64,000 bases of DNA from Azoarcus sp. (GTDB lineage Bacteria; Pseudomonadota; Gammaproteobacteria; Burkholderiales; Rhodocyclaceae): the NCBI GenBank assembly GCA_030656215.1, contig JAUSOD010000091.1, positions 1 to 64,000 on the forward strand, read 5' to 3'. Within the stretch, counting starts at the first letter, position 1. Each line of letters starts with the position of its first letter. The translations under genes were made by a program, and so were the position numbers. The notes under the pieces were generated by a model. That model did no database searches, was not told the origin of the DNA, and saw only the letters and a program-made list of their open reading frames with translations. This document shows positions 1 to 64,000 of this stretch, in pieces.

Positions 1-2
1 AG

Positions 3-1454
3 ATGGGAGAAGCTGATGCACTGAAACTGCTCCATGAACTGCAGGTGCATCAAGTCGAACTCAGGCTGCAGAACGAGGAACTGCGCCAGACTCAGGCACA
101 ACTGGAAGCATCGCGGGCGCTCTATTTTGAGCTCTACGAACTCGCGCCGGTCGCTTACTGCACGCTCGGCGACGAGGGCATGATCATTCATGCCAACCTC
201 GTCGCGACCACCTTGCTCGGCACGCCACCGGGAGGGCTGCTTGATCAGCCGATCCGTCGCTTTATCCGCGGCAACGAGCATCACACGTTCGCGCACCACA
301 TCGAGCAGCTTGGTGAACCCGGAGATCCGCAGAGCTGCGAACTGCAGATGACAAAACAGGACGGCGCAATATTCTGGGCGCGCTTACGCTCAGTCAGCAC
401 GAGGAGTGCCGACGGAATCCGCTCCTACCTGATTGCATTTGCCGACATCACCGAGAGTAAGCGCGCAGACGACGCCTTACGTGAGCAGAAGGAGTTTTTT
501 CATCTGATCGCGGACAACCTGTCCGACTTCATCGCGGTACTCGACCTGGAAGGGCGCCGAATCTACAACAGTCCTTCATATCAGCAGTTTTTCGGCGCTG
601 CTGAAGACTTGCGCAATACGGATTCCTTCGCCGATGTTCACCCCGACGACCGCGAGCGGGTCCGACAGGTTTTCCAGGATACTGTTCGAACGAGCCAGGG
701 ATACCAGATCGAATATCGCTTCATCATGGCCGACGGCAACATCCGCAACATGGAATCACGGGCAAGCGTCATCAAGGACAAGGACGGTCAGGTGGCGCGT
801 GTTGTCGTTGTCTCGGTCGACATTACCGAACGCAAGCACCTTCAGGAACAGGTGCGGCAGATGGCGTTCCATGATGTCCTTACCGGACTCCCCAACCGCC
901 GTTTATTCAGTGACCGCTTGAACCAGGCCCTGGCGGCAGGAACGCGCCTTGCCTGTCATGGCGCACTGATGTTCCTCGATCTGGACAACTTCAAACCACT
1001 CAACGACACCCATGGTCACGACGTCGGCGATTTGCTGCTGGTCGAGGCAGCCAACCGTCTGAAGCGTTGTGTTCGCGAAATGGACACTGTGGCGCGCTTT
1101 GGCGGAGATGAGTTTGTGGTGATGCTCAGCCAACTCGAGATGAATGAGGCTGACTCCACTGCCCAAGCCCGGACCGTCGCCGAAAAATTGTGTGCGACCT
1201 TGTCTGAACCCTACCTGCTCAAGGTCAACCTTGCCTGGAACGCCGAATCCACCGTCGAGCATCGGTGCACGGTGAGCATCGGTGTCGCGCTGTTCAACGA
1301 CCATCAAGAGAGCCCGAGCGGCATCTTGAGGTGTGCTGACCTGGCGATGTATCGAGCCAAGCAGGCAGGCGGCAATCAGGTGCGATTTTGCGATAACTCG
1401 GACCGCGTAACGATAGAGAACATCTTCTCCGAAGTCAGGCACCTTCCCCGGTAA
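3..1454 (+). CDS. PAS/PAC sensor diguanylate cyclase (GGDEF); possibly 5'-truncated by the window edge
   Basis: Two PAS-like segments, DITESK/DITERK PAC ends, RFGGDEFVVML active site with REMD I-site five residues upstream; paralog at 35827-37317 has a longer N-terminus. Confidence 0.9.
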   Translation: MGEADALKLLHELQVHQVELRLQNEELRQTQAQLEASRALYFELYELAPVAYCTLGDEGMIIHANLVATTLLGTPPGGLLDQPIRRFIRGNEHHTFAHHIEQLGEPGDPQSCELQMTKQDGAIFWARLRSVSTRSADGIRSYLIAFADITESKRADDALREQKEFFHLIADNLSDFIAVLDLEGRRIYNSPSYQQFFGAAEDLRNTDSFADVHPDDRERVRQVFQDTVRTSQGYQIEYRFIMADGNIRNMESRASVIKDKDGQVARVVVVSVDITERKHLQEQVRQMAFHDVLTGLPNRRLFSDRLNQALAAGTRLACHGALMFLDLDNFKPLNDTHGHDVGDLLLVEAANRLKRCVREMDTVARFGGDEFVVMLSQLEMNEADSTAQARTVAEKLCATLSEPYLLKVNLAWNAESTVEHRCTVSIGVALFNDHQESPSGILRCADLAMYRAKQAGGNQVRFCDNSDRVTIENIFSEVRHLPR

Positions 1455-1580
1455 AGCAAGGCCGAGCCCGTCACAAGGAATGACCGGCCTCTGCATGGCT
1501 TGACCCGACGGCATCGATGCCCTTCCATCGACAGCCAGGTTCACATCCTTTGTGTATCCGCGGACGATGCGGACGTGACT

Positions 1581-2546
1581 TCATCGCAGCACCGAACGCA
1601 TGCTGCCAGCCGCCTCCTCCAGCAACCAGGACCGAAATGCCGCCACCGCCGGACGGTCGGCGATCGCTTCGGGCATGACGATATAGTAGGCAAAGCTGCG
1701 CACGATGGCGATGTCGAAGGGGGCCACCAGACGCCCCGCCGCGATCTCGCCCGCCACCAGCGGGCGCGATAGCAGGGCCACGCCGAGACCGTCCAGCGCG
1801 GCGGCGATGGCGAGGCCCGAGTCGGTGAAATGAGGGCCAGCGCTCGCATCCACACCGCTCACCCCGGCCACGCTCAGCCACTCGTCCCAACTCGGGCGCT
1901 CCTTCTGGTCCTGGATCGTGTCGTCGTGGATCAAGGTGTGATATGCAAGGTCGGCGGGCGTGCGCAGCGGTAGTTTGGCGCGCAATAGCCGGGGGCTGCA
2001 CACTGCGGTGTAGTCGGGCACGAACATCTGTTCGACGCGAAAGCCGGGATAGCGCCCGGTTCCATAGCGAATCCAGATCTCCGGCTGATCCCGGCGCGTG
2101 GCGCGTGCGTCCGCCATCGGGCCCGCGGGCAGGTCGCTGCCGTCGATCATCTTCACCGAACCGGCAAGATGCAGTTCCACCTCGGGATGACTGCGGGTAA
2201 ATGCCTGCAGCCGCGGCACCAGCCAGCGCGATGCAAACGAGGGCGGCGCCAGCACCACCAGCCGCGCCCCGGGCACCAGCCCGCGGACGCAGGCCACCGC
2301 CTCGGCGAAGCAATCCATGCCCTCGCGCAGTTTGGGCAGCATCGCCGCGCCTTCGGCGGTGAGCTCCAGCGCTCGCGTCAGGCGCAGAAACAGCGCAACG
2401 CCAAGGTGCTCCTCGAGGCCGCGGATCTGATGGCTGATCGCAGTCGGGGTAACCGACAGCTCCTCCGCCGCACGCTTGAAGCTCAGGTGGCGTGCGGCGG
2501 CCTCGAACGCACGAAGCGCATTGAGCGGAGGCAATCTGTCAGCCAT
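1581..2546 (-). CDS. LysR-family transcriptional regulator (GcvA-like)
   Basis: N-terminal HTH MADRLPPLNALRAFEAAARHLSFKRAAEELSVTPTAISHQIRGLEEHLGVALFLR. Confidence 0.92.
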   Translation of the reverse strand: MADRLPPLNALRAFEAAARHLSFKRAAEELSVTPTAISHQIRGLEEHLGVALFLRLTRALELTAEGAAMLPKLREGMDCFAEAVACVRGLVPGARLVVLAPPSFASRWLVPRLQAFTRSHPEVELHLAGSVKMIDGSDLPAGPMADARATRRDQPEIWIRYGTGRYPGFRVEQMFVPDYTAVCSPRLLRAKLPLRTPADLAYHTLIHDDTIQDQKERPSWDEWLSVAGVSGVDASAGPHFTDSGLAIAAALDGLGVALLSRPLVAGEIAAGRLVAPFDIAIVRSFAYYIVMPEAIADRPAVAAFRSWLLEEAAGSMRSVLR

Positions 2547-2660
2547 ATGCGTGAGTTTTTCTAATCCATCGAGTGATTAATCATCGTTTGTTGCGTCGCA
2601 ACATTGAAATTACATTAACACCGAACCCACACGATGGGAACAACACCAAGGAGCATCAAG

Positions 2661-2852
2661 ATGGAACAGAACCGTGATCAGATCGAGGCCCTTATCGAGG
2701 AAGCCCGTCACCGTCGCAGTGTAGACGCCGGAAAGCACCTTGTGGCTGGCCTGCAGCTTGGCCTTAAAAACACGCTGCGCTGGATCAATATCCTGTCGCA
2801 AAGCGCGCGTGAAGCAATCCACGCGAGCCACAAGCAGAGCATACACAACTGA
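2661..2852 (+). CDS. Small hypothetical protein (63 aa), first of a tandem paralogous pair
   Basis: MEQNRDQIEALIEEARHRRSVDAGKHL...; AAGGAG upstream of ATG 2661; in-frame ATG also at 2634. Confidence 0.6.
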   Translation: MEQNRDQIEALIEEARHRRSVDAGKHLVAGLQLGLKNTLRWINILSQSAREAIHASHKQSIHN

Positions 2853-2901
2853 TTGACCCCGCCACGCCCACACAATGGGCACGGCGCACGGGAGTACCGA
2901 A

Positions 2902-3066
2902 ATGATTGACGCCTACAAGATCGACGCACTGGTTCGCGAAGCGCACCAACTGCGTTCCCGCGCCTTCGCCGACGCGCTCTCCACCGCCTGGAACGGCGCA
3001 AAGCGCATTGCCGCCCGCCTTGCACGCCGCACCCAGCCGCAGCAGCGCCTGACGGGCCAGCGCTGA
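2902..3066 (+). CDS. Small hypothetical protein (54 aa), second of a tandem paralogous pair
   Basis: MIDAYKIDALVREAHQLRSRAFADALSTAW...; GGGAG upstream of ATG 2902; shares I-x-A-L-x-x-E-A-x-x-x-R-S pattern and leader with preceding ORF. Confidence 0.6.
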   Translation: MIDAYKIDALVREAHQLRSRAFADALSTAWNGAKRIAARLARRTQPQQRLTGQR

Positions 3067-3097
3067 TCACACCGGCAGCATCACGGCGCGCTGCGCC

Positions 3098-4225
3098 TTA
3101 AAGCACCTGATCGAGCGCCTTCTCCAGACTGGCCACGGTGCGCTCGACGTTGTGCAGCTTGTCGAGCCCGAACAGGCCCACGCGGAAGGTCTTGAAGTCG
3201 GCCGGTTCGTCGCACTGCAGGGGAACGCCGGCGGCGGTCTGCAGGCCGGCGGCGATGAACTTGCTCCCGCTGCGGATGCCGTCGTCGTCGGTGTAGCTCA
3301 CCACCACGCCGGGCGCCTTGAAACCTTCTGCGGCCACACTGCGGATGCCGCGACGCTCGAACAGCTCACGCACCCGGGTTCCAAGCTCCTGCTGCTCGGC
3401 GCGGACCTTGTCGAAGCCATAGGCCTCGGTCTCGATCATCACTTCGCGCAGACGCGTGAGCCCGTCGGTGGGCATGGTGGCGTGATAGGCATGAGCGCCG
3501 CCCTCATAGGTCTCCATGATCTGCAGCCACTTCTTCAGGTCGCAGGCAAAGCTCGTGCTGGCGGTGGTGTCGATGCGATCGCGCGCGAGCGGGCTGAACA
3601 TCACCATCGCGCAGCAGGGCGAGGCCGTCCAGCCTTTTTGCGGCGCGCTGATCAGGATGTCGACGCCGGTGGCGGCCATATCCACCCACATCGCGCCCGA
3701 CGCGATGCAGTCGAGCACGAACAGCCCGCCCACCGCATGCACTGCTTCGGTCACGGCGCGGATATAGTCGTCGGGCAGGATCATGCCGGACGAGGTTTCG
3801 ACGTGGGGCGCGAACACCACGTCCGGCCGGTGATGGTGGATCGCGGCGACCACGTCCTCGATCGGTGCCGGCGCAAAGGGCGCCTGCGGCCCGGCGGCCA
3901 CCGGGCGTGCCTTCAGCACCACTGATTCGGCCGGAATCAGACCCATCTCGAAAATCTGCGTCCAGCGGTAACTGAACCATCCATTGCGGATCACCAGGGT
4001 GCGTTTGCCGGTCGCGAACTGGCGCGCCACCGCTTCCATGCCGAAAGTTCCGCTACCGGGCACGATGGCCACCGAGTGCGCGTGGTACACCCGCTTCAGC
4101 ACCGCCGAGATGTCGCGCATCACACCCTGGAAGGCTTGTGACATATGATTCAGCGCGCGATCGGTGTAGACCACCGAATATTCAAGCAAGCCATCGGGAT
4201 CGACGTTGGGCAACAGTGCGGGCAT
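3098..4225 (-). CDS. Class V PLP-dependent aminotransferase (alanine/serine-glyoxylate aminotransferase type)
   Basis: PLP-Lys context SAPQKGWTASPCC, GSGTFGMEAVARQF; start at ATG 4225 preceded by GGAGAGG. Confidence 0.85.
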   Translation of the reverse strand: MPALLPNVDPDGLLEYSVVYTDRALNHMSQAFQGVMRDISAVLKRVYHAHSVAIVPGSGTFGMEAVARQFATGKRTLVIRNGWFSYRWTQIFEMGLIPAESVVLKARPVAAGPQAPFAPAPIEDVVAAIHHHRPDVVFAPHVETSSGMILPDDYIRAVTEAVHAVGGLFVLDCIASGAMWVDMAATGVDILISAPQKGWTASPCCAMVMFSPLARDRIDTTASTSFACDLKKWLQIMETYEGGAHAYHATMPTDGLTRLREVMIETEAYGFDKVRAEQQELGTRVRELFERRGIRSVAAEGFKAPGVVVSYTDDDGIRSGSKFIAAGLQTAAGVPLQCDEPADFKTFRVGLFGLDKLHNVERTVASLEKALDQVL

Positions 4226-4437
4226 GATCCTCTCCTCCTGATTTGTGCGAGTGCCCCGGCACACCCTGCGCAGAACAGGTCGGGGCCGACGAACTCACGT
4301 GTATTAGGCCTGCGATTGTAGCGGCTCCAGACGGCCCGGGGTGCCATGTGGCATGAATCTGTACACCGTTTCGCATCCGCCGGAACTCGCCATCTCGGCA
4401 AATGATCTACTGACTTCAACTACCTGGCGTCTTCATC

Positions 4438-5673
4438 ATGAATGCAAAATTGGTCCGGATGGTGCTGGCGACATGCGCCGCGATTGGCACTGCCCCGGCG
4501 GCGCTTGCCCTTGAACCGGCGGACACCGCCGCCAACTCGCCCGCCAGTCCGCCCGCCTGTATCGCACCTGCCGCATGGGCGGTACCGGATGCGACGCCAC
4601 CGCGCAGCGCACGCGGGCCAGCCATCCTGTCCGCCATGGCCAGTCGCGACGTGGTCCTGCTGGGCGAACAGCACGACGATGCCGATCATCACCGCTGGCA
4701 GCTCCAGACCCTGGCGGCGCTGCATGCGCAACGGCCGGACATGGTGATCGGTTTCGAGATGTTCCCGCGCCGCCTGCAGGCGGTGCTCGACCGCTGGGTG
4801 GCAGGCGAACTGAGCGAAGCCCGATTTCTTGAGCAGGCCGAATGGGACAAAGTGTGGACCATGCCTGCCGAGCTGTATCTGCCGCTGTTCCAGTTTGCCC
4901 GCCTGAACCGGATTCCGATGGTGGCGCTCAATATAGAGCAGACGCTGATCCGGACCATATCCAGTAACGGATGGGCCGCGGTTCCGACCCTCCAGCGCGA
5001 AGGGGTGGGCGACGCAGCCAAGCCATCGGCCGCCTACCTCGACTTTCTGTATGGCATTCATCGCGAGCACGCCGACATGCGCGGTCACAAGCCCGCGCAA
5101 GTGCGCCGGACGGACGCGGCCTTCCGCAACTTCGTCGACGCCCAGCTGGCATGGGACCGGGCGATGGCGGAAGCGCTTGCGCGCCCGCTCGCCACGCCAC
5201 TTCGCGAAGGGGCGGCCAAGCCACTCGTGGTCGGCATCATGGGAAGCGGGCATCTCCGTTTCGGCCACGGCGTACCGCACCAGCTGCGCGATCTCGGGGT
5301 CCACAATCTGGGCACGCTGTTGCCGGTATCGGCCGCTGCGCCGTGCGCCGACATCCCCGAGGGACTGGCCGATGCCGTGTTCGCCGTCCCCGCCCTGCCC
5401 GCAACACCTCCGCCACCGCCGCGCCTGGGCATCGGACTCGACGCCCACCGTGACGGCGTTCGCGTGGCCGAGGTGACGAGCGGCAGCCTGGCCGATACCA
5501 GCGGCTTGCGCACCGAGGACATCATCATCGAAGTGGCCGGAGCGCCGGCGCAGAAAGTGGCGGCGCTGATGGCCTCAATCCGCGCCCAGCCGGCCGGCAC
5601 CTGGTTGCCGCTCAAGGTGAGGCGCGGCAGCGAGACGCTGGATCTGGTGGTCAAGTTTCCGGTGAAGTCATGA
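4438..5673 (+). CDS. ChaN-family iron-regulated lipoprotein-like protein with C-terminal PDZ domain
   Basis: LLGEQHDDADHHRWQLQ...VIGFEMFPR (ChaN fold); C-terminal GIGLDAHRDGVRVAEVTSGSLADTSGLRTEDIIIEVAG (PDZ). Confidence 0.82.
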   Translation: MNAKLVRMVLATCAAIGTAPAALALEPADTAANSPASPPACIAPAAWAVPDATPPRSARGPAILSAMASRDVVLLGEQHDDADHHRWQLQTLAALHAQRPDMVIGFEMFPRRLQAVLDRWVAGELSEARFLEQAEWDKVWTMPAELYLPLFQFARLNRIPMVALNIEQTLIRTISSNGWAAVPTLQREGVGDAAKPSAAYLDFLYGIHREHADMRGHKPAQVRRTDAAFRNFVDAQLAWDRAMAEALARPLATPLREGAAKPLVVGIMGSGHLRFGHGVPHQLRDLGVHNLGTLLPVSAAAPCADIPEGLADAVFAVPALPATPPPPPRLGIGLDAHRDGVRVAEVTSGSLADTSGLRTEDIIIEVAGAPAQKVAALMASIRAQPAGTWLPLKVRRGSETLDLVVKFPVKS

Positions 5674-7787
5674 TCGCCCGGAGCCTGTCCGGCTGCAGCA
5701 GTCGTCATCCAAAAGGTAGTCCTCCTTCTATCGGCAGCAGGCTCGCCGCACTGGCACGGGTACTGCTGATGTCCTGCGCCGTGGTCGCGGTGTCGGCGCA
5801 GGCAAGGCCACTGCCGTCGATCGAGATCGAGGTAGAGCTTGACCCCGCCACGCACAAGTTCAGTGCAGTGGCGGAGGTTCGGCCGGAGACGACGGATTTC
5901 CGTTTCGTGCTGCACGAGTCGCTCACCATCACCGCAGCAAGCTCCAACCGCCGCCCGCTGCGGGTGATGCCTGCAGGGCGTGACGGTGCCTTGCGCAACT
6001 GGCGGGTGAGCCTGCCTGCAGCCGGATCGCTGCGCCTGAGCTACAGTGGCACCCTGCCCGCACTGGACCGCGCGCTCGACCATCGCGACGTACTGCGCAG
6101 GCTGATGCCGATGACCGCAAGCGAAGGCAGCTTTCTGCCCTCGGGCGGCGGCTGGTATCCGCAGCCGGGCGCCCTGTTCACCTATCAGCTGTCGCTGTCG
6201 GTGCCCGCTTCGCAGCGCGCCCTGGTGGCCGGACGGCTGGCATCGGAGTCGCTGCCCGACACCCCCACCGGGCGCTATCAGGCGAGCTTCGAGTTCGCTG
6301 ACCCGGCCGATGGCATCGACCTGATGGCCGGTCCGTGGGAGGTGCGCGAAAAACTCGCACCACGCGCGGAAGGCCCGCCGCTGCGGCTACGCACTTATTT
6401 CCCGGCCGAGCTCGACGCCATCGACGGCCTCGCCGCGGCCTATCTCGACGACAGCCGGCGCCATATCGAGCGCTACGCTAAGGCGATCGGTCCCTACCCC
6501 TTCGACGGGTTTTCGGTCGTAGCCAGCCCGCTGCCCACCGGCTTCGGCATGCCCACGCTGACCTACATCGGTGCCGAGGTGCTGAAGCTGCCCTTCATCC
6601 GCGCCACCTCACTCGGGCATGAGGTCTTGCACAACTGGTGGGGCAACGGCGTGTTCGTCGACTACGCCAGCGGCAACTGGGCCGAGGGCCTGACCACCTT
6701 CATGGCCGACTACGCCTACAAGGAGGACGAATCGGCTGCCGCGGCGGGCGCGATGCGCCTGGGCTGGCTGCGCGACTTCGCCGCGGTGCCGGCGGCGGAC
6801 CAGCAGCCCCTGGCGGCCTTTCGCTCGCGCACCCACGGCGCGGCGGCGGCAGTGGGTTATGGCAAGTCGGCGATGCTGTTCGTGATGCTGCGCGAGCAGA
6901 TCGGTGCCGACACCTTCGACCGCGGCATCCGCGCCTTCTGGGCCCGTCACCGCTTCGGCGTAGCGGGCTGGTCCGATCTGCGCAGCGCGTTCGAGGCTGA
7001 GTCGGGTCAGGACCTGGCGGCCTTCTTCGATCAGTGGCTGACCCGCCGCGGCGGCCCCGCACCACGCATCGAACGGGCCCGGACGCAAGCACGCGCGGGC
7101 GGCACACAACTCATCGTGGACCTGGCCCAGGGCTCACCACCCTATGCGCTGAAGATTCCGCTGGAACTGGTCTACGCCGGGCGGCGCGAACGCATCGACG
7201 TCGAATTTCGCGACGGCCGCCGGCAGCTCACGCTTGACGTCGACACCGCGCCCGCCAGCGTACGCCTCGACCCCGAACTGCGGCTGTGGCGCGTGCTCGC
7301 ACCGGATCAGCTGCCACCCATCCTGCGTCAGTGGATCACGGCAGCCACCCCCCGTCTGGCGATCGCACAAGCACCCGGCCCAAGCGCAGCGGCAGACGAG
7401 ATCGCCGCCGCGGCACCGGCCCTGGTGCAACGCTTATTCGAACGCGCCGCAAAAGCGGGCAGCCTCGAAGAACTGGATCGGGGGTCCGGCCCGATGCTGC
7501 TCATCGGCAGCCATGCGGCGGTAGACGCAGCGCTCGCCGGTGCCGGCCTGCCACCGCGCCCGGCAAGCCTCGGAGTACGTGGCAGTGCCCAGGTGTGGAC
7601 GGTGATCCGCGCTCACGGCGCACCGCTTGCCGTGGTGTCCGCACGCGACGCCGGCGCACTGCAGGCCTTGTCGCGTCCGCTGCCGCATTACGGCGCGCAG
7701 AGCTGGCTGGTGTTCGAAGACAGCCGGGCGCTCGAGCGCGGTGTGTGGGAGGTAAGGGACGACGGCGTTACGGTGCGCCAGGATTGA
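5670..7787 (+). CDS. M1-like membrane/periplasmic metallopeptidase
   Basis: Zinc motif GHEVLHNWWGN followed by WAEGLTTFMADY; overlaps preceding stop by 4 nt. Confidence 0.82.
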   Translation: MIARSLSGCSSRHPKGSPPSIGSRLAALARVLLMSCAVVAVSAQARPLPSIEIEVELDPATHKFSAVAEVRPETTDFRFVLHESLTITAASSNRRPLRVMPAGRDGALRNWRVSLPAAGSLRLSYSGTLPALDRALDHRDVLRRLMPMTASEGSFLPSGGGWYPQPGALFTYQLSLSVPASQRALVAGRLASESLPDTPTGRYQASFEFADPADGIDLMAGPWEVREKLAPRAEGPPLRLRTYFPAELDAIDGLAAAYLDDSRRHIERYAKAIGPYPFDGFSVVASPLPTGFGMPTLTYIGAEVLKLPFIRATSLGHEVLHNWWGNGVFVDYASGNWAEGLTTFMADYAYKEDESAAAAGAMRLGWLRDFAAVPAADQQPLAAFRSRTHGAAAAVGYGKSAMLFVMLREQIGADTFDRGIRAFWARHRFGVAGWSDLRSAFEAESGQDLAAFFDQWLTRRGGPAPRIERARTQARAGGTQLIVDLAQGSPPYALKIPLELVYAGRRERIDVEFRDGRRQLTLDVDTAPASVRLDPELRLWRVLAPDQLPPILRQWITAATPRLAIAQAPGPSAAADEIAAAAPALVQRLFERAAKAGSLEELDRGSGPMLLIGSHAAVDAALAGAGLPPRPASLGVRGSAQVWTVIRAHGAPLAVVSARDAGALQALSRPLPHYGAQSWLVFEDSRALERGVWEVRDDGVTVRQD

Positions 7788-7860
7788 TCGACCGCTGAAT
7801 TGCAGTTCGCCGCCCCGCTGGAATTGACGCGCGGGCGGCAGTATCCGGGGCCAGTGACAT

Positions 7861-8058
7861 CTATTTCAAGGGCTTTTCTTCGGTGGGTACCGGAGCAGCC
7901 TCATCCGGGATCTTAGGGATGTCCGACACATGATTTTCCATAGGCGTCTTCTTTCCCGGCTGCGGTGTCTTCTCGGCGCCTGGCGCAACCTCATCGCCGT
8001 GGTGCTTCTTTTCTTGCGCAACCTTCTTGTCGTGGGCAATGTTGCGTGGGTCAGTCAT
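7861..8058 (-). CDS. Small Lys/Glu/Pro-rich hypothetical protein (65 aa)
   Basis: MTDPRNIAHDKKVAQEKKHHGDEVAPGAEK...; GAGGAAAA RBS upstream. Confidence 0.55.
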   Translation of the reverse strand: MTDPRNIAHDKKVAQEKKHHGDEVAPGAEKTPQPGKKTPMENHVSDIPKIPDEAAPVPTEEKPLK

Positions 8059-8492
8059 GGAGTTTTCCTCAGAAATATGTATATAGGATCACCGCCCGAA
8101 GGCCGCTCCCTAGCTTGGCAAATCGTTCACTCGGCGCGGACGCCAAACGCGGATGAGGGCAAATTGCGAACTGCACCAGCCCCTGAATCTACGCTACGGA
8201 TTCAGACGTGCGCCGTCTGTGGGCTGCCGTACACATACGGATAAGATGCTGAACGGCTCGCAGACTCTTTGTGCGCTTGTTGATCAATGGTTCTTCGGAT
8301 GCGCCTTGTCGTAGATCGGATCGGGCTTGGCTTTGTGGTGTATCTGATCTTTGACGCCTTCGTCGCGGCTGTGCATGCTGTTGTCGCCGCCAACACCCGG
8401 ATCCTCGTACTGCTGGAGAAGCACGGCTTTTCACCGGAAAAGCGGCGATAATAGTGGCCAATTCGTTTTGAACGCTATTTCAGGATTCCCGC

Positions 8493-10709
8493 ATGGAAAT
8501 TAAGGTCAACTTTCTCGACAAGCTTCGTCTTGAAGCCAAGTTCGATGACTTCACTGTGGTGGCCGATCAGCCTATCCGCTATAAGGGCGATGGCTCGGCG
8601 CCTGGTCCGTTCGATTACTTTCTGGCCTCATCCGCTTTGTGTGCAGCTTACTTTGTGAAGTTGTACTGCGAAACTCGCAATATTCCTACCGATAACATTC
8701 GCCTGGCGCAGAACAATATTGTTGATCCGGAAAACCGCTACAAGCAGCTTATAAAGATTCAGATAGAGTTGCCGGCGGACATCTCCGCCAAAGACAGGCA
8801 GGGAATCTTGCGCTCCATCGACCGTTGTACGGTAAAAAAGGTGGTGCAAACCGGGCCTGAATTTGTGATTGAGGAGGTGGCAAATCTGGATGCCGATGCT
8901 CAGGCCTTGCTGACGCTGAATCCGGATTCAGAAGCAAGCACCTATATTGTGGGGAAGGATCTGCCGCTGGAGCAAACCATCGCCACAATGTCGGATGTTT
9001 TGGCGGGCTTGGGCATCAAGATTGAAATCGCTTCGTGGCGCAATCTTGTTCCCAATGTGTGGTCGCTGCATATCCGCGATACGCACTCGCCAATGTGTTT
9101 TACCAATGGTAAAGGGGCAAGCAAAGAAAGCGCGCTGGCGTCGGCGCTGGGCGAATTTATCGAGCGACTGAATTGCAATCATTTCTACAACGACCAGTTC
9201 TGGGGAGTAGACATTGCCAACGCGGCGTTCGTGCATTACCCGAATGAGCGCTGGTTCAAACCTGGCCCGAAAGATGCGCTGCCGGCTGAAATTCTCGACG
9301 AGTACTGCCTGCAGATTTACAACCCCGATGGCGAGCTACGGGGCTCGCATTTGTACGACACCAACTCGGGCAATGTGCAGCGCGGCATCTGTTCGCTGCC
9401 GTATGTGCGCCAGTCGGACGGCGCGGTGGTGTATTTCCCGTCCAACCTGATCGACAACCTGTTTCTCAGCAATGGCATGAGTGCCGGTAATACGCTGGCC
9501 GAAGCACAGGTGCAATGTCTGTCGGAAATCTTCGAGCGGGCGGTAAAACGGGAAATCCTCGAGGGTGAACTCGCACTGCCCGATGTGCCGCAAGGGGTGC
9601 TGGCGAAGTATCCCGGCATTCTGGCCGGCATTGAGGCGCTGGAAAAACAAGGCTTTCCGGTGCTGGTGAAGGATGCGTCGCTGGGCGGGGAGTTTCCAGT
9701 GATGTGCGTCACCTTGATGAATCCACATACTGGCGGCGTGTTTGCCTCGTTTGGGGCGCACCCGAGCCTGGAGGTGGCGCTGGAACGCAGTCTTACCGAG
9801 TTGTTGCAGGGGCGCAGTTTTGAAGGCCTGAACGATTTACCTCAGCCCACCTTTGAGAGTAACGCCGTAACTGAGCCGAATAACTTCGTTGAGCACTTTA
9901 TCGATTCCAGCGGCGTGGTGTCGTGGCGCTTTTTCAGTGCCAAAGCCGATTTCGACTTTGTCGAATGGGACTTTTCTGGCCAGGGCGAGAGTACCAAAAT
10001 GAGCTCCAACGCCGAGGAAGCCGCAACCTTGTTCGGTATTCTCGAGGACATGGGCAAAGAAGTGTACATGGCGGTGTACGACCAGCTCGGCGCAACGGCC
10101 TGCCGCATCCTGGTGCCGGGTTATTCGGAAGTTTATCCGTTGGACGACTTGATCTGGGATAACACCAACAAAGCACTGTTGTTCCGCGCCGATATCTTGA
10201 ACTTGCATCGCCTCGACGATGCCAGCCTGGAAGCACTGCTTGAACGTCTGGAAGACAGTGAACTCGATGATTACACCGAAATCATTAGATTGATCGGCAT
10301 CGAGTTTGACGAAAATACGGCATGGGGTCAGCTGACGATTCTGGAGTTGAAGCTGCTTATTCATCTGGCCTTGCAGCAATTTGAAGCAGCGAAGGAACGG
10401 GTGGAAGCCTTCCTGCAATATAACGAAAACACGGTCGAGCGCGTATTGTTCTATCAGGCCTTGAATGTGGTGCTAGAGGTGCTGCTGGACGACGACCTGG
10501 AACTGGATGATTACGAGGTCAATTTCCGCCGGATGTTTGGCAACCCGCGGATGGACGCGGTGATGGGATCAGTGAACGGCAGCGTGCGCTTCTTCGGCTT
10601 AACACCAACGAACATGGAACTGGAAGGGCTCGACAGGCACCAGCGCCTAATCGATAGCTACAAAAAACTACACATTGCGCGGTCCAAAGTGACTGCTTTA
10701 TCCAGTTAG
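8493..10709 (+). CDS. OsmC-domain/YcaO-domain protein
   Basis: N-terminal OsmC-like domain (GDGSAPGPFDYFLASSALCAAYF) then YcaO (DTHSPMCFTNGKGASKESALASALGEFIERL; GMSAGNTLAEAQVQCLSEIFER). Confidence 0.92.
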   Translation: MEIKVNFLDKLRLEAKFDDFTVVADQPIRYKGDGSAPGPFDYFLASSALCAAYFVKLYCETRNIPTDNIRLAQNNIVDPENRYKQLIKIQIELPADISAKDRQGILRSIDRCTVKKVVQTGPEFVIEEVANLDADAQALLTLNPDSEASTYIVGKDLPLEQTIATMSDVLAGLGIKIEIASWRNLVPNVWSLHIRDTHSPMCFTNGKGASKESALASALGEFIERLNCNHFYNDQFWGVDIANAAFVHYPNERWFKPGPKDALPAEILDEYCLQIYNPDGELRGSHLYDTNSGNVQRGICSLPYVRQSDGAVVYFPSNLIDNLFLSNGMSAGNTLAEAQVQCLSEIFERAVKREILEGELALPDVPQGVLAKYPGILAGIEALEKQGFPVLVKDASLGGEFPVMCVTLMNPHTGGVFASFGAHPSLEVALERSLTELLQGRSFEGLNDLPQPTFESNAVTEPNNFVEHFIDSSGVVSWRFFSAKADFDFVEWDFSGQGESTKMSSNAEEAATLFGILEDMGKEVYMAVYDQLGATACRILVPGYSEVYPLDDLIWDNTNKALLFRADILNLHRLDDASLEALLERLEDSELDDYTEIIRLIGIEFDENTAWGQLTILELKLLIHLALQQFEAAKERVEAFLQYNENTVERVLFYQALNVVLEVLLDDDLELDDYEVNFRRMFGNPRMDAVMGSVNGSVRFFGLTPTNMELEGLDRHQRLIDSYKKLHIARSKVTALSS

Positions 10710-10777
10710 GGTTAGGAGTCTTTGCTGGATCAACCACAAGGGCGACCGGATGGCTCGCTTGCCGTCCTTGCCCCGAT

Positions 10778-11563
10778 TCACACGAGCGCCTGCCGACGCC
10801 GTGCGCGCGCGGTGCGTGTCACCTCGCCTTGCACATCGGCAAGCACTTTCGCCACATAGTCGAGGTGATCGCTGGCGCAGTGCCGCGCATCTTCGGCCCG
10901 CCCTTCCATGATGGCGTGATACAGGCCCGCATGCTGCTCCATCAGCATGCCGCGCACCGCATCGTTCTGCGGGTACATGCCGCCGATGTTGGTCACCACG
11001 TTGCGCTTGAGCAGCTCGAACAGGCTGCGGATGGTATGCAACAGCACCGCGTTGTGGCTGGCTTCGGCGATTGCGAGGTGGAAGTGGGCGTCGGCCGTAC
11101 CCTCTTCCGCCCGGCTGACCTTGCCGTCGCGCGCATAGCACTCGGTGAGCCGGTCGAACGCGGCAGTCAGGCGCTCGCGGTCGGGGTCGGTAGCGCGCAA
11201 TGCCGCGTAGTAGGCGCACGAGCCCTCCAGCGTGTGGCGAAACTCGATCAGGTCGCGCTGTGCCTCGGGGTGCTTCTCGAGCAGTTCGAGCAGCGGGTCG
11301 CGAAACGAGGACCCGAGCGCCTCGGCAACAAAGGTGCCGCCACCGTGACGGCTGATCAGCAGGCCGCGCGCCGCCATCTTCTGGATCGCCTCGCGCACTG
11401 ACGGCCTCGATACACCGAACTCCTCGGCCAGCGCTCGCTCGGCGGGCAGACGCTCGCCGAGCTGCAGGGTACCTTCAAGGATCATGCCCTCCAGTCGCTC
11501 GACGATATCGTCAGACAACCGACGCTGCTGCAGCTGACCTGGTTTCACCGTCACATTCCTCAT
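10778..11563 (-). CDS. lldR: FadR/GntR-family regulator, LldR-like
   Basis: wHTH ...GERLPAERALAEEFGVSRPSVREAIQKMAARGLLISRHGGGTFV plus FCD domain; divergent from lldP. Confidence 0.85.
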   Translation of the reverse strand: MRNVTVKPGQLQQRRLSDDIVERLEGMILEGTLQLGERLPAERALAEEFGVSRPSVREAIQKMAARGLLISRHGGGTFVAEALGSSFRDPLLELLEKHPEAQRDLIEFRHTLEGSCAYYAALRATDPDRERLTAAFDRLTECYARDGKVSRAEEGTADAHFHLAIAEASHNAVLLHTIRSLFELLKRNVVTNIGGMYPQNDAVRGMLMEQHAGLYHAIMEGRAEDARHCASDHLDYVAKVLADVQGEVTRTARARRRQALV

Positions 11564-11742
11564 TGAAGCAATCCTCACAGACAGTCCGACATTGGCGCCC
11601 TCGTCGACAAGCCACATAACGCCCGCCTGATGCGCCTTTGCGCCTGCGTCGAGGCCTGTCGTCCGGCAATCTACTCATCGTACGGCGGCATCGCAAGGTG
11701 GACCTTCATTTATGTCCACATTGAATTAACTGATCAAAACAA

Positions 11743-11770
11743 TTGACAGCACGCCGGAGCCTCTTCTAGT
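11743..11770 (+). promoter_or_regulatory. Candidate sigma-70 promoter for lldP
   Basis: TTGACA (11743-11748) with TCTAGT/TAGTCT about 16-18 nt downstream. Confidence 0.4.
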
Positions 11771-11790
11771 CTAGCTCATCATTTTGTCAA

Positions 11791-11805
11791 TTGGTCTTAC
11801 CACTT
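11791..11805 (+). promoter_or_regulatory. Candidate LldR operator (FadR-family TGGTnnnACCA)
   Basis: TTGGTCTTACCACTT contains TGGT-CTT-ACCA, just downstream of the candidate promoter. Confidence 0.6.
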
Positions 11806-11918
11806 TAGGCCAACCCAAAACACCCGATCAAGTCGAGGAGATCGAACATGTTTATTTTGCCGCAGCCGATGCCCAACCTTTCCGCGCCCCTGGCGCGGTC
11901 CTGACCGGAGCGCCCGCG

Positions 11919-13616
11919 ATGCAGGCTGGCACCCTCGCCCTTCTGGCGTTCTCCCCGATTCTTCTTGCGGCAATCCTGCTCGTCGGCCTGCGCTGGCCGG
12001 CCAAACATGCGATGCCGGTCGTCTATCTGGTGACCGCAGCCATCGGGCTGATCGCCTGGGACATGAGCTTCAACCGCATCCTGGCCTCCACACTGCAAGG
12101 CCTGGTAATCACCATCGGTGTGCTGTGGATCATTTTCGGCGCGATCCTGTTGCTGAACACGCTCAAGTATTCGGGCGGGATCAGCACCATCCGCACCGGC
12201 TTTGCCACCATCAGCCCGGACCGCCGGATCCAGGCCATCATCATCGCCTGGCTGTTCGGCTGCTTCATCGAAGGCGCGTCGGGCTTCGGCACGCCGGCCG
12301 CGATCGCCGCGCCTTTGCTGGTCGCGATCGGCTTCCCGGCGATGGCCGCGGTGATGCTCGGCATGCTGGTTCAAAGCACGCCGGTGTCGTTCGGCGCGGT
12401 CGGTACGCCTATCATCATCGGCGTCAATAGCGGACTTGATACTGCCACCATCGGCGCACAACTGGTCGAACAGGGTTCGAGCTGGGCGCAATACCTGCAG
12501 CTGATCACCAGCAATGTGGCGATCATCCACGCGATTGTCGGGACCGTGATGCCCTTGATCATGGTGTTGATGCTGACGCGCTTCTTCGGCAAGGAGAAGA
12601 GCTGGAAAGCCGGCCTTGAAGTGCTGCCCTTCGCGATCTTCGGCGGACTTGCGTTCACCCTGCCCTACGCGGCGACGGGCGTCTTTCTCGGCCCCGAGTT
12701 CCCGTCCCTGCTGGGTGGGCTGGTCGGCCTGGCGATCGTGACCACCGCGGCGCGTGTCGGCTTCCTGGTGCCGAAGACGAAATGGGATTTTGCCGATCCG
12801 AAGGAGTGGCCCGCCGAATGGCTTGGCACGATCGAGATGAAGCTCGACCAGTTGCCCCACCACCACAAGATCAGCGCAATCCGCGCCTGGTTGCCGTACG
12901 TGCTGGTCGGTGCGCTGCTGGTTATCAGCCGGGTGGTGCCCGAGGTCGGCAGTGCGCTCAAAGCGGTGGTGATGGTATTCCCGGACATGCTCGGCGAAAA
13001 GGGCGTCAGCGCCAACTTCATGCCGCTCTACCTGCCAGGTGGCATCCTGGTAGCGGTGGTGCTTGCCACCGTGCTCCTACACAAAATGCATGTGCGCTCG
13101 CTGGTCAAGGCGGTCAATGAGTCCTCGCGGGTGCTGTTGGGTGCGGGCTTCGTGCTGCTGTTTACCGTGCCGATGGTACGCATCCTGATCAACTCGGGCG
13201 TGAATGCCGGCTCGCTGCCAAGCATGCCGATCGCCATGGCGCAATGGGTGGCCGACAGCGTGGGCGGCATCTACCCCTTGCTGGCACCGAGTGTCGGCGC
13301 GCTGGGCGCCTTCATCGCCGGTTCGAACACGGTGAGCAACATGATGCTGAGCCAGTTTCAGTTCGGCGTCGCCACCAGCCTGGGGGTTTCGGGCGCATTG
13401 ATTGTTGCGGTTCAGGCCATTGGCGCGGCCGCGGGCAACATGGTGGCGATCCACAACGTGGTGGCCGCATCGGCCACCGTCGGCCTGCTCGGACGCGAGG
13501 GCGCCATACTGCGCAAGACTTTCTGGCCAACGCTGTACTACGTGATCGCCACCGGCATCATTGCTTTGGTCGCAATCAACGTGTTCGGCGTGAGCGACCC
13601 ACTGGTCGGCAAGTAG
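11919..13616 (+). CDS. lldP: L-lactate permease
   Basis: [33 protein letters not shown]..., [26 protein letters not shown] at 11919 chosen over the longer TTG start at 11784. Confidence 0.92.
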
Positions 13617-13753
13617 GTATCTGGCGCATCATTGCCGGAGCACCACGCGCCAGCCCTGACGACTCGGGGCTGGCGCCAGTTCGACCGCCGCAGAGACCCG
13701 CTGCAGTGGCGATACTGCCGGACAAGACAAAAAACGGACGGAGACGAAAGCCC

Positions 13754-14605
13754 ATGAGCGAAAAGCCTGCAACCCAAGCCCCGAGCGCACCCCCGAATGC
13801 CACCCGTGTGGCGCCGCCGGAGCCGGCACCACGCAGCTACCCTGAGCGCAAACCCACCGACGTCTACCTGTTTGGCACCTGTGTGCTGGACCTGTTCTTT
13901 CCGGATGCAGGCATGGATGCGATCCATCTGCTCGAGCGCGAAGGCATCCGGGTGCATTTCCCGCAAGGGCAAAGCTGTTGTGGGCAGCCGGCCTACACCT
14001 CGGGCTATACCGAGGATGCGCGCGTCGTGGCACGGGCGCAGCTGGCCCTGTTCGGCGGAGACTGGCCGGTGGTGGTTCCGTCCGGCTCGTGCGCGGGCAT
14101 GTTCCGCCATCATTACGCCGAACTCTTCCACGACGAACCGGAAACCCTGAAGCAGGTGGCGTCGCTTGCCGAACGCACCTTCGAGCTGGCCGAGTTCCTG
14201 CTCAAGGTGTGTCGTATCGAACTCAAGGACAGCGGTGCGCCGGTCAAGGTGGCGCTGCATACCTCCTGTTCGGCACGGCGCGAGATGAACACCCACGTGC
14301 ACGGCCGCGCGCTGCTGGCGCAACTGGGTCAGGTCGAGCGCGTCGATCACGATCACGAGAGCGAATGCTGCGGGTTCGGCGGTGCCTTCAGCGTGCGCAT
14401 GCCGGACATCTCCGGCGCCATGGTGCGCGACAAGACTGCGTCACTGGTCGGCTCGGGTGCAGCGGAAGTCGTCAGCGCCGACTGCGGCTGCCTGCTCAAC
14501 ATCAACGGCGCGTTCGAGAAACAGCAGGACAGGCTGCGCGGCGAACACCTCGCCAGCTTCCTGCTGCGGCGTTCGGGCGGCAAAACCACGGGAGAGCAGA
14601 AATGA
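13754..14605 (+). CDS. lldE: Lactate utilisation (Fe-S)-binding protein LldE/LutA
   Basis: CCG-domain cysteines: QSCCGQPAYTSGY, ESECCGFGGAFSV; operon with lldF/lldG. Confidence 0.93.
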   Translation: MSEKPATQAPSAPPNATRVAPPEPAPRSYPERKPTDVYLFGTCVLDLFFPDAGMDAIHLLEREGIRVHFPQGQSCCGQPAYTSGYTEDARVVARAQLALFGGDWPVVVPSGSCAGMFRHHYAELFHDEPETLKQVASLAERTFELAEFLLKVCRIELKDSGAPVKVALHTSCSARREMNTHVHGRALLAQLGQVERVDHDHESECCGFGGAFSVRMPDISGAMVRDKTASLVGSGAAEVVSADCGCLLNINGAFEKQQDRLRGEHLASFLLRRSGGKTTGEQK

Positions 14606-16041
14606 GCGCACTGGCCGACACCCCCGCGATTCCGATGAGTTTCAAACGCCGTGCGCACGATGCGGTGCATGACCAGCAGCTGCGCAAGAACTTCCGCGGC
14701 GCGATGGACTTTTTGATGGCCAAGCGTGCGGCGCAGTTTCCGGACGGCGACGAGCTGCAGCAACTGCGCACCTTCGGCAACGCGGTGCGCGCCCGCGCGC
14801 TGTCCAAGCTGCCCGAACTGCTCGAACGACTCGACGCCAATCTGACCCGCAACGGGGTCAAGGTGCACTGGGCCGAGACGGTCGAAGAGGCCAACGCCAT
14901 CGTGCACGGCATCGTCCGCGCGCACGAGGCGAAACAGGTGATCAAGGGCAAGTCCATGGTCAGCGAGGAAATGGAGATGAACCATTACCTTGAGGGCTAC
15001 GGCGTCGATTGCCTTGAATCCGACATGGGTGAGTTCATCGTCCAGCTCGGCAACGAGAAGCCCTCGCACATCATCATGCCGGCGATCCACCTTAACGCCG
15101 GCCAGGTCGCCGCGCTGTTCCACGACAAGCTCGAAGTCGATTACACCGAGGATGTCGACCGCCTGATCCAGATCGGGCGCGAAACCCTGCGACGCAAGTT
15201 CTTCGAGGCTGACATCGGCGTATCCGGGGTCAACTTCGCGATCGCCGAAACCGGCTCGCTGCTGCTGGTCGAGAATGAGGGCAACGGCCGCATGTCGACT
15301 ACCGTGCCGCCGGTGCACATCGCGGTGACCGGCATCGAGAAGGTGGTGGAGAACCTGCGCGACGTGGTGCCACTGCTGTCGCTGCTGACCCGCTCGGCCA
15401 CCGGCCAGCCGATCACCACTTATGTGAATGTGATCTCCGGCCCGCGCAAGGCGGAAGAACTCGACGGCCCGCAGGAAGTGCATCTGGTGCTGCTCGACAA
15501 TGGCCGCAGCCAGGCCTTTGCCGACAGCGAACTGCGCCAGACCCTGAACTGCATCCGCTGCGGCGCGTGCATGAACCACTGCCCGGTCTACACCCGGATC
15601 GGCGGTCACGCCTACGGCACGGTATACCCGGGGCCGATCGGCAAAATCATCACCCCACACATGCTCGGCCTGGAAGAAACCCAGGATCTGCCCAGCGCCT
15701 CGTCGCTGTGCGGCGCCTGCGGCGAAGTGTGCCCGGTGAAGATCCCGATCCCAGCCATCCTGCGTCGCCTGCGCGAAGAGAACGTGCGCCCGCCAGACGA
15801 GACGCCGCAGCACATGCGCGGCCAGGGCAGCAAGTATTCGCGCACCGAGCGCGCGGTGTGGAAGGTGTGGCGTACGCTCAACACCTCGCCCCGGATCAAC
15901 AAAGTTTTCGGCTTCGCCGCAACCCGGCTGAGCGGCCTGATGCCGGCCAAGATCGGTCCCTGGACCGAACACCACAGCGCCCCCAAACCAGCCAAACGCA
16001 CGCTGCATGAGATGGCCCGCGACCACCTGGGAGACGAATGA
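14602..16041 (+). CDS. lldF: Lactate utilisation Fe-S protein LldF/LutB
   Basis: KGKSMVSEEMEMNHYLE; CIRCGACMNHCPVY and CGACGEVCPVKIPI clusters; ATGA overlap with lldE. Confidence 0.95.
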   Translation: MSALADTPAIPMSFKRRAHDAVHDQQLRKNFRGAMDFLMAKRAAQFPDGDELQQLRTFGNAVRARALSKLPELLERLDANLTRNGVKVHWAETVEEANAIVHGIVRAHEAKQVIKGKSMVSEEMEMNHYLEGYGVDCLESDMGEFIVQLGNEKPSHIIMPAIHLNAGQVAALFHDKLEVDYTEDVDRLIQIGRETLRRKFFEADIGVSGVNFAIAETGSLLLVENEGNGRMSTTVPPVHIAVTGIEKVVENLRDVVPLLSLLTRSATGQPITTYVNVISGPRKAEELDGPQEVHLVLLDNGRSQAFADSELRQTLNCIRCGACMNHCPVYTRIGGHAYGTVYPGPIGKIITPHMLGLEETQDLPSASSLCGACGEVCPVKIPIPAILRRLREENVRPPDETPQHMRGQGSKYSRTERAVWKVWRTLNTSPRINKVFGFAATRLSGLMPAKIGPWTEHHSAPKPAKRTLHEMARDHLGDE

Positions 16042-16712
16042 TGAGCGCCAAGGAGAACATCCTCGCCAAGCTCCGGACCAGCCTCGCCGGCACCACCCCG
16101 CTCGCCGACGATTACGATCAGGCGCTCGTCACCACGCCGTGGTCCTATCCGGCGGAACAGCGCGTCCCGCGCCTGCGTACCTTGCTCGAAGCGGTGCACG
16201 GTGAAACCTGCCTGACCACAACGGCGGCCTGGCCGGCACGGGTCGTCGAAGCGCTGGCCGCACGCGGCATCGCCGAGCTGCTGATCTCGCCCGCCACCGC
16301 CCATGGCCAGCAATTTGCCGGCTACCTTGCGCTGCACGGCGGCACGATCCGGCTCAAGGCCTACGACAAGCCGGTGGAGGCGTGGAAAGAGGAACTCTTC
16401 TTCGACACACCGGCAAGCCTGACCGGCACGCTCGGCGGCATCGCCGCCACCGGCAGCCTGATCATGTGGCCGACCCCGGCCGAGCCGCGCCTGATGAGCC
16501 TGGTGCCACCGCTGCACATTGCGCTGCTCAAGGCGAGCGAGGTCTACGACAATTTGCATCAGGTGATGCAGTTGCAGCGCTGGGCGGAGCGCTTGCCGAC
16601 CAATGCGCTACTGGTGTCGGGGCCGTCGAAAACAGCCGACATCCAGCAGACCCTCGCCTACGGCGCGCACGGTCCGAAGGAGCTTGTCGTGCTGATCCTC
16701 GAAGACGCCTGA
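16038..16712 (+). CDS. lldG: LutC/YkgG-type lactate utilisation protein
   Basis: ATGA overlap with lldF; GIAATGSLIMWP...EPRLMSLVPPLHIALL. Confidence 0.92.
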   Translation: MMSAKENILAKLRTSLAGTTPLADDYDQALVTTPWSYPAEQRVPRLRTLLEAVHGETCLTTTAAWPARVVEALAARGIAELLISPATAHGQQFAGYLALHGGTIRLKAYDKPVEAWKEELFFDTPASLTGTLGGIAATGSLIMWPTPAEPRLMSLVPPLHIALLKASEVYDNLHQVMQLQRWAERLPTNALLVSGPSKTADIQQTLAYGAHGPKELVVLILEDA

Positions 16713-16771
16713 GCCGCCCTGCGAGGACTCGACACTCGCCCCGTTCGCATACTCGAACGCAAACACAGCCG

Positions 16772-16862
16772 CCGTAGGGCGGACTTCAGTCCGCCGCAGG
16801 AGGTGATTCAGGCACCAGCGCCAGGCCCCTGCACCTGTGGCCGACTGAAGTCGGCCCTACGA
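16772..16862. repeat. REP/REPIN-like inverted doublet
   Basis: CGTAGGGCGGACTTCAGTCCGCC and, in opposite orientation, CGTAGGGCCGACTTCAGTCGGCC; each has an 8-bp stem with a 2-nt loop. Confidence 0.75.
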
Positions 16863-17022
16863 AACCCCCGCGCCCATACCACCTCTGCCTCCACAGCCGC
16901 CGTAGCGCGGGCTTATGCTTATGGCCACGCCCCTGCGCAGATCGCGCCCGACAGGCGTATTCTTTCGCCATGGCCGCAACAGCGGCATGGCTGAAAAGCA
17001 CGCACCTGGGGAGGTGAAAAAA

Positions 17023-18129
17023 ATGGAATCGACGAGTCCGAAACTGCGCGGGGTCAACCTCGGCAGCTGGCTGTTGCTGGAAAAATGGATGGTGCCCAGC
17101 CTGTTCGAGGGGATGGAGGCCACCGACGAGACCACCTGGTGCGCCGAACTCGGCCCGGCTGCCACCGACAAGCTGCGCCGCCACTGGAACAGCTTCGTCA
17201 CCTACGAAGACTTCGCCTGGATCGCCGAGCGCGGATTGAACGCGGTACGCATCCCGGTGGGGCACTGGATCTTCGGGCCGGACTATCCCTATCACCCCAA
17301 GTACGGCAGCAACCCTCACCCCTTCGTCACCGGCGGCATCGAGGTGCTCGACCGCGCGATGGACTGGGCGGCAAAGCTCGGTCTCAAGGTCATGCTCGAC
17401 CTGCACGCCGCACCCGGGTGCCAGAATGGTTTCGACAACGGCGGCATCATGGGCGTGGTCGAGTGGCACACCAAACCCGAATACCTCGAGCACTCGCTGC
17501 TCGTGCTCGAACGCCTGGCCGAGCGCTACCGCGCGCACCCGGCGCTGCATGCGATCGAGGTGCTCAACGAACCGCGCTGGGACGTGCCCACCGACTATCT
17601 CAAGGCCTATTACCTCGCCGCCTATGAGCGCATCCGCAAGCACTGCCCGCCCGACCGGGTGGCGGTGGTATTTCATGACGGCTTCCGCTCCTACCGCGAG
17701 TTTCTCGGCTTCATGCAGCCGCCGCAATGGCAGAACGTGATCTTCGACTATCACCGCTATCAGTGCTTCGACCGCCGCGACATCGACACCGACATCTACG
17801 GCCACATGCACAAGGCGAGCGGCGAATGGCGCGACGAGGCCGACTCGATCAACGCTGCGCTCGGCCTGCCGGCAATCTGTGGTGAATGGAGCCTGGGGCT
17901 GGACCTGCGCGTGGTCTCGCTGTGGGCAGAGGGGCCATACAACCATGCGCTGGAGCACATGGACGCGTTCCAGCAGGACGTCGCCAGCCGGGGCTACGCT
18001 GCGGCGCAGGTCCTCGCGTTCGAGAAACTGTTCGGCTGGTTCTTCTGGAGCTACAAGACCGAAACCACGCCGGCCTGGTGTTTCCGCGACTGTGTCGAGC
18101 GCGGCTGGATGCCGTCAAACTTCCGGTAG
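17023..18129 (+). CDS. Glycoside hydrolase family 5 protein (exo-beta-1,3-glucanase-like)
   Basis: LRGVNLGSWLLLEKW, NAVRIPVGHW, VLNEPRWD, CGEWSLGLD; GGGGAGGTG RBS before ATG 17023. Confidence 0.88.
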   Translation: MESTSPKLRGVNLGSWLLLEKWMVPSLFEGMEATDETTWCAELGPAATDKLRRHWNSFVTYEDFAWIAERGLNAVRIPVGHWIFGPDYPYHPKYGSNPHPFVTGGIEVLDRAMDWAAKLGLKVMLDLHAAPGCQNGFDNGGIMGVVEWHTKPEYLEHSLLVLERLAERYRAHPALHAIEVLNEPRWDVPTDYLKAYYLAAYERIRKHCPPDRVAVVFHDGFRSYREFLGFMQPPQWQNVIFDYHRYQCFDRRDIDTDIYGHMHKASGEWRDEADSINAALGLPAICGEWSLGLDLRVVSLWAEGPYNHALEHMDAFQQDVASRGYAAAQVLAFEKLFGWFFWSYKTETTPAWCFRDCVERGWMPSNFR

Positions 18130-19905
18130 CGCCACCGGCTCGATGCTCGCGGGGGCCGTTTTTTGCCCCCGCAGCCGATTGAGCACCAGCTTGCGGTCGT
18201 AGAAGTGATCCATGCCGTTATGCCGGCTGATGTTCAACAGGGTCGAGTTGGGCAGCTCGTGGTGCAGCAGCTCCATGGTGTCGATCTCGTCCTTTGAGTC
18301 GAACGCGTCGGTCGCCTCCTCGATGAACACCCAGCCCGGCTGCTGCAGAAACAGCCGGGCGATGCCGAGGCGCTGTTGCGCACGCAGCGGCAGCGCCCTG
18401 CTCCAGTCGTCGTGCTCTTCGAGCCGCGGTGCAAGCCACGCGATACCGGCACACTCCAGCGCCCGATGCAGGCACGCCGTGCTGTAGCCCGCCGCGTCCT
18501 GCGGGTAACTCAACACCGCGCGCAGACTGCCCTCGGGCAGGAAGGGCCGCTGCGGGATGAACATGATGTCGCGCCCCGCCGGCAGGATGATCTCGCCGCC
18601 ACCCCACGGCCACAGCCCGGCCACCGCCTTGAACAGGCTGATGGTCACCGCCGGATCGCCGGTGATCAGGATGCGCTCGCCGTGGCGCACATGCAGATTG
18701 AAATCCTTGAGCAGAGTGTTCCCGTTGGGCGAAGCCAGACGCAGGCCGCGGATGTCGAGCTCCTGGTGGCTCGAATGCTGCACGTCGATGCGCTGCTCGC
18801 CATGACCATGCTCGCGATCCTCCTGCTCGAGCACCTGCATGTCCTGGTGCAGGGTCACGATGCGCTCGATCGAGGCACGGCAGCGGGCAATCTCGCCAAG
18901 ATTGTCGATCGGCCACGACAGTGCCGAAGTCAGCCGCTGAAAGGCCTGCGCCGCCTGCATCAACAGGCCCAGCGACATTGCCCCGGCGATGTATTGCGGT
19001 GCCGCGATCAGGATTGGAAACACCGGCAACAAGGTGCCGTATCCCGTGGAGAACGAGACGATACCGAGATAGGCCAGGGTCTGCCGGTTCCAGCCGTGGC
19101 CGACATCGGTGAACAGGCCGTCGGCGTTGCGTCGCTCCGAGGGCTCGCCATGCAGCAGCGCAATCGATTCGGAATGCTCGCGCGCGCGCGCCAGCCCATA
19201 GCGCAGATTGGCTTCGACCGACTGCAGCTTGTTGGTGCTGCGGATCAGCGGACGCCCCAGCATGAGCCCGAACACCGTGCCGACCCCCGCATACAGAAAA
19301 GCCATCAGCACCAGGTAACCCGGCACCGCGATCGAAGTGCCGGGCAGGTTTGCGCTGCCCGAGACACTCAGCAGGATATCGACGAAGCTGCCCAGCACCA
19401 GCACCGAGAACAGCAGCGAATGCGCCAGCCCGACCGCCGCCTCGGTAGCGATGCGGATATCCTCGGCGATACGTCCATCGGGGTTGTCATGCTCGCCGGC
19501 GGCGTATTGCAGACGATAGTGATGGGCATGGTCCATCCACTGATCGAGCAGCAGGCTGGTCATCCATCGTCGCCAGTCGAGCTGCACCCAGCGCTTGACA
19601 TGCATGTGCAGCGCAGTCACCGCCATGGTCAGCACAAAAATCAGCACGAAGATCATCACCAGACGCAGCAGGTCTCCCAGCGAGCGCGCCTCGAGCGCAT
19701 CGAACAGCTCGCGGTGCCAGTAGCTCACCCAGATCGCCAGCCCCACCTGCGCGACTGTGAGCAAGATCAGCAGCAGCACGGCACCGCGCACCGTCCATCT
19801 GCGCTCACTATTCCAGTAGTCGCGCGCCATGCGCGCGAACTGCCGGCCGGACCGACGGGGGCGGGGTTCGGGATGGGGCTCGGGATGGCTCAAGGTGGGC
19901 TGCAT
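18115..19905 (-). CDS. YddA/SbmA-type ABC transporter, permease-ATPase fusion with degenerate nucleotide-binding domain
   Basis: TMD HHYRLQYAAGEHDNPDGRIAEDIR typical of family; Walker A position reads ITGDPAVTISLFKAVAGLWPWG. Confidence 0.85.
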   Translation of the reverse strand: MQPTLSHPEPHPEPRPRRSGRQFARMARDYWNSERRWTVRGAVLLLILLTVAQVGLAIWVSYWHRELFDALEARSLGDLLRLVMIFVLIFVLTMAVTALHMHVKRWVQLDWRRWMTSLLLDQWMDHAHHYRLQYAAGEHDNPDGRIAEDIRIATEAAVGLAHSLLFSVLVLGSFVDILLSVSGSANLPGTSIAVPGYLVLMAFLYAGVGTVFGLMLGRPLIRSTNKLQSVEANLRYGLARAREHSESIALLHGEPSERRNADGLFTDVGHGWNRQTLAYLGIVSFSTGYGTLLPVFPILIAAPQYIAGAMSLGLLMQAAQAFQRLTSALSWPIDNLGEIARCRASIERIVTLHQDMQVLEQEDREHGHGEQRIDVQHSSHQELDIRGLRLASPNGNTLLKDFNLHVRHGERILITGDPAVTISLFKAVAGLWPWGGGEIILPAGRDIMFIPQRPFLPEGSLRAVLSYPQDAAGYSTACLHRALECAGIAWLAPRLEEHDDWSRALPLRAQQRLGIARLFLQQPGWVFIEEATDAFDSKDEIDTMELLHHELPNSTLLNISRHNGMDHFYDRKLVLNRLRGQKTAPASIEPVALPEV

Positions 19906-20271
19906 GACGGTCTCGGTTCAGCATGCGGGCAAGCGGTGCCGCAAGGTCGGGAGCACGCTACCTGGGCGCGGCAGCGCGTCGAGCGCGGCGAAATCAGCAC
20001 GGGACAGGGACACCATTTACGACTACAGAATGTATCAGCGCACAGGGTAGCGCAACGCGGCAATATTTCCGCAAGCACCGCATATGTGCAGCCTCCGGCG
20101 GATGAGGATGCCGGTGGACCACGGACCAACTGCAGCGCGCGCGACTCTGGATAGTCAGCGCGCCACCCGATCGGTATTCCGCTCCAGGCTCGCCGCTTGG
20201 TAACATGGCGGGCAAACCCCGCACCGGATCCGTCCGCAAGGACCACGTCTCACCCGCCTCAGGACTTCGCC

Positions 20272-20922
20272 ATGGTTTACGGCATTACCGACATCACCAC
20301 CTTCATCCTCGGCACCATCTTCATCGTGCTGCTGCCTGGGCCGAACTCGCTTTACGTGATGGCCGTCGCATCGCGCTGGGGCGTGGGTGCAGGTTATCGC
20401 GGGGCGTGCGGGATCTTTCTCGGCGACCTGATCCTGATGGTGCTCTCGGCCACCGGTGCCGCATCCCTGCTGAAGACGACACCCGAGCTGTTCATGGCGA
20501 TCAAGTACGCTGGCGCAGCCTACCTGGCGTGGATGGGCGTCGGCCTGCTGCGCTCGGCGGTCACGACGTGGCGCAGAAAGACCAGCGACGACAGCGCAGC
20601 TCAGCCGGTCGGCGATGCATCCCGCCCGTTCCGGACCGCGCTGCTGATCAGCCTGATGAACCCGAAGGCGATCCTGTTCTTCGTCTCCTTCTTCATCCAG
20701 TTCGTCGACCCGGCGTACGCCCATCCGGTGCTGTCCTTCGCCATCCTCGGGGTGATCGTGCAGCTGTGCAGCGCGCTCTACCTGTCGGCGCTGATCTTCG
20801 GTGGCGCCCATCTGGCACGCCAGTTCCGTCGCCGTCGCCGGCTGTCGGCCACCGCCACCGGCGGAGTCGGCGGCCTGTTCATCGGCTTCGGGCTCAAACT
20901 CGCGAATGCAAGCCTGAGCTGA
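20272..20922 (+). CDS. leuE: LysE-family translocator, LeuE-like
   Basis: FIVLLPGPNSLYVM...ACGIFLGDLILM...LMNPKAILFFVSFFIQFVD. Confidence 0.85.
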   Translation: MVYGITDITTFILGTIFIVLLPGPNSLYVMAVASRWGVGAGYRGACGIFLGDLILMVLSATGAASLLKTTPELFMAIKYAGAAYLAWMGVGLLRSAVTTWRRKTSDDSAAQPVGDASRPFRTALLISLMNPKAILFFVSFFIQFVDPAYAHPVLSFAILGVIVQLCSALYLSALIFGGAHLARQFRRRRRLSATATGGVGGLFIGFGLKLANASLS

Positions 20923-21077
20923 GCCGCCTCCCTCCGCATCCGATCGTTGCACCGCGCACGAAGAGAATCCGTGCCCGGCAGCCAGCCCCAGCGCTGCGCC
21001 CGCACCGGATTCCGCGATAATGCGCGACCGGCCGCAAGCGCGTGCCGGGCATCCAGAAAAACACTGACAAGCGCGCC

Positions 21078-22643
21078 ATGTCCGACACTGCACAAGATCG
21101 CACCATCCAGCGCAAGGTTGCCGTTGCTGCCTGCTTCGGCACCTTCCTCGAGTGGTACGACTTCCTCACCTTCGCCACCCTGGCGACCTATTTCAGCATC
21201 CTGTTCTTCCCGCCGGACGACCCGGTCACTGCGCTGCTGGCCAGCCTGGGCACCTTCGGCGTGGGCATGATCGTGCGCCCGCTGGGTGCAGCGCTGTTCG
21301 GTTCGCTCGGCGACCGCTACGGGCGGCGGACGATCTTCCTCGTCACCATCATCATCATGGGGGTGTCCACCTTCCTCGTCGGCCTGCTGCCGACCTACGC
21401 CCAGATCGGCATCGCCGCGCCCATCCTGCTGCTGGTGCTGCGCATGCTGCAGGGCCTGTCGGTGGGCGGCGAGATCGGCGGTGCGGCGGTCTACCTGACC
21501 GAACATGCACCCGCCGAACGGCGCGGTATCTACACCAGCGTGCTGCAGCTGATGGGACCGCTGGGCATGCTCGCCTCGATGATGCAGATCGTCGCGCTGC
21601 AATACCTGCTGTCGGACGCCGAGTTTCGCGAATGGGGCTGGCGGGTGCCCTTCCTGATTTCCATCGTGCTGCTGGCGATCTCGATCAAAAGCCGGCTCAA
21701 CCTGCACGAATCGCCGGTGTTCACCCAGCTGCGGGCGCGCAATGGGCTGTCGAAGACGCCGCTGCGCGAATGCTTCACCGACCGCCACACGCTGGGCCGC
21801 ATGGCGCTGCTGTTCTTTTGCGTCTCGGCCGGCGGCTCGCTGCTGTTCTTTTCGTCCCAGGTGTACACCACGGTGTTCCTGAAAAACGTGGTCAAGATCG
21901 ATGCCCGCACCGCGAGCACGCTGGTGATGATCGCGACGATCGTGCTGTTCCCGCTGACCATCTGGTGCGGCTGGCTATCCGACCGCATCGGCCGCCGGCC
22001 GGTGCTGCTCGCCGGGTTGATCCTCGGCTGCGTGGCGGTGCTGCCGGTGTTCCACGGCCTGCTCGCCTTCGGCAATCCGGCCCTGGAGCGCTTTAACCGC
22101 GAGGTGCCGGTGATGCTCAGTGGCGAAGCCTGCAGATACGATCCCTTCACCGGCGTGCGCAACGACTGCGAGCGCTACCAGGACCTGTTCGCGCGCCTGG
22201 GGGTGCTGCACGAGCACCGTGAAGGCGCACTCGCGGTCAGCATCGGTGCGAAGACCGTGGAAGGCTTTCATCCCGACCAGGTGAGCGCCGCGCTGATCGC
22301 CGCCGGCCGGCCCGAGCATGCCGACCCGGCCACCATCAACCACGCCGCAATTGTCGGCCTGCTGCTGGTGCTGGTGGTGGCGCTGGCCTGCATCACCGGG
22401 CCGCAGACCGCCACCCTGGCCGAACTCTTCCCCGCCCGCACCCGCTACTCCGCGGTCGCCCTGCCCCACAACCTGTCGGCGGGCTGGATCGGCGGCATGT
22501 CACCGTTCATGGTGACCTGGCTCAGCGTGCGCTCGGGCGATGCGCTGGGCGGGCTGTGGTATCCAGCAGGTTTGCTGATCATGGCCGCGATCATCGGCCT
22601 GCTGTTCCTGCCGGAGGTGCGCAACCGGGCGCTGGAGACGTAG
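21078..22643 (+). CDS. MFS transporter, metabolite:H+ symporter (MHS) family
   Basis: GTFLEWYDFLTFATLATYFS, GSLGDRYGRRTIFL, VGGEIGGAAVYLTEHAP. Confidence 0.9.
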   Translation: MSDTAQDRTIQRKVAVAACFGTFLEWYDFLTFATLATYFSILFFPPDDPVTALLASLGTFGVGMIVRPLGAALFGSLGDRYGRRTIFLVTIIIMGVSTFLVGLLPTYAQIGIAAPILLLVLRMLQGLSVGGEIGGAAVYLTEHAPAERRGIYTSVLQLMGPLGMLASMMQIVALQYLLSDAEFREWGWRVPFLISIVLLAISIKSRLNLHESPVFTQLRARNGLSKTPLRECFTDRHTLGRMALLFFCVSAGGSLLFFSSQVYTTVFLKNVVKIDARTASTLVMIATIVLFPLTIWCGWLSDRIGRRPVLLAGLILGCVAVLPVFHGLLAFGNPALERFNREVPVMLSGEACRYDPFTGVRNDCERYQDLFARLGVLHEHREGALAVSIGAKTVEGFHPDQVSAALIAAGRPEHADPATINHAAIVGLLLVLVVALACITGPQTATLAELFPARTRYSAVALPHNLSAGWIGGMSPFMVTWLSVRSGDALGGLWYPAGLLIMAAIIGLLFLPEVRNRALET

Positions 22644-22644
22644 T

Positions 22645-23616
22645 TCAGCGGCCGTTGCTGAACAGCGCCTTGAGCTGCGCGCCATATTGCGGGCTGGCCT
22701 GCTCGACGCCCTTCCAGCCCGCCTCGTAGGCCTGCGCGCGGAACAGATTGACCTGCTCGGCGGGAAGGGTGACGGTCTCGATTCCGGCCGTGCCCTGACG
22801 CGCCTTCTCGTTGCTGGCGGTCTTGAGGTCCTGCTCGGTCTGCGCTTCGGCCCAGGCAATCTGCTTGTCGAGGAAGGCGCGCTGGGTGGCATCGAGCTTC
22901 TTCCAGGTGTTCTGGTTCATGAAGAAACTCACCTCGACATTGTAGAAACCGGGCTCCACGCGGTACTTGGTCTTCTCTTGCCAACCGAGGTCGAACACGC
23001 CGATCGACGGCCAGCCGTAGCCATCGACCACGCCGCGCTCGAGCGCGGTGTACACCTCGCCCGGCGGCACCTGCAGCGGCGCAGCGCCCACCGCCTGGAA
23101 GAAGGCACGGTACACCGGCACGCTGCGCAGCTTGAAGCCGGAGAAGTCGCTGCCGTTCGGTTTCTTGTTGGTGTAGATGTGGTACTCGAGGCCATCGGAC
23201 ACCCGGCCCAGCCACACCATGTTGGCCTTTTCGCGGTGGATACGGTCGAGCAGCGCGTAGCCGCCATTGGCACGGATTTCGGCCATCGGCTTTTCCGCCA
23301 GGGTCATCGCCAGCGCCTCGGGCACCAGGTTGGCATGGAACACACCGGTGCTGTTGGACAGGTCCACCACCCCGGCGCGCACCGCATTGCCGACTTCGAA
23401 CGGCGGCATGGACTCGGGGCCGCCGACCACCTGGATCTTCATGATGCCCTTGCCCTCGGCATTGACCTTGGCGACAAAGGCGTTGAAGCGCTGCGAGAAG
23501 AAGGTGTCCTTGCCGAAGGCGGTGACGGCCTTGAGCGTGATTTCGGCGCCTTGTGCGCCAGTCATGGCAAGGGCGAGAAGTACGCCCGCGGCGAGCTTTC
23601 CGGTTGATTTCTGCAT
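22645..23616 (-). CDS. TRAP transporter substrate-binding protein (DctP family)
   Basis: Signal peptide; SNSTGVFHANLVPEALAMTL, ERGVVDGYGWP; operon with DctM/DctQ. Confidence 0.9.
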   Translation of the reverse strand: MQKSTGKLAAGVLLALAMTGAQGAEITLKAVTAFGKDTFFSQRFNAFVAKVNAEGKGIMKIQVVGGPESMPPFEVGNAVRAGVVDLSNSTGVFHANLVPEALAMTLAEKPMAEIRANGGYALLDRIHREKANMVWLGRVSDGLEYHIYTNKKPNGSDFSGFKLRSVPVYRAFFQAVGAAPLQVPPGEVYTALERGVVDGYGWPSIGVFDLGWQEKTKYRVEPGFYNVEVSFFMNQNTWKKLDATQRAFLDKQIAWAEAQTEQDLKTASNEKARQGTAGIETVTLPAEQVNLFRAQAYEAGWKGVEQASPQYGAQLKALFSNGR

Positions 23617-23653
23617 CTTGTTTCTCCGTGGGGGTGGGAAGGAGGGAAAGGGG

Positions 23654-24970
23654 TCAGCCCATCAGGCGCGGCAGACCGACGGCAAGCCAGGGAACCGACA
23701 CGATCAGGCCCAGCACGACGAGCTCGATCGCGAGGAAGGGCACCGCCGAGGCATAGATCTGCTGCAGCCGGATATGGGGCGGCGCCACACTCTGCATCAC
23801 CATCAGCAGCAGGCCGAAGGGCGGCGTGAGCAGGCCCATCTCCATCGCGATCAGCATCATCACGCCGAGCCATACCGGATCGATGCCGGCAGCATTGGCC
23901 AGCGGCATGAAGAAGGGTAGCGTGATCATCATCATGCTCACCTGGTCGATCACGCAGCCCAGCACCAGCAACAGTATCAACATACCGAACACCAGCATCA
24001 GCGGCGACAGTTCGAGTTCGGTGATCAGGCCGAGCAGGCCGGTGGTGGCACCCGAGAAACTCAGCAGCTGCGAGAAGGTGGTCGAGGCCACCAGCACGAA
24101 CAGGATGATCACCGAGATGCGCGCGGTCTCCATCAAGGCCTTGTACAGGCCGCGCACACTCAGCACCCGATAGGCGGCGGTTGCAATCACCGAGGCGAGC
24201 GCACCGATCGCGGCCGACTCGGTCGGCGACGCCCAGCCGGCAAGCATGCTGCCGACCACGGCGACGAAGATGCCCAGCAGCGGCACCACGTCGCGCAGGA
24301 AGGGCCACCATTTGGCCCAGCCGGTGAACGCCTGCAGGTTCTCGTCGGCCGGCGCGAGATCCGGATTCGCACGGCAGCGCAGGATCACGTAGCCGAGAAA
24401 GCCGATCGCCATGATCAGGCCGGGCAGGATGCCGCCGATCAGCAGCTGCGCGATCGAAATCCCGGCCAGACTGCCAAGCATGACCGCCAGCGCCGAGGGC
24501 GGAATCAGCATCGCGATACCACCGACCGCCATGATCGGCCCCATCGCCAGGGTCGGGTGATAGCCGCGGCGCAGCATCTCCGGCAACAGGGTGCCGCCCA
24601 TCATTGCGGTGTTGGCGATGGTCGAGCCCGACAGCGCGGCAAAGGTCGTTCCGCCCAGCACCGACACCAGCGACAGACGTCCCGGCACGCGCGCGATCAG
24701 GCGTTCGATCGCCTCGATTGCACGATAGGCCAGACCGGTATGGAACAGCACCTCGCCCATCAGCACGAAGAGCGGAATCGGGGTCAGCGAGAAGCTGCTG
24801 ATCGAGCCCACCGAGTTGCGCACCAACTGCCCGAGCCCCGCCTCTCCGCCCAGAAAAATCCAGGCACCGAGCAGGTTTACCCCGAGAAACGCAAACGCGA
24901 CCGGCACCCCGACCAGCATCAGCACGAACAGACTGCCCAGCATCAGGGCAAGTGCGGCCTGCCATTCCAT
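23654..24970 (-). CDS. TRAP transporter large permease (DctM family)
   Basis: Polytopic; ALSGSTIANTAMMGGTLLPEMLRRGY, IPPSALAVMLGSLAGISIAQLLIGGILPG. Confidence 0.92.
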   Translation of the reverse strand: MEWQAALALMLGSLFVLMLVGVPVAFAFLGVNLLGAWIFLGGEAGLGQLVRNSVGSISSFSLTPIPLFVLMGEVLFHTGLAYRAIEAIERLIARVPGRLSLVSVLGGTTFAALSGSTIANTAMMGGTLLPEMLRRGYHPTLAMGPIMAVGGIAMLIPPSALAVMLGSLAGISIAQLLIGGILPGLIMAIGFLGYVILRCRANPDLAPADENLQAFTGWAKWWPFLRDVVPLLGIFVAVVGSMLAGWASPTESAAIGALASVIATAAYRVLSVRGLYKALMETARISVIILFVLVASTTFSQLLSFSGATTGLLGLITELELSPLMLVFGMLILLLVLGCVIDQVSMMMITLPFFMPLANAAGIDPVWLGVMMLIAMEMGLLTPPFGLLLMVMQSVAPPHIRLQQIYASAVPFLAIELVVLGLIVSVPWLAVGLPRLMG

Positions 24971-24971
24971 G

Positions 24972-25493
24972 TCAGCGCCCCTCCGTGCGGAACACCGCCA
25001 CCTTCAGGCGGCGAGCAAACTCGATTGCAAGCAGGATGCAGGCAAAGGCCATCGGCATATTCAGCCACCATTCGGGAAAGATCAGCACCTTGAACACCAT
25101 GCCGCCCTGGGACGCCGCATCGGCGGCCACCACCACGCTCTGCCACGCCAGCACGAGACAGATGCCGAGCCCGACCAGATCGGTCATCACCTCCAGCCAC
25201 CAGCGCCCGATCGGTGACGCGGCCCGCAACAGGATGTCGATGCGGATGTGATCGCCCACATAGAGCAGCCACGGCGCGGCCACGAAGGTCGCCACCATCA
25301 ACATGTACTCGGTGACCTCGACACTCCAGGCGATCGTGCCCCAGCCGAGGTTGCGCATGAATACGTCGGCGCAGACCAGCAAGCCCATCGCGCCGAAAAG
25401 TAGCGCCGCAGCCAGGCCGCAGCCCGACATCAGCAGGTGGTAGGCACGATGGCCGGGAGACCGGAAGGAGGTTGATGCCTGCGGCGTCGACAT
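24972..25493 (-). CDS. TRAP transporter small permease (DctQ family)
   Basis: MRNLGWGTIAWSVEVTEYMLMVATFVAAPWLLYVGDHIRIDIL; upstream of DctM. Confidence 0.9.
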   Translation of the reverse strand: MSTPQASTSFRSPGHRAYHLLMSGCGLAAALLFGAMGLLVCADVFMRNLGWGTIAWSVEVTEYMLMVATFVAAPWLLYVGDHIRIDILLRAASPIGRWWLEVMTDLVGLGICLVLAWQSVVVAADAASQGGMVFKVLIFPEWWLNMPMAFACILLAIEFARRLKVAVFRTEGR

Positions 25494-25957
25494 TCGGTCA
25501 CTCCTGCTATTTATTTAAAGTTAAACATATCAGCACTGAACTTTCATGTCCACGCATTTGGTATGGATCGGATATTCATTTAAAACCATAAGTTAATCAT
25601 GGGATTAAGCCTGCCATGACAAGGCGATGAGAGCTCATCACCGGCACGCACCAGCCCGGTGCAGCATTCTGCGTCATGCACCAATACGAGTATCAAATGC
25701 AGTAACACGAGGCCACCGGAGCTCATGAGAAAGACATCTTGTTTGTTATAAATCAGATGCTTGAGAATGAGTCTCCTGCACGGCCGTGTGCTGGCACGAT
25801 TGACGCTTTTAAAACAAGGCTCCGGTTCGTTCAGCAGTTTGACTGCGCGTGATTCCGGTATGTCGTTCAGGATTCAATCCAGGCGGCGTGCAGCGTACTG
25901 ACGTGCAAACCGGTTGATCTTCGCGTGTTTATCACAACAACCATCAGGAGACAGATC

Positions 25958-26392
25958 ATGCCGAGCCGTCCGATTCATCAGGTCATTTCAGATCGCGATT
26001 TTGTGTGCGTACCCTTCGACATGCCGGTACGCGAAGTCACCCGCCTCATGCTCCAGGCGCACCAGAGTGCAGCGCTGGTCACCGAACACGGCGTGCTCAC
26101 CGGCATCTTCACCGAGCGTGACGCCACCTTCAGGATACTTGCCGCCGGACTCGATGCCGACCTTACCCCGGTGGGCGCCGTCCTGACCCACAACCCGCAG
26201 GTGATCGGTGAAGACAGGCCCTTCGGCCATGCCCTGCACCTGATGTACGAGGGCGGGTTCCGTCACGTGCCCGTGGTCACCGCCGATGGCAAGCCGCTCG
26301 GTGTCATCACCGCCCATGACGCACTCGGGCTCGATGCCGTCGCCTTCAGCGAAGAACTGGTACGACGGGAAGAGATCACCGTCATTCTCTGA
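25958..26392 (+). CDS. Twin-CBS-domain protein
   Basis: VTEHGVLTGIFTERDATFRI...VVTADGKPLGVITAHDALG; AGGAGA RBS before ATG 25958. Confidence 0.88.
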   Translation: MPSRPIHQVISDRDFVCVPFDMPVREVTRLMLQAHQSAALVTEHGVLTGIFTERDATFRILAAGLDADLTPVGAVLTHNPQVIGEDRPFGHALHLMYEGGFRHVPVVTADGKPLGVITAHDALGLDAVAFSEELVRREEITVIL

Positions 26393-26400
26393 GCAAGAGC

Positions 26401-26419
26401 AAAAGCCCCCCGAGGGGCT
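26401..26419 (-). terminator. Candidate intrinsic terminator downstream of the cytochrome c gene
   Basis: Minus strand AGCCCC-tcgg-GGGGCT followed by TTTT. Confidence 0.5.
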
Positions 26420-26561
26420 GAGCCACGCCGCCACACGGCGCGAACCGATCCTGCCGAACCGGAGTCGGCAGGAAACGGTCTTTCAACTTCAGGTCTCGAA
26501 CGCCGAGTTGCGTCCTTGGGGTTGCGCCCATGTGATCCGCAACGCGTCGAGTGCAAACCGA

Positions 26562-26942
26562 CTACTTGCCGTGGGCAAGGATCCAGTCGACGAGGCGGCG
26601 TGCATTGCCTTCGGTGATCGCCACCGCATTGGGCGGCATCGACAGCCCGCTGACCTTACCCTTCCAGTGGCTGCTGTAGGGGCTCGACCCTTCCAGTACG
26701 ATACGCGTCAGAAACTCGCTTGCGCCTGGCTTGCCCGCGTACTGCGCAGCCACGTCGTCCCAGGCGGGCCCGATCGGCGCCATGCCGTTGGGACCCTTCT
26801 TGCCGGGCTCGACACTGTGGCAGGTCAGACAGCCACTCGCTGCGGCAAGCTTGAGCATCTCGGCATCGGTTTTGGGGTCGGCATACGCGCTGGTGGCGAA
26901 GGCCAGTACGGCAAGACTGGCAATGGATCGGACAGGCATCAT
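26562..26942 (-). CDS. Class I c-type cytochrome (c-551/c-552 like)
   Basis: Signal peptide, CLTCH haem motif, SGLSMPPN distal Met. Confidence 0.88.
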   Translation of the reverse strand: MMPVRSIASLAVLAFATSAYADPKTDAEMLKLAAASGCLTCHSVEPGKKGPNGMAPIGPAWDDVAAQYAGKPGASEFLTRIVLEGSSPYSSHWKGKVSGLSMPPNAVAITEGNARRLVDWILAHGK

Positions 26943-27023
26943 GGTGAAGCTCCTTGAGAATGAAGGTTTAGAAGTGAACCAGCGAGAGGCTTGGGTTGTT
27001 CCGGGTCAAGCGCGGCCGGCCAG

Positions 27024-27671
27024 TCAGCAATAGGCTTCGGCAGTGAAATCCACCAGGCCATGGCGGGCTGCCAGCCGGACTAGCTTGAAGTCGTTTTCTG
27101 CGTCCAGCTTCTGCCGGATCATCGACAGGTGGTTTAGGATGGTCTTGTGACTCAGGTGCATCTGGCTCGCGATCAAAGTCGACGACTCTCCCGTAGCGGC
27201 CATGCGCAGCACCTCGAACTCGCGCGGGGTGAGCCGGTTCAGGATCTGGTCGCCATCCAATGTGGCAGATGCCAGCACCTGCGCAACGTCCGCCGACAGG
27301 ATACGACGACCGGCAGCGACCGCCCGGATCCCATCGAGCATCTCGACCGGCTCGCTGTTTTTGGTCAGGTAGCCCAAGGCACCGGCCCGCATCGCCTGGG
27401 TGACGAAGCCCGCGTTGTCGTGCATCGACAATACAAGCACCTCGAGGCCGGGATCGCGCGCAAGCATGCGCCGTATGGCCTCCACACCACTGCCGTTGCG
27501 CAGGCTCAGATCGACCACGGCAACATCGATGCCCCCTTGCTGCAGACAGTGGTAAGCCTCGTCCGCGGTTGCGGCCTCGGCCACGACCTGCAGGTCGCAT
27601 TCGGCATCGATCAGACGCCGGTAGCCAGTCCGAACCACCGTGTGATCATCAAGCAACAGGATCCTGATCAT
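27024..27671 (-). CDS. NarL/LuxR-type response regulator
   Basis: IRILLLDDHTVVRTGYRRLIDAE receiver; LTPREFEVLRMAATGESSTLIASQMHLSHKTILNHLSMIRQKL HTH. Confidence 0.9.
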   Translation of the reverse strand: MIRILLLDDHTVVRTGYRRLIDAECDLQVVAEAATADEAYHCLQQGGIDVAVVDLSLRNGSGVEAIRRMLARDPGLEVLVLSMHDNAGFVTQAMRAGALGYLTKNSEPVEMLDGIRAVAAGRRILSADVAQVLASATLDGDQILNRLTPREFEVLRMAATGESSTLIASQMHLSHKTILNHLSMIRQKLDAENDFKLVRLAARHGLVDFTAEAYC

Positions 27672-29001
27672 TTTTCTTGTCTCCATTTTCATTGATCGGC
27701 AACTCGAGCCTGATACCAAGCCCACCCAGCAACGAGGCGCCGAGCTGCAGCGCACCACCGGCCATTTCGGCCCGCTCCCGCATGCCCAGCAATCCGCCAC
27801 GCGCATTGCGCAGCACGTCGACAGCACGACCGCAGCCGTCATCGGCCACGGTCAGCACCAGCATCCCGGCAACGGTCTCGATGCAGATACGGACCCTGCT
27901 CGCTCCCGAGTGCCGCAGCACGTTGGTCAGCGCTTCCTGCACCGTGCGATAGAGGGCCAGACCCGCATCCGCAGTCAGCGGAGGCAACACCTCGGGCATA
28001 TCAAGCTCGACCCCGATGCCGGTCGAACGCTGTCGCCATGTATCGACCAGCTCGCGCAGCCCGTCCCCCATGCCCAGCCCTTCCAGCCCATGCGGTCGAA
28101 GCTGTCGCAGCAGGCCGCGCACATGCACCGACATCTGCACGGACTCGGCCCGAATATCACGTGCGCACTCGGAAAGCACTTTCGGGTCGGCAGTTGGCGC
28201 ATGCATCTCGACAAACGCCGCGGCTGCACCGATTGCAGTCAGCGACTGACCAAACTCATCGTGCAACTCACGTGCCAGTTCGCGACGCTCGGCCTCCTGC
28301 AGCGCCATAATGCAGTGGCCGAGCCGGCGTTCGTTCGCGCGCGCATGGACAAGTGCCTCGGCCAACTCCTCGATCGACGCCGCAACACGGCGGAACTCTT
28401 TGAGTTCGAAGCGCGGCAGCACCGGATGCGGCTCGCCGCGCGCCAGCCGCGCCAGCCCCTCCTCCAGCGCGCGCACCGGGCGCAGTGCGCGGTCGGCGGC
28501 ATACCATGCGGCAAGGATCGAGCCCATTGCGAACAGCAGCAGCACCGACAGCATCCGCACACCGTCGCCCATGATCTCGTCGATCTCGCTGCGCGGATCG
28601 GCGCGGATGAAGATCGCCTCGTCTCCACCCAGCTCGATGCGATGTACTTCCAGGGCGCCACCATCGGTTCCCGTGAGCCTGTAGGCCCATCCGGCAAGCT
28701 CCGAAGGTGTCACTAAAGGGAACGCCTGCTCCAAATCTGAACGACCAAGCGCCACCTGCACGTGGCGAAGCTGTTCTTCGGCGATCAGCTCGCCGATCGG
28801 TCCGCTGCCCTGCTCGGGTGCAGCGCTGACCCGGCGCATCAGCTCCACCAAGTGGGCCGAGGCCGTCAGTTCCTCCGCCACGTCTTCGCGCAGGCTAGCC
28901 GCAATCACGAGGCACGCAGCGAGCAACAGGGCCACGGACGCCACGGACAGGAAGGCCAGCAGACGCACTCGCAGATCCAAGGAACGCTCCAGACGCAGCA
29001 A
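27649..29001 (-). CDS. Sensor histidine kinase (HAMP, HisKA_3 / NarX-like)
   Basis: ERRELARELHDEFGQSLTAIGA; DDGCGRAVDVLRNARGGLLGMRERAEMAGG; overlaps the response regulator. Confidence 0.9.
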   Translation of the reverse strand: MLRLERSLDLRVRLLAFLSVASVALLLAACLVIAASLREDVAEELTASAHLVELMRRVSAAPEQGSGPIGELIAEEQLRHVQVALGRSDLEQAFPLVTPSELAGWAYRLTGTDGGALEVHRIELGGDEAIFIRADPRSEIDEIMGDGVRMLSVLLLFAMGSILAAWYAADRALRPVRALEEGLARLARGEPHPVLPRFELKEFRRVAASIEELAEALVHARANERRLGHCIMALQEAERRELARELHDEFGQSLTAIGAAAAFVEMHAPTADPKVLSECARDIRAESVQMSVHVRGLLRQLRPHGLEGLGMGDGLRELVDTWRQRSTGIGVELDMPEVLPPLTADAGLALYRTVQEALTNVLRHSGASRVRICIETVAGMLVLTVADDGCGRAVDVLRNARGGLLGMRERAEMAGGALQLGASLLGGLGIRLELPINENGDKKNDQDPVA

Positions 29002-29083
29002 ATGAGGGGATCAAGGCAAGGTACATGCCATTCCCCATTCCCGGCAATCCTGGAATGGTAAGTACGGTGCGATCCCTGTCGAC

Positions 29084-29119
29084 AAAAAAGCGGCATCTGC
29101 GCTGTCACGCAGATGCCGC
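29084..29119 (-). terminator. Intrinsic terminator downstream of the PQQ dehydrogenase
   Basis: Minus strand GCGGCATCTGCG-tgacag-CGCAGATGCCGC followed by TTTTTT. Confidence 0.85.
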
Positions 29120-29165
29120 CGGGGCTCCCAGCCTGCCCGGCCATGGCAGCCGGGCAGGCCTTGCA

Positions 29166-30968
29166 TCAGGACGATTTGTGCAGTTTGAACACCCACACCG
29201 AACCACCCTGCTCGAGGAAGTTCACCCGCTTGGCCACGTCGCCGCCCCACAGCGGAACCGCGCCGCCCCAACCGGACACCACGGCGATGAACTGTTCGCC
29301 GTTCTCTTCCCAGCTGACCGGGGGCGCGATCACGCCGGAACCGGTCTGGAACTGCCACACCTCTTCACCCGTGGTCGCGTTGACCGCCTTCAGGTAGCCT
29401 TCCGGGGTACCGTAGAACACCAGATTGCCGCCGGTCGTCATCACCCCGCCCCACAGCGGCGCGTTGTTCTTGACCTCCCACTTGATCTGGCCAGTGACGG
29501 GGTCAAGCGCACGCAGCGAACCGATGTACTCGTCATGCAGCGGCTTGATGGTGAAGCCCGCGCCGAGGTAGGCCGCGCCACGCTTGTACGACACCGGCTC
29601 GTTCCAGATGTCCATGCCCCATTCGTTGGCTGGCACGTAGAAAAGGCCGGTCTTCGGGCTGAACGCCATCGGCATCTGGTTCTTGCCACCAAGGAAGGAC
29701 GGTGCGACGAACACGTCCTTGCCCTTCTTGCCATCACCACCGGCCTCGACGAACGGGTTGCCCGGACGCTTGTCGTCGTTGGTGATCGGCTTTCCGGTCT
29801 TGAGGTCAAAACCCTTCGCCCAGTCGATCTTGTTCACGAAGGGATAGGCGCCGAGCAGCTTGCCGTTGGTGCGGTCGTTGACGAAGAAGAAGCCGTTACG
29901 GTCTGCCTTGCCCCCGGCCTTGACCATCTGGCCGCTCTTCGGATCGGTGTACTCGAAGGAGATGAATTCGTTCACCCCGTCGAAGTCCCAGCCGTCGTGC
30001 GGCGTGTTCTGGAAGTGCCACACGATCTTGCCGGTGTCCGGACTGATCGCCAGCGTGGACGACGAGTACAGATTGTCACCCGGACGCAACCAACTGTTCC
30101 ACGGCGACGGGTTGCCGGTACCGATGTAGATCAGGTCGACTTCGGGGTCGTAGTAGGCGGCCTGCCACGGCGCCGCGCCGCCCGTCTTCCACAGGTCGCC
30201 CGGCCAACTGGCGTTGGTCGTCCCGGAAATGCCGTTGTCGCTGGGCTTGCCGTCCTTGTCGAATTTTTGTCCCATGTGGCCTTCAACCGTGGGACGTGTC
30301 CAGATCAGCTTGCCCGTCTTGGCGTCACGTGCATCCACCCGACCGACGATACCGAATTCGCCGCCCGAGTTGCCGGTGATAACCATGCCCTTGACGATCT
30401 GCGGTGCCGCCGTGAAGGAGTAGCCGGCCTTGTAGTCCTCGATCGTCTCACGCCAGACCACCTTGCCGGTGTCCTTGTTGAGCGCAATCAGCTTGGCGTC
30501 GAGCGTGCCGAAGATCACCAGATCGCCATACAGTGCGGCGCCGCGGTTGATCACGTCACAGCACGGCATGATGCCGTCGGGCAGACGATGTTCGTACTTC
30601 CACAGCTTGGCGCCGGTCTTGGCGTCGAGCGCGTAGATGCGGCTGTAGGACGCGGTGACGAACATCTTGCCGTCGTGGATCAGCGGCTGCGACTGTTGCC
30701 CGCGCTGCTTCTCGCCGCCAAAGGAGAAGGACCACGCGGGCACGAGGTCCTTCACCGTTTCGGTATTGATCTGGGTCAGCGGGCTGAAACGCTGCCCCTT
30801 GGTACCCAGACCGTGGGTGACCACCTGAGTGGTGATGGTAGCGTCGTTCACGATGTCGGCGTCGGTTACCTCTTTCGCCACCACCTGTGTCGCCCCCAAC
30901 AACATCAGCGCCGCAGCCACAGCGGTCAGGCCGCGCGGCGTGGTCGTCGTTCTTTTGATTTTGTTCAT
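29166..30968 (-). CDS. PQQ-dependent alcohol dehydrogenase (quinoprotein, lanthanide-type motif)
   Basis: PQQ beta-propeller repeats, adjacent Cys pair [23 protein letters not shown], signal peptide; AGGAGGAAAA RBS. Confidence 0.93.
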
Positions 30969-31054
30969 CCGTTTTCCTCCTGGGTCTCTCGGTATGTGTA
31001 ACAAGCGATCTCCGCTCGGTCCAACCGACTCGACGGAAATCCACCGATCCTTTC

Positions 31055-31070
31055 TGCAAGCGGCATGCCA
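31055..31070 (-). promoter_or_regulatory. Candidate sigma-54 (-24/-12) promoter directed at the PQQ dehydrogenase
   Basis: Minus strand TGGCAT-GCCGC-TTGCA; GG-N10-GC spacing; about 85 nt upstream of the ATG. Confidence 0.6.
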
Positions 31071-31230
31071 CGCCGGATAACCCGAATTCGAACCCACCGC
31101 GGATCGAAGCGCTGTATCAATCCGGTTCACCTGCTCCATTAATGAACACCCGTCTGCGACAAGCGCGACCGTCATGTGACACACCGACTGCAAGTGCCCA
31201 CCGCAAATACGATCAAGCCTGAAATCCTGC

Positions 31231-31247
31231 TTGGCACAGGGTTTGCT
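31231..31247 (+). promoter_or_regulatory. Candidate sigma-54 (-24/-12) promoter for the SoxYZ-like/MBL/two-component operon
   Basis: TTGGCAC-AGGGT-TTGCT; GG-N10-GC spacing; about 50 nt upstream of ATG 31299. Confidence 0.8.
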
Positions 31248-31298
31248 ATATTGGTTTTACAAGCGGCGCGGCACGCACTGCGCCTCCGAGGAGACGAG

Positions 31299-32081
31299 AT
31301 GAGATTTGCCTGGCTAACGGCGTGTGCCGTGCTGATATTTGGCGTGCTCCCGCCGGCCGCGGCCGAGCGCGCCGCGCCCGCAAGCGATCCGCTCGGCTCG
31401 CCGCGCTGGGGCGACATGCAGCGTGAGTTTTTTCGCGACGCACGGGTGGTGTTCGACGACCGGGTGAAGGTGTCGGCGCCAGTCACCGCCGAGGATGCAC
31501 TGAACGTGCCGGTCGCGGTCGATGCCACCGCTTTGAGCGGGGTTGAGGAAGTGCTGGTGTTTGCCGACTTCAACCCGATCGTGAAGGCGCTCAGTTTCGT
31601 CCCCGGCCGCGCACGTGCCAGCCTTGGGTTCCGCCTCAAGCTGCAGCAATCGACCCCGGTGCGCGCCGCCGCCCGCACCGCCGATGGCCTGTGGCATGTC
31701 GGTGGCACCTGGGTGAACACCACCGGCGGTGGCTGCACCCTGCCCTCCACCGGCGCCAGCTCGCCCGAGTGGGATCTTCGCTTGAACGAAGTCACTGCGC
31801 GCAGGTGGCCACGGGTCGATGGCGGCACGCGGCTGCGGCTGCAGGTCACCCATCCGATGGACACCGGGCTCGCAGCCGGCATTCCGGTATTCCATATCGA
31901 CGAACTAAGGATCACCGCTGACGACGGCAGCATGTTGATGACGATACACCCCGCCGAACCGGTGGCGGAGAACCCGCTGTTTACCATCGACATCCCGCCC
32001 GGCGTCATTGGCGAGGCTGCGCTCAAGGTTGCCGGGCGCGACAACAACGGCAACCCGATCCGCGCCGAGGTCGCGCCATGA
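31299..32081 (+). CDS. Quinoprotein dehydrogenase-associated SoxYZ-like carrier
   Basis: SoxY-like N-terminal half, VNTTGGGCTLPS, SoxZ-like C-terminal half (RLRLQVTHPMDTGLA...IPVFHIDELRI). Confidence 0.85.
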   Translation: MRFAWLTACAVLIFGVLPPAAAERAAPASDPLGSPRWGDMQREFFRDARVVFDDRVKVSAPVTAEDALNVPVAVDATALSGVEEVLVFADFNPIVKALSFVPGRARASLGFRLKLQQSTPVRAAARTADGLWHVGGTWVNTTGGGCTLPSTGASSPEWDLRLNEVTARRWPRVDGGTRLRLQVTHPMDTGLAAGIPVFHIDELRITADDGSMLMTIHPAEPVAENPLFTIDIPPGVIGEAALKVAGRDNNGNPIRAEVAP

Positions 32082-33058
32082 ACCCGCCGTCATTGTGCCC
32101 CATTGGTGTCGGCTGGCCGGCACGCGCACTGCTCGCCCTGCTCATCTCACTGCTGTCCATCCCATTCTCACCCGCCGCCAGCGCGGCCGAGTTCGACTAC
32201 CGTCTGGCGCCACGCCGCATCGCCGATGGCGTGTATGTGCTAATCGGTCGCACCGAGGATTTCTCGCTCGCCAACGGTGGCAATATCGTCAATACCGGTT
32301 TCGTGGTTGGCACCCAGGGCGTAGTCGCGATCGACACCGGCTCATCCAGGCGCTACGGCGAGCAGATGCGTGCGGCCATCGCCCGCATCACGCCCCTGCC
32401 GGTAGTGCTGGTGATCAACACCCATCACCACCCGGACCACTTCCTCGGCAATCAGGCCTTCGCCGCCGACACCCTGGCCGCGCTGCCCGAGACAATCCGT
32501 GCGATCGAGGCCGAAGGCCCCGGTTTTCTCGACAACATGTACCGCCTAAATGGCGACTGGATGCGCGCCACCGAGGTGGTGGTGCCGCGACGGGCGCTGG
32601 CTGCGGGCAGGATCAATGCCGGCGGTCGCGAACTGGAATTGATCGCGCTCGGCGGCCATACCGTGGCCGATCTGGTCGTGCTCGACCATGCCAGCGGCAC
32701 CTTGTTTACCGCCGACCTGGTATTCAACGGCCGCGCGCCGACGACGCCGCATGCCGACATCACGCAGTGGCTGCAGGCACTCGACCGACTGGAGCAGATA
32801 TCCTTCCGCCAGCTGGTGCCGGGTCACGGCGAGGTCGCGGCCGACACCGCACCCATCGCCGACACCCGCCGCTACCTGCGCTGGCTGGCGCAAACCATCC
32901 GCGACGGCGCCGAACAAGGGCTGGACATGACCGAGATGCTGGCACTGCCGGTCCCGGCGACCCACGCCGAGCTGGCCGAAGTCGCATCGGAGTACCGGCG
33001 CTCGATAACCCATCTGTACCCGGCCGCCGAGCGGGCCGCGCTCGGCGTGCCACGGTAG
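32078..33058 (+). CDS. MBL-fold metallohydrolase, quinoprotein relay-associated type
   Basis: VINTHHHPDHFLGNQAF metal motif, GGHTVADLVVLD; ATGA overlap with SoxYZ-like gene. Confidence 0.87.
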   Translation: MNPPSLCPIGVGWPARALLALLISLLSIPFSPAASAAEFDYRLAPRRIADGVYVLIGRTEDFSLANGGNIVNTGFVVGTQGVVAIDTGSSRRYGEQMRAAIARITPLPVVLVINTHHHPDHFLGNQAFAADTLAALPETIRAIEAEGPGFLDNMYRLNGDWMRATEVVVPRRALAAGRINAGGRELELIALGGHTVADLVVLDHASGTLFTADLVFNGRAPTTPHADITQWLQALDRLEQISFRQLVPGHGEVAADTAPIADTRRYLRWLAQTIRDGAEQGLDMTEMLALPVPATHAELAEVASEYRRSITHLYPAAERAALGVPR

Positions 33059-33064
33059 CCCATC

Positions 33065-34507
33065 ATGCAGCGCAGACCCTTGAGCCTCCGCTTCGCCAGC
33101 CTCCGCTTCGCCAGCCTCCTCTTCGCGAACCACCGAACGGGCAGACTCCAGTCCGGCAGCCTCCACGCCCGCCTCAGCCTGGTGCTCGCCATCATGCTCG
33201 CAGCCTCCCTGCTTGCCGGTACCGCACTGTGGCTGCGCGAGACCCGCAACGCGATTCAAGAAGAAATCGAAGCCGCCGGCCGCGTGACCGAACAATGGCT
33301 CAATGTGCTGGTGCGCGAAACCCGTCACGACCCGGCCACCGGCAACGCGCGCCTGATGAGTGCGCTCAGGGAGGTCGGCCGCATTCGCGCGCATGCGCTG
33401 GAAGTGAGTGCGGCTGGCGGCGAGCTACTCTATGTCTCACCTCCACCCACCTACAAGGCCGGGCGCAACGCACCCGACTGGTTCACCGCGCAACTTGCAC
33501 CGCAGCTGCCGGTACGCCATTTCGACGCCGGCAGCCTGCAGTTGAGCCTGCGCCCGGACCCATCGCGCTCGGTGCTCGATGCCTGGGACGACCTCGCCGG
33601 GCTGTCGGGCTGGGGGCTGGCGATCCTGCTGCTGGCATGGCTCGGCAGCCACGCCGCGCTCAACCGCGCGCTGCGTCCGCTGCGCGAAATCGACATTGCC
33701 TTTGCACGCGGCGCCGACGGCCACTTCGACCGCCGGCTGCCCGCGCTCGGGACATTTGAGCTCGATCGCCTGGCGCACAGCTACAACCGCCTCGCCCAAC
33801 GTCTCGATCACACCCTGGCCGACAAGCATCAACTCGAGGAACAGCAGCGCTTCGCCCACGCCGTGCAGGAACGACTGGAGGACGAACGCCGTGCCATCGC
33901 GCGCGAACTGCACGACGAACTGGCCCAGGGCATTACCGCGGTGCGCGCCATCGCCGGCGCAATCCAGCAGCGCAGCGGCGACCAGCCCGGCATCCATGGG
34001 AGCGCCCAGGCCATTGTCGCGATGACCGGACAGATGCAGGACGGCGTGCGCGCCATTCTGCACCGGCTGCGCCCGCCCGCACTGGCCACAGGGCAGCTCG
34101 ACCAATCGGTGCGCGACTGGTGCGCGCAGTGGTCGGCGCTGTATCCCGATATCGCGCTCGACTGCCACATCGACACCCGCCAGGTCGAAGTTGGCGACGC
34201 CATCCAGCTCACCGTGCAGCGCCTGCTGCAGGAAGGGCTGACCAACGTCGTGCGCCACGCTGGCGCGAGCCGGGTCGAGGTAGACCTGCGCTGCGCCGCC
34301 CACGGCGTGGAGTTGCAGATCACCGATAACGGCCGCGGTCTCGGGCCGGATGTCGCCGATGGCCGCCCGCGTTATGGCCTCACCGGCATGCACGAGCGCA
34401 CCCTGGCCCTGGGCGGCGAACTGCGCTTCGAAACCGCCCCGCAAGGGGGGCTTAGCGTGTATGCCCGCCTCCCGCTCAAATCCACGCCGGAGCTCGCACA
34501 ATCATGA
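33065..34507 (+). CDS. Sensor histidine kinase (HisKA_3 / NarX-like)
   Basis: DERRAIARELHDELAQGITAVRAIAG; DNGRGLGPDVADGRPRYGLTGMHERTLALGG. Confidence 0.9.
   Translation: MQRRPLSLRFASLRFASLLFANHRTGRLQSGSLHARLSLVLAIMLAASLLAGTALWLRETRNAIQEEIEAAGRVTEQWLNVLVRETRHDPATGNARLMSALREVGRIRAHALEVSAAGGELLYVSPPPTYKAGRNAPDWFTAQLAPQLPVRHFDAGSLQLSLRPDPSRSVLDAWDDLAGLSGWGLAILLLAWLGSHAALNRALRPLREIDIAFARGADGHFDRRLPALGTFELDRLAHSYNRLAQRLDHTLADKHQLEEQQRFAHAVQERLEDERRAIARELHDELAQGITAVRAIAGAIQQRSGDQPGIHGSAQAIVAMTGQMQDGVRAILHRLRPPALATGQLDQSVRDWCAQWSALYPDIALDCHIDTRQVEVGDAIQLTVQRLLQEGLTNVVRHAGASRVEVDLRCAAHGVELQITDNGRGLGPDVADGRPRYGLTGMHERTLALGGELRFETAPQGGLSVYARLPLKSTPELAQS
33083..33127 (+). repeat. Three-copy 15-bp in-frame tandem repeat
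   Basis: AGCCTCCGCTTCGCC x2 then AGCCTCCTCTTCGCG; encodes SLRFA-SLRFA-SLLFA. Confidence 0.85.
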
Positions 34508-35148
34508 CTGCACTGAACGGACTACGCATTCTGCTCGCCGACGACCATACGGTCGTGCGCATGGGCTTTCGCCTGCTGATCGAGGGCGCCGGCGGCAGTG
34601 TGGTGGCCGAAGCAAGCAGCGGCGAGGCCGCGCTGACGCTGCATGCCGAACACCTGCCCGACGTGCTGGTGATGGACGTCTCCATGCCCGGACTGGGAGG
34701 GCTCGGCGCACTCGAACGCCTGCTCGCCCACCGCCGCGAAGCACGGGTTCTGATGCTGTCCGCTCATGAAGACACCCAGATTCCATCACGCGCGCTGCAG
34801 GCCGGTGCCACAGGTTATCTGTCCAAACGCGCGCACCCGGATGAACTCCTGCGCGCCATCACACAGGTTGCCCGCGGCCAGCGCTATATCGACCCCGAAC
34901 TCGCCCCCCGCCTCGCCCTGGCGCGCCTTGGCAACAGCGGCGATCCGGCCGAAACCCTGACCGGACGAGAGTTCAACATCTTCCTCCAGCTCGCCCGTGG
35001 TCAGTCCGTGGCCCAGGTGGCGGATACGCTCAAGCTCAGCGCCAGTACGGTGGGCACCCACCTGTATCACATCAAGCAGAAGCTGGACGCCGGCAATGCC
35101 GCCGAGCTGGCGCTGATCGCAGTGCGCTCCGGGCTGGTCGAAGTCTGA
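34504..35148 (+). CDS. NarL/LuxR-type response regulator
   Basis: LRILLADDHTVVRMGFRLLIEGAG; LTGREFNIFLQLARGQSVAQVADTLKLSASTVGTHLYHIKQKL; ATGA overlap with kinase. Confidence 0.9.
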   Translation: MTALNGLRILLADDHTVVRMGFRLLIEGAGGSVVAEASSGEAALTLHAEHLPDVLVMDVSMPGLGGLGALERLLAHRREARVLMLSAHEDTQIPSRALQAGATGYLSKRAHPDELLRAITQVARGQRYIDPELAPRLALARLGNSGDPAETLTGREFNIFLQLARGQSVAQVADTLKLSASTVGTHLYHIKQKLDAGNAAELALIAVRSGLVEV

Positions 35149-35826
35149 ACCCAGGCACCTGCATCCGTCCGCGGGCATCCTTCCGCCTCAATCCTTCGGC
35201 CCCATACACCTGTCTCAATCGGCCCGCCGTCGGATTCCATCAACGTAACGCCGGCATTCATCAACGCTGACGCTCGCCTGGCCGATACGCACAACACGTG
35301 CGACCGACGGATCGACCACATGCGGATCGATACCGCGCTCTCCCGCCTTTCCTACACCGACCGAGCAAACATCCGACAAGCGTCGTCATGTTTTCCGATT
35401 CGCCGGAAACGTGATCGGTGAGAGCATGAAGCAAGGCATCCGGTCTCGACAACCACGGACAAGGCGAAGCATGTTGCCACGTGCCAATCGGGTAGCCACC
35501 GTCCCTTTGAGTACTCACTTTCAGCCCTCTGCCCATTAAGGCGTAACCGACAATCCGGGCTGGGTGCAGCACCGCTGTGGCAACGCTCCAGCTCCAGCTC
35601 CAGCGGGAAAAGCTTGGAGACAATCTAGTTCGACCGAATCTGAACGAGATCCGGGAGAATGCGGCCCGGCGCTTCGACGAGAGTCGTCCCGATGGCAACT
35701 GCAAAGCATGCCCATGGCGCATAATGCGGCTTCCCATTGATTTATGTCATCGAGGTGACGCTCATGCAAATCGGGAGGACGTCGCAACGCACTGGTGAAT
35801 TTGTGACCCGTTGACCGAGGGGCCCA

Positions 35827-37317
35827 ATGAGAGACAACTGCACGACCCGGTTCCCTGATGACTTGCAGCGCCAAGCCGAGGCAGTCATTGCTGATCGACC
35901 ATTGCCAGGGGGAACTAGCATCGAGACCGACCACCTGAAGCTGCTCCATGAGTTACAGGTTCACAAAACCGAACTCAAGTTGCAGAACGACGAGCTGCGC
36001 CGGGCGCAGGTGGAGCTTGAAGCCTCGTGGAGCCACCTTTTCGAGCTCTACGATCTGGCACCAGTCGGTTACTGCACGCTGAGCACGGCAGGGCTCATCC
36101 TGCAGGCCAATCTCACGGCGTCCACCTTGTTCGGCGTAGCTCTGCAAGATGTGGTCAACCAGCCCTTTTATCACTTCATCCTTATGGAAGACCGCGACAT
36201 CTTCCATCTTCATATCCAGGCGCTCATCTTGACCGGGGAACGGCAAACCTGCGACCTGCGCATGGTAAGGAATGACGGGACTGTGATTTGGCTCAAGCTG
36301 TGCTCGGTCAGTGCGCATGATGCCGACCACCGGCGATTGTGCAACACGACGATCAGTGACATCACCGAGAGCAAGCAGCTGGAAAAGGCCTTGCGCGAGC
36401 AGAAGGAGTTCTTTCTTCAGATCGCGGAAAACCTTTCCGACTTTGTCGCGGTGCTCGACCTCGAGGGGCGCCGCATCTACAACAGCCCCTCATACCAGCA
36501 CTTTTTCGGTGCCACCGAAGACCTGCGCAATACCGACTCCTTCGCCGACATCCATCCGGATGACCGGGAGCGGGTTAAACAGATTTTCCGCGAAACCGTG
36601 CAAACCGGCCAGGGACACCATATCGAATATCGCTTCCTGATGAACGACGGCAGTGTCCGTGACATGGAGTCGCGCGGCAGCGTAATCAAGGACAGCGACG
36701 GACGGGTGGAACGGGTAGTGGTCGTTTCCCGCGATATCACCGAGCACAAGCAGCTTCAGGCCCAGGTGCGCCACATGGCATTCCACGACGCCCTGACCGG
36801 CCTGCCAAACCGGCGCCTGTTCAGCGACCGTCTGGGCCAGGCCATGGCGGCGAGCACCCGCAGCGCCTGTTATGGCGCGCTGATGTTTCTCGACCTGGAC
36901 AACTTCAAATCACTCAACGACGCCCATGGTCACGAAATCGGTGACCTGTTGCTGATGGAGGCGGCAGATCGGCTCAAGCGTTGTGTGCGCGAGATGGATA
37001 CCGTGGCACGCCTGGGTGGGGACGAGTTTGTGGTGATGCTCAGCCAGCTCGATACGGACAAGGCCGAATCGATCGCACAGGCCGGAACCGTCGCCGAAAA
37101 GCTGCGTGTTGCCTTGGCGGAACCCTACCTGTTGCCCACAACGAATGCCTCAAACGCCGAGACCACGGTCGAGCATCAATGCTCGGCGAGCATCGGCGTG
37201 ACCCTGTTCCATGATCATGAAACGAGCCAGAGCGACATCCTGAAGCGTGCCGATTCGGCGATGTATCAGGCCAAGCAGGGAGGGCGTGATCAGATTCGGC
37301 TTTGTGACCTGGAATAG
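35827..37317 (+). CDS. PAS/PAC sensor diguanylate cyclase (GGDEF), paralog of 3-1454
   Basis: LLHELQVHKTELKLQNDELRRAQVELEAS...RLGGDEFVVMLSQL; REMD I-site; nearly collinear with first gene. Confidence 0.92.
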   Translation: MRDNCTTRFPDDLQRQAEAVIADRPLPGGTSIETDHLKLLHELQVHKTELKLQNDELRRAQVELEASWSHLFELYDLAPVGYCTLSTAGLILQANLTASTLFGVALQDVVNQPFYHFILMEDRDIFHLHIQALILTGERQTCDLRMVRNDGTVIWLKLCSVSAHDADHRRLCNTTISDITESKQLEKALREQKEFFLQIAENLSDFVAVLDLEGRRIYNSPSYQHFFGATEDLRNTDSFADIHPDDRERVKQIFRETVQTGQGHHIEYRFLMNDGSVRDMESRGSVIKDSDGRVERVVVVSRDITEHKQLQAQVRHMAFHDALTGLPNRRLFSDRLGQAMAASTRSACYGALMFLDLDNFKSLNDAHGHEIGDLLLMEAADRLKRCVREMDTVARLGGDEFVVMLSQLDTDKAESIAQAGTVAEKLRVALAEPYLLPTTNASNAETTVEHQCSASIGVTLFHDHETSQSDILKRADSAMYQAKQGGRDQIRLCDLE

Positions 37318-37554
37318 CACCCAGGAGGCCGGTAAGACAGCGCTGCTGCGGTCGAATGCTCCCGGGCTCGCCTCCTGAATCGTGCCACCCGTAGCTTGGG
37401 CGCGCTTGGGCGTACAATCGGCGCCACATTCGGCGTCGAACACGGCGCCCCGGCGCGGCACGGTCACCACCGACAGAACTACTAGCACGACTGGAATTGC
37501 GGTTCATATCGACGCCACCGTCACCTGTCCCGTTCCGGCACCCTTGAGGCATCG

Positions 37555-38736
37555 ATGTCGGCCGAAAATTCATCCCATCCCCCATCAGAGCTTGCGGCCC
37601 GATCCGACCTGTCCATGGTGACTGCGGACTCCGCGACGGAGACGAAGCGCGAATCCCGCTACGCCCCGCTCACCTTGTCGGTGGGCATACTCGCTGGCAT
37701 CGCGGTTGTCGCAGCGCTGTATCTGTCCCGTGACTTCATCATTCCACTGCTGATCGGCATCCTCGCGAGCTATGCCTTGCGGCCACTGGTGAATGGGCTG
37801 ACCGCGTGTCACATTCCACGTGCTATCGCCGCAGCACTGGTGATGCTCATGCTGGTCGGCGGCTCGTCGTGGATCGTGTTCGCGGTCAAGGACGATGTCA
37901 CCAGCATGGTCGAGAAGCTTCCGGAGGCAGCACGGAAACTGCGGCAGCGCTTGAGCGCCGACCGCCGAGCCGGACCAACCGCATTGCAGCACATGCAGGA
38001 AGCCGCCAACGAAATTCAGGCGGCGGCTGCCGACGCGGGTGCGAGACCAGGCACGCGGGTGATCACCGCACGCGCGAACGAACCCGCTGCCTGGTTGCGC
38101 GACTATGCAGTCGCACAGTCTGCGCTGCTGTTTTCAGTTGCCGGGCAGACGCCGATCGTGTTGCTGCTTGCCTATTTCCTGCTCGCATCGGGCTCCCACT
38201 TCCGACGCAAGCTGGTGCAGTTCGTCGGGCCATCGTTCGCGCGCAAGAAGGACACCGTGCGAATACTCGGCGAGATCGACGTGCAGATTCAGCGCTACCT
38301 GCTCTCCATCGTGGTGTCGAACGTCCTTGTCGGTGTCGCAACCTGGCTGGCGTTCGAGGCGATCGGGCTGGAACACGCGGGCGCGTGGGGCATCTTCGCC
38401 GGCATCCTGCATTTCATTCCCTACCTGGGCCCGCTGGTGGTGGCGCTGGCCGCTGCGGTGGCCGGCTTCCTGCAGTTCGGCACGGTGGTGCATGCGCTGG
38501 CCATCGGGGGGATCGCCACGCTGCTTGCAGGGGCGATCGGCATGGGATTCCTGACTTGGCTGCAGGGCCGGTTCGCGGGCGTGAACGCTGCCGTGCTGTT
38601 CATCTCGCTGCTGTTCTTCGGCTGGCTGTGGGGCATCGCGGGCCTGTTGCTCGGCGCGCCGCTAGTCGCGATCACCAAACTGATCTGCGATCGCGTAGAG
38701 TCGCTCAAACCGTTCGGCGACCTGCTCGGAAGGTAA
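37555..38736 (+). CDS. AI-2E family transporter (PerM-like)
   Basis: SYALRPLVNGL, ILHFIPYLGPLVVALAAAVAGFLQFG, LFFGWLWGIAGLLLGAPLVAITKLICDRV. Confidence 0.9.
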   Translation: MSAENSSHPPSELAARSDLSMVTADSATETKRESRYAPLTLSVGILAGIAVVAALYLSRDFIIPLLIGILASYALRPLVNGLTACHIPRAIAAALVMLMLVGGSSWIVFAVKDDVTSMVEKLPEAARKLRQRLSADRRAGPTALQHMQEAANEIQAAAADAGARPGTRVITARANEPAAWLRDYAVAQSALLFSVAGQTPIVLLLAYFLLASGSHFRRKLVQFVGPSFARKKDTVRILGEIDVQIQRYLLSIVVSNVLVGVATWLAFEAIGLEHAGAWGIFAGILHFIPYLGPLVVALAAAVAGFLQFGTVVHALAIGGIATLLAGAIGMGFLTWLQGRFAGVNAAVLFISLLFFGWLWGIAGLLLGAPLVAITKLICDRVESLKPFGDLLGR

Positions 38737-38753
38737 GGAGCAGGGCCAGACCC

Positions 38754-38805
38754 CAGCCTTGTACGTCAGCCTTGTAGCTCAGCCTTGTAGCTCAGCCTTG
38801 TACCC
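38754..38805. repeat. Four-copy 13-bp tandem repeat
   Basis: CAGCCTTGTACGT / CAGCCTTGTAGCT / CAGCCTTGTAGCT / CAGCCTTGTACCC; overlaps stop of the minus-strand Wzz-like gene. Confidence 0.9.
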
Positions 38806-40846
38806 GCCCCGTCAGGCCCGGCATCAAGGGGGCGACCTGGGCCAGCGTGCGGCGCTTGCCTGCGGGCGAGAGGCCGGCATACTGGGCGAGCACATCGGCA
38901 GGCAGGGTGCCGACGATGTGCTCGAGTTCGCTGAAGCGCAGTCCCTGCCGGACCAGATAGGCAATACAGGTATGGCGCAAGGTCTGCGGGGTAATCTCCG
39001 CCGGATCGTCGAGTCCTGCGTCATGGGCGGCGCAAAGCAGCCTGCGTTTGCACTCTTCATCCGCATCGGGCATGGCGATACCCGCCGCGCCCGGCCCCTC
39101 CGGTTTCGCACTTTCCGCCGCAAGTCGGGCAAACATGGAGACAGGCACGGTAAGGGTACGGGCGCTCGGACCGTGCAGCCGGATGGCACCGGACGCGGTG
39201 TCGAGATCCGGCGCGGCAATACGCCGGATTTCATCCGGCGTGGCGCCACACAGGAGCAGCCCGGCCCAGTTGCGGTCGTCCTCATGCATGGCCTGGAGTA
39301 ATTCGGCCACCTCGGCTTGCTCGAGTTCGCGCGCCGCGCTCAATGCCGCCGGCAGTTGCGCCGGGGCGGCGGCGAACCGGGGAAGACGCCCCTGCGCCTC
39401 TCGCCCTTCCAGCACCAGAGGCAGGTCGTGCCCCATGGCGATCGGCAGGATCACCGGTGCAGTGGACTGCACGGGCGGACGATTGAACACTTCGACCACG
39501 CCGATCCCCATCAGCCCGAGCGCGAACGCCATGCCAAGGCTGATCCCGGCGTCGAGCGTGTAATGCGGCCGCCACACCTCGCTCGGGGCGGTCGCGGGCT
39601 CGATGACCTGCACCGACGGCATGCGCGATTTCTCGCTGGTTTCGGTACGCAGCAGACGTTCGGATAGTCCACGCCGCCCCGACTCCATCTGCGCCAGCTC
39701 CTCCTGCATGGATTTGAATGCGCTGAAGCGTCTGGAAAACGCATGCACCGCCCCCCGATCCTCGGCGAGCTGCTTCTGCAACCGGTCCTGCACCTGCCGG
39801 GCCGACGCCAGTTCGTCCTCGGCCTCCGCCAGCGCGGTCTGCCCCATGGTGCCGCGCTGTTCGACGATCTGTTTTTCGAGCTCCGCCAGACGGGAGCGGG
39901 CGCCGCGCGTGGCCGGATCCATGTCCATGAACTGCACCGTGTAGGTGCGCTCCTGCTCGCGCAATGACTCACGCAATTGCGAAGCACGCGATTCGAGCGC
40001 TGCCAGCGTGGGATTGTCACGCGCGCGCACCACCGCCTTTCCCGCGGCAAGTGATGCCCGCAGGGAACGGACCCGGCCCTCGGCCTCGGCGACCTTCTCG
40101 TTGGCCTGGTTCAGCGATACGGACAATCCCTTTACGCGGGCGAGAATCTGGTTCTCGTCACGTTCGATCGAGACAATGTCGGCAGACTGACGGTAGTCCT
40201 CCAGCGCCTCGCGCTTTTCGGCGAGGCGCTGGTCGAGGCTGACCAGCTCCTGGCGCAGGGAGTCGATCGCGGTGGTCGCCGTCCTGTTGTAGCCGTCGAT
40301 GAGCTGTCGCGAATAAACATCGATCAGCACATTGACGATCACGGCAAGATGCTCCGGGCTCAGCCCGGTTGCCGTCAGGGCGATGTAACTGGTTTCGGCC
40401 ACGGGCTCGGCCACCAGCGCAGCCTGGATGCCCTGTACCGGATCCGGACCAAACTCCGACAGGTCGACGCCCTGTTGGCGCAGCGCAGGCAGCGCAGCCT
40501 CGATCAGCGGGCGACTCGACAACACCCCGGCTTCGGCCTGCAGGCTGGCGCCGTTGCCTGGCCCGGGCGTGGTCGTGACCGTCGCCGACCCGGGTTCGGC
40601 CACCACCGGCAGGGAGCGGACAACCGCGCCGGTCTTGACCGCGATCGTGGCCTGCGCACGGTATTCGGCGGGACGAGAGTAGGTGTAGGCCAGACCGATC
40701 GCCAGACTGGCAAGAAACACAAGCAGAAACACCTGCAGACGTCGGCGATTGCCCCGCGCCGCACGCTCGTCCGCGGCATCCGATTCAAGTTGTCGATTAG
40801 CGTTAATCAAGGTTTCGAAGCCAAGCATGGCAAAAATCCTCGACAC
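38792..40846 (-). CDS. Wzz/GumC-type chain-length-determinant-like protein with C-terminal degenerate tyrosine-recombinase-like domain
   Basis: TM1 LQVFLLVFLASLAIGLAYTYS, PAEYRAQATIAV, long coiled coil, TM2 GISLGMAFALGLMGIGVVEVF; C-terminus ELEQAEVAELLQAM...LLLCGATPDEIRRIAAPDLDTASGAIRL...ITPQTLRHTCIAYLVRQG. Confidence 0.8.
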   Translation of the reverse strand: MSRIFAMLGFETLINANRQLESDAADERAARGNRRRLQVFLLVFLASLAIGLAYTYSRPAEYRAQATIAVKTGAVVRSLPVVAEPGSATVTTTPGPGNGASLQAEAGVLSSRPLIEAALPALRQQGVDLSEFGPDPVQGIQAALVAEPVAETSYIALTATGLSPEHLAVIVNVLIDVYSRQLIDGYNRTATTAIDSLRQELVSLDQRLAEKREALEDYRQSADIVSIERDENQILARVKGLSVSLNQANEKVAEAEGRVRSLRASLAAGKAVVRARDNPTLAALESRASQLRESLREQERTYTVQFMDMDPATRGARSRLAELEKQIVEQRGTMGQTALAEAEDELASARQVQDRLQKQLAEDRGAVHAFSRRFSAFKSMQEELAQMESGRRGLSERLLRTETSEKSRMPSVQVIEPATAPSEVWRPHYTLDAGISLGMAFALGLMGIGVVEVFNRPPVQSTAPVILPIAMGHDLPLVLEGREAQGRLPRFAAAPAQLPAALSAARELEQAEVAELLQAMHEDDRNWAGLLLCGATPDEIRRIAAPDLDTASGAIRLHGPSARTLTVPVSMFARLAAESAKPEGPGAAGIAMPDADEECKRRLLCAAHDAGLDDPAEITPQTLRHTCIAYLVRQGLRFSELEHIVGTLPADVLAQYAGLSPAGKRRTLAQVAPLMPGLTGRVQG

Positions 40847-41106
40847 TTCGCCATGCCGATCACTTGAAAGCTCGAGGCTGGCGAAAAAAGGTGAGACTCA
40901 AAGTCACATCAGAAAGTATCCGGGGCGCATGGAGCCGCGGTCAATCCCGGGTTTGGGGCATAAGGTCGTGAATTTCCAGTGTAGTCCGGCCCAGGCAGCC
41001 GGCCAGCGCCGATCTCATGGAGGGTGTGCTCCGCTTCACAGCGAGCCTTCATCGATCGAGCTTTGCGCCAGGATCATCGATGGGCCACATCAGCGGCCGA
41101 ATGCAC

Positions 41107-42381
41107 TCAGCGATAGGCGATGTCGCGCAGCCACAGACTGATCTGGGGCACATAGGTGATCAACAGCAGGCATCCGATCACGGTGGCGACGAAGGGCAGC
41201 AGCGGACGGATCATGCGTTCGAGCGGCACCTTGGCGATCGAGCTCGCGGCAAACAGATTTACGCCAAACGGCGGCGTGATCATGCCGAGCGCGAGGTTAA
41301 TGACCATGATGATGCCGAAATGCACCGGATCGACCCCGAAGCTGATCGCCACCGGCAGCAGCAGCGGTGCGAGCACGACGATGGACGCGGAAGTCTCGAT
41401 GAACATGCCGATCACGAACAAGGCGCCATTGACGCCGAGCAGGAAGCTCGTCCTGTCGCTGAAGATGCTCGCCAGCCACTGACCCAGCGCGTCGGGTACG
41501 CCGGCACGGTTGAGCAGAAAGCCGAACACGCCGGCGTTGGCGATGATGAACATGATGGTCGCGGTCGACACCACCGAGCGATGCAGCGTTGCCGACAGCT
41601 GGGAAAAACTGATGCGGCGGTAGACGAACATCCCCACCACCACGGCATAGACCACCGCCACCACGGAGGCCTCGGTGGGGGTGAAGATGCCGCCGTAGAT
41701 ACCACCCAGGATGATCACCGGCATCAACAGCGCAAGCCAGGCGCTGCGCAGCGCGGACCACATGGACAGACGGCCTTCGCCGTCCTGCAGGCCGAGGCCG
41801 TTGCGACGTGCATACAGCCACACATAGGCCATCAGCGCACCGGCGATCAGGATGCCCGGCACCACCCCGGCAATGAAAAGCTCGCCGGTGGACGTGTCGG
41901 TGGAGACCGCGAACAGGATCATCGGAATGGAGGGCGGGATGATCACCCCCAGCTCCGCCGCCGTGGCCTGCAGCGAGGCGGCAAACGGCGCCGGGTAACC
42001 GTGACGCACCATGGCCGGAATCAGGATCGCGCCCACGGCAAAAGTGGTGGCCACGCTCGAGCCCGCCACCGCGGCGAAAATCATGCAGGTGAGTACGCAG
42101 GTCATCGCCAGCCCGCCCTGCACGCCGCCGACCAGGCTCTTGGCGAACTCCACCATGCGCTCGGAAATGCCACCCGCCTCCATCAGGTTGCCGGCAAGGA
42201 TGAAGAACGGGATCGCCACCAGCGGGTATTTGTCGAGCGCGGCATACAGCTGCTGCGCGATCACCAGCGAGGGCAGATTGGCCGCGGCGACGCCGCTCAT
42301 CGCCGCCAGCCCGATCGAGACCGCAATCGGCACGCTGAGGCCGAAGAAGATCAGCATGGTCACGATCATCAACTGGGACAT
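41107..42381 (-). CDS. TRAP transporter large permease (DctM family)
   Basis: VAGSSVATTFAVGAILIPAMVRHGY, IIPPSIPMILFAVSTDTSTGELFIAGVVPG. Confidence 0.93.
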   Translation of the reverse strand: MSQLMIVTMLIFFGLSVPIAVSIGLAAMSGVAAANLPSLVIAQQLYAALDKYPLVAIPFFILAGNLMEAGGISERMVEFAKSLVGGVQGGLAMTCVLTCMIFAAVAGSSVATTFAVGAILIPAMVRHGYPAPFAASLQATAAELGVIIPPSIPMILFAVSTDTSTGELFIAGVVPGILIAGALMAYVWLYARRNGLGLQDGEGRLSMWSALRSAWLALLMPVIILGGIYGGIFTPTEASVVAVVYAVVVGMFVYRRISFSQLSATLHRSVVSTATIMFIIANAGVFGFLLNRAGVPDALGQWLASIFSDRTSFLLGVNGALFVIGMFIETSASIVVLAPLLLPVAISFGVDPVHFGIIMVINLALGMITPPFGVNLFAASSIAKVPLERMIRPLLPFVATVIGCLLLITYVPQISLWLRDIAYR

Positions 42382-42439
42382 GGGGCGCTACCGCGTTCGA
42401 GAAAGATGGAAGAGGGACAAATGGAAAGCGACGGACGCA

Positions 42440-42937
42440 TCAGCCCTGCGCGTCGTTGCGCAGCACGGGCGTTTCTGCCGGGTCGGAAAGACGGGCCAGC
42501 ACCGCGATCGCCGCCAGCGTGGCACCGATCGGGATCGCTATGTAGATCCAGGAGATGGAGATATCCAGACTGGGCACGGTCTGAAAGCGCACCCGCCAGG
42601 TCATCTGCCCGCCGATCCAGCCCAGAAAACCGAGGAAGCCGGCACACACCAGCGACACCGTCCACTCCAGCCAGCGCCGGTAAAGCGGCCCGAGCACGGT
42701 ACGCAGCAACTCCACACCGAGCATCGCCCCCTGGCGAAAGGCAAGCGCGACGCCCAGCAACACCGCCCAGATCAGCAAGGCTCGGGTGAGCACTTCGCTC
42801 CAGTCGGCCGGAGATTCGAGCACGAAGCGGGCAATCACCTGCCAGAAGCCGGCACCGACGGCACCGACCAGAAACAGCTGGGCGACGACCGACACGCTCT
42901 TGAACAGCATCCGGTCGAGACAACGAAGAAAGATCAT
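42440..42937 (-). CDS. TRAP transporter small permease (DctQ family)
   Basis: Four-TM small subunit between DctM and DctP; WSEVLTRALLIWAVLLGVALAFRQGAMLGVELL; start could be 42961. Confidence 0.85.
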   Translation of the reverse strand: MIFLRCLDRMLFKSVSVVAQLFLVGAVGAGFWQVIARFVLESPADWSEVLTRALLIWAVLLGVALAFRQGAMLGVELLRTVLGPLYRRWLEWTVSLVCAGFLGFLGWIGGQMTWRVRFQTVPSLDISISWIYIAIPIGATLAAIAVLARLSDPAETPVLRNDAQG

Positions 42938-43066
42938 GGGGACAGTGCCTACTGAAGTCAAAACCAGAATGAAGGCACAAGCAGCAGCATTGACGCCAGG
43001 CGGTCCAAAAAATGCAGGCAGGGGGCGATCAGGTTCCGGTGGACCTGAGCGCCCGTCAGCCGGTAC

Positions 43067-44053
43067 TTATTGGGTATTCCGGATCGACTCAATCAGCGTC
43101 TTGTCGAATTTCTTGTAGTACTCGGCGTAGGCCGGCGCCACCGCATCCTCGAACGACTTGCGATCGACCGTGGTCACGACCTGCATGCCTTCGGCCCTGA
43201 GCTGCTCGACACCGTTCTTCTCCACCCCATCCACGAAGCCGCGCATCGCCTGGGCGGCCTTCAGCGCCGCCTCCTGGAACAGCTTTTTGTCGGCCTCGGG
43301 CAAGCCGTCATAAACAACCGGCGAAATCATGACCACCGCGGGCGCATACACATGACCGGTCAGCGACAGGTGCTTTTGCAGCTGCGACAGCTTGGCCGAC
43401 GTAATCACCGACAGCGGGTTCTCCTGCCCGTCGATCGTGCCCTGTTGCAGGGCGGTCGCCACCTCCGGCCAGGCCATGGGCGTGGGCAGGATGCCGATCT
43501 GACGGAAGGCGGTGATGTGCACCTGGTTCTCGGTGGTGCGGATCTTCAGCCCTTTGGCGTCGGCCGCGGTGACGACCGGACGCTTGCTGTTGGTCAGGTG
43601 GCGAAAGCCCTGCTCGCCCCAGGCCAGCGCCACCAGACCGCGCTTGGAAAACTCCGAGAGCATGTCCTGCCCGACCTTGCCGTCGAGCACCTTGCGCGCG
43701 TGGGTGAGGTCACGCATCAGGAAGGGGATGTCGAAGACGCCGGTCTGCGGCACAAAGTTGAGCGTGGCGCCGGTCGACAGAATGGCAACGTCGATCGTAC
43801 CCAGCTGCAAGCCCTCGATCACCTCACGCTCGCCGCCCAGTGCGCTGTTCGGAAACTGCTGCACCTTGAACCGGCCTTTGCCCGACGCCTCGACGGACTT
43901 CGCAAACGCCTCGCCGCCAGCGCCGTAATGCGAGTTGGCGGAAAGGGCGTACGCCATTTTCAGGGGCGTCTGCGCGCTGGCGGGCAGCGCGACCCCGGTA
44001 GCGGTAATCGCAGTAAGCGCAGCAAAGATCGGGGCCAGCCAGGGTTTGCGCAT
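43067..44053 (-). CDS. TRAP transporter substrate-binding protein (DctP family)
   Basis: Signal peptide MRKPWLAPIFAALTAITATGVALPASAQ; FPNSALGGEREVIEGLQLGTIDVAI; LQQGTIDGQENPLSVI. Confidence 0.93.
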   Translation of the reverse strand: MRKPWLAPIFAALTAITATGVALPASAQTPLKMAYALSANSHYGAGGEAFAKSVEASGKGRFKVQQFPNSALGGEREVIEGLQLGTIDVAILSTGATLNFVPQTGVFDIPFLMRDLTHARKVLDGKVGQDMLSEFSKRGLVALAWGEQGFRHLTNSKRPVVTAADAKGLKIRTTENQVHITAFRQIGILPTPMAWPEVATALQQGTIDGQENPLSVITSAKLSQLQKHLSLTGHVYAPAVVMISPVVYDGLPEADKKLFQEAALKAAQAMRGFVDGVEKNGVEQLRAEGMQVVTTVDRKSFEDAVAPAYAEYYKKFDKTLIESIRNTQ

Positions 44054-44523
44054 TATGTCGTCTCCAGGGGAAGGTGTTGAACGAGTATCGGGAAAGTCGG
44101 CCGGAGAACGCCGCGATGGGCTGCAACCCACCCGCAACCCTCGGCGAAGCCCGCGATGGTACCGCCGCAGCCCTGTAGCGGCAAGGAAGTGCGCCGCTGA
44201 AGGCCGGCATCTCGCCCTGTGTGAGCCGGGAAGAATGGGGTGCAGGAGCGCCTGTTTTTGTCCCTTCCTGTGGCAGTTGTATAGAAACGGTACGGTTCGC
44301 TTTGCGCTGATCATGACCATTTGTTACCTCACGGTACTGGTTGATCAGCGATGAATGCTTGCTTTCGAGCATTTTGCCGGCATCGTCTCCCCCAACGCAC
44401 GATGCAGGCACGACTGTTGCAATGCACTGCGCACCACGCCATTCCTGCGATGGCCAAGGGGGACGCTGCATGGGTGGATAGACCCGGCAGCACACATCTA
44501 TGAGAAACATCTGGAGACGATCC

Positions 44524-45654
44524 ATGAAGAAAAAAATCATCGCGATGGCGATTGTTGCCGCTGCTTCCGGCACCGCGTTCGGCCAGAGCAATGTCACCAT
44601 TTACGGCAATATCGATATGGGCTACATGCACCGCAGCGGCAGCAACGGCGCGGTGGCCAGTGGGCGGACGCAGCAAGCCTTGGAGAGCGCCGCCTCAGAG
44701 ACCTATCTCGGCTTCAAGGGGGCGGAGGACCTGGGCAATGGCATGAAGGCCCTGTTCGATCTGCAGTATCTGATCGATCCCGATGTGGGCGGTTCACCTG
44801 GGTTCGGACGATCGTATGTGGGACTGACCGGCGGCTTCGGAACGGTGGTCGCGGGCAAGCTGGACGGTCTGCGCTACGGTGTCTACGGCAAGTACAACCC
44901 GTTCACCAATTACTCTATCGGCAACTTTGCCTCGATGACCACGCAGTATGATCGTGCCGCCAATGCAGTGGCCTACATCTCACCAAGTTTCAGCGGCTTC
45001 ACCCTGATCCTGGCAACATCGACCAATACTCAGACCCAAGAGGGCGCGCTTAATGGCGTTCATGTTCCCGCGAAAACGGCAGGGGGCAACAAGGGCGACG
45101 ACCGTCTCTTTTCCATCAACCTGATCTATGCCAACGGCCCCTTGAGCGTTGATCTTGATTACGAAACCACCAAAGCGGTCGGTTATTCCGACAGCCGCCT
45201 GTATGTGCTGACGACGGGTGCCTCCTACGACTTTGGGGTGGTGAAAGTATCGGGCCTGTACGACGTCATCAAGGGCGACGAGAACTCGCTGATTGGTGGG
45301 AACATCGACCTCGATGGGGCTACTGCAGGCCTTCAGAACCTGGGCGGGCTCGCTGCTGGCCAGGACTATGATCGGCGCAACTGGTTCGTTGGTGTCGAAG
45401 TGCCGTTGAACGAGCGAGCACGTGTGCTGGCGAGCTACGGCCGGGTCAAGGACAGGACCTTGTCGGATGCCGACGCGAGCAAGTGGGCAGTCGGTGCGCG
45501 ATATGCTTTGTCCAAGCGGACCGAACTGTATGCCGACTATGCTCAGATCAGGAACGACTCCAACGCCGCATTCGCCATCAACCCGAAGGGCAATTCGAAT
45601 GGGGGGGGTGTGGGTGTCAAAGGTGTCGCCGTGGGCATGAAGCACAGCTTCTAA
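44524..45654 (+). CDS. Gram-negative porin (betaproteobacterial type)
   Basis: MKKKIIAMAIVAAASGTAFGQSNVTIYGNIDMGYMH; ETYLGFKGAEDLGNGMKALFDLQ; C-terminal ...AVGMKHSF. Confidence 0.94.
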   Translation: MKKKIIAMAIVAAASGTAFGQSNVTIYGNIDMGYMHRSGSNGAVASGRTQQALESAASETYLGFKGAEDLGNGMKALFDLQYLIDPDVGGSPGFGRSYVGLTGGFGTVVAGKLDGLRYGVYGKYNPFTNYSIGNFASMTTQYDRAANAVAYISPSFSGFTLILATSTNTQTQEGALNGVHVPAKTAGGNKGDDRLFSINLIYANGPLSVDLDYETTKAVGYSDSRLYVLTTGASYDFGVVKVSGLYDVIKGDENSLIGGNIDLDGATAGLQNLGGLAAGQDYDRRNWFVGVEVPLNERARVLASYGRVKDRTLSDADASKWAVGARYALSKRTELYADYAQIRNDSNAAFAINPKGNSNGGGVGVKGVAVGMKHSF

Positions 45655-45728
45655 CCCCGCGAGCCTCCGCAACACCGCCGGCGCCGGGTGTCAGGTTTTT
45701 GGCGTCGGTTGTGTGCACGTTCCACCAC

Positions 45729-45761
45729 AGGGCGCCTCCAGAGGCGCCCTGTGTGCTTTTC
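45729..45761 (+). terminator. Intrinsic terminator downstream of porin
   Basis: CAGGGCGCCT-ccag-AGGCGCCCTG followed by a T-rich tract. Confidence 0.8.
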
Positions 45762-45908
45762 AGCTTCTGTGAAGTCGCTCTCATGATTTTCGTGAGGTGA
45801 ATCCGGCCATTCGACAGATGCCGCAGGCACCCGGAGCAGCTAGAGTTCAGGCATCCCGCCCGTCGGACGCCGACGAAAGCTCAACCCACGCAAGATCAGG
45901 AATCCACC

Positions 45909-48017
45909 ATGCGCTGCCGCCGCCCCCAGCCCGCCCCGCTCGCCCTCATGCTCGCCGCGATGATTGCCGTACCGGTCGCATCACAGGCGCAGGAAAAGAC
46001 ACTGGGCACGGTGGTCATCACCGGCAGCCGGATCGAGGTTTCGCCCTTCGATGTGCCGTATTCGGTCGAGGGTGTGCAGTTGAACGAAAACGGCACCGAG
46101 GGTCTGCGGGTGAATGTGTCGGAGGTGCTCTCCGGCGTGCCCGGCGTGGTCGTGCAGAACCGCCAGAACTACGCCCAGGACCTGCAGATCTCGGTGCGCG
46201 GCTTCGGCGCCCGCGCCGCCTTCGGGGTGCGCGGGGTCAAGCTGATCGCCGACGGCATCCCCGCCTCCACCCCGGACGGGCAGGGCCAGGCCGCCACCTT
46301 CAACCTCGACACCGCCGAGCGCATCGAGGTGCTGCGCGGGCCCTTCGCCACCATCTACGGCAACCATGCCGGCGGCGTGATCCAGCTCTTCTCGCGCGAT
46401 GGCAAGGGCACGCCCCGGGTGCGCGGCGGGCTGTTCGGCGGCGATCACGGCACGCTCAAGATCGACATCGGTGCCGAGGGCGAGAAGAATGGCATCGGCT
46501 ACGTGCTCGACGCCTCACACTTCGAAACCGACGGCGAGCGCCGCTACAGCGCGGTCGAACGCGACCAGGGCTTTGCCAAGATCACCCTGGCACCGGACAC
46601 GGACAGCAAGCTGACCCTGATCGCCAGCGGCCTGCGCCAGCCCGATACCGAAGATCCGCTGGGCATCACCTGGGACACCTACCAGCGTGATGAAACAGAC
46701 GTCGAAACCGTTGCCCTTCAATTCCGCACACGCAAGAGCATCGAACATATGCAGGGTGGCGCGGTGTACGAGCGTCGCTTCGGCGAGGACCGATTGCAGG
46801 TGCAAGCCTACGCCGGGCAGCGCAGCGTGATCCAGTACCAGTCCATCCCCACCGGGCCGCAGACACCGATCACCCACCCCGGCGGCATCATCGCCTTCGA
46901 TCGTGACTTTCATGGCGTGGGCGCACGCTGGATCGCCCAACGCACGCTCGGCCCCGGCAAACTGACCGTGACCACCGGCCTCGACTACGACCGTTCGGAA
47001 GACGACCGCCAGGGCTACCAGAACTTCATCGGCACCACGCTGGGAGTCAAGGGCGCGCTGCGTCGCGACGAGACCGACACCGTGACCAGCCTCGACCCCT
47101 ATGTGCAGGCGAGCTGGCAGCAAGGCAAGTGGGATTGGACGCTGGGGCTGCGCCACAGCAATGTCGAGTTCGAGGTGGACGACCATTTCATCGTCGGCGC
47201 CAACGGCGACGACAGCGGCTCGGTGCGCTACCGCAAGACCACGCCTGCGATCGGCGTGCTCTACCGGGTGACGCCGCTGCTCAACATATATGCCAGCGCC
47301 GGCACCGGTTTCGAGACCCCGACCCTGGGCGAACTGTCCTACTCGCCCGCGGGCGGATTCAACTTCGGCCTCAAACCCTCGACCAGCCGCCAGTTTGAAC
47401 TGGGGCTCAAGGCCTACACCGGCGAAAGCACCCGGATCAATGCGGCCGTGTTCCAGATCAACACCGACGACGAAATCGTGGTGGCGGGAGCGGCGGGCGG
47501 TCGGACCACCTACGCCAACGCCGGCAAGACCCTGCGCCAGGGTCTGGAACTGGCGGCCGAAACCGAATTCTCCCGTAACCTGAGTGCGCGTGGCGCGCTG
47601 ACCGTGATGCGGGCAGAGTACGACGAGGCCTTCGTCACCGGCTCCGGCGCAAGCGCCACCACCATCCCCAAGGGCAATCGCATCCCGGGCGTACCTGCCG
47701 TCTCGGCCTACGCCGAACTCGCCTGGAAGCCGGTTGCCGGCCTCACTACGGCCATCGAGACGGTCTATCGGAGCAAGGTCGAGGTCAACGACCTGAACAG
47801 CGATCGCGCGGCGCCGGCCTACACCCTGGTCAATCTACGTCTCGGCGCCGAGCAGCAGTCCGGCCCATGGACTTTCAGCCAGTTGCTGCGCCTGGACAAC
47901 CTGTTCGACCGCAAGCACATCGGCTCGGTGATTGTCGGCGATCGCAACGGCCGCTACTACGAACCCGGCCCCGGCCGCAACGTGTATGGTGGCGTTCGTG
48001 CCACCTACCGGTTCTGA
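45909..48017 (+). CDS. TonB-dependent receptor, PqqU/YncD-like
   Basis: VSEVLSGVPGVVVQNRQNYAQDLQISVRGFGARAAFGVRGVKLIADGIPASTPDGQGQ and QYQSIPTGPQTPITHPGGII closely resemble E. coli YncD/PqqU as recalled. Confidence 0.85.
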   Translation: MRCRRPQPAPLALMLAAMIAVPVASQAQEKTLGTVVITGSRIEVSPFDVPYSVEGVQLNENGTEGLRVNVSEVLSGVPGVVVQNRQNYAQDLQISVRGFGARAAFGVRGVKLIADGIPASTPDGQGQAATFNLDTAERIEVLRGPFATIYGNHAGGVIQLFSRDGKGTPRVRGGLFGGDHGTLKIDIGAEGEKNGIGYVLDASHFETDGERRYSAVERDQGFAKITLAPDTDSKLTLIASGLRQPDTEDPLGITWDTYQRDETDVETVALQFRTRKSIEHMQGGAVYERRFGEDRLQVQAYAGQRSVIQYQSIPTGPQTPITHPGGIIAFDRDFHGVGARWIAQRTLGPGKLTVTTGLDYDRSEDDRQGYQNFIGTTLGVKGALRRDETDTVTSLDPYVQASWQQGKWDWTLGLRHSNVEFEVDDHFIVGANGDDSGSVRYRKTTPAIGVLYRVTPLLNIYASAGTGFETPTLGELSYSPAGGFNFGLKPSTSRQFELGLKAYTGESTRINAAVFQINTDDEIVVAGAAGGRTTYANAGKTLRQGLELAAETEFSRNLSARGALTVMRAEYDEAFVTGSGASATTIPKGNRIPGVPAVSAYAELAWKPVAGLTTAIETVYRSKVEVNDLNSDRAAPAYTLVNLRLGAEQQSGPWTFSQLLRLDNLFDRKHIGSVIVGDRNGRYYEPGPGRNVYGGVRATYRF

Positions 48018-48021
48018 ACCC

Positions 48022-48525
48022 ATGCCCCTTCGCCCTGCCGCACCGCGCCACCAGGCATTCGCCGCCCTGGTGGCGTTTGTATTGATGCTGCCGGCGACGG
48101 CAGGTGCTGACAGCCCGGTCGTGACCGAGGTCGCTGGCGCCACCTTCCACGACATCAACACCGCGCTGGTCGACGCGATCGCAGACGAGGGCATCGGCGC
48201 CCCCTCGGTCAGCCATTTTGGCAGCATGCTAGCGCGCACCGCCGCCGACCTCGGCCACCGCCCCGACTTTTACGCCGATGCGCAGATCCACACCTTCTGC
48301 AGTGCCGCCATCGCGGCCCGGCTGGCAGCCGAATCGGCGCACAACATCGCGCTGTGCCCGCTGTCGATTGCGGTCTATCGAGTACTCGAGAAGCCGCACA
48401 CCATCTACCTGAGCTATCGACGCAGTGCCCCCTCCCCCGGCGGTGAGGCCGCCAACGCGCTGCTACAGCGCATCGTGCAGCGCGCCGCCGAGCAGTTTGG
48501 CACCCCGTCCCCCCGCCCACGGTGA
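48022..48525 (+). CDS. DUF302-like exported protein
   Basis: Signal peptide; FHDINTALVDAIADEGI...IALCPLSIAVYRV. Confidence 0.7.
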   Translation: MPLRPAAPRHQAFAALVAFVLMLPATAGADSPVVTEVAGATFHDINTALVDAIADEGIGAPSVSHFGSMLARTAADLGHRPDFYADAQIHTFCSAAIAARLAAESAHNIALCPLSIAVYRVLEKPHTIYLSYRRSAPSPGGEAANALLQRIVQRAAEQFGTPSPRPR

Positions 48526-48599
48526 GCGTTCCGGCGCCCCGATCTCCGATTGCACACCCCACCGCTTCCGCGCCAGGAGGCTGTCGGACTTGAGGCCGA

Positions 48600-48932
48600 T
48601 CAGGATGTTGAAGGCTGCAAAGCAATGACGGCCATCCCCACCAACGCGATTGCCGCGCCCGAGACATCCCAGCGCGTCAGCGAGACGCCACCGACAACGC
48701 GCAGCCAAACCAGTGCAGCCGCGATGTACATACCGCCGTACGCGGCATATGTCCTACCGGCCGCCGTGGGGTGCAGTGTCAGAAGCCAAGCAAATAACGC
48801 CAACGAAACGGCTGCCGGCAGCAGGAGATAAAGGCTCTTTCCCTGCTTGAGAACCAGCCATGGCAGGTAGCAGCCGATGATCTCGGCTAACGCCGTGACG
48901 GCGAACAACAGACTCAGACGCAGCAGTTCCAC
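48600..48932 (-). CDS. UPF0060/YnfA-family membrane protein
   Basis: [20 protein letters not shown]...[24 protein letters not shown]. Confidence 0.93.
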
Positions 48933-49084
48933 AACAAACCTCGATGCAATATCGGGGGTATTTTGTCACAGGCTTCGATAAGCTCGTCTGGTCGGGAAGG
49001 CGGTCGGACCTACCCGCCGACTGCGGCTTGCAAGGCGCCAATGCTCGCACCGACTCCGCCGGCGGCGTTTGCCGGGCACGCAAC

Positions 49085-49414
49085 TCAGCTCACCAGCGCG
49101 GAGATGAAGTGTGCCGCCTCCTCGCGGTTATAGAAGCGGGTGGCAAGCACGAAACCCGCAATCACCGAGGCCTTCACCGCCGCGATACGGCCGGAGGACG
49201 AGCGGGCCACGACGAGTTCGTCGGGCAGGCCGTCGAGCACATGGATGGGGGCCGGGCGGCCGTCGGCAAAGCGCGACTCGTACACGGTGTGCGTATCGAT
49301 ATCCATGAACGCCGGCCGAAATCCGCACGGACGATTTTCTTCACTGCGCCCACCAGTTCCCATGAACTCCTGGTTCTGGCGCTGCAGTTGCGTGGTGTTG
49401 AGTAGGGTTTGCAT
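49085..49414 (-). CDS. Hypothetical protein
   Basis: MQTLLNTTQLQRQNQEFMG...; GGAGGC upstream of ATG 49414. Confidence 0.5.
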   Translation of the reverse strand: MQTLLNTTQLQRQNQEFMGTGGRSEENRPCGFRPAFMDIDTHTVYESRFADGRPAPIHVLDGLPDELVVARSSSGRIAAVKASVIAGFVLATRFYNREEAAHFISALVS

Positions 49415-49799
49415 GATGCTTGCCTCCGCATCAGACTCTAATGGGTTGCCGTACCGTTCCTGCAGCAAGTTCTGCGCCAATGGTCGCGGGTCGGGATTCG
49501 AGGAGACTGGCTATTTCAGGCCGGCGGCGCGAGAGCAAGACGGGCTGCGGGCTCCAGCGGTGAGAAGCAGATGGGGCGAGTCATCCTGGGTAGAAAGCCC
49601 GTGGCGCCTGCCCCTATCCCCGAGGGCAGCATTTGCCACAGCTGTACAGATTTGCGACACCTGGACCGAACACCGTGCAACACCATGAGCGGCAGTGCCC
49701 TGCGCCTGGATCGCCTGCGCAAGACCTGAGTCGCTACACTGCAGTCTTGGCCGACACTTCAATCAGCTCTTCCCTGACCGCCCCCGGACATACCCCCTC

Positions 49800-50171
49800 A
49801 TGTCGCACCCCACGCTTCCCTCCACCGCCTCCGAACGCGGCATCCGCGTCGCACTGATCTTCGCTCTTGCCGCCGAGCGCCTGTCGGCCTTTTACGAGCA
49901 CGGCCAGTGGTTCACCGAGGCACAGGGTGCGACGCTGGCGGCGGACTGGCTGTCACGGTCGAAGCGGCAAATTCCGCTACAGGAACGGCGGGCGCTGTCG
50001 GCACTGAGCGACACCCTCGCGCGCCAGGTTCAGGGCTCGGTGTCACGCGAGGCCGGGCTGTACATTACCCACGAGATGATGGAAGCGCTCGACCCGAACT
50101 ACGAGTCGGACACCGCAAAGACGCTGATGGCGGAGTGCGAGCGCCTGCTGGATGCAGACTCGGCAGATTGA
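49800..50171 (+). CDS. Hypothetical protein
   Basis: MSHPTLPSTASERGIRVALIFALAAERLSAFYEHGQW...; codon bias consistent with coding. Confidence 0.5.
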   Translation: MSHPTLPSTASERGIRVALIFALAAERLSAFYEHGQWFTEAQGATLAADWLSRSKRQIPLQERRALSALSDTLARQVQGSVSREAGLYITHEMMEALDPNYESDTAKTLMAECERLLDADSAD

Positions 50172-50410
50172 TGTGGTGGCTCCACCAGCCCACGTGGGCA
50201 AATCGGCGTGTAACCTGTGCGCCTGGTAAGCGGAGTCAGGCCTTATCGACAAGGGCAGTTGAAGATGGCTCACAGCTCGCTTGGGTATGATCCGTGCCCA
50301 GCACAACCCGGAAGATCCGTGTCGCGCTGGTGTCGCACCAAAGAAAATTAGCGTGACAGTGCGACGCAGTGTCCAACGAGGATTTCTCGGCAAACCCTTG
50401 ATTCCAAAAC

Positions 50411-50438
50411 AAAAAAGCCACTCTAGAGTGGCTTTTTT
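50411..50438 (-). terminator. Palindromic (bidirectional) intrinsic terminator of tRNA-Pro
   Basis: AAAAAAGCCACTCTAGAGTGGCTTTTTT perfect 28-bp palindrome. Confidence 0.88.
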
Positions 50439-50449
50439 GCGGGAATTTG

Positions 50450-50526
50450 TGGTCGGGGAAAGAGGATTCGAACCTCCGGCCCCTGCGTCCCGAACGCAGT
50501 GCTCTACCAGGCTGAGCTATTCCCCG
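50450..50526 (-). tRNA. tRNA-Pro (CGG anticodon), encoded CCA
   Basis: CGGGGAATAGCTCAGCCTGGTAGAGCACTGCGTTCGGGACGCAGGGGCCGGAGGTTCGAATCCTCTTTCCCCGACCA; cloverleaf pairs, loop TTCGGGA. Confidence 0.96.
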
Positions 50527-50573
50527 ACGGTGTTTTTATTATTACTTCTTACTTAACGAAGCCGAAAATTATA

Positions 50574-51626
50574 TCAGTAATTTCTGGCAACTGCAAAGTC
50601 CGATAATTGTAGCAATGCATCCCTGAAAATGGAAGGGGGTAATATCGAAATTGCGTCGATTGCCCTTTGTGCTTCGTCCCGGGCATGGCGTCTGGCCTCG
50701 TCCAGCGCTCCGGTGGCCTGGATCGCGGCGAGCACCACGGCGAAATCGTCGCGACCGCCGTTCTCGATGGCACCGCGCACCACTGCCGCCTGTTCGGGCG
50801 TGCCATGCTGCATGACGTGGATCAGCGGCAGCGTGGGCTTGCCTTCGGCAAGATCGTCGCCGAGATGCTTGCCGGTTTCGGCCTCATCGGCTGAATAGTC
50901 GAGCACGTCGTCGATGATCTGGAAAGCGGTGCCTAGATGCATGCCGAATGCGGCAAGACGTTGCTCGGTGGCCTCGTCGGCACCCGACAGAATTCCGCCC
51001 AGGCGCGCGGCGGCCTCGAACAGCTTCGCAGTCTTGTAGCGAATGACCCGCAGGTAATCCTCGATCTCGACATCGGCATTGTGGCAGTTGAGCAACTGCA
51101 GCACTTCGCCCTCGGCAATGACGTTGGTCGCATCCGACAACACCTGCATCACGCGCATGTTGTCGACGCCGACCATCATCTGGAACGCACGGGAATACAG
51201 AAAGTCGCCGACCAGCACCGAGGCCGGATTGCCGAACAGCGCATTGGCGGTCTTGTTGCCGCGCCGCAGGTCAGACTCGTCGACCACGTCGTCGTGCAGC
51301 AGGGTCGCGGTATGAATGAACTCCACGACAGCGGCCAGCTCGTGGTGCTGGGTGCCGCGATAGCCCATGGCGCCGGCGGTGAACAGCACCAGCGCCGGGC
51401 GCAGGCGTTTGCCACCGCTGTGGATGATGTACTCCGCCACCTGTCGAATCAGGACCACATCGGAATGAAGTCGCAGGCGGATGACCGCATCCACGGCATG
51501 CATGTCGGCGGCGATAGGCGCAAATAGCTGCTGGGCTGACAAGGCGGGACGCTCTCGGAAAAAACGGGATGGTAGGGGGGCGCTGCAACCGGCGTCAACA
51601 CGGACAGCGGATTGTTCCACCGACAC
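50574..51626 (-). CDS. ispB: Polyprenyl (octaprenyl) diphosphate synthase; start uncertain
   Basis: GGKRLRPALVLFTAGAMGY, HDDVVDESDLRRG, FQIIDDVLDYSAD; N-terminus probably shorter. Confidence 0.9.
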   Translation of the reverse strand: MSVEQSAVRVDAGCSAPLPSRFFRERPALSAQQLFAPIAADMHAVDAVIRLRLHSDVVLIRQVAEYIIHSGGKRLRPALVLFTAGAMGYRGTQHHELAAVVEFIHTATLLHDDVVDESDLRRGNKTANALFGNPASVLVGDFLYSRAFQMMVGVDNMRVMQVLSDATNVIAEGEVLQLLNCHNADVEIEDYLRVIRYKTAKLFEAAARLGGILSGADEATEQRLAAFGMHLGTAFQIIDDVLDYSADEAETGKHLGDDLAEGKPTLPLIHVMQHGTPEQAAVVRGAIENGGRDDFAVVLAAIQATGALDEARRHARDEAQRAIDAISILPPSIFRDALLQLSDFAVARNY

Positions 51627-51638
51627 AACAGGACCGGC

Positions 51639-52388
51639 TCAGGCCGCGGGCATATCCGCCTCACGCACCCGGTCCGGTCGATCGGTGATTACGCTGCCTA
51701 CGCCCTGCGCCAGCAAGGCCTGGGCACGTGCGGCATCGTTCTCGGTATAAACCGCCATGTGGTAGCCGGCCGCATGCACGGATTCGATCTGCGCTGCAGT
51801 CAAGGTCCGCGATCGCGCGTGTATCGCGTGCACACCAAGTGCGGCGGCACGGTCGCACCAGTTGTCGGGTAGTTCTTCAACCAGCAACCCGTAAATCGCG
51901 CCAGGCATGACTTCCCTTGCTGCGGCGATGGCGATGTCGGAAAACGACGACAGAACCAGCCTGGGCAACTCGATGCCATGACGCGTCCGCAACAACTCTG
52001 CCACCACCCGGCCAGTCAAGTTTTCGTGCCCGGTGGCCGGCTTGAGTTCGAGGTTCACGGCAAGCTCGAGCGCCACACATCGATCGAGCGCCGCGTCCAG
52101 CGTGGGCAGGCCTTCTCCGGCAAACCGCGAGGAAAACCAGCTACCGGCATCCAGCAAGCGCAGCTGAGCAAGTGCAGTTTCGGCAACCGGCCCGTGCCCG
52201 TTGGTGGTGCGATCGAGGGTTTCGTCATGAATCAGGACGGCTTGCCCATCGGCGCTGAGCATGACGTCGAACTCGACCCCACGGCAAGCGCAGGCTGCCG
52301 CCGCGTCGAGCCCGGCCAGCGTATTCTCCGGTGCAAGTTGGCCGCCACAACGATGCGCCAGCACCCGCGGCAACGGCCAGGCGTGCAT
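51639..52388 (-). CDS. ugpQ: Glycerophosphodiester phosphodiesterase
   Basis: LAHRCGGQLAPENTLAGLDAA, EFDVMLSADGQAVLIHDETLDRTTNG, NLELKP. Confidence 0.92.
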   Translation of the reverse strand: MHAWPLPRVLAHRCGGQLAPENTLAGLDAAAACACRGVEFDVMLSADGQAVLIHDETLDRTTNGHGPVAETALAQLRLLDAGSWFSSRFAGEGLPTLDAALDRCVALELAVNLELKPATGHENLTGRVVAELLRTRHGIELPRLVLSSFSDIAIAAAREVMPGAIYGLLVEELPDNWCDRAAALGVHAIHARSRTLTAAQIESVHAAGYHMAVYTENDAARAQALLAQGVGSVITDRPDRVREADMPAA

Positions 52389-52393
52389 CGGAC

Positions 52394-53695
52394 TCAGCCG
52401 CCGGAGGCGCGAACCACCGCCTCGTCGAGCGCCTCCTTGGCGGCCTTGCGATCGGCCCACACTGCACTGAGTTCCTCGTCGAGGATGCGGCGCACCTTCT
52501 GCCGCTCCACCGAGGGCTGCGAGACCGAGTCACCCGTCACCGGCTTGTTGGAAAGCTGACCGACGGCCACATTGACGTTCTCGAGATCGTCACCGAGCAG
52601 TTCGCTGCGTGAGGCGAGCAAACCGGCCCGATTGAGCGGCAGATATCCGGTTTCCCGCTGCCAGGCAACCTGGTTCTCGGCTTGCAGCCAGAAACTGACG
52701 AATCGTGCGACGCCCTTGTACTCGGCCGGCTTCTTGCCCGCGGAAACCCACATCGCGGGACCGTCGGCCAGGGTGTTCTGCGGCGCACCGGGGAAGTCGT
52801 CATAGAAGGGCAGTCGGACCACGCCGACATCGATATCGCCCTTGCGGCGGAAGTCGGTCCAGCTGTCGGAGGGCGCCGCAATGACCGCACACTCGCCACT
52901 GGTAAAGCGCTGCTCGGCCTCGCCGCTGCGATCGAACACATGCAGATAACGTGCGCGGTGCCAACTGGCCATCATCGCCACGTGCTTGACCTGAAACATG
53001 CCGTTGAACGAGGGAGCCAGCACCTTGCCGCGCATGGCGGCAACGGGTTCGTTATGCCAGGCGCTCAGATTCTCGACCATGACGCGACCGGGCTCGGACA
53101 CCGTGTACGGGCAGGTATGGCCGGCGTCGGCAAGACGCCCGAGCACGTTCTGCAGATCGAACCAGGTCGCCGTACTGGTGGTTTCCGGATTCATCCCGGC
53201 GCGGCGCAAGGCATCACGGTTCAGATACAGCACCGGGGTCGACAGGCCGATCGGCAAGGCCAGCAACTGCCCTTTCGCATCCACCGGGGTGCGCGTCATC
53301 ATGGCCGGCGGACGCAGCGTCTGTAGCGCCCCGCCCGCTTCCTTCATCAGGGCATGCAGCGGTTTGAAGCGGGGCTTGCCGACGAGGAAGTTCTCTTCAT
53401 CCTCACCCTCGAGAATCAACAGATGGGGAGCACTGGGCGAACGCCAGTCGCGCTCCGCGAGCACCACCTGGTACTCCTTGCTTTGCGCATTGAACCGTTC
53501 GACCAGCGCATTCAGGGACTCGGCACGTTCTGCCGGCAGGCGGTGGAAGAGCTCGATCTGCTGAATCACGACCGGCTTTGTCGCGACCGGCTTCGGGGTT
53601 GCAGCCGTCACTGCGGCGGTGCTCAGGGACAGCACGGCGGCCGCACCCAGATTCAGGGCAGTGCACAATCCGGCGCTCGAAAAAAATGATCGCAT
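52394..53695 (-). CDS. ABC transporter extracellular substrate-binding protein, UgpB-like
   Basis: Signal peptide; ALVERFNAQSKEYQVVL, LPIGLSTPVLYLNRDALRRAGMNPE, adjacent to ugpQ. Confidence 0.85.
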   Translation of the reverse strand: MRSFFSSAGLCTALNLGAAAVLSLSTAAVTAATPKPVATKPVVIQQIELFHRLPAERAESLNALVERFNAQSKEYQVVLAERDWRSPSAPHLLILEGEDEENFLVGKPRFKPLHALMKEAGGALQTLRPPAMMTRTPVDAKGQLLALPIGLSTPVLYLNRDALRRAGMNPETTSTATWFDLQNVLGRLADAGHTCPYTVSEPGRVMVENLSAWHNEPVAAMRGKVLAPSFNGMFQVKHVAMMASWHRARYLHVFDRSGEAEQRFTSGECAVIAAPSDSWTDFRRKGDIDVGVVRLPFYDDFPGAPQNTLADGPAMWVSAGKKPAEYKGVARFVSFWLQAENQVAWQRETGYLPLNRAGLLASRSELLGDDLENVNVAVGQLSNKPVTGDSVSQPSVERQKVRRILDEELSAVWADRKAAKEALDEAVVRASGG

Positions 53696-53889
53696 GGGGT
53701 GTAGTTCTCTCACAAACGGGATGGGGCCGCGATCCGCCGGAACGGAGGTCATCAGCAATTGCTGAATTATAGGCGTGCCGTGTGAGAAGTTCGTGAAGCT
53801 GTTCAAACGGTCTGCAAGAACGGGGGCGGTTCAAGTTTTCTGCAGAATTGACGTTAAGCTTCTCAACATACCTCCCACGCGGCTCCATC

Positions 53890-54285
53890 ATGCGCAAGAC
53901 CATCCGCCTTCTGCTCCTGACTGCACTGCTTCCCTTGCTCTCCGGCTGCGACCAACTGGCTGATCTGCTCGAACTGCCCAACCCGGCACGCGACGCGGCC
54001 AAGGCCGAGGCGGAGGGCCAGGCCATCGGGGGCGCCTGCCGACATGCCGGTCGCCCCCTGGAAGACTGTTACACACTCAACCCCGGGGCACAGAAGGCGG
54101 CCGTGTTTGCCGGCTGGCGGTCGATGAACGACTACATGATGGAACACAAGCTGACGGAGGTGCCGTCACGGCTGCAAGCCCAGGGCAAGGACTCGATGCC
54201 GCCGGAGCCAACCGAGGCGCCCGCAGCGGCCACCAAACCCGCTCCAACGCCCGAAGCCCCACGCGCCAGGCCGGCAACGCGCTGA
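53890..54285 (+). CDS. Putative lipoprotein
   Basis: MRKTIRLLLLTALLPLLSGCDQ lipobox. Confidence 0.7.
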   Translation: MRKTIRLLLLTALLPLLSGCDQLADLLELPNPARDAAKAEAEGQAIGGACRHAGRPLEDCYTLNPGAQKAAVFAGWRSMNDYMMEHKLTEVPSRLQAQGKDSMPPEPTEAPAAATKPAPTPEAPRARPATR

Positions 54286-54346
54286 ACCGCGCCCCCCGGT
54301 CACAGACCAGGCGCACGAACTTCGGGCACAAACTCACGGCACAAAC

Positions 54347-55399
54347 TCAAGGCGCAGGATTGGAACAGCGCACGTGAATGGTGTCGATCGCGTCGATGAC
54401 TTCATCGGACAGGACGATAGGCCAGGCATCCAGGTTCTCTTCCAGTTGCAGCACCGAACTGGCCCCGATGATGGTGCTGGCCACGCAGCCCCGCCGATAG
54501 ACGAAGGCCAGCGCCAGTTGGGTGAGACTCAGGCCGTGCTTGCTGGCCAGCGCCGCATACTCGGCGACCGCGGGCTGAACCCCGGCCTTGCTGTAACGCT
54601 GACCGAAACCTTCGAACTCGGTGAGTCGCCCGCGCGCGCCGGGATCCGCCAGATATTTGCCGGTGAGATGCCCGAACGCCAGCGGCGAGTAGGCCAGCAA
54701 ACCCACCTGCTCGCGATGGCAGACCTCTGCCAGACCATACTCGAACACCCGGTTCAACAGACTGTAGGCGTTCTGCGTCGTCAACACCCGCGGCAGCCCG
54801 AACTCCCTCGCCACCCGGACGAACTCCATCACCCCCCACGGGTGCTCGTTCGACAGTCCGACATGACGAAGCTTACCCTCCTCCACCAACTCGGCCAGGG
54901 CCTCCAGCTGGGTGCGAATCGGCGTGCATTCGCGCTCTTTTCCCGGATCGTATTGCCACTGCCCAAACATCGGCTGATTGCGCTCCGGCCAGTGCAACTG
55001 GTAGAGGTCGATGTACTCGGTCTGCAGGCGCCGCAGACTCCCTTCGACTGCGGCGCGAATGTTGGTCCGGTCGAGCGCCGGCGGGCCGCCGCGTATCCAG
55101 CCCATGCTGCGCGCAGGCCCAGCCACCTTGGTCGCCAGCACCACGCTCTCACGCGGCTGGCGGGCCAGCCAGCGACCGACGATGATCTCGGTGGCACCAT
55201 AGGTTTCTGCGCGCGGCGGCACCGAATACATCTCGGCCGTGTCGATGAAGTTCACCCCGCGTTCGAGCGCCAGATCGAGCTGCGAATGGGCATCCGACTC
55301 GCCCGTCTGCTGACCGAAAGTCATGGTACCGAGACACACTGCCGATACCTGCGGCCCGCTCTCTCCGAGCACCCGATAGATCATTTCGTCACTGCTCAT
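54347..55399 (-). CDS. tas: Aldo/keto reductase, Tas-like
   Basis: VCLGTMTFGQQTGESDAHSQLDLALERGVNFIDTAEMYSVPPRAETYG; DLYQLHWPERNQPMFGQ. Confidence 0.9.
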   Translation of the reverse strand: MSSDEMIYRVLGESGPQVSAVCLGTMTFGQQTGESDAHSQLDLALERGVNFIDTAEMYSVPPRAETYGATEIIVGRWLARQPRESVVLATKVAGPARSMGWIRGGPPALDRTNIRAAVEGSLRRLQTEYIDLYQLHWPERNQPMFGQWQYDPGKERECTPIRTQLEALAELVEEGKLRHVGLSNEHPWGVMEFVRVAREFGLPRVLTTQNAYSLLNRVFEYGLAEVCHREQVGLLAYSPLAFGHLTGKYLADPGARGRLTEFEGFGQRYSKAGVQPAVAEYAALASKHGLSLTQLALAFVYRRGCVASTIIGASSVLQLEENLDAWPIVLSDEVIDAIDTIHVRCSNPAP

Positions 55400-55490
55400 C
55401 CACTATTCTCCTGTTGATTCAAGCCGGCGCGACTTATCATGCGTCGCTTCGCATCACCATGATACTTCAGCGCATCTGCGCACTCTGCCC

Positions 55491-56585
55491 ATGTCCGATC
55501 ACAACCAGCCCACCAGTCTCAACATCTCCGGCCTGCTCGCTTACTGCCGTTCCGGCTTCGAGAAGGAGCTCGCCGCCGAGCTCGACGATCTTGCCGCAGA
55601 CGCTGGGCTGATCGGCTTTGTCCGCACCGAACCGAATACCGGCTTTGCCGTGTTCGAGGCCTTCGAGCCGGTTCCGGTCTCCACCCTCGGGGATTTTGCC
55701 GACTGGCGCAAACCGGTGTTCGCGCGCCAGCTGCTACCCTGGTTCGCCAAGGTCGAGAACCTGCCCGAGCGCGATCGCGCCACCCCCATCGTCGCCGCGG
55801 TCCATGCGTCCGGGCAGCGCTTCTCCGGCATCGTGCTCGAAACCCCGGATACGGACGAAGCCAAGCAGCAATCGGGTTTTTGTCGCCGGTTTGCGGAGCC
55901 GCTCGAAAAAGCGCTCGAAAAGGCCGGCCGCCTGCGCGCGAGCCGCACCGGCTTGCCTGCACTGCACGTGCTGTTCACCGATCAGAACACCGCCTGGCTC
56001 GCCTCCGGCCTACCCGGCATGTGCGCGCCGTGGCCGATGGGCATCCCGCGCCTGCGGATGTATTCCAACGCCCCCAGCCGCTCCACGATGAAGCTGGCCG
56101 AAGCGTTCATGACCCTGCTCTCGCCCGAGGAGCTCGAAAGCCAGCTCCGCGCCGGCCAGCGCGCGGTCGACCTCGGCGCGGCGCCCGGCGGCTGGACCTG
56201 GCAGCTCGCCAACCGCGGGCTGCGCGTGGTCGCGGTCGACAACGGCCCGATGAAGGACACCGTGATGGCCACCGAGATGGTCGAACACCTCAAGGCCGAC
56301 GGTTTCACCTGGCGCCCGCAGCGTGCCGTGGACTGGATGGTGTGCGACATGGTCGAGCAGCCCAGCCGGATCGCTTCCCTGGTGGCCGACTGGATCGCCA
56401 CCGGCCGCTGCCGGCATACCATCTTCAACCTCAAGCTGCCGATGAAGCGCCGGCTCGAGGCGGTCGAGCAGTGCCGCATCCTGATCCAGAAGCGACTGGC
56501 CAGCGTGGGACCCTACGACCTGCGCATCAAGCAGCTGTATCACGACCGTGAGGAAGTCACCGCGTATCTGTCACTGAAACGCTGA
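55491..56585 (+). CDS. rlmM: 23S rRNA (cytidine-2'-O)-methyltransferase RlmM
   Basis: GLLAYCRSGFEKELAAEL, AVDLGAAPGGWTWQLANRG, VDWMVCDMVEQP. Confidence 0.94.
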   Translation: MSDHNQPTSLNISGLLAYCRSGFEKELAAELDDLAADAGLIGFVRTEPNTGFAVFEAFEPVPVSTLGDFADWRKPVFARQLLPWFAKVENLPERDRATPIVAAVHASGQRFSGIVLETPDTDEAKQQSGFCRRFAEPLEKALEKAGRLRASRTGLPALHVLFTDQNTAWLASGLPGMCAPWPMGIPRLRMYSNAPSRSTMKLAEAFMTLLSPEELESQLRAGQRAVDLGAAPGGWTWQLANRGLRVVAVDNGPMKDTVMATEMVEHLKADGFTWRPQRAVDWMVCDMVEQPSRIASLVADWIATGRCRHTIFNLKLPMKRRLEAVEQCRILIQKRLASVGPYDLRIKQLYHDREEVTAYLSLKR

Positions 56586-56822
56586 CCCCCGGCCCGACAT
56601 GAAGCCCCCCGCTGACCGGTTCGGGCCGTATCCACGCACGGCGGAAGCGCTTGTCACAAAACGCTTTTCGGTCGTTGTGTATAATCATGCACTTTACAAG
56701 CACCCGGCCTGCCCCGCCCGCTTGAGCCCCTGACCGGGGACTCTCCCAAGGTGCATGCTCATGCCACCACCACCGGGTGATGGCAACGCATCGCGGCAGG
56801 CGACACAACCAGAAAGGCGCCC

Positions 56823-58316
56823 ATGAGTTTTGCCGACCTCGGCCTCATCCCGGAACTCCTGCAAGCCGTCGCAGACACCGGCTACACCGAACCCACCCCG
56901 ATCCAGCGCCAGGCAATCCCCATCGTGCTTGCCGGCCTCGACATCCTGGGCGGTGCCCAGACCGGCACCGGCAAGACCGCCGGCTTCACCCTGCCGCTGC
57001 TCCAGCGTCTCGCTCGCCATGCCAGCACCAGCACCTCGCCGGCACGCCACCAGACCCGTGCGCTGATCCTCACACCCACGCGCGAACTGGCGATGCAGGT
57101 CTATGAATCGGTCAAGACCTACAGCAAGCATGTGCCGCTGCGTGCCACCTGCATCTATGGCGGCGTGGACATGAAGGCCCAGGTACAGGAACTGCGCCGC
57201 GGCATCGAGATCGTCATCGCGACCCCGGGCCGCCTGCTGGACCACGTCGAGCAGAAAACCATCCAGCTCGGCCAGGTCGAGATGCTGGTGCTCGACGAAG
57301 CCGACCGCATGCTCGACATGGGCTTCATCCCCGACATCAAGCGCATCCTCGCGCTGCTGCCGGCAAGCCGCCAGAGCCTGCTGTTCTCGGCCACCTTCTC
57401 GGAAGAGATCAAGAAGCTCGCCGACCAGATGCTGAAGAACCCGCAACTGATCGAAGTCGCGCGGCGCAACATGGTGTCTGAAACCATCACCCACGTGGTG
57501 CACCCGGTTTCCGCCGGGATGAAGCGCAACCTGCTCGCCCACCTGCTGCGGCACCAGCCCGATACCCAGGCGCTGGTTTTTGTCGGCACCAAGATCGTGT
57601 GCGGCCGGCTCGCCCACTTCCTCGAGCGCAGCGGCATCTCGGCCGACGCGATCCACGGTGACAAGGGCCAGCAGCAACGTACCGAGACGCTCGAAGCCTT
57701 CAAGGCCGGCAAACTGCGCGTGCTCGTTGCTACCGACGTCGCCGCACGCGGCATCGACATCGACGAGCTGCCCAACGTCATCAACTTCGAACTGCCGCAC
57801 ACCGCGGAAGATTACGTACACCGTATCGGCCGCACCGGCCGCGCCGGGCACAAGGGCAACGCGGTGTCGCTGGTCTGTGCCGAGGAAAAACACTGGCTGG
57901 CCGATATCCAGAAGCTGATCAAGCTCGAGATTCCGCAGGAGATCGTGCCCGGCTTCGACCCCGACCCCGAGTTTTTCGAAGCCGGCACCCGCCATCGTGG
58001 TCGCCGCAGCGGACCTGCCGCAAGCGCAGCCTCAATGCCGGCAGAGTCACACCGCGCCACACCGCCCGACGCCGAGCCACGCCGCCGTCCAGCCGCCTCC
58101 GCGGTTGAGCCACGTGCGGCACGCAGCAGCACAGGCAACCGTGGCCGTACGCAGCGATCGGGCATTGCCGCAGACGGCTTCGACTTCAGCAAACCCTACG
58201 AGTCATCCAAGCCGATCGCGGTCGGCACCGATGGACCGGAACATGGCGACAACATCGCACCACGCCGCCCACAGCGCCCCATCGCCGTGCTGCTCGGCGG
58301 GCTCGGGCGGAAATAG
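56823..58316 (+). CDS. rhlE: DEAD-box RNA helicase, RhlE type
   Basis: AQTGTGKTAGFTLPLLQRL, DEADRMLDMGF, SATF, HRIGRTGRAG. Confidence 0.92.
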   Translation: MSFADLGLIPELLQAVADTGYTEPTPIQRQAIPIVLAGLDILGGAQTGTGKTAGFTLPLLQRLARHASTSTSPARHQTRALILTPTRELAMQVYESVKTYSKHVPLRATCIYGGVDMKAQVQELRRGIEIVIATPGRLLDHVEQKTIQLGQVEMLVLDEADRMLDMGFIPDIKRILALLPASRQSLLFSATFSEEIKKLADQMLKNPQLIEVARRNMVSETITHVVHPVSAGMKRNLLAHLLRHQPDTQALVFVGTKIVCGRLAHFLERSGISADAIHGDKGQQQRTETLEAFKAGKLRVLVATDVAARGIDIDELPNVINFELPHTAEDYVHRIGRTGRAGHKGNAVSLVCAEEKHWLADIQKLIKLEIPQEIVPGFDPDPEFFEAGTRHRGRRSGPAASAASMPAESHRATPPDAEPRRRPAASAVEPRAARSSTGNRGRTQRSGIAADGFDFSKPYESSKPIAVGTDGPEHGDNIAPRRPQRPIAVLLGGLGRK

Positions 58317-58398
58317 GCCCGCCTGACCCGGTTATTCAACCGATTTGGCGGCAACGCTTCAAGTATGCTGAGTCCACGCCGATATATGGGCTGAACAC

Positions 58399-59952
58399 TT
58401 GGACATGCTGCCGCCGATGAACCCCGCCAGCCCTTCACCGGGCAAACACAATCCAGAAGACCCCTTCGTCCCCGACCTGTCGGAAGGGGCCGAGGCTGGC
58501 GTGTATCTGGCCCTTCTCGAACTCATCGACGAGGGCCTGATCATCACCGGCGATGAACGCATCATCGACGCCAACAGCGCCGCCTGCCGCCTTCTCGGGC
58601 GCGACTACCGCCAAGTCGCCGGGCGGCCGCTGGCCGACCTCTTTATCGACGAACGCGCCTTCCTTGACGCCCGCGCACGCCTGATGATCCAGGGCGAGAT
58701 GCGCGGCAATCTGCGTATTGCACTGCCCGGCGGACGTCAGCGCGATTTCCGTTTTGTTGCTGCCGCCCGGCTTCGACCTGGCATCCACGCCCTGATCCTG
58801 AGCCCCGATGTGCTGTCCGAAACCGTGGAGCCAGACCAGGATCCGGACGGCAGCTACCCCTCGACCGACAATGTATGGCCACGCCTGGCCGCCGCGCTGG
58901 CCCAACCGGTGATCGTGATCGACGAACGCGGTCGTATCAATGCGGCAAATGCAGCAGCGCTCGCTGCCCTCGCGATGGATCGCACCGAGCTGGTCGGGCG
59001 GGATGCAGTCGACTGTCTGGACATCAGCTGGCCAGCCGCAGATGCGCCGCCACTGGCGCAACTCAAGGCCCCGGGCAAAGCCAGCGCTTTTGGTGCGCGG
59101 GTGCTGGCCGGCCCACGCGATGGTTGGCGCCTGCTGGTGCTTCCCCCGCATCCGTCGGGACTGCCCGTGGCCAGCCCGTCGGGAGCCGGGACCAAGCCGC
59201 GCCAGCCCCCGATCGAAAGCAGGCAGCTCGAGCTCCACTTCCAACCCTTGATCAACGCCCGCAGCGGCGCGATTCATGCCGGCGAAGCACTGATGCGCTG
59301 GCACCATCCGCGTCTGGGCCTGATTCCCTTTCACCGCTTTGCCGATGCGGCACGTGACGACGGAAGACTCCCCGAGCTCGGCGGCTGGGCACTGCGCAGC
59401 GCCTGTCATGCGGCCAGCAGGTGGCCGGCCACCCGCGGCCGCTCCCCCACCGTAACCGTCAATATCGCGATCGAGCAGATCATGCATGGAGCGCTGGTAC
59501 AACAGGTGACCAGCGCCTTGAGCGAAAGCGAGCTCGATCCGCGGCGGCTTGAACTCGACCTCGATGAACAGGTGCTCGCCGTCGCAGATGAACAGATCGC
59601 GGTCACGCTCCAGGCGCTTGAGGCGCTGGGGGTGCAGCTTGCCATCGATGACTTCGGCCGCGGGCTCACCTCCTTCCGTCGTCTCAAACGCTATCCGGTG
59701 CAGGCACTGAAGCTCGATCCTGAACTGGTCCGCAATATCGGCAAAGAGGACGAGAGCGACGCGATGATCGAAGCCATCATATGCATGGCTGCACCGCTCG
59801 GAATCAAGGTACTGGCGCGGGGGGTGGAGACCGAGGCACAGCAGTCCTTCCTGCTCGCGCTGGGCTGCGATCTGCAGCAAGGCCCACTGTTTGGGCAACC
59901 GATGACCGGCACGGCGTTCTCAGGTTTCCTCTCCGGCCAGCTTTTTTGTTAG
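58399..59952 (+). CDS. PAS-EAL protein with degenerate EAL active site
   Basis: PAS-like N-terminus; EAL family motifs HAGEALMRWHHP, VNIAIEQ, IDDFGRGLTSF, LKLDPELV, ARGVETEAQ. Confidence 0.85.
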   Translation: MDMLPPMNPASPSPGKHNPEDPFVPDLSEGAEAGVYLALLELIDEGLIITGDERIIDANSAACRLLGRDYRQVAGRPLADLFIDERAFLDARARLMIQGEMRGNLRIALPGGRQRDFRFVAAARLRPGIHALILSPDVLSETVEPDQDPDGSYPSTDNVWPRLAAALAQPVIVIDERGRINAANAAALAALAMDRTELVGRDAVDCLDISWPAADAPPLAQLKAPGKASAFGARVLAGPRDGWRLLVLPPHPSGLPVASPSGAGTKPRQPPIESRQLELHFQPLINARSGAIHAGEALMRWHHPRLGLIPFHRFADAARDDGRLPELGGWALRSACHAASRWPATRGRSPTVTVNIAIEQIMHGALVQQVTSALSESELDPRRLELDLDEQVLAVADEQIAVTLQALEALGVQLAIDDFGRGLTSFRRLKRYPVQALKLDPELVRNIGKEDESDAMIEAIICMAAPLGIKVLARGVETEAQQSFLLALGCDLQQGPLFGQPMTGTAFSGFLSGQLFC

Positions 59953-60011
59953 CATCGACGCAGTTTCGGGCTTGAACCTCACCCTCACCCTGCAGGCAAG
60001 GCACTCTCACG

Positions 60012-60653
60012 ATGCTCGACAAAGCACGCTACATCGTTGTTGAAGGCCCGATCGGGGCAGGCAAAACCTCACTTGCGCGGCGCCTTGCAGAGCGTCTGCA
60101 GGCAGTCACCGTATTTGAGCAGCCCGAGGCCAACCCCTTTCTCGCGCGCTTCTACCAGAATGCAGACCGCTGGGCGCTGCCGGCCCAGCTCTCCTTCCTG
60201 TTCCAGCGCATCGACCAGCTCGCTGCGTTGGCACGCGACACGACCGACAGTCAGCGCATCGTGTCGGACTTCCTGCTGGAAAAGGACCCTCTGTTCGCAG
60301 ACCTGAACCTGACCCCGGATGAACGCGTCCTGTATCAGCGCGTATTCGATGCAATGAGCCCCCCGGCGCCACCGAAACCCGATCTGGTGATCTACCTCCA
60401 GGCGCGCGCAGATACCTTGATGGAGCGCATCCGCAAGCGCGGCATGGAGGCCGAGCGGCGCATTACCGAAGCCTATCTCGAGCGGGTGGCCGAGCGCTAC
60501 GCCCGCTTTTTCTACCAGTACGAAACCGCACCGCTGTTCATCGTCGATGCCGGTGTACTCAACCCGGTCGACAACGAAGCCGACTTCGAACTCCTGATCG
60601 ACCGCCTGCGCAACATGCGCGGATACCGCGAATTCTTCGGCTACGCCGGCTGA
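60012..60653 (+). CDS. Deoxynucleoside kinase family protein
   Basis: [47 protein letters not shown]. Confidence 0.9.
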
Positions 60654-60732
60654 CTTCCCCCGCTGCACTGTCATCCCGCTTGTGCATCGCACCAGTTTGG
60701 TGAAAACTGCCGCCTCCTCTGTGGAGCGAACA

Positions 60733-62411
<1,679 letters not shown>

Positions 62412-62534
62412 GCACGCCATTCGGGATCAGGGTTCGCCCACGCTTGCATCCGGAGCCGGATCATTACAAGCTATTAAAAAGAACACCGCCCGCAACGGGC
62501 GGACCATGCAACTGCAACTGACGAGGGATACGGG

Positions 62535-62978
62535 ATGACGACGACAGTAGGACAGATTCTTGCGCTAAAGGGCAACAAGGCGATGGCGGTGACGCCGGAC
62601 AATTCGATCCTCGAAGCGCTGAAGATCATGGCCGAATTCGATATCGGCGCGGTTCTCGTGACCGAAGGCGATCAACTGGTCGGCATCTTCACCGAGCGCG
62701 ACTATGCCCGCAAAGTCGCGCTGAAAGGACTGGTGTCGCGTGATGTGAAAGTCCGCGAACTGATGACCGCAAACCCGTTTACGGTGACCCCGGAAAACAC
62801 GGTGGATGAAGTCATGCAGACCATGACCAACAAGCGTTTCCGTCACCTTCCGGTCCTCGAAGAAGGCAAGATCGCCGGCATCGTCACCATTGGCGACATG
62901 GTCAAGTGCATCGTCAGCGAGCACGAGGCGACCATCCAGCATCTGTCGAATTACATCGCCGGCGATCTCGCAACCTGA
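62535..62978 (+). CDS. Twin-CBS-domain protein
   Basis: GAVLVTEGDQLVGIFTERDYARKV, VMQTMTNKRFRHLPVLEEGKIAGIVTIGDMVK. Confidence 0.93.
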   Translation: MTTTVGQILALKGNKAMAVTPDNSILEALKIMAEFDIGAVLVTEGDQLVGIFTERDYARKVALKGLVSRDVKVRELMTANPFTVTPENTVDEVMQTMTNKRFRHLPVLEEGKIAGIVTIGDMVKCIVSEHEATIQHLSNYIAGDLAT

Positions 62979-63063
62979 GAACCGGCGCTGCCTGTCGGCG
63001 CTGAATGCAGGGCCGCTGCGGGGCTGACCTCAGTCGGCCCCGCAGCGGCGTGCATGACGACGT

Positions 63064-64000
63064 TCAGCCCAGCGCCTTGCCGACAATCTCGGACACGTCG
63101 GAGGACAGCCCTTCGGCTGCAAGGACGCGTTCGAGTTGCGGGCGGATGCTAGCCTGCAGGGCGGGCGTATAACGCCGCCAGTTCTCCAGCGCCCGCGCCA
63201 TGCGTGAGGCGACCTGCGGATTTCTGGCATCGAGCGCGATCACCTGATCGGCCCAGAACACGTGTCCGCTGCCATCGGCCGCATGGAACTCGCCGGGATT
63301 GGCACGGAAGAAGGTACCCAGCAGGGCGTAGACCTTGTTCGGATTCGACAGACTGAACGCCGGATCCGACATCAGCGCCTGCACCCGCTCCACGGTCGGT
63401 GCCGCACGCTCGCTCCACTGCCAGGCACCGGCCTGCAAGGCGAACCACTTGTCCAGCACCAGCGCATCGTCACGATAACGCTGATGGAAGGCGGCGAGCG
63501 CTGTATCACGGGCGGGGCTGGTGCTCTGCACCAGCGCGGCAAGTGCGCCGAAACGCTCGCTCATGTCGCCCGCAGACTCGAACCGGGCCTGGGCCAGTGC
63601 CAGCCCCTGCGCATCACCAGCCGCGGAGAGGTAACGCAGGGTCAGGTTGGCAAGCGCACGGCGGCCAGCGTCGGCCGGATGGTAGCGGTAGGCACCGCTG
63701 ACCTGCATCGACGCATACACCGCCCGCAATTCCTCGCCCAACATCTGGCCGAGGCGATGCATCAGCACCACCAGCGCCCGGCGCAGCGCCGCCGGGTCGG
63801 CTGCAGCCATGCGCTCGAGCAGATAGCCCTCGGCCGGCAGCGCCAGCGCCTGAGCACGGAAGGCGGGGTCCAGCCTGGTGTCCTCGAGCAGCGTACGGAA
63901 GGCCCCCACATAGGCTGACGGCACCGCATCGGCCTCTCCCGAGGCAAGGGCGAGGATGATGTGCTCGCTGTAGCGCTGTGCCGCATCCCAGCGATTGAAC
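63064..64000 (-). CDS. pepN: Aminopeptidase N, C-terminal part (continues beyond window)
   Basis: Frame open to window edge (FNRWDAAQRYSEHIILALASGEADAVPSAYVGAF); PNKVYALLGTFF...NPGEFHAADGSGHVFWADQVIALDARNPQVASRMA. Confidence 0.93.
   Translation of the reverse strand, partial: FNRWDAAQRYSEHIILALASGEADAVPSAYVGAFRTLLEDTRLDPAFRAQALALPAEGYLLERMAAADPAALRRALVVLMHRLGQMLGEELRAVYASMQVSGAYRYHPADAGRRALANLTLRYLSAAGDAQGLALAQARFESAGDMSERFGALAALVQSTSPARDTALAAFHQRYRDDALVLDKWFALQAGAWQWSERAAPTVERVQALMSDPAFSLSNPNKVYALLGTFFRANPGEFHAADGSGHVFWADQVIALDARNPQVASRMARALENWRRYTPALQASIRPQLERVLAAEGLSSDVSEIVGKALG

Follow-up and report, generated by a model that had tools for sequence, protein, structure and literature searches.

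A polysaccharide co-polymerase carrying a degenerate tyrosine-recombinase domain in an Azoarcus genome and its relatives

Polysaccharide co-polymerases of the Wzz type are recognised by two transmembrane (TM) helices that flank a periplasmic region made up of a Wzz core and long helices. In Wzc this part is fused to a BY-kinase, the globular cytoplasmic domain behind TM2, and the Wzc octamer is held together by insertion of each subunit's tyrosine (Tyr) tail into its neighbour's active site (PMC8285477). The kinase-less co-polymerases EpsF (TIGR03017) and the XrtA chain-length determinant (TIGR03007) share the two TM helices, the Wzz core and the long helices, and are mostly encoded in polysaccharide operons. 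Tyrosine recombinases, with the catalytic set R-K-H-R-H/W-Y, also have relatives with a lost active site. MrpR (YopR) of prophage SP-beta is a dead tyrosine recombinase that acts as a DNA-binding repressor and keeps the N-terminal core-binding domain (PMC10516654), and TnsF of Tn6022-like transposons is a dead tyrosine recombinase that serves as target selector, with a core-binding domain and zinc fingers (PMC10293859).

Here we describe a gene that joins these two protein classes in a window of 64,000 nucleotides (the whole stretch of Azoarcus sp. DNA that was analysed). Its translation is a 684-aa reading frame without internal stop, and the features located in it are listed in Table 1. With an in-frame ATG as start the product has 678 aa; this ATG has a better ribosome site than the GTG of the longest frame and may be the true start. 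Two homologues display long N-terminal ORF extensions (L082 8999-11860, 954 aa; L042 187-2658, 824 aa), which may reflect start codon choice or a true extension. A literature search limited to open-licence papers found no description of the fusion, a weak sign of novelty.

Table 1. Location of the fusion gene and of its features in the window
Feature	Position	Strand	Remarks
Whole gene: polysaccharide co-polymerase + degenerate tyrosine-recombinase catalytic domain	38792..40846	-	684 aa from GTG
Alternative in-frame ATG, codon 7	40826..40828	-	AGGA-like ribosome-binding site upstream; putative, from sequence
TM1, ~residues 37-57 (end of helix 16-57)	40676..40738	-	hydrophobic stretch; helix in AlphaFold model
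Wzz (PF02706) match, periplasmic start, residues 35-119	40490..40744	-	E=3.5e-4, just below gathering score
Long periplasmic helices, residues 164-407	39626..40357	-	full AlphaFold model; Foldseek
TM2, residues 429-455	39482..39562	-	sequence and AlphaFold model
Disordered cytoplasmic linker, residues 461-506, ~45 aa	39329..39466	-	pLDDT <50 at 461-500; evolves faster
Degenerate tyrosine-recombinase catalytic domain, residues 507-683	38798..39328	-	Pfam, tail HMM, AlphaFold, Foldseek
Thr536 at catalytic Arg-I position	39239..39241	-	Arg in 0/47 homologues
Arg624 = Arg-II	38975..38977	-	kept in 44/47
Fusion-specific motif RQGLRFSEL, residues 633-641	38924..38950	-	consensus RQGxR[FL][SA][DE]L
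Tyr656 at nucleophile position	38879..38881	-	kept in 43/47

The order of TM1, periplasmic core, long helices, TM2 and disordered linker in the full AlphaFold model agrees with the co-polymerase layout (TM, Wzz-like start, coiled coil, second TM) that a sequence-only reading had assigned to this frame. The best PDB fold matches of the full model in Foldseek are Wzc, KpsE and WzzE, with Wzc also the best PDB match of the full protein by sequence. Homologues of two further genomes (G839 of family f106 and G875 of f142) exceed the PF02706 gathering score. For the N-terminal 460 aa, the best NCBIfam matches were TIGR03007 (54.2 bits; curated cut-off 278.85) and TIGR03017 (47.5 bits; curated cut-off 422.75). 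EpsF and the XrtA chain-length determinant are both encoded in the same genome, where the true TIGR03007 member scores 646.8 and the true EpsF, on contig C40, 543.9; in contrast to the fusion, these two co-polymerases lack a recombinase tail. Judged by its modelled fold, the N-terminal part is a polysaccharide co-polymerase, but of a separate subfamily. On the window's own contig, two Wzz-type matches, both partial and lying in adjacent ORFs (C55:235210-236437), are possibly two tandem co-polymerase genes or one disrupted gene.

The topology of the fusion is that of Wzc, and the tail takes the place where a BY-kinase often sits, as had been noted earlier; in Wzc, however, the cytoplasmic domain is a kinase, whereas that of the fusion has a recombinase fold. 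A Walker A motif was found in none of the 47 fusion proteins compared, and most of them have no Tyr within the last 25 residues and thus no C-terminal Tyr cluster. The idea that the tail is a kinase, or a strict replacement of one, was rejected for want of a Walker A motif and a Tyr-rich tail.

Searched alone against Pfam Phage_integrase (PF00589), the tail reached E=4.3e-5 and narrowly missed the gathering score, which the tails of two homologues exceed (L005, 1.3e-7; L007, 1.7e-8). With an HMM built from the 47 tails, recombinases encoded in this genome were matched at 3e-10, 6e-10 and 2e-6; the tail by itself, searched by sequence against the PDB, gave nothing but chance matches. The AlphaFold model calculated from the tail alignment has a pLDDT of 92.1 and a pTM of 0.89, and its best 50 PDB fold matches in Foldseek are all tyrosine recombinases or degenerate relatives, among them XerA (5hxy; E=1.1e-5, probability 1.00), P2/HP1 integrases, IntI, XerD, XerH, Cre, lambda integrase, MrpR/YopR and SroF. 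HMM and predicted structure agree that the tail is a tyrosine-recombinase catalytic fold, which bears out the likeness to such a domain first read from the letters; the AlphaFold and Foldseek comparison returned the recombinase fold and not a fold dissimilar to it. The fold, the order of its elements and the positions of Arg-II and Tyr are the same as in the catalytic domains of XerA, XerC, XerD and the phage P2/HP1 integrases. Unlike these proteins, the tail has lost Arg-I and both histidines, is acidic and membrane-tethered, and has no core-binding domain: in the AlphaFold model its catalytic half is preceded by TM2 and the disordered linker.

The residue assignments of the earlier reading held. 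In addition to the exchange of Arg-I for Thr536, Gln621 replaces the His of HxxR and Thr647 that of LGH, while H625 directly after R624 and Tyr656 at recombinase spacing are retained. Every member of the family has lost catalytic residues: among the 47 tails, Arg-I and the HxxR His are each present in 0/47 and the LGH His in 1/47, and the beta-hairpin Lys is not conserved, so that the recombinase set is not found in any tail. A new motif that none of the four recombinases used for comparison contains is strongly conserved (R633 in 40/47, Q634 and G635 in 46/47 each, R637 in 44/47, L641 in 47/47), and the C-terminal end of the tail, with P676 and L678, is conserved too. Loss of the old catalytic site together with gain of a new motif is what is expected of a changed function. 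Retention of Arg-II and Tyr is by itself not required by a pure protein-binding role; the two residues may be structural.

The charge of the tail bears on the main rival explanation, a membrane-anchored DNA-binding domain through which polysaccharide assembly would be tied to the control of genes or to the chromosome, in the manner of MrpR/YopR and TnsF. DNA-binding proteins with a dead recombinase fold are known from these two examples (PMC10516654, PMC10293859), MrpR/YopR and SroF are among the best 50 fold matches of the tail, and Arg-II, His625 and Tyr are kept. Like the tail, MrpR and TnsF combine a recombinase fold with a lost active site; both, however, bind or target DNA and retain the core-binding half, whereas the tail is the catalytic half alone, placed behind a linker on a membrane co-polymerase. 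Computed from sequence, net charge averages -6.7 and pI 5.1 over the 47 tails, of which 46 are negative, in contrast to the basic recombinases of the genome: the tail HMM matches three complete recombinase domains there, with net charges of +1, +9 and +4 and pI values of 8.1, 10.1 and 10.1. Moreover, three of the phosphate-contacting positions are gone in essentially all members. Charge and missing clamp disfavour the DNA-binding explanation, which we regard as unlikely, and make ordinary DNA binding by the tail appear improbable.

The distribution of the fusion was analysed by profile searches of whole genomes sampled from the family, order and class (Gammaproteobacteria), which performed far better than a peptide-pattern scan of genome contigs that had detected one relative only. 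The full-length fusion is present in 37/399 genomes of the same family, spread over ten genera, in two further families of the order and in three further families of the class. This makes 49 carrier genomes from six families, from which 47 different sequences were extracted, and the search for the same fusion in relatives that the sequence-only reading had proposed was thereby successful. In the co-polymerase tree, the fusions cluster largely by family, which fits an old fusion inherited mostly by descent; the placement of f218 beside or inside f16 makes transfer possible there. When 270 genomes of the order were searched for the tail domain, all 8/8 strong matches (E <1e-55) were the fusion, and none was an unfused tail domain. 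The next match (4e-15) was an intact recombinase, in which GLR, HTLRH and LGH are all present. Plasmid and viral contig collections contained no match to the fusion gene, and its carriage on mobile elements was discarded as an explanation on this basis.

These data also speak to a reading of the protein as a co-polymerase whose tail is a passive leftover of gene fusion, devoid of a function of its own. Lost catalysis and a rapidly evolving linker speak for this reading; the tail itself, however, is under purifying selection (dN/dS 0.08-0.46 in 16 close pairs), is present in 47/47 homologues of six families, and carries near-invariant residues and a lineage-specific motif. A passive tail is accordingly quite doubtful. 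The view of the recombinase fold as co-opted is backed by the conserved new motif and by the acidity of the tail, while its functional sense stays a matter of interpretation.

In the window, the gene is flanked by an AI-2E family transporter gene and a TRAP DctPQM set, as reported earlier, with the exopolysaccharide loci on other contigs, and the genome has no second close copy of it. When the insertion site was compared within the genus, the AI-2E neighbour was not conserved, so that no empty site could be demonstrated. The idea of a sigma-54 promoter, taken from the PEP-CTERM literature, was dropped, as the upstream matches did not exceed those of shuffled sequence or of the reverse strand. 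Exopolysaccharide synthesis is frequently under cyclic-di-GMP control. A PAS-PAS-GGDEF diguanylate cyclase is encoded on the opposite strand two genes from the fusion (window 35827-37317); this link is not conserved among the neighbourhoods read. The sole tRNA gene of the window is a tRNA-Pro (CGG) at 50450-50526.

Most carrier genomes have no recurrent polysaccharide gene near the fusion. Its earlier description as an orphan applies to the window and to most relatives, but not to family f6 and one relative of family f16, where the gene stands among polysaccharide genes. In f6 (L097, L098), genes for an SLT/Sel1 protein, ManC, a Wzy_C family protein and VanZ lie upstream, and those for a UDP-sugar dehydrogenase, an epimerase and an aminotransferase downstream; in f16 (L093), a Wzx-type flippase gene follows the fusion. 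In both families, VanZ-like membrane proteins are encoded repeatedly close to the fusion (L097 3370-4746, L093 427-3711, L096 17025-19355). A polysaccharide export protein and a Wzz-type match elsewhere in the genome were each detected in 19/19 carriers examined; in G1031 and G1096 the Wzz-type match stays under the Pfam cut-off.

A link to the XrtA exopolysaccharide system is indicated by co-occurrence. Within the same family, XrtA exceeded the cut-off in 32/37 carriers and 155/362 non-carriers (Fisher p=3e-7, a value inflated by shared ancestry), and outside the family in 11/12 carriers, giving 43/49 carriers overall; five carriers without an XrtA match are all fragmented drafts. The genome studied here has a complete XrtA locus on another contig (C52:84001-104000, L134), comprising an export protein, TIGR03007, a separate kinase (TIGR03018), TIGR03016, TIGR03015, a deacetylase and XrtA. 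Because this locus has its own co-polymerase and kinase, the fusion is not needed for basic function.

The same neighbourhoods were informative for a further alternative, in which the tail interferes with true recombinases, for example by using the C-terminal exchange surface to bind XerC/XerD or FtsK, and so either links envelope polysaccharide with segregation of the chromosome or prevents recombination at the membrane. Xer proteins are among the closest solved folds, including a structure of XerD in complex with FtsK gamma; recombinase subunits exchange C-terminal helices, and the C-terminal end of the tail is conserved. Against this, no recurrent xer, ftsK or mobile-element link appeared in the neighbourhoods read and the plasmid and viral collections held no match, which leaves the proposal with little probability. 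The kept Tyr and Arg-II would fit a recombinase that stays active through a rearranged catalytic site, but recombination by a membrane-tethered protein that has no core-binding domain and lacks Arg-I and the HxxR His in 47/47 members and the LGH His in all but one appears very unlikely. That two genes were joined by an assembly error or a frameshift, the failure that the sequence-only reading had itself considered, is ruled out for practical purposes by the identical join in 47 different, independent homologues from six families, by tail dN/dS values below 0.5 and by the absence of an unfused copy from the 270 genomes.

Our preferred explanation, which we hold with about even confidence, is that the protein is an accessory chain-length co-polymerase in which a dead recombinase fold takes the kinase's place as a cytoplasmic interaction or oligomerisation module, likely working with the XrtA system. 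The protein would be an extra, stand-alone co-polymerase of the Wzz/EpsF/Wzc type in the inner membrane, probably oligomerising through its periplasmic part, and would help to set the length or the export of an exopolysaccharide, most likely together with the XrtA/PEP-CTERM system. A role in polysaccharide assembly is supported indirectly by the fold, by the neighbours in two families and by the co-occurrence with XrtA. The recombinase fold would have lost DNA cleavage in the family's ancestor, and the tail may now be a protein-protein module that docks a cytoplasmic partner or stabilises the ring; that it binds protein is our inference. In that position, the one occupied by the kinase in Wzc, it may have a regulatory role. 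Recombinases exchange C-terminal helices cyclically from subunit to subunit, and because they do so, a dead recombinase could provide a ring contact like that of Wzc without its chemistry. The narrower proposal, that a recombinase catalytic half with neither active site nor DNA clamp, instead of a kinase, is the ring-forming or partner-docking domain controlling exopolysaccharide assembly, is put forward more tentatively.

The recombinases and dead recombinases compared here (XerC/D, integrases, MrpR, TnsF) all act on DNA. If the preferred explanation is true, a conserved, acidic, membrane-tethered recombinase fold without DNA clamp would mean that the fold is open to recruitment as a protein module, and the co-polymerases responsible for exopolysaccharide length would gain a new kind of cytoplasmic control domain. 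The fusion also offers a handle on the accessory, orphan co-polymerases of XrtA/PEP-CTERM bacteria, and the 49 carrier genomes in the family, order and class samples are enough for genetics in a culturable member. Because a recombinase domain without its active site has been kept in many bacteria, our findings suggest that a polysaccharide machine has taken over a DNA-cutting fold as a control element in the cytoplasm.
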